Source: Ochromonas danica
Taxonomy: Eukaryota; Sar; Chrysophyceae; Chromulinales; Chromulinaceae
DNA length: 64,000 nucleotides
NCBI GenBank assembly: GCA_015146655.1
Contig: VKHL01000060.1
Coordinates: 82,474-146,473 of the forward strand
Direction of reading: 5' to 3'
The position numbers were made by a program, and so were the translations under genes. Within the stretch, counting starts at the first letter, position 1, and every line of letters begins with the position of its first letter. The notes below the pieces were generated by a model, which made no database searches, was not told the origin of the DNA, and saw only the letters and a list, made by a program, of their open reading frames with translations. Below are positions 1 through 64,000 of this stretch, piece after piece.

Positions 1-510
1 AGCTTCCTCAAACAACTACTACAGCTACTACAGCTACTACAGCTACTACTTCCACTTACTAACTACTATCAACTACTAAGATGAGCATCGCTGCCACTGG
101 AGCCCTGTGTCGACACGCTGTGAGGATAACCTTCGCGGAAGGTCCGGTGTCTGTGTTACTATTCAAACAGAGCAAGTTGGAAGCCAAGTTGAGTACTCAA
201 GCTGGTCGCACCATTCCGCCGAATGTGAACATGAGTCAGAGCGAGTATGCCTCGGCTTTGCTGGGAGCTGGTCTTCCTCAAGCTATTGCTGATCTGATAG
301 CGAACTGTGATGGAGGTGCCTGTCAGGGAGGTTTGTTTGAAGATGGCAAGCAGCAGCTGATTCCTCTGCATGTGTCGAACAAAAAACGTTGCGTTGAAAA
401 ACTAAGTAAACTAAAGGGAAAGTGGTGGTCGTTTTGGGGGTTGGAGTGTATTGTATTGTAGTGTATTGTAGTGTATGTTACTATTTCTTTAGCAACTGTG
501 GATAACGAAA
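1..510 (+). pseudogene. Truncated duplicate of the qorB-like gene
   Basis: This segment matches the complete qorB-like gene at 17018-18170 in its 5' UTR (CTACTACAG repeats), start codon, last third of the coding region and 3' UTR (both have GGTTGGAGTGTATTGTATTG and TTCTTTAGCAACTGTGGA). About 500 bp of the middle is missing, and there are at least two smaller deletions near the end. A 126-aa frame (81-461) stays open. It begins MSIAATGA, loses the Rossmann core and substrate region, rejoins the family at the stretch containing MSQSEYASALLGAGLPQAIA, and ends in an unrelated tail. It cannot bind NAD(P)H as the parent does. The copy may begin before the window. The retained UTRs point to a DNA-level duplication, not a retrocopy, although the parent has no introns to test this. 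Confidence 0.85.
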
Positions 511-925
511 AGATCACTCTTCTCTGTTTAGCAATCGAGGGGTATGAAGGTAGATAGGAGGTGAAAGGTGTGGTACTGTTGTGTTATTAGTGATTAGTTG
601 TTGCCATTTTCGGAGTGTGGTTAAACATAAATCAGAAATCCAAGCTTCAAACATGATTTTTGTCTTATTTGTTTTACAGATCGATGAAACTAATGACAGA
701 ACTTTTCCTGCCTTTTGGTTCTATAGTCCATCTGTTTATGTTCTCTGTTATTCAGCCACTCAGTTGTAGACACACAGCGGAATAACACTAAGGTCTGCTC
801 TACTACTACTAGGCGGTTAAATTACACCTCCTGTGCTGTCACATAATAGAACAGCTTTGCTCTAGTACTACACTTTCATCAATCGAATATAAAGCAATTA
901 CACTTTCAACAAACAACTATTATTA
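511..925. other. Intergenic spacer, no gene seen
   Basis: Moderately AT-rich DNA between the qorB-like remnant and the Harbinger transposase stop. I see no convincing ORF, RNA gene or terminal inverted repeat. The 3' end of the Harbinger element probably lies here, but I could not match it to its other end. Confidence 0.4.
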
Positions 926-2407
926 TTATGCTTGTTGCTGTTGTTTTTTGCTATTATGACGTATAATACTATAATGAGTCATCAATTTTCTTCGTAATAT
1001 TTGATGAGCGGCCTCTTCTTCTACTGTCTCAACCGCTTCCTCTCCTACAGCAAACTTAACATCGATGACATCCAAATGGTATCTGCCCACGCCAGTATGG
1101 TCGCCAACAGCAGCAGCAGCCAACTCTTCTCTTATGTCATTATCATGTGCTTGAATGACTTCTTGTACCAATATTCCTATCTCTTCTCCATCACGCTCCT
1201 CGTCGTCAACATCTTCTTCACGTGCATCACCACCTTGTTGTTTTACAAGGGATAGGATAACTCCTCCTTCCTCCTCTGTTTGAGCAACAGCTATCTCTTC
1301 TTCGTCTTCCTCAAGAAGCCCTGCTGCTGCTGCTGCAGCCTCCTTCCTTTCTGCGATCTTCACAAGATCCTTACCATTGAAGTCAAGCAGTATATTATGT
1401 AGAACACAACATGTTCGGAATATATTCCATATCATCTCTTGTTTGTGATAGCGAAGAGGATATTTGAGTATGTTAAACCTGTTCTTTAACATTCTAAAGG
1501 TACATTCCACATCTTTTCTCATGGAATCCAACATTAGCGACCATCTCATCTCTTCTGGGTGTGCTGTCAACTTATCGGGACATTGAAGCACACGCCATTG
1601 ATGATATCTATCATTACTTATTAGATAGTAGCCCTTCTCAGTTTTAAGCAAGACAATGGGTTTCCCGTTAGTAGCATCCAGCTCGAGCTGGTGGTGGTGG
1701 TTTGATTTTTCATAATAGTTCCATTCTTGCACAGGGTCAATATCTTGATACACCTGCCCTCTCCTTAACTTTGAGACAAACCCGTCAAACAGAATAATTT
1801 TCTTATCGTTCCAACAACTACCAGTGAAAGAAGGTACTGTCGTAGACATTATTCTTCCACTATGATCAACCACGACTTCAAAGGCCACTGATTTATAAAT
1901 TTCTTTCCCTTCTTCTTTATGGCTTGCAGCAGCAGCAGCGGCGGCGGCAGCAGGAGGACAAGTTTCCCAAGCTATGTGGACACAATTAACACTACCAACA
2001 CAGCCAGGCAAACCCTTTCTTCGATACTCTCTCTCCACTACCTTTAGTGTTCCTTTGCTCTTCGGTTCATAGACATACCTAGAATATACGTCATCACCTG
2101 AGTAGAAGCTAATAAACTCGTAGAAGAATGTCCTGGTAGTCTCTATTCCCACGTCAGACAACTCTGCAATCTGATCGAAGGTAGAAGATCTTGTTAATAT
2201 ACGTAAAGTACCCAAGAGTTTAATAGCAAGAGGCACAGCTTGATTACCAACAGCATCCGTCTTATTGTCATGGTCAGCAAATTTTGGATCGGCTTTCAAC
2301 TCTTCCAAAATCTTCTTGAAGACGGGATAAGGTATTCTAAATCGCTGTCTGAACAAAGAGGATGTAGTAGAATTATTGTCATTAAGCTCTTCTTCTTTGG
2401 TTAGCAT
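926..2407 (-). CDS. PIF/Harbinger DDE transposase-derived protein (HARBI1-like)
   Basis: A 493-aa ORF with the DDE_Tnp_4 layout: an N-terminal helical region (residues 20-110), then the first catalytic block GSVNCVHIAW (138-147), the second block YYLISNDRYHQW (260-271), and RKDVECTFRMLKNRFNIL (298-315) carrying the third acidic residue E301, followed by CCVLHNILL. The first two catalytic Asp positions of the family (usually GS-D-CVH and L-V-D-x-x-Y) read as Asn141 and Asn265; Asp266 lies one residue later. A poly-Ala run follows the first block, and the last 130 residues are acidic and repetitive. The ATG follows an in-frame TGA at 2411-2413. Harbinger transposases need all three acidic residues for cleavage, so this protein is either inactive or a DNA-binding derivative. 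Family assignment is firm; function is inferred. Confidence 0.85.
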   Translation of the reverse strand: MLTKEEELNDNNSTTSSLFRQRFRIPYPVFKKILEELKADPKFADHDNKTDAVGNQAVPLAIKLLGTLRILTRSSTFDQIAELSDVGIETTRTFFYEFISFYSGDDVYSRYVYEPKSKGTLKVVEREYRRKGLPGCVGSVNCVHIAWETCPPAAAAAAAAASHKEEGKEIYKSVAFEVVVDHSGRIMSTTVPSFTGSCWNDKKIILFDGFVSKLRRGQVYQDIDPVQEWNYYEKSNHHHQLELDATNGKPIVLLKTEKGYYLISNDRYHQWRVLQCPDKLTAHPEEMRWSLMLDSMRKDVECTFRMLKNRFNILKYPLRYHKQEMIWNIFRTCCVLHNILLDFNGKDLVKIAERKEAAAAAAGLLEEDEEEIAVAQTEEEGGVILSLVKQQGGDAREEDVDDEERDGEEIGILVQEVIQAHDNDIREELAAAAVGDHTGVGRYHLDVIDVKFAVGEEAVETVEEEAAHQILRRKLMTHYSIIRHNSKKQQQQA

Positions 2408-2410
2408 CCT

Positions 2411-2923
<513 letters not shown>

Positions 2924-3204
2924 GGATTGTTTATCTTTATTAATGTACTTACTACTATGCTATTAATTTATGACACCAGTTGCAGTTGCCCTTGGTGAAG
3001 TTGCTCGCTCGCTCCGAAAACCCGAAAATCGTTTCCCTCACCCCACTCGCTCACTGACACAGATTAAACGCGTTTCTCTGGATCTATCGTGTTTGGTCGT
3101 CTCTGTCCACAACAACCAGCACAGCCCACTCACTTTGCAGCACGCATTGGCAAGAAGGCATTGGCATTGCAACCCTGGCTATTACTAGCAATTGCAAGGA
3201 AACA

Positions 3205-4689
3205 ATGCAAAGTCTTCTCTATCTCCTATTTGGAATTATTGGATATGTTTCTTCATATCACTTCCCTCACTCTTCATATTTTTCTCATGCAATTGCCATC
3301 CGATCCTCTTTGCAAGATAATAACAATATGAATTATCCAATCAGTCTGGATGACAGCATGGATGAATCATCGGAATCCTTGGACATGAGAGCCATTCAAT
3401 CAATTATCGGAGATATCCCAGATGGTGATAATCGAAGGCTCTATTTGGATGAGTTCGGAGAAGAGGTTGAGGAGATGAGTGACAATGGTCCTCCTCCAGT
3501 AGACCCCACACCCTTGGAGAAGCCCTTAGCTGTTGAGCCTTGGGATGATCCCAAGATCAAAGCGATTTTAAAGGCTCAAGGAATCAATGTCAATGATCTC
3601 TATATGCTGAGGAAGCAAGTGGTGGAAGGAGGAGACAAGTATGCTAGTCTGCCCAGCAAGAAGAAGGTTGTTCATGCTTCGTCTGCTCCTATTTCAACTC
3701 CGACCATTCCCCCTAAAGAGAAATCTGTGGTCTCTTACAAGACTTATGAGGACTTGGATGAAGATGATGATGGTTTCTGGAACGAAATGCTTAAACCTGC
3801 CAAACCTGCCCAGTCAGCAAAACACTCTTCCTCTACCAAGCAAGCCATTCAGGAAGCTCTTCAACAGCCCTTGAATGATGCTGTTGCAGCAATTTCAAAG
3901 AAGAGACTGGCTGAGAAAGTGCCTAAAGAGCCCTTGAATGATGTCATTTCAAAGAAGAGAGTTGCTGAGAAAGCGCATAAAGAGCCCACGATTGATGCTG
4001 TCGCAGCAATTTCGAAGAAGAAAGTCATCGAGAAAGTACCTGAAGAGAATGATCTCTGGCCATTGGATGCCTTGATGAGCGGTGCCTCATTGCCCAAAAC
4101 AGTGCCTAAGAAGACTGAGAAGTCGATCATTGACAGTAAGCAGAAGGAGATAGAGCAAACTCTCTTTGATTTGTTGAGAGAAGAAGAGCCTGTTAAGCCT
4201 GTCAAGAAGGCCACCTCATCTGCCAAGAAAGTTTCAAAGAAAGCAGTCGCTGATGAAGAAGAGGCAGAGCCCACACAGCCTGTGAAGAAGACAGCATCAT
4301 CTTCCAAGAAAGCCTCTAAAGTAGTCGATGAGGTGAAGGACGAGCCAGCAGAGGTTGTTCCTCAGTCTCCTAAGAAAGCCACTAAGAAGACTGTGCAAAC
4401 ATCTCCAGAGTCGGTTGAAGCCAAAGCACCAGCCACAACGAGAGCAAAGAAATCAGCATCCAAGATAGAAATAGAAGAAAGCGAAGGAGAAGAAGTCTCA
4501 ATAAAAGCAACCACCGCCAAGAAAACGAAGAAGGTAGCGAAAGTTGCGCCAGAAGAAGCATCAGAACCTGTAGTTGAGATGGAAGATAAACCGAAAGCGA
4601 AAACATCAAGAGCGAAGAAAACTGCTGTGAGCGAGGAAGGCGTGGAAAAGGAGGAGAAACCTGCCCGCAAGAGCAAGAAGAGTGCTTGA
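3205..4689 (+). CDS. Lysine/alanine/glutamate-rich protein with signal-like N-terminus
   Basis: A single-exon 494-aa protein. Residues 1-17 (MQSLLYLLFGIIGYVSS) form a hydrophobic signal-peptide-like segment, followed by an aromatic, Ser/His-rich basic stretch. An acidic region comes next (about 45-110). There is a small conserved-looking block near 115-145 (DDPKIKAILKAQGINVNDLY), then three related repeats containing AISKKR/VAEK-type sequence (about 220-280). The C-terminal 200 residues are dominated by KKA, AKK and TKK runs alternating with Glu and Pro, like histone H1 tails. I recognise no catalytic domain. The N-terminus could direct it to the ER or, in an alga, through a bipartite signal to the plastid; with the H1-like tail, nucleic-acid binding is possible. 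Its stop lies 31 bp from the convergent EXO1 stop. Confidence 0.7.
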   Translation: MQSLLYLLFGIIGYVSSYHFPHSSYFSHAIAIRSSLQDNNNMNYPISLDDSMDESSESLDMRAIQSIIGDIPDGDNRRLYLDEFGEEVEEMSDNGPPPVDPTPLEKPLAVEPWDDPKIKAILKAQGINVNDLYMLRKQVVEGGDKYASLPSKKKVVHASSAPISTPTIPPKEKSVVSYKTYEDLDEDDDGFWNEMLKPAKPAQSAKHSSSTKQAIQEALQQPLNDAVAAISKKRLAEKVPKEPLNDVISKKRVAEKAHKEPTIDAVAAISKKKVIEKVPEENDLWPLDALMSGASLPKTVPKKTEKSIIDSKQKEIEQTLFDLLREEEPVKPVKKATSSAKKVSKKAVADEEEAEPTQPVKKTASSSKKASKVVDEVKDEPAEVVPQSPKKATKKTVQTSPESVEAKAPATTRAKKSASKIEIEESEGEEVSIKATTAKKTKKVAKVAPEEASEPVVEMEDKPKAKTSRAKKTAVSEEGVEKEEKPARKSKKSA

Positions 4690-4720
4690 AGTATTGCTCT
4701 CTATTATGAATAACATTCTG

Positions 4721-6427
4721 CTATGTTTTGCTAAATAGTTGACTAATTCGCATCTGCTTATGAAATTCAAACCTTTTAATTTCTCGCTGAATGCTCCAGC
4801 TAGGCTCCCATTGGTCGACATGCTCACTCTCCCAGTGCAAGTTACAAGGTGCAAGTGCATCTTCGTCATCGCCATCACCGCCGTCTTTCTCGTCTTGGGC
4901 AAGTATGAAATCCGCGGAAAGAGGTTCATATTCGATGTTAAAGGTGGATCCATTACGATTGGTATCAAAAAATAGTGATGAGGAAGGTGGTTGTGGGTTA
5001 GGAGGCTCGAACAGTTTTTCAGGTTCAATCATTGGTATTAGACCAAGGTCTAGTGTCACTGAAGATGGATGATGGTTGTAATCATGGCGTATTTTGGCGA
5101 AGCGTGACGACAAATGAGGGCTTTGATAGGTCGATGCCATTAAAGGTTGCCAGCTGCTTCGTAATATGTTACCCTTCTTCGAGGAGATATATTGAGTTTC
5201 CTTTTTGTCGATAGCTGCTGAAATCTCATTCTTATCACTGCTCGTTATCCACTTTCTTTTAGAAGATCGGTTCCCTTTATTCAATCGACCTTGCCTGACA
5301 CTCTTATTTGTTCCCTCACAAACAGCCCTCTCCACCTGGAAGGCCCAGATATTGTCATCACCACAGTTACTCAAAGGAGGATCCTCTTTACATATTGGCT
5401 GCATTACCATTGTATTACTACTATTACGTAGCATTTTCGGATTCAACTTTCCTGTAACAAGGCCGTGTAGCTCCTCTGTGGTGAAAGTAATTCCCATACA
5501 CTCTTCACATTTGACCACAATCCATTCTCCTTCCTTTGGGATAGGATACAAATGTTCAATTTGTTTAGTCACTGGATTGTACACTAAATGATGTTGGTAA
5601 GTCCATATAGCTCTCAATAACTGATTGAAATATGCCTCATTAAATGACTCGCGGCTTCTAATACTTCGAAAAACTCCTTCTACACTTTCGTTTCGACTGA
5701 CAATTTGATGAGCAGTTTTAATTCCAACACCAGGCAGGGAAGGTACATAATCACACCCAGAAAGACAACAGAAGATCATAAACTGCAAGTCTGTCCATCC
5801 TTCGAAAGAAAGTTGTGAATTTCTGCAAAGATCATTCCGATCGATCAACTCTCCTATTCCATTCAAACCTAGCTTATACAATACTCTCTGACATCCATAG
5901 ACGAGGAGATCACTATCTTCACTGATAACGATATCAACATCACCTGTGTTTGATAGATATGCTAATTGAGCATCAGCTTCATACGGTGCCACTAAATAGG
6001 GTAGATTATGTTCCCGTAATAGATACATAAAATATTGTATCTGATCAAATGATATTGTGGCTGCACGTTTGTAATAGATATCTGCTTTATTTTGATCATC
6101 TTCTGCTTCAGCTTCAATAGCTAATAGTGAGTAGTATTGCTGTAGTTGACTTCTTCGACTTCGTTCTTCTTCTTTCACAAGGCAATCACATCCATCAAAG
6201 ACAAAGATAGCATCCATGATCTCTGATGATTTCAATAACTTAATCCATGCTAGTAGATAATCTTGAAAACTAGAAGTTACTTGACCCAAGCAAGACTCTC
6301 TTGAAGTTCGAATAGCTCGATGAAGCCATGACTTGGCATCAACTCCTACCACTTGATTGGCTAATTCCTTGGCATAGAATTGGACTGTAATGGATTTGAG
6401 ATGAGTCAGCAACTTCTTTACTCCCAT
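4721..6427 (-). CDS. EXO1: Exonuclease 1, XPG/Rad2-family 5' nuclease
   Basis: A 568-aa, single-exon protein. The start is the ATG giving MGVKKLL, since processed Rad2-family proteins begin MG; the upstream frame has no ATG. Metal-binding acidic residues fall at almost the same numbers as in human EXO1: D30 (VVGVDAKSWLH), D78 (FVFDG), E150 and D152 (VAPYEADAQLAYL), D171 and D173 (ISEDSDLLVYG), and D226 (SGCDYVPSLPGVGIKTA). The latter block is the helix-two-turn-helix DNA-binding region. The family digests 5' ends and flaps in mismatch repair and double-strand-break resection in the nucleus. The C-terminal 250 residues are divergent and disordered and shorter than in human EXO1 (846 aa). It ends in RISQLFSKT, where QLF might be a weak PCNA-type contact (inference). 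Confidence 0.92.
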   Translation of the reverse strand: MGVKKLLTHLKSITVQFYAKELANQVVGVDAKSWLHRAIRTSRESCLGQVTSSFQDYLLAWIKLLKSSEIMDAIFVFDGCDCLVKEEERSRRSQLQQYYSLLAIEAEAEDDQNKADIYYKRAATISFDQIQYFMYLLREHNLPYLVAPYEADAQLAYLSNTGDVDIVISEDSDLLVYGCQRVLYKLGLNGIGELIDRNDLCRNSQLSFEGWTDLQFMIFCCLSGCDYVPSLPGVGIKTAHQIVSRNESVEGVFRSIRSRESFNEAYFNQLLRAIWTYQHHLVYNPVTKQIEHLYPIPKEGEWIVVKCEECMGITFTTEELHGLVTGKLNPKMLRNSSNTMVMQPICKEDPPLSNCGDDNIWAFQVERAVCEGTNKSVRQGRLNKGNRSSKRKWITSSDKNEISAAIDKKETQYISSKKGNILRSSWQPLMASTYQSPHLSSRFAKIRHDYNHHPSSVTLDLGLIPMIEPEKLFEPPNPQPPSSSLFFDTNRNGSTFNIEYEPLSADFILAQDEKDGGDGDDEDALAPCNLHWESEHVDQWEPSWSIQREIKRFEFHKQMRISQLFSKT

Positions 6428-6830
6428 AACAAACAATCAATTCTTCTCATTACTCATAGCATTCTCAATAGATTGCAAGGCGCTAAAAAGCAGCTGTGAA
6501 GGATACTATACTTCTTTCAGTTTCAATGATGGTTTTTTATGTGGGGTTCAGTAATAATCCCTTTCGTGCTTTTGGCCTAATAGACTTTTGACTGTGTATA
6601 GAGGCGTTTATGGCTTTTGGATGAGAATTGATTCTTTGAAGTCCATGTAAATTGTAAATTATAATTAAAGAATTATATCCCATATACCACCGTACAAGAA
6701 AAACCAAACTTCAGCTATTATCAACTGACCTCCACACAATCGACTATCACAAACTTTATGTACAAACGTCTCTCTCTCTCTATATATATATATCACAATA
6801 ATATGTAAGACATAAAAATCCCTTCCGCAA
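6428..6830. other. Intergenic spacer between EXO1 and the PC-esterase gene
   Basis: Holds the EXO1 promoter side and the 3' flank of the PC-esterase-like gene. A short (TC)n followed by (TA)n run lies near 6768-6794. No gene is supported. Confidence 0.4.
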
Positions 6831-7982
6831 TTAAGCCCATAGCATTGTTGAGTCATTGTTAGTGTTAGGGGTAGATTCCCTCTTCTTTTGCTTGTTCTTC
6901 ACATGATGTCTATATAATAATTGTTGAGTAAGCCAAATTTCTCCTTTCATTGTTCCTCCAGGACAATAGTGCATACCATCAAAATGTACAGCAATACCAC
7001 GAGGTGTAAAGTGATTGATATATTGAAGAGACATGGAATGAGCATCAAGTAACATATCACAATTAGCATTAGCAACTTCACGAATGACACCATTATACTT
7101 CTCTACCCAAGTCGCTTCATAGGTAGTATTAGACCAAAAGAGACCATCATCAAAGTGATGATGAAGTGAAGCATGTGGAGTGGTATTATATTGACTAAAA
7201 TACTGAGGATTTAAATCCCATTCCTCATCAAACATACCCACATGACCTATCAATCTCCAAACAATTCTTGTATTATTATTCTTTCCTTTCACTTTCATTC
7301 TTGTAGTATAAAGTGTTTCATTCAGTGTATGAATCATCTCTTCCATATGTTGATAGTAGGAAAGTCCATGATGATGAGATGATGCTCGAAAGAAAGGTCT
7401 AAACGCTTGTCCTACAGAAAAGATAATAACCTCAGTATTACCTTTCACAACTAATTGATCAAAATTCTCTAAAAGAGGATCTTTCACAACATCTAAGGTC
7501 ACATTATAACGAGTATAACGAGAGGTAATCCAAGGTATATCAAAAGTGGTAAAAGGAGTTGTCCAATTTAACCCAGTGTGAACATCAGTTAGATAAGGGA
7601 TGAGTGCGTTAAATAACTCCAAATGAAGCTGTTTTGCAAAGGTATCTCCCACTATGACAATATTCTTATTACGTGCACTACGTAGGAAGCGTTTAGCACT
7701 GAATGTCCCCACAAGATTCTCTTCGGTTTGAAAATGAACTGAAAGAAGTTCATGTGTTGTTGTGGAGGGACAAAGATACTGTTGAAGAACATTATGATGA
7801 AGAAGATCAACTACAGTTGACACATTAGGGAAGTCTAATGGAATGTAGCCTTCTGTAATATTATAGTGAATGGGATTCGAATCACCACAAGTGGAAATAT
7901 CAACTCCATCTAAGCTACCACTTTCACTTAAGAAAATACCTCCTAAGAATAATAAAGAAATAAATAGCGAGAGCATAGACAT
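6831..7982 (-). CDS. Secreted PC-esterase / GDSL-like protein (TBL-type fold)
   Basis: A 383-aa, single-exon protein. A signal peptide covers residues 1-20 (MSMLSLFISLLFLGGIFLSE). Family-type blocks are IVIVGDTFAKQ (residues 108-118), at the site of the GDS nucleophile motif, and DGMHYCPGG (335-343), at the site of the C-terminal D-x-x-H motif. These blocks define the plant trichome-birefringence/PC-esterase group, which mostly handles O-acetyl groups on polysaccharides in the secretory pathway. Here the nucleophile is Thr114, not Ser, so activity is uncertain. Several N-glycosylation sequons (NIT, NVS, NWT, NVT, NET, NTT) fit a secreted protein. It is transcribed away from the TPR gene at 8239. 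Family confidence is moderate; substrate unknown. Confidence 0.65.
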   Translation of the reverse strand: MSMLSLFISLLFLGGIFLSESGSLDGVDISTCGDSNPIHYNITEGYIPLDFPNVSTVVDLLHHNVLQQYLCPSTTTHELLSVHFQTEENLVGTFSAKRFLRSARNKNIVIVGDTFAKQLHLELFNALIPYLTDVHTGLNWTTPFTTFDIPWITSRYTRYNVTLDVVKDPLLENFDQLVVKGNTEVIIFSVGQAFRPFFRASSHHHGLSYYQHMEEMIHTLNETLYTTRMKVKGKNNNTRIVWRLIGHVGMFDEEWDLNPQYFSQYNTTPHASLHHHFDDGLFWSNTTYEATWVEKYNGVIREVANANCDMLLDAHSMSLQYINHFTPRGIAVHFDGMHYCPGGTMKGEIWLTQQLLYRHHVKNKQKKRESTPNTNNDSTMLWA

Positions 7983-8238
7983 CTTTCTTTTTGTTGATAC
8001 TTCTTTTGTGTGTTATTTCTTTACAACGCCATCAAAACCAAAACAACTGTAACAACGCTTCCTTCAACTCCAATTTCAAATCTTCAAATTCTGTCCATCT
8101 GGCACCTTCCATGGTGTTTATTCTTCTGTTCAAGCGTGTTGTTGCTGTTGGCTTGACTTCTCCACTTCTTCAGTCCTTCTTCATTTTTTTTCATTGCCTC
8201 TCTCTCTCTCTCTCTCTGTCTCTTATCTCTTATCTCTT
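7983..8238. promoter_or_regulatory. Shared divergent promoter region
   Basis: The 256 bp between the start codons of the divergent PC-esterase-like and TPR genes must hold both promoters. A CT-rich run (TCTCTCTC, 8196-8216) precedes the rightward start. I see no clear TATA box. Confidence 0.45.
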
Positions 8239-8847
8239 ATGACTGCTGGTCGAGAACATAATAGTAGTTATCTATCGTTTCTAATCTTCCTCGTCGTTCT
8301 TGTCTTATTTCTTTATTTGTTACAAGCTGTACTATCCTATCTCCTCTCTTTCTTCCTATCCTCTTCTTCTCCACCTTCCTCCTCCTCTACCAACCCTATT
8401 CCTTCTAGATCAACCCTTAGTTCAAGTAAGAAACGACGAGTTCAAAATGTCTTACTCGACCCTGTAAGTCCTCTCTTTTATCTAATTATCCTCCAGTCTA
8501 GTTAATGGTAAGTATTCCTATGATTCTAGCATGTTCCTATCACATTAGAGACTGCTCGAAGACGGTATGATGTTCTACGTGTTACTAAAGGAGCCAATCA
8601 TGAAGAAACTTTGAAAGCTGCACGTGAACTTGGTAGTATCTTCTTACAAGTTAATAGATATAAAGAAGCAATTGAAGTCTTTGATAACTTTGCAAAGCGT
8701 ATGGAGAGTATCTTTGGACCATTTCATCCGAAAACTCTTGAATTTGAAGCTTTAGCTCGTAAAGCACGACAACAAGAACTAATTAACTACGACAGTGGAA
8801 AGGAAGAGGAGGAGGAAGAGGATTTGAGTGATCTCAAAACTGATTAA
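8239..8847 (+). CDS. Small membrane-anchored TPR-like protein
   Basis: Two exons, 8239-8463 and 8551-8847, phase 0. The 87-nt intron starts GTAAGT and ends ATTAGAG. The 173-aa product begins MTAGREHNSSYL, then has one long hydrophobic segment (about residues 12-40) that should be a membrane anchor, a Ser/Pro linker, a basic KKRR, and two TPR-like helices (ARELGSIFLQVNRYKEAIEV, then FDNFAKRMESIFGPFHPKTL, like kinesin-light-chain repeats). It ends in an acidic tail. The TPR part suggests a protein-docking role on a membrane. I do not recognise an orthologue. An ATG at 8194 is in frame but would add a CT-repeat-encoded leader, so I prefer 8239. Confidence 0.65.
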
Positions 8848-9109
8848 CCTGCAGATTAGTCTTTGATTATTTTTGTTTAAGCTCTTCAATCCTCATGTGT
8901 AGATTTTTGTAGATTAGTCTCATGAGGAGGTAAATCTGGTAAAAAAGCATTTTCAATGCTAGGATAAAATGGCACAGTCTACTGGCCAAACGTCGTCATC
9001 CTTATTATAGCCGTCCTTTACACATTACACAGAACTAGATTCAACTAGGATAGTTCTCTTCTATCTCGTTTCTTAGACCTTTTCCCCTCCATAATAGCTG
9101 ACATGGAGG

Positions 9110-12100
9110 TTAAATGAAGTCTAAGATGTCTTCCAATCTCTTGACCACCTCCACAGGGGTGCGATCAACTGAGTCTGAGAACTCTTGCTGCTTTGCACTA
9201 GATAATCGCATAAACTTCTCACAGAGTACCCCATCCACCGTATTCTTGACAGGCTGATAGAAAGAACGATAAGAAAGATGATCCCGATGAGTTAAAGTGG
9301 TTGACTCTTGTCGAAGGAACATCTCTAAGAGTTGGAAGAAGTTGGCCTCTTCTTTAGAACGTGCAGGAACTAAAGCATAGATACCTCCCAACACTGTAGC
9401 AACTAGAATAACTTCTTTTCCAACATTCTTTAATTTGGTCTTTTGAATGAAGGTTGGCATCTCTCCCAAATAGTAATGAGTTAGAAGGTCCAGTTTATTA
9501 GGAGCACCATTGAGTAATCCTTGATCCCACAGATTACCACTTCCTACAATATCATCATTAGCTGTCTCTGGGAGACGTAAAATGAAGACATTGCCAAACT
9601 TATCTCCACATGCTACGGTATTGTAATCCACCACGGTCATACAAGTAATGAACCTATCATATACACACAATCAATACAAGACAATTAGCCTAAAGATTAG
9701 CTTAAAACAAGATCCAGACTCACCTAGGAAGTGTATCATCAGCAAAGACTGATAAGACATTATCATGCTTACGATACTTAATAAAGAAGACTGACTGACT
9801 TAAATCAGCTGCGTAGATACGATCTCCTTGTGTTTGCAAGCGTATTAGATGAGATGGAAAGGATTTATTCTCACATTTCTTTAATAACTTCTTCTTGCCT
9901 AAGTCATATAATCGTAGAGATCGTCCAATACCTACTAATAACTTCCCATGAAATTCAATCATAGCATAAGGAACTTCTTCCACCTCAGTCTTATGAAGTA
10001 GTTGTAACTCTCCTTCAATATGACGATAGACTGAGAGATAGGATGTGGTCACTTTACGAGGAGTTAGTAAGAGATCTACTGTAGACCCTACCACCAAGAA
10101 GACTTCCTCTGAGAAGTCCTTGAAGCGACATGTCGTGATACTGAAAGCGGCTTCATTTGGGGGCAGTTCCAATAAGCCTTTTGTCGTGTTGGAAGATAGA
10201 TCCACGATACGAATTGCCGAAGCCCATTGACCATCTTTACCCGGAACAGGACCTCGTACTGAGACCTTTGTACCATCATCCTCTCCCTCTTCACCATTTC
10301 CATTAACTGCTTCACCATCTTCATTCATTGCACCATCTTCATTCTCACTACCTGGTAACTTTGTTGGTAGTTTCCCTTGTGCTTGAGCCAAAGCTAAACC
10401 TTGTATAGTGAAGTCATTTTGATCTGTTTCAATAATAGCTAGGTCTTTACTATTGGGTAACTTTGCTACACGACGAGGTGTATATCTTAAAGGAAGTACT
10501 TGTTGATTGAAGACTGCACCGAGATTCTCAATTGTCAAAATACGTAAAGTTAATCCTGCTACCGCAACCAGACCATCAGGACAGGCTTCAGACGAGAAAT
10601 CAGAAACAAATTCTAAGGCTTCATAAGACAATGGATCAGCATGATAGTGATTATGTTGATTATAGAGTAACCAAGCACGGGATGACAATGCCATGACAGC
10701 ATTACTACCATGTAGATTGACACGACAAAGCTTTACAGGACGACTACCCAAAAACTTTTGTCTAGGATCAGAGAAATCACCTGTTATCGCATCAACTGCA
10801 ATACGTAAGAGAACACCACGTTCTTGTCCAATGAAGAGATAGAGAGACTTGATTTGTTCTGTACCATTGGACTTGTTATTATTCGCTCCCTTTTGAATAG
10901 CTTTCTCATCAAAGAGTGGGATCTCCTTTACCATCTCAACTAAGGCAATAGAACTAGGAGGTGATTCCACAGGGAAAGTAGGACCTCGACTGAGAACATC
11001 ACTTGGATCGAGTGAGAGCAATTGACAAGAATAATCCCAATATCCTACAGCTAAGAACATACTACGACTAGCACCTTCAGGTACAGCACCTAGATCTAAT
11101 GCAGAAATCTCCTTTCCAGTATCTAAACTACCCATCTCAATTAAAGTACCTGTCTCATCTAACTCGAAATAGATAATCTCTCCTCCTGATAGAGCAATTG
11201 CCACTTGTCGACTATTCACTGTGGCTATTTGAATAGTACGTTTATTTGGTGTCTTCCATTCATTGAATCGTCCACCTGCACGAATATGACGAATACCACT
11301 ACCATGAACTTGAATCAATGCGTTATCTGCTAAGAGGGCGACTGCTAAAGTGGGTACATTCGTCAAAAATCCACTATCTGTTACTTCTTCAACCTTATCA
11401 CCAATAGATAAAACTAAAGTAGCATTAGAGAACGAAACAATAACATAACGATCATAAGCATCTGTATGTTCTCCTTTCACAGTCCAAACTGCATTTGGAC
11501 GACCAGGTAGTTCAGACACAGCCATTTCCGCCATACTAATGCCATGTCTTAGACTACGTAATGACGATCGATTGCCACGTCCAACTAAAGTGAACAGCTG
11601 AGCTGCATCCTCCCCTTGAAGATCCTCAATATGCATATCTGTTATGGGTGCTAATGACATGACTTCATCCACAATCAACAAGTGCTCTAAACGTTCATGG
11701 ACTTTGAAGACAGGGGCATGTTGACTAGCAGATAAAGAATCATCTCCTAATTCTTCATTAATTTCATCAGATAACCGACGAGAAGTGACAGCATTCTCAA
11801 GATCAATTCCTTGGAATTGATAATAAAGATGATTACCAAATTCATTGGCGGCAAAGAGAAAGCCTGTCTTGGTGATACAAAGATTATTCGCTAATGGGAT
11901 AGTATCCATATATGCAATGATAACATCTTCTACAATCTTTCCTTCATCATTTAAAGCAAATGTTACCTTATAAAGATCACCATATTCTGATTGCAAAAGG
12001 AAGAAAAAGCTATCCTTTTGTTTGAAGAGAGTACCTGCTGTAATTAAGACACCTCTCTCTGCGGGCAGATCATATCTACGAGGTAAGGGAGCACGGACTT

Positions 12101-13108
12101 CTACATGTCCTTGATGCTTAAAAGACACCCAATTCTCACCACAAATTAAGACACCTGAAGGGAAGTTATCTCCACCTGGTACAGATAACAAGAAGTTAGC
12201 AGTCCGTGCAATTGGTTCTGCCCACTTCCTCACAACATGATTTAATCCTAAATCTAACTCATAATAAGATAATCTTTTCTCTGCTTCACGAGCTGCTTCA
12301 CCTGTAGGATCTTGATCAGCTTCATTATAATCTAATTCAATAATTGCAAAAATTGGATTTTCATATCCAACATCCACTCCACAGATAGAGAAAATGATAC
12401 TTTCTGTTTTATGTGCTTCTAATGGGGATGAGATAGTCAACTTATTGGCATTATCACGATTCATGACATAGACAAACTTTTGCTTCTCAATGGCACCAAT
12501 CATAATAGCACGACCTTTGGGGTCAGAAGCAAGGTATTGCCCTGGAACAATACGACGACAACCTGTTCGACCAAAGACTTCACAATGAACAATCTTCCAA
12601 TCATTAATGTTGGTATCATATTCTACAATAGAGATAGTGCCTGCATCTGAGCCAATGACAACATAGTCTCGATTAGCACCTATGAGACAACAACACAGAC
12701 AATAAGAGTGAGTGACTTCACTAACACATAGAGAGAGAGAAATGAGAAGGATAGTCTATCTATCATACCTGCTAGACGAAAGGTAATGAGAGAACGAATG
12801 ACAGCAAAAGCAGGTGTAGAACAAATGGTTATTAATCGTCCTTCTTCATCAGGTCTTAATAAATCTAAACTATTGCCTCGTGCTACTACCACTTCTTGTG
12901 CTTTCGGTGCAGAAAAATTACCTATTCACAAGAGAGAGAGAGAGAGACAATGACAATCACAATGAGAAGAGAGTATGGCAATCCATCATCATTGATATCA
13001 TAGATATTTAATTCAATTATTTTGATTTATTTTTATATATAATAACTTACCATAAACTGCAATATTAATAGAAGTAGGAGGTTGAAGATTAAGGCAAAGA
13101 ATATTCAT
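9110..13108 (-). CDS. SF3B3: Splicing factor 3B subunit 3 (SF3b130/RSE1)
   Basis: Four exons on the minus strand: 13108-13051, 12921-12769, 12679-9724 and 9653-9110. They join in frame to 1,236 aa (human 1,217). Junctions rebuild conserved text: VYG-NFSAPKAQEVVVARG, FRLAG-ANRDYVVIGSDAG and DDTLPR-FITCMTVVDYNTVA. The hallmark CRRIVPGQYLASDPKGRA, next to AIEKQKFVYVMNRD, marks this as SF3B3 and not its paralogues DDB1 or CPSF1. The protein is a triple beta-propeller of the U2 snRNP SF3b complex that supports branch-site recognition in the nucleus. An acidic, Asn/Gly-rich insertion sits around 10260-10350. All introns are short (70-130 nt). It is divergent from RPL30. Confidence 0.96.
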
Positions 13109-13427
13109 TTTCTTTTCTTAATAATAATTCTTTGTCGAAATAGATCAACAACCTAGTTATTCCTTCTCTACCCCTCAATCAATTTCGATGACAACAAGGT
13201 GATCTAGTGAATGGAATGCTGTTGTTGCTAGTCCTCCTTGCGTGGGGAAGGCACTTTCGGACTTTTGCTTTCTTGTACTTCCGTATTTTAGATCGTTCGT
13301 ATTTTCGGGTAGTTTCAGTGGTCAGCCTTCCCTGTCATCTCACCGCCACACACTAAAATCGGTGGAGGTCCTTTTCCAAAGAAGCCTGATTTTACTTTTT
13401 GCGGTGAATTTTACAACAAGAAAAAAA
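13109..13427. promoter_or_regulatory. Shared promoter region of SF3B3 and RPL30
   Basis: The 319 bp between the divergent SF3B3 and RPL30 start codons. An A-rich run immediately precedes the RPL30 ATG, a favourable start context. An in-frame ATG at 13242 upstream would add 62 residues not found in L30 proteins, so I treat that stretch as 5' UTR. Confidence 0.5.
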
Positions 13428-13790
13428 ATGGCCCCTACTCCTGCTGCTGCCCCTGCCCCTGCCAAGAAGGCTGCCAAGAAGACTGTTGAGTCTATCAATG
13501 GTAAGATCCAGCTTGTGATGAAGTCTGGTAAGACCGCCCTTGGTTACAAGACCACCATCAAGGCTCTTCGCAACAACAAGGCTAAGATGGTCATCATCTC
13601 CAACAACACCCCTGCTCTCAGAAAGAGTGAGGTGGAGTACTACGCCATGTTGGCCAAGTGCGCCATTCACCACTACTCTGGCAACAATGCTGATCTTGGA
13701 ACTGCCTGCGGTAAATTCTTCAGAGTCTCTATGGTCTCTATCACTGATCCTGGAGATTCTGATATCCTCAATGCCGAGGAGACTGCTTAA
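13428..13790 (+). CDS. RPL30: 60S ribosomal protein L30 (eL30)
   Basis: An intronless 120-aa protein (typical eL30 is about 115 aa). The N-terminus is an Ala/Pro/Lys-rich leader ([18 protein letters not shown]) followed by the eL30 body: [49 protein letters not shown]-like [17 protein letters not shown], and [17 protein letters not shown]. It is part of the large ribosomal subunit and binds a kink-turn in 28S rRNA. Codons are biased to C- and G-ending forms (GCC, AAG, ATC) compared with neighbours, as expected for a highly expressed gene. AATAAA lies about 120 bp after the stop. Confidence 0.97.
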
Positions 13791-13907
13791 ACATCTTTCT
13801 AGCTTTCTCTTCTGGAGTGGATGACTGAATGAAGGATTGCCTTACTTTCCCTGCCTCCTAAGGGGGTGTTGTAAAATAAGCACCGCATCACCTAACAAAA
13901 ACAAATC

Positions 13908-13913
13908 AATAAA
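13908..13913 (+). terminator. Candidate polyadenylation signal for RPL30
   Basis: AATAAA, the canonical hexamer, 118 bp after the RPL30 stop and followed by T-rich sequence. Confidence 0.4.
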
Positions 13914-14847
13914 GTTCTTTCATTTAATATTTCATTATTATTATTATTGTTATTTATCATTAATTTCTCATGTAGTTGTACCTTTGAATATTATTGTTCA
14001 TCATGGGGTTTTGTTAAGATTGGATGATGGCCTACACGATCATTTTTGCTGTCTTTAGAACGATAAATCGTCTTAAAGATTGGATAACTTGGCTTGTCGA
14101 ATAACCGAGTTTGTCATCTGGCTGTCAGCTGTGTGATCGAGTCAGACTTAACAATGGTTGTTTGGGTGTTGGTTCAACCTTCTTGATGGTGTGTCTCTTG
14201 TCAAGTTATTTTAATAAACTAAATACCGTGATTTTCAGATATTATCATCACCAATCGTCAGTATTGTGGTCATTCATCGCGATCTAGTCAAACAATTGTG
14301 GGCCATGTCGTAAGGCTCGTCTTCACCCACAGCTGACAGCTCTGTAAGCGCTATATTTAATGCCAAAGTGATCAATTATTGTTTTGTGATCTCGGATCTT
14401 TTCATATCGACAAGGTCACCAGTAATCTACAGTATACTAATCTATAGCTATGCGCTACTATCTGTTGGTGGTTTAGCCTGGTTTGCGCAGTTAGTGTTGA
14501 TGGCGCAGTTTTGTGTAAATCACTAAACACAGCACACCCATCCCGCGCAACCAAAACTATCGTAATAACAAACCAAACTAGACACTTGGATGCTCCTCCT
14601 CCATAGGACACATCGACTCATACTCAGAGATTTGATGGTAGCCTGATGATTCAAAAGTCTTTCAAATTAGTGTAAAAGGGTTGTAAGAAAAAGTATGAAG
14701 CGCAATATCCCAACACAATGAATTCCGAAGAGATGATATTCTTCCCATTCATTACGAAACAACAACCACCACCTAGTCAACTTACATCATTCATTCATTC
14801 ATTCATGTTGATACACATTACACAGTATATCAAATTATATAATACAA
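13914..14847. other. Intergenic region, no gene supported
   Basis: About 930 bp between RPL30 and the convergent F-box gene. Only short, unconvincing ORFs are present. A TCATTCATTCATTCA run lies near 14790-14805. A pair of short complementary stretches around 14050-14110 (AATCGTCTTAAAGATTGG and CCGAGTTTG neighbours) does not form a recognisable RNA gene. Confidence 0.4.
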
Positions 14848-16686
14848 TCACAATTCAACCCAACAACGAGAGGAATTTTGGAAGATAAAACTCCAACCAT
14901 TTCCTTGAATAACACCTTCTTTGAATATTAATGACCATGTTGTCGTCACTTCTCTACAATGTAATAGCAATGTAATAACCTCTTCTTTCTTGGCTGTAAC
15001 ATCTTGAAAATAAACTTTCCTTAATCTTGGAAGATATTGTATTGTAGCTAATATACTCTCATATCCAACTTCAGGGATATGTAATACTTCTAACGTCTTA
15101 CACTTCTTAAACATCTCTATTACTATCTTATCATTAAATCCAAATGATATAGATACTTCAGACAAGCTAATGAATAACTCTATTAAATTCTGACCATATT
15201 CTGCTATAGTGACAAACAGTCTATCATCAGGCCAATTGTCGTCAATCACTACTTTCAATCTCTGTAATAGTGGTAGTTCAGGTAATAAGGAAATCAATAC
15301 ATCTTCAGACATCCTCCCTTCTAAAGAAGTTAACCTGACTCCAACTTTATCCTTTACAAGCATCCATTCATTTGATTCAAGCTCACAGAAGGCCATAGCT
15401 AATCCCACCTGTTGATAGTCTTGCCCTCTTATTCTGTCTAATAAAAGTACTAGACACTCAATACACTCTTCTAGACAGACATTATGACGATATGTCAGTA
15501 TAGTAAGAGTTACACTCTTCTTCTTCTTATCTACTTCTATCTTAAAGTTCCAAAGATATAAACATAAGAAATTAGGACATAATCGATAGATTTGAGAAGG
15601 TTCTTTAATACTACAAAGAGAAGAATTATTCACTCCATAGTTCCATGATAACTTCTGTAATTTAGGACATAAATGACCAATTTGAATTAATATGTCGTCC
15701 GTTAAAATGAAGTCATTATCAGAATATTGAATAACGAGTGTCTCCAATGATCTCCCTGCTAATGAGAGATATTGTAGTAATAACGGAATAATAGGACAAC
15801 GACTACTACCACGACCATCACTATTACAACGTTCAAATAGTATATCTATATGTAAAACATGTAAGTTAAGTTGTAAACGAATAATCTCTTCTAATAAGAG
15901 ATAGATTATTCCATGATGAGATGATAGAGTAGTATTGTCATCATGTACTTCTAGTTCCTGTACGCTATGCATATGATGGGATAAGAGCTGACCAATCTGT
16001 TGGGCAATAATCATCTTATTAGTATTATTAGAGTAATAACTTAAGTCAATCTTTAACTTGACTAAGGAATTATTTTTCAATTCCTTGTTTAATATAGTGT
16101 ATAGTGTATTATTGTTGTTATCTTGTTGTCTACTGGCGGTGCTGGTACTGGTACTGGTGATGGTGCTGGTGGTCCTTGATGACCATTGGTCTTGTTGGTT
16201 ATTGTTGTGATTGTTGGTGGTGGTGGTGCTGATCCATGTATGAACAACTTTGACCTCTTGTAGATGACGACAATAGTTAAAGAATAAGGACAAGTTAGGC
16301 TGATGACAAATAGGACCATTGGACTCCTCTAGTATCACTATAGAGTGTAGAGTAGGACAGAAAGTCATCAAATCAAAACAATACAGAAGATCTTCTAATA
16401 CAGATAGTCGCATAGGAAATCCATCTCTTACCAATACTTTACGATTACTTAACCATTGATAATAGTTGATAAATTTCTTCTGAGGAAGAAAAAGATGTTC
16501 TGTTTTAGTTAAGATATATGGTGATGGTGGTGTTAGTATCACTTGGGAGGATACAGAAGACAACCATTCCTTTCGATCCTTCTCAATACTCAGACAGGCA
16601 ATATCCAAGGCAGAGAGATCTAACCAAGCCAACCATTCAGAATAAAGACAGTGAAGTAGATCTCTGGGAAGCAGCCAGATCTTCAT
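14848..16686 (-). CDS. F-box-like / leucine-rich-repeat protein
   Basis: An intronless 612-aa protein starting at the first ATG (MKIWLLPRDLL); the open frame above it has no ATG. Residues 6-35 (LPRDLLHCLYSEWLAWLDLSALDIACLS) resemble an F-box. The rest is irregular leucine-rich repeats with recurring L-x-x-L-x-I patterns (for example LKIDLSYY, LHVLHIDIL, LETLVIQYSD, LQRLKVVIDD, LEVLHIPEVG). A low-complexity Thr/Asn insertion lies near residues 160-200. F-box/LRR proteins usually recruit substrates to SCF ubiquitin ligases. The target is unknown, and large expanded families of such proteins are common in protists. A strong inverted repeat begins 40 bp upstream of the start. Confidence 0.6.
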   Translation of the reverse strand: MKIWLLPRDLLHCLYSEWLAWLDLSALDIACLSIEKDRKEWLSSVSSQVILTPPSPYILTKTEHLFLPQKKFINYYQWLSNRKVLVRDGFPMRLSVLEDLLYCFDLMTFCPTLHSIVILEESNGPICHQPNLSLFFNYCRHLQEVKVVHTWISTTTTNNHNNNQQDQWSSRTTSTITSTSTSTASRQQDNNNNTLYTILNKELKNNSLVKLKIDLSYYSNNTNKMIIAQQIGQLLSHHMHSVQELEVHDDNTTLSSHHGIIYLLLEEIIRLQLNLHVLHIDILFERCNSDGRGSSRCPIIPLLLQYLSLAGRSLETLVIQYSDNDFILTDDILIQIGHLCPKLQKLSWNYGVNNSSLCSIKEPSQIYRLCPNFLCLYLWNFKIEVDKKKKSVTLTILTYRHNVCLEECIECLVLLLDRIRGQDYQQVGLAMAFCELESNEWMLVKDKVGVRLTSLEGRMSEDVLISLLPELPLLQRLKVVIDDNWPDDRLFVTIAEYGQNLIELFISLSEVSISFGFNDKIVIEMFKKCKTLEVLHIPEVGYESILATIQYLPRLRKVYFQDVTAKKEEVITLLLHCREVTTTWSLIFKEGVIQGNGWSFIFQNSSRCWVEL

Positions 16687-16726
16687 TCCATGCTTGGTCA
16701 ACCACCTCCAAAACCACCACTTCACT

Positions 16727-16867
16727 GCCAACCGTCCAGATCCTCCTTTCCCTCACTCATCTCTAGGAATCTGGCAAAGGGATGTCAAGTGGATGTTTTC
16801 GAGGTGGTGAGCAGCATATCCAGATTCCTAGAGCTGGGTGAGGGAAAGGAGGATCTGGGCGGTTGGC
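16727..16867. repeat. 48-bp inverted repeat at the F-box gene 5' end
   Basis: The left arm 16727-16774 (GCCAACC...AATCTGG) and the right arm 16820-16867 (CCAGATTCC...GGTTGGC) are complementary at about 45 of 48 positions, with a 45-bp spacer. Similarity continues outward after a 20-odd-bp insertion in the right arm (both sides have GGCAGTGAA). It looks like a local inverted duplication of the F-box 5' flank. Transcribed, it would form a long hairpin. Confidence 0.85.
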
Positions 16868-16909
16868 TGCTACTGTCACCGCATCTGCTGGCAGTGAAAA
16901 CATGAAACA

Positions 16910-16933
16910 AGAAGAAGAAGAAGAAGAAGAAGA
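16910..16933. repeat. (GAA)n microsatellite
   Basis: Eight consecutive GAA units in the spacer before the qorB-like gene. Confidence 0.9.
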
Positions 16934-17094
16934 CAAGCCACTAGACTAGCTGTGATGATAGCCTGCCAATCAACCTCCCTCTGAGAAGATGGAAAGTCAT
17001 AATTGAAAGCTTCTCTCAGCTTCCTCAAACAACTACTACAGCTACTACAGCTACTACTACTACTTCCACTTACTAACTACTATCAACTACTAAG

Positions 17095-17961
17095 ATGAGC
17101 ATCGCTGTCACTGGAGCCACGGGTCAACTGGGTCGTCTTGTCATTAAGCACTTGGTCAAGCAAGCTGGTGCGGGAGTGCAGATCATCGCGGCTGTCCGCT
17201 CTCCTTCCCGTGCCGCAGATCTGGCCGAGCTGGGCATCGAGGTCCGCAAGGCAGACTACACCGAGCCCGCCTCGTTGGAAGAAGCCTTCCGCGGAGTGTC
17301 GAAGCTGTTGTTGATCTCGTCGAACGAGATGGGAAGTCGTGTGGAGCAGCATCGCAATGCGATCGAGGCAGCCAAGCGATGTGGTGTGCAGCTCTTGGTC
17401 TACACGAGTCTTCTGCGCGCTCCCAACAGTCCGTTGACCACATGCACAGTGGAACATGGTGTGAGCGAAGAGATGTTGAAAGGCAGCGGGATCCCTTTCA
17501 TCATCTTGCGCAATGGATGGTACACGGAGAACTACCTGCGCTGTATCCCTGTGGCCTTGCAACATGGAGCTGTGATGGGTGCAGCAGGAGAGGGCAAGAT
17601 CTCGGGTGCTGCTTGTGAAGACTACGCGGAGGCTGCGGTGTCAGTGTTACTGTCCCCTGAGAGCCATGTCAACCAAGTGTACGAGCTGGCGGGAGACGAG
17701 TCCTTCACTCTGAGCGAGTTCGCAGCCGAGTTGAGTGCTCAAGCTGGTCGCAGCATCCCGTATGTGAACATGAGTCAGAGCGAGTATGCCTCGGCTTTGC
17801 TGGGAGCTGGTCTTCCTCAAGCTATTGCTGATCTGATAGCGAACTGTGATGGAGGTGCCTGTCAGGGAGGTTTGTTTGAAGATGGCAAGCAGCTGAGTCG
17901 TCTGATTGGACATGGCACGACTCCTCTGCATGTGTTGATCAAGAGAGCATTACAAGTCTAA
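17095..17961 (+). CDS. qorB: NAD(P)H:quinone oxidoreductase, QorB/YtfG type (NmrA-like SDR)
   Basis: An intronless 288-aa protein, close in length to bacterial QOR2 (286 aa) and colinear with it. It has the Rossmann motif VTGATGQLGRLVI (residues 5-17), the NADP-side AAVRSPSRAADLA, LLLISSNEMGSRVEQHRNAIEAAK, VYTSLL, ILRNGWYTENY, GAAGEGKISGA, VYELAGDESFTL, and the C-terminal GLFEDGKQLSRLIGH. QOR2 reduces quinones with NADPH in the cytosol and is placed in redox protection. The coding DNA is visibly richer in G+C (TCG, GCG, CGC codons) than neighbours, consistent with bacterial origin or high expression. A truncated copy lies at 1-510. The 5' UTR carries CTACTACAG-type repeats. Confidence 0.92.
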   Translation: MSIAVTGATGQLGRLVIKHLVKQAGAGVQIIAAVRSPSRAADLAELGIEVRKADYTEPASLEEAFRGVSKLLLISSNEMGSRVEQHRNAIEAAKRCGVQLLVYTSLLRAPNSPLTTCTVEHGVSEEMLKGSGIPFIILRNGWYTENYLRCIPVALQHGAVMGAAGEGKISGAACEDYAEAAVSVLLSPESHVNQVYELAGDESFTLSEFAAELSAQAGRSIPYVNMSQSEYASALLGAGLPQAIADLIANCDGGACQGGLFEDGKQLSRLIGHGTTPLHVLIKRALQV

Positions 17962-18559
17962 GGAGAGGAAGATGGTGGTGTTGGTTTATGGGTTGGAGTG
18001 TATTGTATTGTAGTGTATGTTGTTATCTACTTTCTCTTACTACTACACTAAGATCAATAGGATAATCTTCTCCAAGTAACAATTCAAGTTAAAACAAATG
18101 CTTATTTTGTGTTGTGTTAGAAGAGGATTGATTGCACAGATGATGGTTGGTTCTTTAGCAACTGTGGAGAACCAAATTGCAAATCAATCCATGGAATTCC
18201 ATGGAAAGTCAACCGTTTCGTGAAACTGAAAACGGCAGAAGATTCCGTTCCATCATCAACTCACTCACTGAAGAGCGCCCCTCTTCCCCTGTTGGTTGCC
18301 CCAATTGACTTACTCAGAGCCTTCTTCTCCTTCGCCTGCTAATCACAATCAAATTCTTATCGTTGACTCTCATCCTATTGACATTTCCTTTCCTATTTAG
18401 AAACCACTGTGTTATACTAGTATCTTCGTTCAATCAAATTCACCCTTGGCTCTAGACTTCAATATCTATCATAAATCCTTGATTATTATCCTTCTCTTTA
18501 TTCGTATTGCCTTTTCTCGTATATTTATTATTGTTCTATTTGCTTATTATTAAATAATT
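17962..18559. other. Spacer between the qorB-like and SAM-TIR genes
   Basis: Contains the qorB-like 3' UTR (TATTGTATTGTAG), a perfect TTCCATGGAA palindrome at 18196-18205 overlapping a second near-copy just upstream, and an AT-rich stretch (18480-18559) leading to the SAM-TIR start. No additional gene is seen. Confidence 0.5.
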
Positions 18560-20704
18560 ATGGGTGCTGCTGCTTCAGAGATTTCTTTACCATCGTTAAC
18601 CCCTCAGCAAGTTGGGGATATGGTGGCTAACTTAGGCGCTGCCTTTGAGCCATATAAAGCTCGTCTTATTAGTGATGGCATTTCTGGAGATGTCCTCATG
18701 TCGCTATCTGATAGTGATATGAAGGATATGCTCAAGGGTCTTGGTATTGAGAATGTGGTCCATGTGAAAGTTCTTATCTCTCATTTCAACGAATTGAAGG
18801 CTGAAAACTCGACTGTTCATGGAGGTAATGCAGGTGATGTACAAACTGGCAACGATCCTGATTGCTGCAAATACTATGCACTCCCCAGCGACTTCCAAGT
18901 TGGTGAGAAGATTACCAAAACTCCTCGCAACACCATGACGAAACTCTTCGAAATCCAAGGTATTCCCGTTGATCCTACTGATCTTGACACTGCTGTGGAG
19001 AAGATCGCGAAGGCTGTTGGGAGTGGCTTTGGTGACGGGAAGGAGAAGTATGACTGCTTCATTAATTATCGTGTTGCTTCGGATGCTGATTTGGCAGAGA
19101 AGCTGTATTTATACCTTCGCACTAAGTCGATCTATGCATTCCTTGACAAAAAGTGCTTGGAAAATGGTGAGAGGTGGAAGGATGGGTTTTTAACTGGATT
19201 GATGAAAAGCAAGTGCTTCCTTGCCTTGATCTCTCGTAATGGATTGGAACGAGTTCGCGATGAATCAGCTGATCATACTTGGGACAATGTTCTTCTGGAG
19301 TATGAGACTGCTTTGAATGTAAGTATGTCTTTGTTGCATGGCACTAATTTATATGCATCTTTGACATAACTTTCGTTTGTAAATACAACAATATAGATAA
19401 AAGATGTAACCAAGAACCCCAAGTATATCTGTCCACTTCATGTTGGACAATGTGATAAAGGAGTCTTGACCAAGTTCATCGACTTTGCGTCTTCTTTATA
19501 TCCTGACTCAATCGAAGCTGTGAAGAAACCTCCTCCGCCAACTTCAGCAAAGGTGGCAGCCAGCACACCTCCTGTACCACCAGCTGCGCCTCCTGTACCT
19601 GTTCATACCAACAATAACAAGATCGATGAAAGTGAAGATGCCCAAGAAGAAGAGGAGCAAGAAGAAGCTGATGCTGGTGAAGAAGATCAAGAGGCTTATC
19701 ATGATCATGATGATAATAATATTAGAGTATGTGGTGTATGTGATTTGGCACTCAGTCTCCAGCCCAAGGGGACTTGGGGTGATGGTTGGGGCTGTGATTG
19801 GCCTGGTCATGAAGGTCCTAATTATTTCCGTTCCAGCGATCCTTTGTATGGATGCCCCACAGTGAAGGAGTGTAATTGGGGAGTTTGTCAAGCTTGTTGG
19901 GAGAATATTCAAGCAACGATGCAGCAGATGGCAGATGAATCGAAAGAAGAGGATGAGTGGGAAATAGTTGATCAACCGGAAGGTACCCGTTCGAAATACA
20001 ATGATTCTTATTATTGTGATGTGAAGAAGGTGTCATGCAAGATGGACGGAGAGACCGGGTTTACTTGTGTGGTGAATTACAGTGTGAGAGGTGACATGTC
20101 CTTAGGAGCTCTTCAATCCCCCAAGACTTCACGATTGGTCATTGGTGGACATAAATACACTTGTGATGAGTTGAAGATCTATATCCAGGATATGTTTCAA
20201 ATCCAAGGTGACTTGATCTACCATCTGTCGATGGATTGTTTACCTGATTTTGTAGAGAAGCAAGTTGGATTTATCTTTGGTGAGTCTGGGTACAGCACTG
20301 CCCAGTTAGTGGTTCCAGGATCTGAGAACAATTTCTGTACTCTTCCAACATGCTCTAATGGTCATACGATGACGATCTCTGACTATGCCCAGGGTAATTA
20401 TCGCTATGGCTATGTGTGCGATAATTGTCGTCAGGGCAAGCGAGATTTGAGATGGTTTTGCCATCCCTGCTCCTCCGACTTATGCTTTAACTGTCAACCC
20501 ATCATGCCAATGCAACCTGTGTGCAACAAGGGGCATAAGATGGAAAGAAGAACCACCAATCCGAAGGAATATGGCGGGTCAGCTCGTTGTGATGTTTGCA
20601 AGAGAAATAATCTACCTTACGATCCCGAATTCTATCACTGCAAAGATTGCAAATATGATCTCTGCCTCAAATGTACGACTCAGCAAGTTGCCAGTGCGGA
20701 ATAA
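18560..20704 (+). CDS. SAM-TIR protein with C-terminal zinc fingers (SARM1-like TIR)
   Basis: Two exons, 18560-19318 and 19397-20704 (intron GTAAGT...ATATAG, phase 0), giving 688 aa. MGAAAS at the N-terminus is a good N-myristoylation signal. A SAM domain spans about residues 13-78. A TIR domain spans about 163-290: box 1 YDCFINYR, then FLDKKCLENGERW, KSKCFLALIS, and DNVLLEYETAL. In the last block E247 aligns without gaps to the SARM1 catalytic glutamate (DWVHKEIVTAL). A Pro-rich and acidic linker (297-350) follows, then three Cys/His-rich modules (about 365-421, 572-619, 629-679). The last two share C-x-GH...C-x2-C...C-x2-C...C-x2-C spacing, like ZZ or C1-type fingers. TIR NADases cleave NAD+; SAM domains oligomerise them. 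A membrane-tethered stress or immune NADase is a reasonable inference. Confidence 0.85.
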
Positions 20705-21406
20705 GTCTGGCTTGTGTATCCCTATATCATTATTCATTGTTGTGTATTGGTTGACATCATTAGTCACTATTGCTACACCTTAGAAAGTATTTTATTGCAC
20801 TTGTAATGATAAGTCTTAGTAAAGTTCTCCAGAACCATGTGGAAGTTGTCAAACCTTGCTCTAATAGATATAGATGTCTTAACACGAACACAGAAAAGAA
20901 GATAGTTGTGCTAAGATACTGGGACCAAAGTAAATGAATCCCTATCTGCAAAAAGCGGGAAGGACTGATACATTATGTAGTTGCTTTTAGGACGGAACTC
21001 TAAACACAATCGAAATCTAACAATTGAACAAGCACTGAAAGAAAAGGAGCCATAAATGTTTGCCACTCATGAACACCAAACAATCGATTATCTTCAACAC
21101 AATCGTCATTTTATACTTGTACATCACTTTCCTATGCATCGTACTATACCATTGTTGATTCTAATGGACTTGTTGTATTAGTAATAGTCCAATCTATTAA
21201 TCTCAAGACAGTGTTCAATATTCTACTATTTCATTTTGTTATAATCTTTACTAAAGTATACTAGTAGTTCTCTAGAACTATGATATCAAAATTGCCTCAA
21301 TCAAAACCTTCTCTAACAGATTCAAATAGCTAGCTATGAGCTCTCACTCTCTCTCTCTCTGTCTCTGTGTCTCACTCTAACACACTACTAGACTAGACTA
21401 GACCAA
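20705..21406. other. Intergenic spacer, no gene seen
   Basis: About 700 bp of AT-rich sequence between the converging SAM-TIR and NDH-2 genes. It carries short CT microsatellite sequence near 21345-21370 and ACTAGACTAGACTAG repeats near 21386. No ORF or structured RNA is supported. Confidence 0.4.
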
Positions 21407-21551
21407 CTAAGCTCCCAGTGTTCTTCCAAACAAGCGTGCCTTAATCCAATCCAATGTAATTAGAGCACGATTACGCCATGATACTTGTTTGAACCAATAT
21501 ATACCTCTCCATAAGAGAAATCCTACTTGACCAGTACCACGAAATGACTAT

Positions 21552-21602
<51 letters not shown>

Positions 21603-22782
21603 TCCAGAATCAATTAGAAGAACACATCATTCTACTACAGTATAGAGTCAGACAACCAGTACCTTCTGATCAAGTGCTATTTGTGCTAATGCTTGTGAAG
21701 CACCAATATAAGCAAGAATACCCAAATTTAAGAATTGAAACGGTTTAGCATAATCAACATCATATTTCTCATTCTCTACAGATAAGGCTAATTGACCTAA
21801 ACCAACCTTATCTGAGATAAACCGTATATTTGGAGGAGAACGAGGAGGATGTTGATGAATTAATGAACTAGTAATAGTTGCAGCTATAGTTTGATCTGCA
21901 TTATCACTGTATCGAGACAATACAGACTCCATCATGACATTAGACTGTTCTTCTTGATTATCTACATTGACTTCAGATATACTAGAAGGTGGTGATGAAG
22001 ATGAAGATGATGTCCGAATGATTGATTGTGTAACACCATCAAGAGAACGAATACGATAAGGTGCTACAGAAGGATCAGCAGACAGATTAAATCCTTTTGA
22101 AAATAGACGTCCTAAATAAGCACCTTGTTGAGAAGCCACCTAGTAGAACAACAACAACCACCACCACCACCATTAGCTTGCTTATTGTCTACTAGTACTA
22201 CCACTGTAGACTAGATACTGTACACTACCTGTGCAGTAGCTGGTAGAGGAGAATCAAGATCTATACTACAATCTCCTATAGCTAGTACATTACGAACTCC
22301 TTTCACTCTCAACCAACTATCTGTAACTAGACGTCCCTTGGCTTTACTTTGTAAGTCCTTTTGTTCAGGAATCTACGATACAGTATAGTATAGTATCATA
22401 ACAATATGACATGAACCTTCCTTACAGTAATGATAGGTTATGATCTACTATATTACCTTATTGATAGCTCCTAGGACAAATGGAACAGGACCATTACCTG
22501 CTGCCCATACACAGAATCCATAATTTAACTTTTCACCATTACTAAAGGTAATGACTTTATCACCCACTTCCCTATTAAGTTAACACATCCATCATCATTT
22601 ATCATGACCGTTAGTCCTTATTAGAGAGATAGAGAGATGAACTTACTTGACACCACACCGTAGTTTAATATGTGTAATCTCATGAGGAATATAACCATCT
22701 TTAACTAAGGCAGTTGCTCGTTCTACCACATCAACAACATCACCAACAATAAGAGTAACAACAGTGTTATGTTGTTACTAAC

Positions 22783-22830
<48 letters not shown>

Positions 22831-24084
22831 GAGAGTCTTCTAACCTGTTAACTTCTTCAATGCTTCTTCTTGTAATGATTTATCAAAGACAGGTAAGATT
22901 GTCTCACCTGCTTCAACTAATGTAATACGAACATATTTCAACAAATGTCCATAATACTTCCTTCCTTCTACTTCAATCCAATCTCTTAATTCAGAGGTAA
23001 ACTCTACACCAGTTGGTCCAGCACCAACAATCACAAAGGATAAAGCATCATAGATATCATCTTCTGATTGATTAGGTATATTAGCACGTTCAAATGAATT
23101 AGCAATCGCTTTACGTAGATTAATCGCATCTTCAATCTGTTTTAAGAATTGACAATGATCACGTACACCTTTAATATTAAACGTATTAACAGTAGCTCCA
23201 ACAGCAATGACAAGATAGTCATAATGAATATCAAAAGTAGCTATATCACATGCTGTTCCTTGACATTTTACTGAAACACATTGTAAACTTTGTTCTGTAA
23301 AGTTAATCTCTGTAGCAGCAGCTTCTAAATAATCAATTAAAGGATTAACATTACGAATAGGTTCACAAATTGATTGAAATTCAACACTACCAACAGCTGA
23401 AGAAGCTAACATAGGAGTGAAAGTAAAGAAATGTCTAGGAGAGATGACTTGTATATCATATTGTGTAGCATCAATTGTCTTAATTAATGCATGTGCACCC
23501 CATCCTGACCCTAAGATAACCACTTTAGGTCTATTAGGTTGATTTTGTTTTAAAATACGTCGTATATAATAAGGATCAATCCCTTGATAAGCATCATGAA
23601 CTACTTTAGAAAGTTGATAATCATCTATTGTTTGCATGATACGTTCTGTGAAAATTTCATTAAATGGTCTTTTCAGTTTTAAAGTATCCATAAGATATAG
23701 AAAGCCTTCAGTAGTGATAGTTTGGTTAGTAGTGTCAATGTTAGCAGATTGTTGTTGTTGTAAGGTAGAGACTTCAAATGATTGTCTTAGAGTAGCACGT
23801 ACACGATCTTCTGTTAATGTATTAGAGATATAGTCATCATCTTCTTCATTGTTATTGTCATTGAGGTCAATAGGAGATTGATAGAGAACAGTGTGTGACC
23901 TACTAGTAGTGTGTGACCTAGAGGGAGAGGTTAGGAGAGGGAGAGGGAGAGGTAGTTTATAGGCTGAGGTGAGAGTAGGAGAAGTCTGTTGGTGATAGAA
24001 AGAAGAAGTCAAGATAAGTAGAAGAACAGACCACCACCACCTCCTCCACCAACAATAAGTACCAACAAGTGCTTCAACTTTCAT
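21407..24084 (-). CDS. Type II NADH dehydrogenase (NDH-2)
   Basis: Six exons: 24084-22845, 22722-22647, 22571-22457, 22372-22229, 22139-21663 and 21547-21407. They join in frame to 730 aa. The first ATG gives MKVEALVGTY; a Trp/Arg-rich hydrophobic segment and a Ser/Pro/Leu-rich stretch follow, suggesting organelle targeting. The FAD-binding motif is VVILGSGWGAHALI; then SPRHFFTFTPMLASSAVG. The NADH site is FVIVGAGPTGVEFTSEL. VWAAGNGP, LAIGDCS and PATAQVASQQGAYLGRLF follow. The C-terminus, WRNRALITLDWIKARLFGR, is the usual membrane-binding end. NDH-2 passes electrons from NADH to quinone without pumping protons, in mitochondria or plastids. A Ser/Asn-rich insertion of about 90 residues splits the C-terminal part. 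The second exon's acceptor is the least certain join. Confidence 0.9.
21556..21597. repeat. (CA)n microsatellite in an NDH-2 intron
   Basis: About 20 CA dinucleotides within the last NDH-2 intron. Confidence 0.9.
22785..22832. repeat. (GAAA)n microsatellite in an NDH-2 intron
   Basis: About twelve GAAA units in the first NDH-2 intron. On the coding strand they form a TTTC pyrimidine tract. Confidence 0.9.
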
Positions 24085-24574
24085 CTTTATTATTATTAGT
24101 ATTATAATAATAAGAAATGAAAGAAAATGCAAGTGCAGTTAGTTGCTTTCTCCTCAAGAGGAAAGAGGATGATGACAGCAGGACTACTTGTAGGACGACG
24201 ACGGCAGAGAGTGGAAATGTTCCACATCGTCTCGTCTCGTCCAGGAGGCAGAGGCACCAGACCTGGCCGAGATGACGTTGCTTACGACCAGGCATTGTTA
24301 ACTTAGTAAATTTGGGTGGACTAGTACAGTCTAGCAGACTGGCAATCTAGACCAGCCGAGAAATACCCGAATTACGGAAATACGGAAATACGGAAATGGA
24401 AAACAAACGGCTCGTTTCTTTCAGTTGTTGTTGTTGCAAAGTTTGAAATTGATTGCTTTGACTGATTGAGTGAGTGATTGATTGTCTCTTTTGCTTTCTA
24501 AAAGAAGTATCAGGTCTCAAGATCATTCTTTCTATGAGAAGCATATCTCTGTCTAGATAGATTTATCATAAAAA
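24085..24574. promoter_or_regulatory. Shared promoter region of NDH-2 and condensin D3
   Basis: The 490 bp between the divergent start codons of the NDH-2 and condensin genes. It contains short direct repeats (ACGGAAATACGGAAATACGG near 24374-24395) and a TTGTTGTTG run. No gene is supported. Confidence 0.45.
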
Positions 24575-27500
24575 ATGAATATTCTAATAGAGAGTATTTC
24601 AAATCTTGATCTAAGAACATGTCAATCTTACCTTGCCACTGCTGACACCTCCCCCTCCTCCTCCTCCTCCTCCATGGAGCTACCAGAGACTGAAGAGGAC
24701 CAAGAAGGTGTAGATCAGACCCGCCACCGCCTCCTCCTCCTACCCTTCCCAAAGGACAAGTTCCTATCTTGGGTAGAGAGAGAAAGCAATAATATCGAAT
24801 TATTACCTAAAATCTGTACTTTCCTCACTCAGAAAGTACAACAACACAGTGAGAATATTGATGATGACCCCATTGGTAAGCCCCACCTCCTCCTCCTCCT
24901 CCTTCCTCCCTCTACAGTACCTCTCTTACCCTATATGGGGTGCTATGGTATGGTATGCTATGCTGTGAACAGGTGCTCTCTCCTGCTGTGAAGTCATCTT
25001 AAGAGTTCAATCTTATCCCGCAGCCTCTGCTACAGGATGTAGATCTTATGCTAGTCTTCAATGTCTCTATCAAGTGCTATTGAAGTCGATTACCACTTGC
25101 TCTAGGATCATGGAAGAGGGTCCATCTAGTACTACAACCTCCAAGAGTAAGGCATCAGCTGCAGCAGCGACGATGACGGCGATGATGGAGGAGGAGCAGG
25201 AGGAGGAAGGAGGGGAGGTAGATGATGACATGCCCTCCTCTCAAACACGTGCTAGTCAACGTCGCAAGAAGCCAACAAGTCGATCTTCTTCTACTGCTAC
25301 TAGTACACCCTCTAATGTACAATCAGCGTTACCTTCAGCATTGACTAGTCTAGTGGTAGCCTTGGATGAGACCATGACAATGATGTGGCAAAGTATGGAG
25401 AAAGAAGAGGAATTACAACTGATAGCAGCTGAAGGAATGTGGAAGATTGTTCTTCTACTTCATCACTTACACAACATTAACACAGGTACAATATGTACAC
25501 AATATGTCATATACACTATATACTACTTTAACATGTCATATATACACTATATACTACTTTAACATGTCATATACGCTGTATACTACTTTAACATGTCATA
25601 TATACACTATATACTACTTTAACATGTCATATACGCTGTATACTACTTTAACATGTCATATATACACTATATACTACTTTAACATGTCATATACGCTGTA
25701 TACTACTTTAACATGTCATATACACTATATACTACTTTAACATGTCATATATACACTATATACTACTATATGATGATGTCTAATCAGCTATGTGGTGGTG
25801 GTGATTGTTGTTGTTCATAGCACAAGAGAAGATCTATTCAGCTCTCTGTCACTTTGCTGGACTATCTACAACTACTTTAATGACTTTACATCGTAGTTTA
25901 TTATCGTTATTATCACTTAATTCAGGTGAGCTAGAATACTCCTTTTTATTGTCTAATGTTTTTAAGTTAATGACGGTGTGTGTGTGTGTGTGATGTACTA
26001 GCACGAGGTAGTGGTAGTTCCACCGTACAGAATAAGGCGAAGTCTGTGAAGAATGCGCACAGTATACTAGCAGCAGCTTATACAGCTAATGTCCTTCCTT
26101 ATATCCTGGTGACTCTACCACACAAGATGATGACCAGTCGTGGTAGTAATAGTAGCAGTCAAACACCTGCTAAATCCCCCGCAGTAGGAGGTAGTGGTAG
26201 TGTGTTAGCTAACACACCGGGTAGTGCACGATCTACTACTTCTTGTATGTCAACCATGACTACTACCTCTACCACTACTGCTGTCTCTACCTCTACACCT
26301 ACCACTACCTCTCTATCTTTGTGTGGGCAGGTAGTAGTAGGCTTATGTCAACGACTGATTCTCTCAGCACCAACTGATCGTCAACCTTTACGTACTTTAC
26401 TATCTGGCACTATAGCTCAACTAATAGAGAAGATGGTTATGTTAAGTGATGATGAACTACAACCACAAGTACAACTACAACAAGTTACACCTCATAACAG
26501 CATCATGTCAAGTGCTAATGGAAAGCTATTGCGTAAGTTTGGCAAACAACAACTACATCAACAGCTACATCATCACACTAGTGCTAAATGTGTGATTGCT
26601 ATGTTTGACTTCCTTGTTAAGTTACTGTCAGCTGAAGTAGTACAACAACGATCTATGGCATTGGATATTGTACTAGCTCTTCTCACTTCCTCTACTAGCT
26701 CTACTACCTTCTCCTCCTCTACTAGTAGTACTGGTAACAACACACTTGGTAGTAATAAAGTGTGGCAGTTGTTTACTTTAGTTAATGATGACAGTAACAA
26801 GACTTTATCATCAATGAATGAAGAAGAAGAGAAGGAGAAGGAGAAGGGTAGTAGCTATGGTAATGGTAATGATGGTAGTAATGATGCTACTACCACTTCA
26901 ATGATGATGAGAAGGTATCCCTGGATGTCAGTGTTAGTCCTTTGTCTTGGTCGCTGTCTGGATAGTCATGGTGGTATTCGATTCAAAGCTCTCTCTGTGC
27001 TAATGGCATTACTTGAGTTAGACTCCTCCTCCTCCACCACCACTACCTCTACCTCTGCTACCCATAGAGGCATGGCTATGCTACATCAATTGATGACTAG
27101 CTTTGGCTACTATGGCCATTCCCTTCCCTCTGTAGTAGTATCACTACCAGGTGAGGTAACATCACGTGGTAGTAAGAAGAAGGGTAGTAGCAGCAGTAGT
27201 AGTGTAGAGAGTGTCGCTAGTCCTCTACGAGGAGGTGTAGAAGGTCTAGGCCTCGGTCTGTTTGGTATGTTAAAGCAGTTGATGGCATTAGAGAGTAAAG
27301 GACAGATGAAAGGTAGACTATTACAAGTTTACAGTCTAGCTTTGACTAAGCCATGGTATGTTACCAAACAACAACAACTACTACCATTGCATGATAATGT
27401 TGTGGTTACATTCTCCTCTTCTCCTCCTCCTCCTACTACTACTACCCGTCATGAGAAGGAGGAGGAGGAGGTGGTGGTGGAGGTACACTATATGTCTATC

Positions 27501-30500
27501 ACAGAGGAAGATCTACATCCTTTTATAATGAATATACAACCTCATCTAACTGTTACTACCACTTCCACCACTACCTCTTCTACTGTTGTTGAAGGAGGAG
27601 GAGGAGAACAGAGTGGTACTACTACTACTACTACTACAGGTGGTGGTGCAGGTGGTAGTGGTAGTAATAATGTGATGATAGTTAATAATACCATTACACT
27701 TCGTAAACAAGCACTACAAGGCTTTGTAGACCTCGTGCTACATCAACTAGATCGCATACGACTATCTACCTCTTCTACCTCTACCACTACCTCTTCTGCT
27801 ACTACTACTAAGCAGAAGAAGGAGGTGACTATGAAGATCTTATCCTTGATTGACCTACATCTCACTACCTGTCTGCCACTACTTCAAGACAAGGAGGTGG
27901 CGATAGTAACTAAAGCAGCAGAAGTGGTAACAGACTTCCTGTGGTCTAAGTCTATTCTGTTATGGTATCATCACCAAGGAAGACAACAAGGTGATGATAA
28001 GGGTAGTGGTAATGGTAGAGGAAGAGGTAGTGACAAGGTAGAGGAGGTGTACAGTGTGACTAGCAATAGGGTATACTGGGGGTGGATCTGGCTCTACCGC
28101 ATGCAGTCTCATCGTCTAGATACTCTATTCAAATCCTATCTCTCTTACCTTCTCTCTCCTAGTAATGGAGGAGGTAGTGGTAGTAGTGGTAATGGTAATA
28201 TATTATTGCCTTGCGTGGGGAAGGGTAGTCTAGTGGAGATGCTAGAAGCTGGATGTGGTAGTGATGGTAGTAGTTGTGGTGACCCTTCCTTCCTTGCTAC
28301 CACTGCTTGGAAGTGTTTAGAAATGATGGTGACTTTGCATCAACTACCTATTCACCGTAGTGGTGGTGGAGGAGGAGGAGGAGAAGGTCAGAGGGTAGTT
28401 ATGACATATGGTGAGAATTGGTTGAAAAGTCAAACTTTAGCCTTTGTTTGGAAATATTACAAAGAACACTATTCTACCTCTGGCAACACTACCTTGTCGC
28501 AACGAGGTAGTGGTAGTGCGGCTAGTGGTAGTGGTAGTGGAGGTAGTATTATGAAAGAAGAGATTCTTCGTTGTCTATATGGTATCTTTGCTCAACTACC
28601 TACCTTAGTACCTAGTCGTGAGGTAGAGAAGTTGCTATCTGCTATAGACCACACCTTACTAACAAGCTACCTCTCTATTGGTAACAGTGATGGGGCAGAG
28701 TTAGGTAATTCCTTAGTTCAATTGAGATATTCCTTAACTCGTCTCCTCTATAGTGCTAACAGTAAGCAGCAGATGAGTGGTAGTGGTAGTGGTAGTAGTA
28801 GTAGTGGTCAACTACCACCTCGATGGGCTGAAGAGGTAGCTCGTTGGGCACTTTCCCTCTATCAGACTATCTATTCTCAATGTAGTAGTTTTATCTTCAA
28901 CTCTATGGGAACAGGTAGTGGTGGAGGAGGAGGAGGAGGGAAGGCTACTAACAAGAAGGTAGAAGAAGAAGAGCTACTAACTACTATTCAAGCATGTCTA
29001 CATCTGTTAGGTCATCTTGCTATGATAGGCTTTCGTTTAGAAGAGAATCAAATTACTATTCGAAGTGGTACCTCTCGCAATTCTTATACTGTCTCTACCT
29101 CTAACACTACCTCTGCTGCCACTACTGCTACTACTACTATTTGTGAGAGAGAGCTTGACAAAGTAGACTACATCTGCTTCTCTACTACCTCTAACGGTCA
29201 TGAGCATGATGACTATTTCTTCAAACTTATCCCTCCTACTGCTATCTTACAACTGATAGTACTACTAATGGGACATCAACTACCTGATCATCCAGCGCAT
29301 GGTAATAATATGTCCGTTGAGAAGGAGGAGGAGGAGGAGGAAGATAGTCGTCATATGATAGGTAGTCTAGGTGGTCGTGGTGTTCCTCATCGTCTACGAG
29401 CATTAGCATTCCTTACCTTAGGCAAGTATTGTCTACGTGATCTTCAACTAGCACGTGATTACCTCATCATATTTTTGAGAGAGATCAATCCAACCTATTA
29501 CTACCAAGATCATGATGAGGTGGTTGTTGATAGTACAGGGAAGAAAAGTAGACGAAGAAGAAGTAGTACTACTAGCATGTCATCTGTACCTACTCCTGTC
29601 TCGTTTGCTTCTTCGTTTAATGTCTACCTTGACCATTCAATGGAATCCATGGAATCCTCTCTCCTCGGGGGTAGTCACAGTAATAATATGACCACTATGA
29701 CAATGAGTGGTAAAGAAGACGAGGTAGAGCAAGGTAGTGTTCGCAATAATGCATTAGTGGTATTAGGTGATCTATGTGTGCGCTACACACACCTGGTAGA
29801 TCGCTACCTTGACTTACTAGCTACTAGTCTTAACGATCCGTTACCTTTAGTTCGTCGTCAAGCTGTCATGCTCTTCATCTCTCTACTCTCTCAAGACTAT
29901 ATCAAATGTAGAGATAGTCTCTTCTATCGCTTCTTACTACTCACACTACAAGAAGGTAGTGGTAACAGTAGTGGTAGTGGTGGTAACAACAGTGGTAGCA
30001 GCAGTAGCAGTAGTAGTGGTAGTATTACTATGATGCGCGGGGAAGACTCAGTGTTAGCAGGTCTAGTGAATGACTTCCTACAAGAGAAGTTAGTGAAGAA
30101 GTACCCCTACCTCTACCTCTCGCATTGGGTAGAGCTCTTCTACCTCGCTAATCATACCCTCTGCTACCAAGACATCTCTCGAGCTACCACCTCCTCCTCC
30201 ACCTCCTCCTCTACTACTACCACTACTGCTGAGTCAGACCATGTCATACACTCAAAAGACAGTGAAGTATTGCTATTGCGAGGGAAGCCCTTAACTCGCA
30301 GTCAACGCTTTGCACTCTACACACTACTTTGTAGAGAAGGTAGTGAAGAGGTGAAGTTTACCTACACCTCCTTGCTAGTCCAAGAGGTGCTCTCTGTGGC
30401 TGTCGACCATGCAGACAGACTTCTTCCTATGCATCATAGTAGTAGCAATCATGTGGGAGGAGGAGGAGGAGGTGGGCAGAGATTGACTCCTTTCGAGTGT

Positions 30501-31978
30501 GTGGTAGAAGATGTGTTACTCTTCCTCGCACACCCTTCACTCAAGGTATAGCTAGTGTACATCATCTACCTTACCTAGTACTATACTGTATGAACTAATG
30601 GTGTTACCTCTCTCTCTATTGGATAGATTTGTGGTCGTGCAGCTGGATCATCATCTACCGCTGCAGGAGGAGGAGGAGGAGAGGAAGATGGTCTAGTAGA
30701 AGACTCTACTACCACTACCTCCTCCAATGCTAACATTGCGGGTAACACGAACACTGCCTTAACAGCTGCCAAGAATAAGGTAATTCACTAATACTACTAT
30801 GTAATTCACTACTAACTCTCTCCCCTCCTCCTCCTCCTGCTACATGTAGGTGTGGAAGTCTCTGACCTCTCAGCATCTTGTCGCACACACTCTCCCCGTG
30901 CTACTCTCTCTCAAACACATCCTAGAAAGTCGTCGTTCTCCTCTACAAGGACCTCTGCGAGACTACCTCCGCCACCTCCTTGTCACTCACAAGACAGAGG
31001 TGCAGCAGACGCTAGCTAGTGACCCCACACTCAAAGCAGAGCTAGAATATGATCTCAAGCAGTTGGAGAAGCAGCTCAGACAGAAGCACCAACAGCAGCT
31101 ACCCACTCCCTCTGTCCCATCAGGTAGGTCCCTGTTACCCCATCATAGCTTAGCTACCTCTCTAATTGATTTACTAATGATTCTGTTGGGTGATGACATT
31201 AGCTCGTAAGGTGATGGGAGGTAGTGCTACTAACAAGGCAGTACTTCCTCCTCCTCCTGCTATCTCTATAGCTGCTCCAACGGCTATGCTACCTCCTCCA
31301 TCCTCCATTAAGAAACCTTTGCTGAAAGATGATCGACTTGTTGCTTTACTGCGATCAAGTCAGAAGAAAGCATCTGTAGAGAAGCAGAGGAGGCAGCAGG
31401 TGGTGGAGCAGGAGGAGGAGGAGGAGGGTAACGATGAAGACGACCCCATGCTGCGCCTCACCCAGGACTACCCTCGCTCCCCTCCTCCTCCTGCTACTAC
31501 TACCTCTCTTTCTTCTTCCAGTAAAGAGAAAGATGTGGAAGGCAATGCTGACCATGTAGGCTTGAGGAGACGAAGAAGCTGGGGGGTAGTCGTCTCCTCA
31601 CTGACTCAGCTGCAGCAGCAGGAGGAGGAGGAGGTGGCGCAAGAGGATGTTGAGAATCTCTCTCCGCAAGGTAGTAATCGCAAGAAGAAAGACCATCGAA
31701 AGCGAAAGTCAAGAGTGAGGATAGCTGAGACCTCTACTATGGAGGAGCAGGAGGAGGAGGAGGAGAAGCCTAACAAGCGAGCGAAGTCTGTCCCTCAAGC
31801 TGCTCCTGCTCTTCTCAGCTTTCCCAAAACCTCTACGACTACCAATACCACTACCGCCACTACCGCCACTACCTTGGATGTAGAGGGTGATGTGAAGGCT
31901 AAGAAAGAGAGAGGTAGTGGTGGACGAAGAGTAGCTCTAGCGACAGCAGCTGCTAAGAAGCCTTCACTTCTCTTCTAA
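24575..31978 (+). CDS. NCAPD3: Condensin II complex subunit D3 (CAP-D3, HEAT-repeat)
   Basis: Seven exons: 24575-24875, 24973-25485, 25821-25925, 26002-30545, 30627-30779, 30850-31123 and 31203-31978. They join in frame to 2,221 aa (human 1,498). The CAP-D3 signature is clear: RNNALVVLGDLCVRYTHLVD, then YLDLLATSLNDPLPLVRRQA, SLFYRFLLLTLQE, and LVNDFLQEKLVKKYPYLYLS, preceded by LAFLTLGKYCLRDLQLARDY. HEAT-like helices continue on both sides. The extra length is mostly Ser/Thr/Gly/Asn low-complexity loops encoded by AGT, ACT and GGT runs. CAP-D3 is a non-SMC regulatory subunit of condensin II, acting in the nucleus on chromosome compaction. The C-terminus is basic and Glu/Lys-rich. The second intron is filled by a minisatellite. 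Confidence 0.88.
25486..25820. repeat. Minisatellite filling a condensin D3 intron
   Basis: Roughly nine tandem units of about 29-31 bp, each containing TATACTACTTTAACATGTCA. Two unit types alternate: one with ATATACACTATATAC, the other with ATACGCTGTATAC. The alternation gives a roughly 60-bp higher-order period. The array sits entirely between a GT donor and a CATAG acceptor. Confidence 0.92.
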
Positions 31979-32267
31979 TTAGACTAGTCTACACTTCTCT
32001 TGTATAGTAGTCTAAGTATCTCATTGTAATGACATTGTGGTGGTAGCTGGTAGTTAAACTAATTTGAATACGATAGTATAATATAATGGGCAAATATTCC
32101 ATGGAATTATCCATGGAATACTAGCTTTTTGTGTTTTCGCATATTCGTTTCGATCTTTCAGTTTCATCGGCGGCTTGGGGGTTGGGTTGTGAAAGAGAAG
32201 AAACTTTTCAGTTCTTTTTCAGTTCTCTTACAGTCTCTCTCATAGTATCACAATCAAATCCTAAGCC
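31979..32267. promoter_or_regulatory. Spacer and promoter of the Tctex dynein gene
   Basis: 289 bp with TTCCATGGAA at 32097-32106 and a second near-copy (ATCCATGGAA) ten bases later, about 160 bp before the Tctex start codon. A CT-rich stretch lies just upstream of the ATG. See the palindrome finding. Confidence 0.45.
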
Positions 32268-32890
32268 ATGGATCTCTCTGGACATCCTGTGATTGACATC
32301 GTCCTGCCCACCTATCGGATGGAGCCGGAAGAAAATGAAAGGTACTTGACCTCTCCTTACTATCATGTTGGATGATTTGAATTCTCTGATATCATTAGAT
32401 GAATTATTAGATTCTACTCATCGAAGGCACGGATAATTGCTGATAAGATCATCGCAGAAGAGCTTCGAGAAGCTGTCTATGATGAAGATGAAGCTAAGAC
32501 ATGGAGTTTGAATATCTCAGACAAGGTGCGAGAAGCTGTTGTAGGTAAGCCTAGATGACCTATTAGCTTCATCTCATAGTATAGGCTATAATGATGACAT
32601 GGCATGGAATGGCATGTGATGGGGTGATAGAGAGTTTGGGGAAGTCATCACGGTTCAAAGTAGTTGTTCAGACAACGATTGGTCAATTGAAAGATCAAGG
32701 AGTACGAGTAGCTTCGAGATGCTTGTGGGATCCAACTACAGATAACTATGCTGCTTGCTCTTTCTCAAATGTTAGCTATTCACTCTTCTTGTCTTTCTCT
32801 TGTTTTGATCTAAAATATGCTTGTGATATTATATATGGGTAGACATCGTTATTCTGCTCTGTGCTGGTCTTTGCTCTTTACACTGACTAG
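32268..32890 (+). CDS. Tctex1-type dynein light chain
   Basis: Four exons: 32268-32341, 32411-32544, 32631-32770 and 32843-32890, in frame, 131 aa. Family text is rebuilt across splices: a TYRMEPEENER lead, FYSSKARIIADKIIAEELRE, then FKVVVQTTIGQLKDQGVRVA, SRCLWDPTTDNYAACSFSN, and TSLFCSVLVFALYTD. The GVRVxSRCLWDPxxDNYA block is diagnostic of the DYNLT/TCTEX1D group. These light chains bind dynein intermediate chains and cargo, in cytoplasmic dynein, IFT dynein or axonemal arms. The long N-terminal lead resembles the TCTEX1D/DYNLT2-type proteins linked with cilia. The first exon could use an earlier AG, but that creates an immediate stop. Confidence 0.92.
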
Positions 32891-33502
32891 AAGCAAGAGG
32901 GAACTGTTATCAAGACTGAGAGAGATGGATCAAAGGCGGACGATATCAATGACAATGGCAATGGCAATGGCTTTGGGAACTTCTTAGACACTTGAGCTAG
33001 TAGTAGTTGTTAGAGAATAATGATGTGTTGAGTCGTTGTTAAGGTATCGAAAGCTCAGGGGCTGTGTGTACTTCATTTAATAGTAAACTCTAGTGTGTGA
33101 TTTCGATGACTTGTGTTTCAATCTCTTCGCCATCATTCTTCGCTTCAAAACGAATAGTCTGTAACAACTGTAGACAGCTCAAGTGGTTTGCTTGTCCTTG
33201 CTGCCTATTTCCAGGGCCTCTCTGTAATGTATAGTCTTTGCTTAGGCTGCAATCTCTTTTCTTCACACATGTTTGCTGGATACAAGGTGCGGCGACAATG
33301 ACATTGATATCTCAATTATGCAAATACTTGAAGCACAAGTCATTTTGTTGTTTGCAGAACATTGCTTTCATTTCAATTAAGAGAGCAAGTATAAAACTGC
33401 TGATATCATTATTGTTCGATGGAGTGTATTTGAAAGGGAAGAGAAGGAAACAATACAACTTATCAAGGACAACATATAGATCTATATACATCACATACAA
33501 AT
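32891..33502. other. Spacer between converging genes, no gene seen
   Basis: Holds the 3' flanks of the Tctex gene and of the disordered protein that ends at 33503. Short open frames on both strands have no family features. Confidence 0.4.
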
Positions 33503-36500
33503 TCACCATTCTGAAAGATCATCTTCATCTTTGAAGCGATCTTTGATTTGAGTGTTCTCCCGGACACCATTCCTCAAGTATTGACGAACACGTTGCTCCA
33601 TTTGATATTCTGCTTCAGGGTCACGACTATATCGCGCTTCCAGTTGTTTTCGAAGTCGATCGATGCCCTCTTTCACCGTTGCTGAGGGATTGGGAGGTAT
33701 AATTTTCGTTCGACCACTGTCACCCACTATTGAAGCAGAAGGATAGAAAGATTCATCGCCACTGTCGTAGAAAGTTGATCCGTCATCATCATTCATCATA
33801 CCATCTATGCTATCACCATAGAGCTGATAGTTTGCCTTACTCTCACCGTCTGGGGAGCCATGGGAAGTGGGAGAAGCTGTCCGATTGAAATACTCTTGAT
33901 ATTGATCATGAATAGGAGACTGGACCTTTTGCAAGAAATCCAAGATTTCATCTCTCATATCAAGTTTGGGTCCGCTTTTCAAAGAAGGAGAGATATATGA
34001 AGTGGTTTGTAAATTCTGAGAAGACTTCACGCGCTTGCTTGAGCCAGACGATTTATCTGATGCCTTGGCATCATCTTCCACCAAGGAGCTTTCAGTAGTA
34101 GAAACAGCAGGTTGTTTGCTTTGAGCAGTTTGATCATTGGTGGAGGGCAATTGGGCATTCGAAGCATTGTAATTGGTGAAAAAGGAAGACTCGGTAGTCT
34201 TATCCGCTTCATGTCCCATAAGAAAAGTCATATATTCACTCATAACAGGACTGTCATTGTCATCAGATCCTTTCTCACCATCTTGATCTTGATCACCTTC
34301 ATCTTCGAAAGGATTTCCCTCAAACTGAAGGAGCGGGAGAATCTTCTTGTCCTTCAGAGCATTTCTTGAAAACGTTTTTGTCCTCAATACTAAACCTGGT
34401 TGAAGGAGATCTGCAGTATGTACAAGCAGTGCCGAGGAACTCTTGTTTCCGTCAATAAGCACCTCAGATATTCCTTCTGTTTCTTCTTTTGGCTCCGTCA
34501 GATCTTCCTCGTATTCCAAAGCATTGCCCAAGTTTAGCAAGCTCTCGCGTTCCTCCAAAGGTTTGTCAACATCAGGAGGTAGGAAGATTACGGCTTCAGT
34601 ACCACTTCGCGCGTTGTGAACTTGAATATTAGCCAAGTGTCGTTCGCTGAACACCTCCTCATCAAAAGGTCTCCGCTTATGTGTTCGAGGCTGACTGGAA
34701 GGAATATCCATTGGTGTCACAAAGGATGTGGTTGAATGTTGATATACTGGGTCTTTAGGAGAACTGTTCAGGCCATTATTGGGCAGTTCAAGCAAAGGGT
34801 TTGTCCCAGTTTTAGGATCCGTATTTAGAAATGTGCGCATAAACTCTTGTGCTTGTGGAGTGAGCACTGAAAGATAGTCCACCATCAAACTATTCTCTGT
34901 GTTATATACTGGATGAATAACATCACTGTGTAATAATAAGTCCTCTTTTGTTTTCGGTTTCGAAATCACCATCAATCCAGTCTGTTCCTCGAGCGTTTGA
35001 AAGTCTGAAGAACCTAAAATCTTCTTCGCAGCCACTGGAGAGGTGGAAGTGGTCTTCCGGATGGAAGGCAATTTCGTGTCTCCCAGAATATAGGAGGCGC
35101 GTCCTTGTGGCATAGACTGCGCGAGTTGTTGAACAGGAGACAGGTCGAGAAGGGGCAACGATCCTACCATGGATGGCTTCGAGGGCGTGTTAGCTTGACT
35201 AGAACTATTTTGCTCATTTCTAAAACTCGCAAAATAACTATCATGAGAAGAATCCGAACGATCGCTTCGTATACTGTTTCTTCTACTAGTCGCACCAGTA
35301 TTTGGCGCCGTTGAAGTATTACTGTACGGTCGGACGATCTGTTGTTGCAGCAGTCTTTGAAGCTCTTCTTCAGGAACTGGCTTAGAGGTTAGATCGGCTT
35401 TGATCAGGTTGTCTCCAAATAGAGACTGCAAAGTCAACGGCTCTGGAGCTTTTGGTGGTGGAGGACGAGGCTTCTCGGGTGCGGGCACAAAGGTCCATTT
35501 CTTCACCAAATCATCAATGGATTTCGTAATGGTTCTTCCATTCTCAGCCAACTTTAGAGAAGGGATATGATATAACGACGCAGGAGGGGTTTGTATAGCA
35601 GTACCATTATCGCTATTCAACTCGCTATTTCCTTCAGGAATTGTCTCAAACCTTGCCGCAGCCTTAGCACTATCCAATGAACGAAGAAGAGTTGCGTGAT
35701 TTTCTCCATCAACGCTTCCTCTTAAAGCATGAGGACGAAAACGAGTAAAAGTAGACGCCAAAAGAGGACGTTCCACCAGAGCTGAATTCGTGCTCTCCAA
35801 AGGAGCTTTCTGTCCCAACACCTCTTGTGGATCACTGGCTTCAATGTCCTCAGATACTTCACTTTTCCCGCTCTTCTTACTCAAACCAGTGAGGAAATAG
35901 AAATTGGAAGAAATAGTAGAGAGAGCAGTCTCATTGGCAGGGATCAACTCTGGCGATGACTTCTTTTTCGTGGAGAGAGTCATTTGCTTTGATGCTAACT
36001 TCATAGAGACAATCGCTTGTTTGGACTCATTAACAATCTGTTCTGTTGGCAACGAATGAGTTGAAGCCAGCGATTTGATAGAACGCAATGTATTCTTGGC
36101 ACGATGATTCTGCATGAAGGAACGATGTGCATCCAAAGGAGATTGAAATTGTTTCGGGTGTGGTTGAATTAGACTTGCTTCTTCTTCAATTTCCGTTCCT
36201 GTTTGTGTATGTCCATCATTAGTTTCTTCATATTCTTCCACTTCTTTAACAGAGTGGTTGTCATTGAAAAAGTAGCTATTGGGCATGATATTCTTGAGAG
36301 GTTGTTGTTGTTGTATTTGTTGCTTTTGATTGTGTTTTGAAGACAAGGTTTCCTTGTGTAGATCTAATCGCACAGAAGGATTCGAGGCATGTGAGATCTT
36401 TGAAAAGCTATTTTGATCATCACCATAATCTTCTCCATTATTATCATCATCATAGGAGAACATTTCATAAGGTGAAGAAGCAGAGGGTTTGAATGATGAT

Positions 36501-36931
36501 GATAACGATGACTTCAAATCAGGACTACTTCCATAGTTAGAAGCAATATTTAAAGTACTTGATTTATGACTAAATTTAACTGCTAGATCTTTCATTGCTA
36601 ATTTTTGTCGAACATTTAAATCGATTTCAGGCAAGGTCTCTGTGCCTGTTCCACTACCCCCACTCCCACTACCCCCATTACTATTCTTATTCATCTTCCC
36701 TGAAGTCTCCTTAGGAATCAAATAATTCCCAGGAGAATTAAGAGAATTAACATTCCCAAGGTTTTTCTGAGTTGTCTTCTCATCACTGAAGGAGACTCTC
36801 TTACTACTTGAACTATTCTGATTGCTACGAGGATAACTCTTATTGGGAGTTTGATTCTGATGACTGACTGCTCCTCGATTCAGTGGCTCAGCTGTGAAGA
36901 TATTATGACGAGCATGAACTGAAGATAGCAT
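33503..36931 (-). CDS. Large disordered protein with PP1-docking motif
   Basis: A single-exon protein of 1,142 aa from the first ATG (MLSSVHARHNIF). I do not recognise the family. Most of it is Ser/Thr/Asn/Pro-rich and looks disordered. Near the N-terminus is KRVSFSDEK, an excellent RVxF-type docking site for protein phosphatase 1. Other blocks that look structured or conserved are VRQKLAMKDLAVKFSHKSST, a Pro-rich APEKPRPPPPKAPEPLTLQS, MRDEILDFLQKVQ followed by YQEYFNRTASP, and a charged C-terminal helix (EGIDRLRKQLEARYSRDPEA, then YQMEQRVRQYL) before an acidic end. Many SP/TP sites suggest kinase regulation. A scaffold or PP1-regulatory role is inference only. Confidence 0.7.
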   Translation of the reverse strand: MLSSVHARHNIFTAEPLNRGAVSHQNQTPNKSYPRSNQNSSSSKRVSFSDEKTTQKNLGNVNSLNSPGNYLIPKETSGKMNKNSNGGSGSGGSGTGTETLPEIDLNVRQKLAMKDLAVKFSHKSSTLNIASNYGSSPDLKSSLSSSFKPSASSPYEMFSYDDDNNGEDYGDDQNSFSKISHASNPSVRLDLHKETLSSKHNQKQQIQQQQPLKNIMPNSYFFNDNHSVKEVEEYEETNDGHTQTGTEIEEEASLIQPHPKQFQSPLDAHRSFMQNHRAKNTLRSIKSLASTHSLPTEQIVNESKQAIVSMKLASKQMTLSTKKKSSPELIPANETALSTISSNFYFLTGLSKKSGKSEVSEDIEASDPQEVLGQKAPLESTNSALVERPLLASTFTRFRPHALRGSVDGENHATLLRSLDSAKAAARFETIPEGNSELNSDNGTAIQTPPASLYHIPSLKLAENGRTITKSIDDLVKKWTFVPAPEKPRPPPPKAPEPLTLQSLFGDNLIKADLTSKPVPEEELQRLLQQQIVRPYSNTSTAPNTGATSRRNSIRSDRSDSSHDSYFASFRNEQNSSSQANTPSKPSMVGSLPLLDLSPVQQLAQSMPQGRASYILGDTKLPSIRKTTSTSPVAAKKILGSSDFQTLEEQTGLMVISKPKTKEDLLLHSDVIHPVYNTENSLMVDYLSVLTPQAQEFMRTFLNTDPKTGTNPLLELPNNGLNSSPKDPVYQHSTTSFVTPMDIPSSQPRTHKRRPFDEEVFSERHLANIQVHNARSGTEAVIFLPPDVDKPLEERESLLNLGNALEYEEDLTEPKEETEGISEVLIDGNKSSSALLVHTADLLQPGLVLRTKTFSRNALKDKKILPLLQFEGNPFEDEGDQDQDGEKGSDDNDSPVMSEYMTFLMGHEADKTTESSFFTNYNASNAQLPSTNDQTAQSKQPAVSTTESSLVEDDAKASDKSSGSSKRVKSSQNLQTTSYISPSLKSGPKLDMRDEILDFLQKVQSPIHDQYQEYFNRTASPTSHGSPDGESKANYQLYGDSIDGMMNDDDGSTFYDSGDESFYPSASIVGDSGRTKIIPPNPSATVKEGIDRLRKQLEARYSRDPEAEYQMEQRVRQYLRNGVRENTQIKDRFKDEDDLSEW

Positions 36932-37169
36932 ATTTTTCAGTTCTTCAAAGAAGGAAAGAAACTGAATAAACAAGCAATAAACAAGAAACCTTCACTTCTT
37001 CTATTCTCTCTTTTCTTTTCATTCTCTCTGAACGGTTTATGATAAACGCAGTATCTGGAAGAAACATCCGTTTTTCTGAGTCCATTCCGTTACACAAACC
37101 CTTTCACCACGCTTATTTAACCCCCTACACTACTCACACACCCGTCCTACACGCAGGTCGAAAGTCCAG
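36932..37169. promoter_or_regulatory. Upstream region of the PP1-docking protein gene
   Basis: Pyrimidine-rich sequence upstream of the minus-strand start, running into the transposon-remnant region. No clear elements. Confidence 0.35.
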
Positions 37170-38895
37170 TTTTTCTGCAAAAGTAAAGTACTAAAGTCCA
37201 CTTTTACAGCCACTTTTCCTCTGCGGCCGCTACACGCCATTTCCAGTTTCTGCGCAAAAGTACAAAAGTAAAAGTACATTCATTCACCATTGGAAGAATA
37301 TGGACGAAGACAGCGCAGACATCGATGAGTATCAGGACCCATTAGATTTCTTGGATGCGTTTGCTTGCTTGGACGATGAAATAGTATGCCTATTTGCCTC
37401 CTGTTTGCCTGTCTAAGCACTCCAACGTCTGAAACACTTTTATGGGAATGATATGGAGCGCTCTTCGCCCTGTAGGTGTAGCGCAACATGCAAATATTCC
37501 ACCATTCAACATCCTTGCTGCTGGTGCTACGTAGCCGAAGACACCACAATACATTTACATTTACATACATGCCTTTTGTACGTGGTACAAGTGGTGCAGT
37601 GGTGATTCCATCAGCATTGTTTGCACAAAATGTAACAGAAGAACAAATGATGTACAATATGAAAAGATAGCGTGAACATACTACAAATCTCATGTTACGA
37701 GAAGAAGACTGGACTACAGTAAGTCTTCAACATTATTTGTAACCAGGCGTAGAAGAACCCTTGACGCGCTTGGGTGATTGAATACCAATCTCCTCAACCT
37801 TATCTTATTGGTCGTTATTGTTCGCGTCCTCCTCTGCTGACACGTCCATTACTTCTATAAGCTTCAATCGCGCCGGCTCTTTCTCTTTCGCAGTCTTAAA
37901 AATGGCTTCCACTAAAGCTGGTTCCCTCATCACTTTGATGGTGGTGGAGTGCCCTCGTTCCGACCGGAGTAATTAAGACTCTTCTCAAGACTCTGTCAAA
38001 GATTTTGGAACTTTCTCCACAGGCAATTGAAATGCTGACTGCCGTGAAGCTGGCCTTTACTGGGGTCCATCGATGCAAGTTCTGGCCATCTCTGCGTGAA
38101 AGGGTTCACGTACAATTGAGCTTCCTCGTTTGCCATGTCGGAAAGCTCCTGAAGCATGTCATCCCGCTGCACCACAGGGGTCTTGCCCTCATCATACATA
38201 GCGATGCTGTTCTCCTTGTCGATGGAGGACGAGGCCTTCAACAGTTGAGCGGTGAACTTGGGGTCTGCTGCCAGGATGTGAGCTAGTAGCGCAACAGCTA
38301 GTAGCGTTCTTTCCCGGCAGCCTCCACTGCTGCTTCGTCAACAAGGTCCATAATAGTTGTTGACTTGTGATGCTGTGCCTTGGAAGACTTTAGCATTGTC
38401 TTCAGGGCTTCCACGCACTTCACATCTAATGTATTGAACGTTTCCTCGATGTCGCTCTTGAGGGGCTTGAAGATGGCCTGCATATAGTCAGCCATTGGAT
38501 GGTTTATCGTTGGATGGGTGTCACCAAGGAACTTCTCACCATACAGGAATCCGAGTGCCCTGTTACCAGTCAGAGATCGGTGCCACCAATGTTTCCCAGT
38601 GGGCAGACTCTCGATTGCGTGATATACGTCTTCTCCAGTCGAACACTAGGCCAGTTTCTCTCGAAGAAAGGAGTGGTCCTAGGGCACCTCGTTTTCACCT
38701 TCTTTTTTCACGGGGAGGCGGCTTGTAGCCCCTCCCCCGACAAAATCCTTGCTCTGACAGTCCATGGTTGACTTATAATAAAGCAAAGAAGCACCCTAGC
38801 CACTTTTAATGGTACCGAAAGAAAGTCCTTCGAAAGTACAAAAGTGGCTGTGTCTTTTGTACTTTAGAACGGACTTTTTTTGGAAATCGGACTTT
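37170..38895. mobile_element. Degenerate DNA-transposon-like remnant
   Basis: Both flanks carry related, oppositely oriented sequence: ACAGCCACTTTT near 37206 and AAAAGTGGCTGT near 38840, each next to AAAGTAC/GTACTTT and AAAGTCC/GGACTTT motifs. The right flank includes a perfect 12-bp hairpin stem (AAAGTACAAAAG 38833-38844, CTTTTGTACTTT 38854-38865). Inside, minus-strand coding-like stretches survive at 38298-38495 (ADYMQAIFKPLKSDIEETF) and 37896-38280 (AHILAADPKFTAQLLKA, then NPFTQRWPEL), with a frame break between them. A plus-strand acidic start with a GT splice donor lies at 37294. No catalytic triad is visible, so the superfamily is unknown. A captured host gene is possible. Confidence 0.4.
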
Positions 38896-38913
38896 TTAGT
38901 TTTGTGACAGGGT

Positions 38914-39071
38914 GTACAACTTTTTTCGTTTTTCGGAGTTTCGGACGCGTTTCTGTAAAGTTAAAGGGGGTAGATTAGAAGACAAGGTCAGAAACGCGCT
39001 TTTGTCAACTTAATACCCCTTTAACATTACAGAAACGCATCCGAAACTCCGAAAAACAAAAAAAGTTGTAC
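38914..39071. mobile_element. 158-bp palindromic MITE
   Basis: The terminal inverted repeats are about 57 bp each (38914-38970 and 39015-39071), starting GTACAACTTTTT and ending AAAAAGTTGTAC. Only about three mismatches separate the arms over their length, around a 44-bp centre. The short length, long near-perfect arms and lack of coding capacity fit a miniature inverted-repeat transposable element. High arm identity suggests a fairly recent insertion or selection on the fold. Confidence 0.8.
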
Positions 39072-39239
39072 AGGACCAGGCCAAAACAACCGTGTTCACT
39101 GCTGAGGGCGGATTTTGAAACTCTGGCGTTTGGGACAGGCCACCTTCTCTCTCCTTGCAAACCAAAAGTGAAGTCGGAAGTCAACGTTCCAAGCCGTGAA
39201 GTTAACCCTACAAATTGCAAATCCATTTTTGATTCTTTT

Positions 39240-39840
39240 TAATAATAACAACAAAGGTCTTCTTTTTAATAATAAGCATAAATATTAACAGTTTTTTAAT
39301 TTGTTTGAGGAAGTAGTAGGCGATCTTCTTCAGTAGCTTTAAACTGCAGTCATGGTTGTCCTCATCAAGTTCTCCATGATGTAGGCAGTTGCATTCGTTC
39401 AGAAAAACCCTGAGCACTGTCACCATCAGCATGATCTTCTGGCATTGTGGTAGCCTCCTCCATTCCAAAGTCGATGCAGCACATGTTGTGCAATTCTGCA
39501 CACACTCTGATCACCTTTGCCCATCTGGTATGCTCACAGATATATATAAATAATATATGACCCACCTTGCGACCAACAACAAACCGAACGCTCTTTCTAT
39601 GCACTATCACATAGCAGAAATGTGATAGTTAAAGGAGTCTTTCCAAGGCCCCAAACCTGTCCCGCCATATGGAGACAAAACGGACTCTGTGGCGGTCAGA
39701 GCTTCATCAGAAATATAAAAGTACTGCGTTGGAAGTATTCCTGGTTGGATTACCTCGAGATAGATATCGCTCCACTTCCAAGCCAAATTGTCGTTCGTTC
39801 CTCCAGGGCTACTACGAACCGACATCGTCAAGAAACGGCA
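39240..39840 (-). pseudogene. Second Harbinger-type transposase fragment (broken)
   Basis: On the minus strand, 39831-39607 encodes YFYISDEALTATESVLSPYG followed by GLGPWKDSFNYHISAM. This is the second catalytic block and following strand of a DDE_Tnp_4 protein, with the Asp present in SDEAL. Stops follow directly, and the continuation CIERAFGLL, with the third acidic residue, lies in the next stretch. Then 39600-39365 encodes TRWAKVIRVCAELHNMCCID, the C-terminal helix. Several stops and frame shifts break it, and the N-terminal half is missing. It belongs to a different Harbinger lineage from the element at 0.9-2.9 kb: its second block reads DEAL, not NDRY. Confidence 0.75.
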
Positions 39841-40506
39841 CTCATGGTCAACTAATTCTCAATGATCTCGTCAATAATATCATCATCAACACATAGAGGA
39901 ATGTCCATTTTCTCACAAATATCTCAGACGGATTCATTGTTCAGTATTGGTAATTGGCAAATTGCAACGAGAGAAGAAGACGGAAACGGTGGATTTTGCA
40001 ACGAGGGAAGGCATGAATTTCGTTTCCACCACTGTTTTCTAGTTTTCGTGTCCATCGTTGGCATCATAACTGCATCCTAGAGTTCAGGATTGTTTCTGAC
40101 ATATTCCATATGATATCGTATATAATAATATACGGTTGAGCAATCTCAGCAAATTATCCATATAAACTGAACCAGGGAGATTGCATTAAATAATATGCCG
40201 AATTATTTAATGTAAGGGAGAATTTGTTAACTTAAAGAATTAAGCTGTTATATTATGCATCGATGACTTTCGTTAACAATCGCGTTTATGCCATACAAAC
40301 ATGTTCGGCTAACAATATGCAATCTACAGCAGTAGACTAGTACTAGACTATCGTAGTAGACTATACTACAGTGTAGACTACATGCAAACAGGAGAGTAAT
40401 GCTTCTCCATACATTGGCTATAATTGCCAAGATATAATACAACAACAACAACAACAAGAAGATAACAAAAAGTAGCCGTTGTTGGCCACTACTACTACAA
40501 CTACCA
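39841..40506. other. AT-rich spacer with hairpin-forming sequence
   Basis: Includes an 11-bp hairpin stem (CATTAAATAAT 40184-40194, ATTATTTAATG 40202-40212, 7-nt loop) and other short palindromes (CATATGATATCG, CCGTATATTATTATATACG-like, 40107-40135). These resemble MITE or transposon-end sequence next to the Harbinger fragment. The 3' flank of the ABCC gene begins about 40250. Confidence 0.45.
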
Positions 40507-47982
<7,476 letters not shown>

Positions 47983-48402
47983 CTCAATCTGATGATGAAT
48001 GATGAAATGTCACCAATAACGTCTTCTTCTGTGTTGGCGTATCTTTCACAATGTTGTTGTCAAGATTTGCATGCAAGACTGAAAACAAAATTCACTGACG
48101 GCGGACTGCTGGGAGAGCGGGGCTGGTGAACTGTCGCCAAACTGCCAAATTCTGGAACTCTGCAAGAACCCAGAATCTGGGAGTCTAGAAATTAGGCCTG
48201 GCCTGACTTAGTCTACAGTAGTGAGTAGTTTAAGGGGTAGACTAAGCAGGGCCAAAGCATTACTAATATCAGGTAGTTTTCAGAGCGAGGAAAGGAGATT
48301 ACCTGGATTACCTTCCGAATGATACAGCAGATCGCACTGCTTGCTTTGTTACCCTTGACCTTCTCCTTCACCTACAGTACCTCTCTCACTTGCAGTAGTC
48401 CA
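47983..48402. promoter_or_regulatory. Upstream region of the ABCC gene
   Basis: About 420 bp of unique sequence between the ABCC start codon and the satellite. The ABCC promoter is expected here. Several TAGTCTAGACT-type short repeats occur near 48180-48245. No other gene is seen. Confidence 0.4.
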
Positions 48403-51057
48403 CCACTTACACTACACTACACTATACTACACTACACTACATTACATTACACTATACCATACTACATTACATTACACTACACTACACTATATAACACTAC
48501 ACTACACTATACTACATTACACTATACTATACTACATTACACTATACTATACTACACTACACTATACTATACTATACTATACTATACTATACTATACTAT
48601 ACTATACTATATTATACTATACTACACTATACTATACTACACTATACTATACTATACTATACTATACTATACTATACTATACTATACTATACTACACTAT
48701 ACTATACTATACTATACTATACTATACTATACTAAACTATACTATACTATACTATACTATACTACACTATACTATACTACACTATACTATACTACACTAT
48801 ACTACACTACACTATACTATACTATACTATACTATACTACACTATACTACACTATACTACACTACACTACACTATACTACACTATACTACATTACACTGT
48901 ACTATACTACATTACACTATACTATACTCACTACACTACACTACACTATACTACACTACACTACACTACACTATACTATACTACACTACACTATACTATA
49001 CTACACTACACTACACTATACTACACTACACTATACTATACTATACTACACTACACTACACTATACTACATTACACTATACTATACTATACTATACTATA
49101 CTACATTACACTACACTATACTATACTATACTACACTACACTATACTACACTACACTACACTACACTATACTATACTACACTATACTATACTATACTATA
49201 CTATACTATACTATACTATACTATACTATACTACACTATACTATACTATACTATACTATACTATACTATACTAAACTATACTATACTATACTATACTATA
49301 CTACACTATACTATACTACACTATACTATACTACACTATACTACACTACACTATACTATACTATACTATACTATACTACACTATACTACACTATACTACA
49401 CTACACTACACTATACTACACTATACTACATTACACTGTACTATACTACATTACACTATACTATACTCACTACACTACACTACACTATACTACACTACAC
49501 TACACTACACTATACTATACTACACTACACTATACTATACTACACTACACTACACTATACTACACTACACTATACTATACTATACTACACTACACTACAC
49601 TATACTACATTACACTATACTATACTATACTATACTATACTACATTACACTACACTATACTATACTATACTACACTACACTATACTACACTACACTACAC
49701 TACACTATACTATACTACACTATACTATACTATACTATACTATACTATACTATACTATACTATACTATACTACACTATACTATACTATACTATACTATAC
49801 TATACTATACTAAACTATACTATACTATACTATACTATACTACACTATACTATACTACACTATACTATACTACACTATACTACACTACACTATACTATAC
49901 TATACTATACTATACTACACTATACTACACTATACTACACTACACTACACTATACTACACTATACTACATTACACTGTACTATACTACATTACACTATAC
50001 TATACTCACTACACTACACTACACTATACTACACTACACTACACTACACTATACTATACTACACTACACTATACTATACTACACTACACTACACTATACT
50101 ACACTACACTATACTATACTATACTACACTACACTACACTATACTACATTACACTATACTATACTATACTATACTATACTACATTACACTACACTATACT
50201 ATACTATACTACACTACACTATACTACACTACACTACACTACACTATACTATACTACACTATACTATACTATACTATACTATACTATACTATACTATACT
50301 ATACTATACTACACTATACTATACTATACTATACTATACTATACTATACTAAACTATACTATACTATACTATACTATACTACACTATACTATACTACACT
50401 ATACTATACTACACTATACTACACTACACTATACTATACTATACTATACTATACTACACTATACTACACTATACTACACTACACTACACTATACTACACT
50501 ATACTACATTACACTGTACTATACTACATTACACTATACTATACTCACTACACTACACTACACTATACTACACTACACTACACTACACTATACTATACTA
50601 CACTACACTATACTATACTACACTACACTACACTATACTACACTACACTATACTATACTATACTACACTACACTACACTATACTACATTACACTATACTA
50701 TACTATACTATACTATACTACATTACACTACACTATACTATACTATACTACACTACACTATACTACACTACACTACACTACACTATACTATACTACACTA
50801 TACTATACTATACTATACTATACTATACTATACTATACTATACTATACTACACTATACTATACTATACTATACTATACTATACTATACTAAACTATACTA
50901 TACTATACTATACTATACTACACTATACTATACTACACTATACTATACTACACTATACTACACTACACTATACTATACTATACTATACTATACTACACTA
51001 TACTACACTATACTACACTACACTACACTATACTACACTATACTACACTACACTACA
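48403..51057. repeat. ACTAT/ACTAC satellite with a 539-bp higher-order repeat
   Basis: 2.65 kb made almost only of 5-bp units ACTAT and ACTAC, with sparse ATTAC, ACTAA and CTCAC variants. The variants recur at a fixed spacing. The CTAAAC variant occurs near 48733, 49272, 49811, 50350 and 50889. The CTCACTAC variant occurs at 48927, 49466, 50005 and 50544. The GTACTATAC variant occurs near 48898, 49437, 49976 and 50515. All spacings are 539 bp. This gives about five near-identical higher-order units. There is no coding potential. Confidence 0.97.
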
Positions 51058-51629
51058 TCTCGAAGTGAGCCAGCCTCACGTAATACCAACACTAACTTCA
51101 CTCTAGGCTTACTACCAACTAGTCTACTCTGAGAGAAAGAAGAGAAGAAGTAGTGGTGGAAAGAAATGTATACATCACTATTATTATTACAATCAACAAC
51201 CATCACTACTATCGTTGTTAGTAGACTGACTGACCAGCTACTGTAGCTATATTTACATACACAGCAGCAGAAGCACTACATTGTGTGAGTGATGTAGTTG
51301 ACTGCGCTGCACTACTGCAGTAGTGGTGAATGAATGAATGAGGTAGAGAGAGAGAAAGGAAGTGATATTCTATTACAATTGAATGAAAAAGAAGACACAT
51401 CATGTCATCTGAATATCATCATCATCCATGGCGACCACAATAAAGAAAAGCTTTGAATCTCACCTTCCACACAATTCCATCCAAGCATTCCACGCAATTC
51501 CATCCAAAACAATTCCATCTGATTCCATTCAGGTATTCCACCCAATTCCATACAAACACACCACACGATGATAGCACACGACGATGATAGCACATGATGA
51601 TCGCATAGCATAGCGTAGGTAATGATTGA
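51058..51629. other. Spacer with ATTCCA-rich degenerate repeat
   Basis: Downstream flank of the TTLL gene. Between 51470 and 51562 there are six copies of a CAATTCCATCCAA-like unit mixed with GCATTCCACG. Elsewhere simple GA-rich and ATCATC runs occur. No gene is supported. Confidence 0.5.
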
Positions 51630-54600
51630 TTAAAACCAAGAAGGAAATAGTTGCTTTAACAACTCTTCCTGTTTCCCTCCTCCTCCTCCTCCTCCACCTC
51701 CTCCTGCTCCATTCTGTTGTAGTTGTAGTTGTTGCTGAGAGAGGGTACCAGCATTGATATGATGACCATACGAGACTTGTGATGATGATGAAGGTGGTAG
51801 CTGTGCTTGCTGCTGTTGTTGCTGTTGTGACAGAGAAGGGGTAGAGAACAGCAATCCCGCTGCATTTGCTGCTAGCTTACTACTTGATGATCGACCCAGC
51901 GCTGCCAGACCATCCGGATGTCCACCTCCTCCTCCTCCTCCTACCACTCCTCCTCCTCCTCCTACACTGAGAGGTAATCCTAAATGCCCCATCACAGGAG
52001 AAGGTCCATTGGTAGGATGAGGATGTAGTCCCTGCTGGTGATGCATGGCCATAGCAGCAGCAGCAGCGGCAGCTAGGTTAGCCATGGAGTTGTTCTCATA
52101 GTTGGGGTCGAAGAAGAAGACCTGCTGACGAAGTACCGCACCATTCTGACTGCGTTGAGCCTCTACACGAAGACGATTCCTTCGTGCTTCTTCATACAAT
52201 CGATTAGCTTTAGTAGATGGCCAGAGAGTGGTAGCACTGTCTTGTGGAGGAGGGTAGAAGCCTCCTCCTCCTGCTCCACCACACTCTTGAGGATCTAGTA
52301 CCACACTATAACATGTTCCCTCCACTGTTGTCTGTATAGAACTAGTACGTCTTGATCGTGCTGAGGATGAGTTAGAGTTGGATAAGGAGGAGGAGGTGGA
52401 GGTGGAGGCTACTGATAGTCCCTGGGATAGTCTCTTAGCAGACTCCAATTGAGAGGCGGTAGGCTGCTTTACACCTCCTCCTCCTCCTGCTCCTCCTTCC
52501 TTTGACTTAGGAGGAGCTTTCCAACCTACTACACCTTTGCCAGTCATAGAGGAGGTGTTACTAGTAGTGGAGGAGGAGGAGGAGGAGGGTAGAGGTCTAG
52601 CAGAGGAGGAGCCATCCAGAGGAGGTAGAAAGCCATCATCCATCTTAGATCGATTAGGTAATGGACAACGAAGACGCATGGTTTGTCGTCGATCTTGTAG
52701 AAAGACTTGATAGATGATGTCTTCATAGGTAGCAATCTTCTTCTTAGGAGCAGTTCCGGTAGGAGTGGAGGAGGAGGAGGAGGAGGGGGCGGTAGCAGAG
52801 GTCGTTCCTCCTCCTCCTCCTCCTACACCACCTACACCTCCATCCTCATCTTCTTCCTCTTCTTCTTTCTCTTCTTCTTCTTCATTGTCATTACTCATCG
52901 AAGTCGTATTACCAAACCCTCCTCCTCCTCCTCCTACACCACCATCTCCTCCTCCTCCTACACTTAGACCTGCTTGAGAGGCTAAATGAGGGTTCTCTAG
53001 TCGTACAGCAGTGATGTAGTCCACTTCCTTCTCTTTGGGTAGCGGAGGGAAGACTCGAGTGAACTGTGTGAGCTTGGACATCTCATACCTCATCCACTCC
53101 TCCTCCTCCTCCGGCACGTGTTCACGAAGGATATCCTGACGATACTGTGCTTCTTCATCAGGGGGAGCTTTCCAAGCAGCTGACATACGACGAACTGCAC
53201 TGTTACCATTGACATTACCATTGCCTCCTCCTCCTCCTCCTGCTCCACTGGTAGGAGTCTTCTTGGTACGAGGAGGAGAGAGAGAGCGAGAGATACGCTT
53301 GGCCATACCCTATAGTAGCACACATAACACAGTGAGTGAGTGAGTGACAAGGTAGAGACAAGGAGGTGCAGTGAGGTAGAGTGTAGTGCAGTACAAGGTA
53401 GAGCAAGGTAGTGTAGGGTAGTAGGTTCTTCTTCTTACCTCTGCAGCATTATTGCGATGATTGACTTGAGAATCTGTTCGAACACTTTCATTATCTCCAT
53501 TATCTCCCTCCCCTCCTCCTCCTCCTCCATCATCACCTCCTCCTCCTCCACCACTATTCTCTCCTTCATTACTATACACCATCGTAGCAGCAGCAGCATT
53601 AGCAGCATTAGCAGTAGCAGCAGCAAGTCTAGCATACTTCTCCTTCTCATAGGTAGCAGGAGAGACGTTGTACTTGGCATAGACAAAGCGCAGGAACTCT
53701 TCCTCATGGCCTACATACTTCTGAAGTAGTCGATCTATCTTGTTGATCTTCTCGGCACTATAGATGGTATAGATCTCTCGAAGAATACGTTTGATCTCTT
53801 CAATACGTTCTGGGGTACATTCTTCATCAATGATCTCTATAGGAGGTGGACTAGGAGCAGGAGCAGGAGGAGCAGTAGTAGGAGGAGGAGCAGTGGTAGT
53901 AGTAGAATCACTATTCTTCTGCTCTTCTTCATTCGTTCCTAATGGAGGAGAAACACTACCACCACCACCACCACCACCTCCTGTATTATTACCACTACCT
54001 CCTCCTCCTCCTCCTCCTGCTCCTGCTCCTCGGGTAGTACGACTATTCGATCTCTCCACACTCGTCCCATCTCTTCTTCTTCCTATCAGAGGAGGAGCAT
54101 TACCCGTTCTCCATACCTTCTGTGCTTGTGCTCGACTATTCTCCATGGCTAGCATCTTCTCTGCCTGCCTCCTCTCTGCCTCTACCTTCATCTGATACCC
54201 ATAGGCTACTGCATCATCAGGTAGACAAGGTAAGACAGAGAAGACTTGTTGCATGAGTCTTTCTTTCACATCTAAGTCTAATGCACTATCAGTACCAAAA
54301 GAGGGTAGATGGTTCACTTCAATGAGGGTAGGGTTTAACTTGTCGTCTATCATGATATCAAAGCCTAGCACTTCAATACAACGTGATCCTCGTATTTGAG
54401 GTGAGCAGGAGGAGGAGGAGGAGGAGGAAGTAGCACCATCCTTATCATAGTTATCTATACCTTGTTCAGTACTACTACTACCACCTCCTCCTGCTCCTCC
54501 TTCGTCTTGTCCCTCCTCCTCCTCCTGCTCCTCTTCACCTTCTTCTTCCTCCTCCTCCTGCTCTTCTTCTCCTCCACCACTATCACTACTATTTCCATTG

Positions 54601-55814
54601 AGAGACTTGTTATTACCCAATGATCGTCCACGACTACTACTACTACTACCCTTCTTACTACTCCCTCCTCCTCCTCCTCCTACCTTACCCCCCTTCCCTC
54701 CTCCTCCTCCTACTCCACCTGGTCTAGGTATCTTCTTACTATCAACAGGAATATTATTAAAAGTACGAAAATGTGCATCATATTCTCTTGATAAGGTAGG
54801 TAAGATAGATAACACAGTACGTGTACACACTACCCCTATTCTCTTCCATAACCAATTCGCTTTCTCTATACCATATTTCTCTGCTATATAAAACATAAAC
54901 CATTGTAATGATCTCTTTGAACTATTTTCTTGATCTTCTATATTAATACTATTAGGTTGTGTAAAGTTATTATTATGTTTATTCACAGCATAATTCGTTA
55001 AATGCATACATAATTGATGTAAATTAGAACGTGTTGGTTTAACATATTCTTCTGTACACATTCTTACTAATCCATCATGGAAGAGATACATACGTAATGG
55101 TTTAATACTTGTTATATATAAATAAATCCTTAAATCAAATTTGTAATTATCTAAGAGAAAGGGTTTCTTTACATAGATTTGTGCTACTACATTCTCTGTG
55201 ATTGGAACTTGATCTAAGGAACGTGTTAATAAGATACCACGTCCTTGACATCCTGCATCAGGTTTAATGATGAATATTCGATTATTTAATGCATTTCCAT
55301 TAGTATCAAATTGATTACGAAATTCATTAAGTTCGGAAGGTAATACCCAAGTACGAGGGTAGAAGGAATATTCTTTAGGGAAGAGACGTTGCATACGATT
55401 TAAATTTTGTCCCATACGATTCTTACGAGCTATATTAGGCATACCTGAGAAAAAGGGGGGTACACAGGGGGGGGGTAGTTAGGAGGAGGAGGAGGAGGTA
55501 GTGGTAGTAGTACTAGTAAGTGACTTACCAGGGAAGTGGTTGATCATCTGCCAAGGTAAGATAGTACGAAATCGTTCATTAATAGCTGCTACATCAATCC
55601 AGAAGAGGTTAACTTTACTTGCTAGTCGCTCCTCTTCAATGAGGCGCCACTTCATCTGTTGACTGACTACATCTAGAATCACTGAATAACGACATTCAGC
55701 AGCCCAGAAGTTGATCACTTGATTCTTACTCCCTCCTCCTCCTCCTCCTCCTCCTCCTCTGGTGAGGGCTGAGGTAGGAGTAGCAGTGGTAGTAGTAGTA
55801 GTAGTGATAGGCAT
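51630..55814 (-). CDS. Tubulin tyrosine ligase-like polyglutamylase (TTLL)
   Basis: Three exons: 55814-55529, 55444-53439 and 53309-51630, 1,323 aa. The first join rebuilds NHFPG-MPNIARKNRMGQNLNR. ATP-grasp/TTLL motifs: MQRLFPKEYSFYPRTWVLP, then FIIKPDAGCQGRGILLTR, FLLDNYKFDLRIYLYI, CMHLTNYAVNK, and LGFDIMIDDKLNPTLIEVNH with LPSF following. The order and spacing match TTLL6/TTLL13-type glutamylases, which add Glu chains to tubulin tails in axonemes and basal bodies. A Gly/Ser/Glu low-complexity insertion of about 110 residues sits before the last motif. The last exon (559 aa, Gly- and Ser-rich) contains repeated WKAPP blocks and a charged helix. Its second codon is ATG, so it could be a separate gene, but the in-phase splice favours one gene. 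Confidence 0.88.
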
Positions 55815-56426
55815 GATATTATATTATAATTCTATTAGAGGGGATAAAAAATTATTATTCTTTTTTCTAATAGGATAAATAAGAAGAAGGGTATTATTAT
55901 TATTATTGTTATTATTATTGTTCTATTTATTTTATTTTGATTTATTTAATTTTCTTTTTACCTCTTCTCTTCTTCAGTCTTCTTTTCTTTTCTTTCACTC
56001 AAACAAGCAACAGCAGAGCAACAAAAACGACCATCTTCTCTCCGTCATTCCATGGAAACTACGTGGAATCCACAACTCATGAATCTCCAACAAACAAACA
56101 AAAGCGAAAATGCAAATATCATTCCATGGAATAAATCCAACCCTGCTATGAATAGGAAAGAGAAAATTGATTTGTAGATTTTATTTCAATCTAGACTATT
56201 TACAAACAACCATGCAAACATACTCATATCATAACACAACAGGGGGAGTAGAAAATTTACACTCTTGGCATCGTGTAATGTGACAGACCGCATTCAACCC
56301 CCTCCCCCTTCCCCCCAACCCTTCTTGTTCCTTATGGTTCTCACAGTTCTGCTGCTAATGTGCGGAAATCGCATCTTGGCCATATCATCAAATACACGAA
56401 GGTTTCCATGGACTATTATACGAGTG
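55815..56426. promoter_or_regulatory. Upstream region of TTLL and 3' flank of the next gene
   Basis: AT-rich sequence carrying TTCCATGGAA twice, at 56048-56057 (followed by AAC) and 56122-56131, about 235 and 310 bp upstream of the TTLL start. No gene is supported. Confidence 0.5.
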
Positions 56427-58142
56427 CTAAGGCTTTCCTCTTTGACGACGATGAACTCTCCACTCCACAAACTCTTGAACTTCCTTAGGAGTGGTGAAGT
56501 AATGCAAACCTTTTGTCAACTGCTTCTTCGTCTCTTTGTTTCTAAACATAGGAATAGCATGAGGGCGGAGATAGTAATAGTCCACATTATCCACTCCATT
56601 GCGTCCTTCCCATCGACCCTCAGCCTTCAGGATTCTCCAAGTTTCACTCGGGGGAGGGATGGGTTTGTTGAGAAAACTGTCTGGAATCTCATATTCATAG
56701 CCCTTGATCTCATTTAGCATAGTTGATTCAAAGGACGATCCATCAAGACGAACAAATGTGGGACGCTCTAAGGAAGGGGTATTTTTAGCATTTTCCAAGT
56801 TAGGGACTTGGAGAGGAGCTTTGGAAGATTGAGAAGCATGAGATACTTCAGATGAAACAGAAGGAGCAGCACGAGCAACTGCTGGTGGCACACTGTTCGC
56901 TTGTGGTTGGATAACACTAACCGCTCCATTGCCTTTATTATTGTTATTATTGTTGCTATTATTGTTGTTGCTTGTTGTCACTGGAGCCACTGAATTACCT
57001 GTTGAAGAGCTTATACCAAGACTCTTTCTATTAGCTGCAGGCTGTTGAAGAGGAAATACGTATTTGGTTGTGCTGAGAACTTTCGCACTGCTCATCGACT
57101 TGCGAATGGACGACGAGGAGGTCTTGCTCTTATTGCCACCACTTCCATTACTGTCACTGCTTTCTGAATCTTCCAGATTACCTGTCTCACCACCAATAAC
57201 TGTAGAGGCGGGAACTGAGGTAGTAGTAGCAGTTGTTGTTGTTGTTGTTGTTGTTGTCGGTACCGCACCAGCAGCAGGTTCATTACTCAAGCCTGGAGTA
57301 ATGATGGTTTTTGACGACGTCTTGGCCTTATCAGCGCTCGATGGTTTTGACTTGCCGTGAATATTTTGTGCGGCCGCGCGAAGAAAAGGATGGATAAGAT
57401 AGCCCTCAGGTTGGGTCTTAGGTTGGGTCTTTGATTTGTTCTTAGATGACGACGATAAATCAACTACTTCTATTTCCGTGGTCCCCTGCTCATGATTTGA
57501 TGAATGTGTAGCAGTGGCAGAAGGAGGCACGAGGTTCACATTTTGAGACTGGCCAGCAGTCGCCTCAGACGACCGTGCCTTAGGTAGTGATGAAGAAGAA
57601 GCTTGGACTTTTCTCTTCTTAGTCTGGGGGGAGCTTTCCTTTTCTCCTTCTTCCTCAGTGATTCGATTGGTCTTCCTACTACTCGCTGTGGAGCAGGTAC
57701 TAGAGGAGGAAGAGAGACAGTTAGAAGAGACTGAAGGGACTTCATCAAGGGATTGAGATGAAGGAGAAGAAGGACACAATAAGATGAACTGAATATACTG
57801 AAAAAGTCTTTGGATACGAGGTCGACGAAGACTATCTTTTTCAGTTTTCAATTCTTTATAATAAGGTACTTCATCAACTTGAAAGACTTGTCGACAGAGA
57901 TCAACATAGTGACTACAATGATAAAGAATATGATCATGCCATATAATCTGAATTTCATCTTTTGGTGAGAGGAAAGGTACTCTTTCTTCGAGATCATTGG
58001 CCGCAAACTTTGCCAAGAGGAAGAGTTTATAATCAGCTAGCAGAGAAAGAGAGGAGTGAGATAACAAGCATGCCCATCCAAAGTCTTCTAATCTTTTCCC
58101 TATTTCTTGATACTCCTCTCTTAAGCTCTCATACCACATCAT
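56427..58142 (-). CDS. Uncharacterised protein with GRDP-like N-terminus
   Basis: A single-exon 571-aa protein. Residues 1-105 form a helical region with FLSPKDEIQIIWHDHILYHC (about 57-76) followed by YVDLCRQVF. This W-H-x-H-I-L...Y...C pattern resembles the repeat motif of plant glycine-rich-domain (GRDP/DUF1399-type) proteins. The middle is Ser/Thr/Pro-rich and basic (KKRKVQ, a nuclear-localisation-type sequence). It contains TEIEVVDLSSSS, a good SUMO-interaction-type motif. The last 100 residues look folded again (YEYEIPDSFLNKPIPPPSET, then WRILKAEGRWEGRNG, and a Trp/Arg-rich end). A nuclear, SUMO-related role is suggested only by short motifs. I do not assign a function. Confidence 0.6.
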   Translation of the reverse strand: MMWYESLREEYQEIGKRLEDFGWACLLSHSSLSLLADYKLFLLAKFAANDLEERVPFLSPKDEIQIIWHDHILYHCSHYVDLCRQVFQVDEVPYYKELKTEKDSLRRPRIQRLFQYIQFILLCPSSPSSQSLDEVPSVSSNCLSSSSSTCSTASSRKTNRITEEEGEKESSPQTKKRKVQASSSSLPKARSSEATAGQSQNVNLVPPSATATHSSNHEQGTTEIEVVDLSSSSKNKSKTQPKTQPEGYLIHPFLRAAAQNIHGKSKPSSADKAKTSSKTIITPGLSNEPAAGAVPTTTTTTTTTATTTSVPASTVIGGETGNLEDSESSDSNGSGGNKSKTSSSSIRKSMSSAKVLSTTKYVFPLQQPAANRKSLGISSSTGNSVAPVTTSNNNNSNNNNNNKGNGAVSVIQPQANSVPPAVARAAPSVSSEVSHASQSSKAPLQVPNLENAKNTPSLERPTFVRLDGSSFESTMLNEIKGYEYEIPDSFLNKPIPPPSETWRILKAEGRWEGRNGVDNVDYYYLRPHAIPMFRNKETKKQLTKGLHYFTTPKEVQEFVEWRVHRRQRGKP

Positions 58143-58463
58143 GGACGGAACAATGATTTTGGTCTGGTGGTGTCAATTCGCCAACAGAAACGCGTTATTT
58201 CATAAACAACACCCACACAGCAGATTCCCGTTTGCGTTTGAAATGATGGTAATGATGATATTCTGAGTTAAATTGCGTTGTCACAATTGATGTGTCAACT
58301 TTTGTACATCTTAACATCTAATGTCTATAACACTAGAACATGTTCATGAATAGATAGACTAATCTATATTGAACTGAGCGGCGTTCGATACAGACATTCA
58401 CCACTGAAAGATTAGTATGTTTATCAAGCATATGTTGATAAAAGAAGTTGGCGAGTAATAGTA
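58143..58463. other. Spacer, no gene seen
   Basis: About 320 bp between the minus-strand GRDP-like gene start and the end of the lectin/CHI gene. It contains the promoter of the former. No clear elements. Confidence 0.4.
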
Positions 58464-60282
58464 TTAGAGTACTTCCAGGTCTGTTGAAGCAGGCTGTTGA
58501 ACAAGCTTCATTAGCGAAGAAGAACGAGAAAGAGTCTTTGTAATCTTCTGTTGTATATCCTTCTTGAGTTTTGCCACTTGCTTCGCGCGATACGCTACTG
58601 AAGAAACCACCTTTTTCTGAACCCATTTCATTGGCGGTAACGAGGCTAAAATAAGAAGGAGAACATAACACACCACCATGGCCGAGAGAATACACTCTTC
58701 TACCCATGTACGATATCGCTTCAAAAGCAAGCGATGAAACTGCAATTGAATTGCTCGATCTTGAGGAAGAATAACATGCTGCCATCGAGGCCACCACCCA
58801 TCCTTCGCTTTTGTTGATGTAGTATGACGAATAATAGAGTCACCACTTTTGTTGGCTGGTTGCGACCACAAGAGAGGAAAATTGCGTACAAGTTGCCGCC
58901 TTGCCTCCGGGGCTACTGGATCATCGCGAAAGTATTGAAAGAAAAAGTCTGATGCCAGCCCTTCATCACTCAAGCTCACAATGAGGTTTTGATCGATACG
59001 GACTTCAAACAACTCGGAAATTTCACCATGCGCATCTTTGATACCTTGCTTCCAGGTGAAGAGAATCTGCATTCCAGCGGGGCATTCCGCAGCATCATAT
59101 CGCTTCGTTGCCTCCGCAAGGATATCCTACAGCCACAAAAATAAACATTAGGCAATCAACTCAAGCTAGCGATACTGTATACTAACCTTATGATTTGGGG
59201 CAAGAAGAAGTTCCTCTACTAATCCTTGCACAATCACATCCTTTGGCAAAGTCATAGCCAGCTTGATTACAAGGCTGCGATCAAAGGAGACTGTAGAAGA
59301 AGCCATCATTTGCAAGAAGTCTTCGTTTCGTTGTAACTCAGCCGAAGACAGACCATGAAACGATGCTAAAGCTGGATCAATACGAGCAGCTTCGATATCA
59401 ACATACCATCCCAGATCATAGACATTCCAAGTCATACCAAATACATTCTGAAATAATAATAATGAAAATCAGAAAATATTGAGTGGAATCAAATGACAAT
59501 CAAGACAGTATTCTTACTTTTGTGAAGAGTCCAGCACCCATGAGAACTTGTCTGTTATGCTGATTCAATGGAAGGTAGGCATCTAGATTACGAGGTAGAT
59601 GCTGTCCACTCTTTTCACACTCCCACTCTCCCTCTTCTAATAGATACTCCTCTTGTGCATTTCCATTACCTTTCTCTTTCTGTAATTTAGATAAAATAGT
59701 CTCTTCCAGAAGCAGCTCTTCTTCATCTGCATTCATCCTTTCACCTTCAAAAGGAACTACCATTAAAGGTGTATAGTGATAGTTGCAATCTGCTAGTAGG
59801 CGACTACTACCATGAACAATACAGCTTTCTCCTAAAAGTTTCCCCATTCCACCATGAGAGATAAGTCTCCCTGTCAAGGCATCATATCTCCAATAGATAT
59901 TTGATGGCCATGGTGCTTTACGTTGACAAGATCTTAATTTCAATCCATTACCACGCCAACTTCTTCCTAGACAAGCATTTTCTGACTCTTCATTATCTTG
60001 GTTAAAAGGTTGAAGTGTGATTCCTCGTTCTGTTTGAGTCCAATTCCAAATATTCGTCTCACTACAATCTCCAAATCCATAGGAGCCTAAGCAACTATCC
60101 GTTTTTTCATCCATGATCCAAACTAAGCCATTCTCTGGCATACTTTGATTATGAAAATGACTACCACATAAGAAATCATCACAATTATGTACAAGTAGAC
60201 TCCTATGAAAAGTATTCGTATCAATTAGTAGGAATGCCCATAAGAGAGATAACTTTCTAGCACGTAATTTATTGCTTGTCAT
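58464..60282 (-). CDS. Membrane protein: beta-trefoil lectin-like plus chalcone-isomerase-like domain
   Basis: Three exons: 60282-59518, 59447-59187 and 59126-58464, all phase 0, giving 562 aa. After a basic start and hydrophobic segment, residues 30-165 carry features of a ricin-type beta-trefoil: NIWNWTQ, ACLGRSWRGNGLKLRSC, and IYWRYDALTGRLIS. Across the first splice the sequence reads LMGAGLFTKNVFGMTWNVYD and then LGWYVD, matching the opening strands of chalcone-isomerase-like proteins. VIKLAMTLPKDVIVQGLVEE, GMQILFTWKQG, FEVRIDQNLIVSLSD and FFFQYFRDDPVAPEARRQL follow in the family order. A transmembrane segment (CILSAMVVCYVLLLILASL) precedes a basic cytosolic tail. CHI-fold proteins bind fatty acids or flavonoids. 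Catalysis is not implied, and the combination is unusual. Confidence 0.7.
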
Positions 60283-60749
60283 CTCTTCTGCACTCTTTCT
60301 CTTCTTCCTCTATCTCTAGTATCTCAGAGACTAGAGTACACTATAGTTAGTAGTTAGTTGGTAATCAATCGTGTATTGTAGACTATTTGATTCTATTTTG
60401 GTTGTGAATTCAATGACGGTGGCTCACAGCAGAGGAAGAACGGAAACGAACTGAAATCACTGACCTCATCGCCCAACACTGAAAATCCCAGCACCACTTC
60501 ATCTGCAACCGCACCAACTTCAACCAAACCACCCGCCCTTCCCGGTCACTTCCACCGCAATACAATAATATATAACAATGATCAGAACGTAATTTATTAA
60601 ATGGTTAGTCTAATAGATCTTAATGTTAAGCCTACTATCTAGCTACTATCATCGCAAGAGCTAATCTAACCAAATCAAAATAAAATTCATTGGAATCTAA
60701 CAAAGAAGAATAAACAAACTAAAGCGTCCCCTAGAGCAAGTTAATCGCT
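60283..60749. other. Spacer between the lectin/CHI gene and the kinase gene
   Basis: 467 bp holding the promoter of the lectin/CHI gene and the 3' flank of the kinase gene. AATAAA-like sequence is absent; an AT-rich stretch lies at 60565-60600. No gene is supported. Confidence 0.4.
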
Positions 60750-63373
60750 CTATTTAGTTGTTGGAGGGAGGGGAGGAGCAACAGTCTGTGAAGGAGCAGT
60801 TGGTAAAGGAGTAGAAGGTGCTGCTGAAAAAGAAAATCCCGAGAAAGCCTCTCGCATCTATAGAAAAATACAAACCACCCAGTTAGTCCGAACGAGGAGG
60901 GACACGATGGTCGAAAGACACACACAGTATACACACACAGTATACACACATAGTACACACACACTGTACCTTTGCCTCACGACTTCGACTTCGACTATCT
61001 TTGCCTTTTGTCTTCCCACTTCCATTTCCACTAATATTACTCTTATTGCTATTATTCTCTCCTCCAGGTACACCCATAGGGGTAGCTGTAGTGGTTAGTC
61101 GAGCTCTTTGCCACTCTCTTTCTTCATCAGAATCAAGAGATAAATGAGCAGAGAGCTTGGTAAAGTCCGTATCAAAGTTACATGTATCATAGATATCCTT
61201 GGGTTTAGGTGGTAGATAAGGTGGCATAACAACATGATGACGATCTTCTTCATTGGTCCATCGTTTAGCAGGAGATGATTGCTGCTGAGGATGAGGATGA
61301 TAAGGATGATAAGCAAGTAATGAAGCAAAGTCCAAGTCCTGGAAGAAAGGATGTTGTTGAAGATATAGAGGATTCTTCTCCTCCCCACCACTACCACTAC
61401 CACTATTACCATTGGTAGTATTAACAACAATACTACCAGATGAGCTCACTGTGGTATAGTTAGATGGTAGATAGAGACGTTTCTCAGGTTCCCTACAGAG
61501 TAAAGCTCGTACTAGACTCTGTGCATCTAGACTAATGACTTGTCTCTGAGCAGGGAAGTTTAATTGTCGATAGAGAATCTTATCACACATACATAGAAAA
61601 TCACGATCAAAGAATGGTGGTCGACCAATTAATAACTCATAGCAGACAATGCCTAATGACCACCAATCAACCATAGTACCATAACCTGTACTTTGTTTAC
61701 GATGTAAGATCATCTCTGGTGAGAGATATTCAGGTGTTCCACAGAAGGTCATATCTACAGACTGCATACTATGTCCTCCAGGACCTTTACGAGGATTTTG
61801 TAATCGTTTACTTAGACCAAAGTCTGTTAACTTGACATGACCATGACTATCTAATAAGATATTCTCTGGTTTTAGATCACGATAGATTATATTATGAGCA
61901 TGAAGATGAGCTAATGCTAAAGCAACTTCAGCACAATAGAAACGCATCATGCCTAATAATGGTACAGTAAGGGATAATAGTTAGTCATATGGTTATTCCA
62001 TGGAAAAATAGTTAATCAGATTGTTATTCCATGGAATAGTAGTTACCTTCAGTAAACTTTCTCAATCTCTTGAGATGAAAGAAGAGCTCTCCACCAGGAC
62101 AATACTCAGTAACCATGAAGAGCTTCTGTTTTGTCTGGAAAGCACAATAGAGAGAGAGGACAAAGGGATGGCGTATAGTGGCCAGGATGTAGCGCTCAGT
62201 GAGTGTGTGCTCTACTTGTTGTCTACGCATGACCTCAGACTTGAGAAGTACTTTCATGGCATAGACATTTGATAGACCATGAGATCGAACTAAGAAGACT
62301 TTACCAAAACTACAGTATCAACAGCATCAACAATAGCATTTAATAAATGATGTAGTAAGTTGGAAATGATGATCTCATAGTAACTAACCTTCCCTTTCCT
62401 AAGACTTTAATGATGAAGAAGTCTTGGATTGTCATTGCTTTGCGATGATGATGATGGTGACTATGATTGCCTTGTTGAACTACTCCACTACCCCCTACTG
62501 TTCCACCTCCTGTAGGGTCACTTGATGAGTTAGAGGCAGTAGTTGTTTGGCCTTGATGACTACCCGAAGTAATGGAGAGGTTGGTTAATGATCTTCGAAT
62601 ACTACCACTACCATAACTTCGTCGCGTACGTTCTCGAGATATATGAATCTCTACTTCTAAAAAGATAGCTAACAACACACACACACACACGCACACACAC
62701 GCACATGTTAATAAGTAATAGACGTAGTAACACTAATACTAGTAATAAAAGGAAAATAAAGGATGTTAAGTTGTTTGTCATGCTAACCTAATTCCATCAA
62801 TGGAGGAGTGAACGTGACTAACTGACTTAAGAAGACATTTAATGCTTGTTGACGTGCTTTTAATGCACTTTTTGATAAATTAAATAACCAAACTTTCTTT
62901 GGAAAAGTAATTTCTTCTATTGTTGTAGGATGAATCTTTATTAATTCTTTTCTTAATTCACGAAATTGAGTATATCGTCTCTCAACAATCCATTTTAATC
63001 CAGATTGTAAAGCAACATGAATACAATAGGCAGCATAGATTGTACCATCATATTCCTTCTTCATCTTATACGAGAAGATCTCTGCGGAGGTGATGACTTG
63101 ATTGTCAGGACCTGTGAAAGCATCTTGTAATGCAGTGAGAGACATGGTTGACACTGCACCTGCTGGATGGATAGAAGAGAGGGTACGATCATTATAAGCA
63201 AGTGGTGGATGATGATGATTGAATCGATAAGGGACATTAATTGAGTCAATTGATGGTATGGTGTCATCATGTGATGATGGAGATGGAGGACGAATTGTAG
63301 TAGAAATAGGAGGAGGAGGAGGAATCTTATCAGATGAAGAGGTAGAGGATAGTATCTTCCGGTCTAAACTCAT
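60750..63373 (-). CDS. PX-domain AGC protein kinase (SGK3-like)
   Basis: Five exons: 63373-62788, 62668-62389, 62309-62047, 61952-60970 and 60857-60750, in frame, 739 aa. A PX domain (about residues 95-205) has the phosphoinositide-binding RRYTQF (132-137) and FPKK. A His-rich linker leads into the kinase: VLGKGSFGKVFLV is rebuilt across an intron, then YAMKVL, TEYCPGGELFFHL, IIYRDLKPENILLD, DFGLSKR, and activation loop MTFCGTPEYLSPEM. The last exon supplies the AGC hydrophobic motif FSGFSF with S713 as the phospho-site. PX plus AGC kinase plus hydrophobic motif is the SGK3/CISK layout: endosomal PI3P recruitment, with activation by PDK1 and TORC2 (family knowledge). Two TTCCATGGAA palindromes lie in the third intron. 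Confidence 0.92.
62671..62704. repeat. (CA)n microsatellite in a kinase intron
   Basis: A short CA/CG repeat immediately next to the acceptor of the second kinase exon, giving a TG-rich acceptor tract. Confidence 0.85.
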
Positions 63374-63823
63374 CTCTTCTATCCAATTGACTTACACACT
63401 GACTCACTGAATTGACTGAATTGACTCACTGACTGACTGACGGACTGACTGACCACAAGGCTAAACAAGGCAGAGGCTAGAGAGGTTAGAGTAGGACTAC
63501 TAGTTAGTACTACTCTTCTACTACCTCTCACTAGACTACAACTACTACTACCCTTCTTCTTCTATTGGGAGAAGAAAGAAATATCAACAGAATTATTATT
63601 ATTATTATCTTTTAAATAACTAATAAGAGAATAACTTCTTCCTCTCTACTTTGTCTTTTCCACTTTCTTTAGAAAAGAATATAAGATCAAGATAAAGATA
63701 GGAAAAAAATTCTTTTTCCAGTACTGTAATCTGTCAGAGGAGAATGAATAATTCAATATTTCCTCACAGAGTAGTGAGGGCATCATTTCCCTCACAGCCT
63801 TGCTGGGAGCCAGTCCTCCTCCT
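63374..63823. promoter_or_regulatory. Upstream region of the kinase gene
   Basis: Contains TGACTGACTGAC-type tetranucleotide repeats (63395-63452), ACTACTAC runs and an ATTATTATT stretch. The kinase promoter is expected here. No further gene is seen. Confidence 0.45.
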
Positions 63824-63935
63824 CTAGCCTAGCCCTCTAGCCTAGCCCTCTAGCCTAGCCCTCTAGCCTAGCCCTCTAGCCTAGCCTTCTAGCCTAGCCT
63901 TCTAGCCTAGCCTTCTAGCCTAGCCTTCTAGCCAG
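63824..63935. repeat. CCTAGCCCTCTAG minisatellite
   Basis: About eight tandem copies of a 14-bp unit TCTAGCCTAGCC(C/T). The first copies carry CCC and the later ones CTT, so a variant has spread through half the array. Confidence 0.93.
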
Positions 63936-64000
63936 GATACACAATTGTGTATTTGTTTAAGTTAATTTGTGTATTTTCTCAATAGTAATGGATAACTGCT
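63936..64000. other. Window edge, no feature
   Basis: Unique AT-rich sequence with no recognisable feature. Confidence 0.3.

Follow-up and report, generated by a model that had tools for sequence, protein, structure and literature searches.

Our analysis of a 64,000-nucleotide stretch of DNA (the window) revealed a gene of near-certain SAM-TIR architecture at 18560-20704 on the plus strand, consisting of two exons and a 78-bp intron and encoding a protein of 688 aa. By analogy to SARM1, this protein may be a SARM1-type effector, a SAM-assembled and membrane-tethered TIR that would cleave NAD+ and carry a sensor composed of zinc fingers and a beta-sandwich, a reading to which we give an even chance. 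The features of the gene are as follows.

18560..19318, plus strand: exon 1, residues 1-253, with the MGAAAS N-terminus, SAM, pre-TIR segment, and most of the TIR
18560..18577, plus strand: MGAAAS myristoylation-type N-terminus, residues 1-6
18593..18799, plus strand: SAM domain, residues 12-80 (Pfam SAM_2; SAM fold in the P0001 model)
18917..19042, plus strand: conserved pre-TIR segment, residues 120-161 (PRxxM..LFxIQGI..DPxDLD)
19046..19510, plus strand: TIR domain, residues 163-291, split by the intron 19319-19396
19298..19300, plus strand: E247 codon, aligned with SARM1 E642
19319..19396, plus strand: intron (GTAAGT...ATATAG, 78 bp), at a position common to relatives
19397..20704, plus strand: exon 2, residues 254-688 and stop
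19508..19723, plus strand: linker, proline-rich then acidic, residues 291-362, mostly of low confidence in the P0001 model
19730..19897, plus strand: Cys/His module 1, C365 to C420, with 8 putative zinc ligands
19958..20317, plus strand: beta-sandwich, residues about 441-560, between modules 1 and 2
20351..20494, plus strand: Cys/His module 2, C572 to C619, ZZ/C1-like
20522..20674, plus strand: Cys/His module 3, C629 to C679, C1_2-like

The sequence-only reading had described a 688-aa protein with an MGxxxS start, one SAM, one TIR, and three Cys/His modules, and this description was borne out by Pfam, by alignments, and by the structural model of a relative, P0001. This EukProt protein has the same architecture and is 54% identical across 100% of the query, and P0003 and P0005 share the architecture with 41% and 39% identity, respectively, over 99% of it. 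Five alternative GT-AG pairs likewise kept the frame open (667-687 aa); the intron at 19319-19396 was preferred because of the quality of its donor and acceptor and because the resulting junction, IKDVTKNPKYICPLH, agrees with the relatives. Intron GC content was 0.295, versus exon values of 0.444 and 0.446, and the ATG is closely preceded by an in-frame stop. The intron is positioned inside the TIR, six codons 3′ of E247. Several relatives whose sequences come from unspliced contigs, such as P0054, P0056, P0058, and P0062, stop at or shortly past the intron site, as does the EukProt model P0065, and P0008, P0009, P0012, and P0013 begin shortly past it; the intron position therefore looks conserved, since these ends and starts cluster at the same place. 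Because this break is common to relatives and exon 2 carries the remainder of the TIR, exon 2 belongs to the gene. An artefactual gene model, in which a SAM-TIR gene had been fused with a zinc-finger gene, might be suspected from the single intron between most of the TIR and the fingers and from a model derived from DNA alone, but it is barely credible given an intron located within the TIR at a shared position, and the fusion was rejected because P0001, P0003, and P0005 are colinear with the query from end to end. The assignment of the zinc-finger exon to the SAM-TIR gene thus stands.

The TIR domain was recognized by Pfam TIR_2 (PF13676) at residues 167-284 (E 8.6e-10, above the cut-off), and the TIR part of the P0001 model was of middling confidence (10-residue means of 53-90). 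A TIR profile built from 13 rows (alignment A3) retrieved SARM1 first from the PDB (1.1e-9), followed by AbTir (3e-6) and plant Roq1 (6.2e-6). E247 lies in WDNVLLEYETAL, and the earlier claim that this block aligns without gaps to the glutamate block of SARM1, with E247 at the catalytic position, holds in the profile alignment; an alignment of the single sequences required a 2-residue gap there. Alignment of 98 family proteins plus the query to the TIR profile gave 98 rows from 94 of the 99 proteins (5 proteins had no match and some gave two rows), and 26 rows stop short of the glutamate column. The E247 column was glutamate in all 72 rows that reach it. Like SARM1, the query has equivalents of Y568, R569, D594, L598, and G601, and across the rows the equivalents of Y568 (85/85), R569 (87/88), and D594 (90/90) were retained, together with that of G601 (83/89) and an aromatic residue at F603 (88/88). 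Four other positions of SARM1 are changed in the query, with W638 replaced by asparagine (N243), E596 by lysine, K597 by cysteine, and H640 by leucine. These changes are shared by the family: 69 of 72 rows carry N at the W638 position, two carry H, and one carries I, with tryptophan in none; lysine occupied the E596 position in 73/89, cysteine the K597 position in 82/89, and leucine the H640 position in 71/72. The BB-loop motif of SARM1 is E(R/K)LEAG (excerpts of PMC7075850); the corresponding loop in the query, KCLENG, keeps L598, E599, and G601, with E596 and K597 changed. Mutants of SARM1, including those at W638, H640, G601, Y568, and E642, showed a 100- to 2000-fold decrease in catalytic efficiency (excerpts of PMC8266388), and E596K was among the mutations that revealed a functionally important interface (excerpts of PMC8635717).

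The glutamate at the catalytic position is retained by more than 70% of TIRs overall and by more than 90% of the TLR1/2/6/10 subgroup, and its frequency in TLR subgroups does not track reported activity (excerpts of PMC7075850), so that the glutamate alone argues weakly for catalysis. The NADase activity of our TIR is accordingly plausible, not established, because W638, E596, K597, and H640 are not kept and the glutamate is widespread. A non-enzymatic scaffold, in which SAM and TIR build a signaling platform and E247 is structural, as in TLR-type TIRs, would accommodate both the commonness of this glutamate in TLR subgroups and the SARM1 W638 and E596/K597 pattern missing in nearly all rows, but it sits poorly with the joint near-invariance of the glutamate and the Y568, R569, D594, and G601 equivalents and with the solved relatives of the TIR profile to E 1e-5 (SARM1, AbTir, Roq1, and plant AT1G72930); we consider it rather unlikely.

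The TIR profile scored AbTir and the plant TIR NADases below SARM1, and to our knowledge these enzymes have no SAM. The tryptophan W204 of AbTir, whose position is asparagine in the query, presumably sits four residues before the AbTir glutamate. The W204A substitution significantly reduced the NADase activity of AbTir and yielded, in addition to the usual RNA product, one that is non-cyclic (excerpts of PMC10937652). In our family, aspartate precedes the glutamate by five residues in 72/72 rows and asparagine by four in 69/72 (D242-N243 in the query), and the second TIR gene of the same genome also reads DNxxxE (DNCQQE). This pair points to another possibility, that the protein generates a signal rather than depleting NAD, forming a special nucleotide product that is read elsewhere, with D242-N243 in place of the tryptophan. 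Eukaryote-only TIR clades are uncharacterized and kinship among TIRs does not predict the product (excerpts of PMC13142454), which leaves room for such a signal, but the D-N pair may equally be structural, and we regard this role as improbable. For a NAD-cleaving TIR, poor cyclization would be expected because the position of the cyclization tryptophan is asparagine.

The MGxxx[S/T/A/G/C/N] start is the N-myristoylation consensus. Of 99 proteins examined, including the query, 72 have a TIR preceded by more than 110 residues, and 52 of these begin with MGxxx[STAGCN]; the other 20 include proteins with fused domains, cut starts, or, in the case of P0022, a start placed before the motif. The myristoylation-type N-terminus noticed previously is therefore a common trait of the family, and such a shared start supports, without proving, N-myristoylation. 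Pfam SAM_2 (PF07647) matched residues 12-80 (E 8.4e-5, above the cut-off), and the P0001 model contained a SAM fold with a pLDDT of 92-96; a single SAM was found by Pfam in the query and in the P0001 model. A hidden tandem SAM was rejected, as only one SAM folds in P0001, though the best stretch for the profile is SAM2 of SARM1/TIR-1. Downstream of the SAM, the 42-residue pre-TIR segment (window 18917-19042) was conserved to P0001 as strongly as the TIR, and it also accompanies the TIR in P0044, whose precomputed Pfam domains list thioredoxin and no SAM.

SARM1 and the query share the order SAM then TIR and the glutamate at the catalytic position, as does TIR-1, the worm SARM1. The family profile aligned in order across SAM-SAM-TIR of SARM1 (E 1.7e-10), and Foldseek with the P0001 model placed SARM1 and TIR-1 on top (6.0e-5 and 9.9e-5). 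SARM1 has two SAMs, in the order ARM-SAM-SAM-TIR with the TIR last, whereas the query has one SAM and no ARM and follows the order SAM, TIR, Cys/His, beta-sandwich, Cys/His, Cys/His. Its C-terminal Cys/His modules, beta-sandwich, and MGxxxS N-terminus further set it apart from SARM1. Orthology to SARM1 was rejected: the protein is not SARM1, because four defining features that were tested, namely the domain order, the tandem SAM, W638, and the BB-loop motif, are all absent from it (the E642 glutamate is present).

The proposal that SAM and TIR are of the SARM1 type was upheld in that SARM1 or TIR-1 was the best PDB sequence match for the profiles of both domains, TIR-1 topping the SAM list (2.9e-10) ahead of SARM1 tandem-SAM chains (from 2.8e-7). 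This ranking also argues against an origin of the SAM-TIR pairing independent of SARM1, in which the likeness of the didomain would be convergent, although it is suggestive only, since the PDB samples proteins sparsely and with a bias towards animals. A single SARM1 SAM domain (full-length chains, 2.6e-5) just tied with another SAM, 1v85 (2e-5), in the profile search, and 15 other SAM chains scored at least as well as SARM1 in the fold comparison. Together with the reversed order of ARM in relatives (SAM-TIR-ARM) and the placement of the SARM1 TIR in a mainly bacterial clade of a published tree (excerpts of PMC13142454), these results make convergence a serious prospect that we put slightly below an even chance; it concerns descent and not mechanism.

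The Cys/His ligands of the C-terminal half (module 1: C365, C368, C386, H391, C406, C412, C417, and C420; module 2: C572, H576, C594, C597, C608, C611, C616, and C619; module 3: C629, H633, C651, C654, H667, C668, C671, C676, and C679) were each conserved in 16/16 sequences (the query plus 15 selected relatives); the exceptions were C572 (15/16) and C671 (10/16). Pfam C1_2 matched residues 644-679 (E 6.1e-5) with 23.7 bits versus a cut-off of 26, which P0001 exceeded with 27.9, and Pfam ZZ in P0001 scored 18.7 versus a cut-off of 21.4 (E 0.0015). The beta-sandwich is an additional domain that was missed in the first reading; the folds of 4eae, 4les, and 4r4g are presumably those labeled DUF4352-like. 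Between the query and P0001, identity was 83% in the pre-TIR segment, 80% in the TIR, 58% in the SAM, 33% in the linker, 48-56% in the modules, and 50% in the beta-sandwich. The core was more conserved than the C-terminus, which would fit a constant effector joined to a faster-changing sensor; the identity of the SAM just slightly exceeds that of the C-terminus.

The relatives, many of them from metagenome contigs, retain the SAM-TIR core while the C-terminus varies and includes ARM repeats. The order was SAM-TIR-ARM in P0022 and P0029 and SAM-TIR-ARM-SPRY in P0019 and P0021; these proteins are homologous to the query in SAM, pre-TIR segment, and TIR over approximately the first 300 residues and likewise carry MGxxxS at the start, which in P0022 follows an upstream extension. 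The range of C-termini among the relatives, including the SAM-TIR-ARM order, which places the ARM of SARM1 at the opposite end, was the strongest surprise of the analysis. SARM1 was absent among the 50 matches listed for P0029, which were dominated by importins, catenins, and designed ARM proteins, an absence that speaks against nothing. The earlier suggestion that C-terminal fingers replace the ARM domain was right in that the fingers are C-terminal, but a beta-sandwich is also present and the fingers are just one of several alternative C-termini, because ARM takes this C-terminal position in relatives. According to precomputed Pfam domains, this TIR type was also combined (in P0030, P0059, P0063, P0044, P0046, and P0067) with actin, a Roc-type GTPase (PF08477), protein kinase, thioredoxin, and MORN. 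The relatives with alternative C-termini hint at a family of modular switches for cell death or defense.

A TIR_2 search of the 31.2-Mb genome, which disregarded introns so that further TIR genes may be hidden, found two loci, the query and one other; a PF01582 search of the same genome, likewise disregarding introns, gave no match at 1e-3. The second TIR gene (G000:C19:168438-168791; L001:1300-2829) encodes 510 aa with an MGAMAS start and is 100% identical to the EukProt protein P0099. Its TIR comes first (TIR_2, 2.1e-11) and is of a different type (FLTHDWG, DNCQQE), followed by a SAM-like stretch and then Cys-rich fingers; the SAM-like stretch was 24% identical to the SAM of P0001 (E 0.036 when the two sequences were compared with each other) and had no Pfam SAM match. 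The two genes, of different TIR types, seem from their sequences to share a kit of domains in another order. WD40 (PF00400) was listed in 23/54 matches of the second TIR gene. A search with its finger found P0140, which combines a PARP catalytic domain with ZZ/IBR-like finger repeats; this finger type therefore also accompanies another NAD-using domain.

Several further observations concern the window and the genome. Adjoining the SAM-TIR gene, a one-frame NmrA/NAD_binding_10 gene (17095-17961, plus strand) lies in a GC-richer 2-kb stretch (0.475), and its nearest solved protein is ytfG (2.5e-87); it is a candidate for acquisition from bacteria. A DDE_Tnp_4/Plant_tran transposase ORF, which we take to be PIF/Harbinger-like, occupies 926-2407 on the minus strand, and 48001-52000 is strand-asymmetric, with a very strong GC skew (-0.69 and -0.49) and low GC. 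The genome gave 47 matches to the light-harvesting family and is therefore that of a photosynthetic eukaryote. One light-harvesting protein has a signal-peptide-like start followed by AF, presumably a hint of a red-type complex plastid, and four light-harvesting gene copies of equal score in exact 2407-base steps at G000:C224:8673-16382 represent either a recent tandem array or a repeat of the assembly.

In the mechanism that we propose, the SAM-TIR gene, a host gene in a photosynthetic eukaryote, would encode a SARM1-like signaling enzyme with a different sensor. N-myristoylation, suggested by the common motif, would tether the protein to a membrane, and the C-terminal arm of three Cys/His modules and a beta-sandwich may keep it inactive or bind a ligand or partner. 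Upon release, SAM would assemble the TIRs into a ring or filament, as in SARM1, and the assembled TIRs may split NAD+ via E247. The product would be plain ADP-ribose, or the effect NAD loss, rather than efficient cyclization, and the outcome may be cell death or a defense or stress response. The query is thus plausibly SARM1-like, working with another sensor. TirC of Dictyostelium is comparable in that it, too, is a microbial-eukaryote TIR protein whose N-terminus carries a membrane element, but it has a bacterial-derived TIR, a transmembrane helix, and demonstrated NADase activity, whereas that of the query is predicted; SAM or zinc fingers are not mentioned for TirC in the available excerpts (PMC13142454).

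Scans based on TIR alignment A3 gave 23 pattern matches in prokaryotes (84,980 species, one genome each) and 59 in viral contigs, none of which was confirmed (tblastn, 1e-3), with patterns so short and strict that distant relatives would escape. In the open-licence literature, no title or abstract opening among the matches listed concerned algal SAM-TIR-zinc-finger or SAM-TIR-ARM proteins, and neither architecture appeared in the excerpts of PMC7159879, PMC10197012, and PMC8635717. Caspases and other canonical components of cell death are reportedly missing from phytoplankton (excerpts of PMC8455989). We tentatively suggest that algae, and probably other protists, possess an uncharacterized, N-myristoylated SAM-TIR effector family that has an ancestral core in common with SARM1 and exchanges its C-terminal sensors, among them zinc fingers plus a beta-sandwich, ARM, and ARM-SPRY, much as NLRs do, which would amount to membrane-tethered, NAD-cleaving immune or cell-death receptors outside animals and plants. 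If true, algal proteins combining a constant SAM-TIR core and varied C-termini would constitute a testable gene family for phytoplankton cell death and would offer a natural experiment on SARM1-type gating with ARM absent or at the other end.
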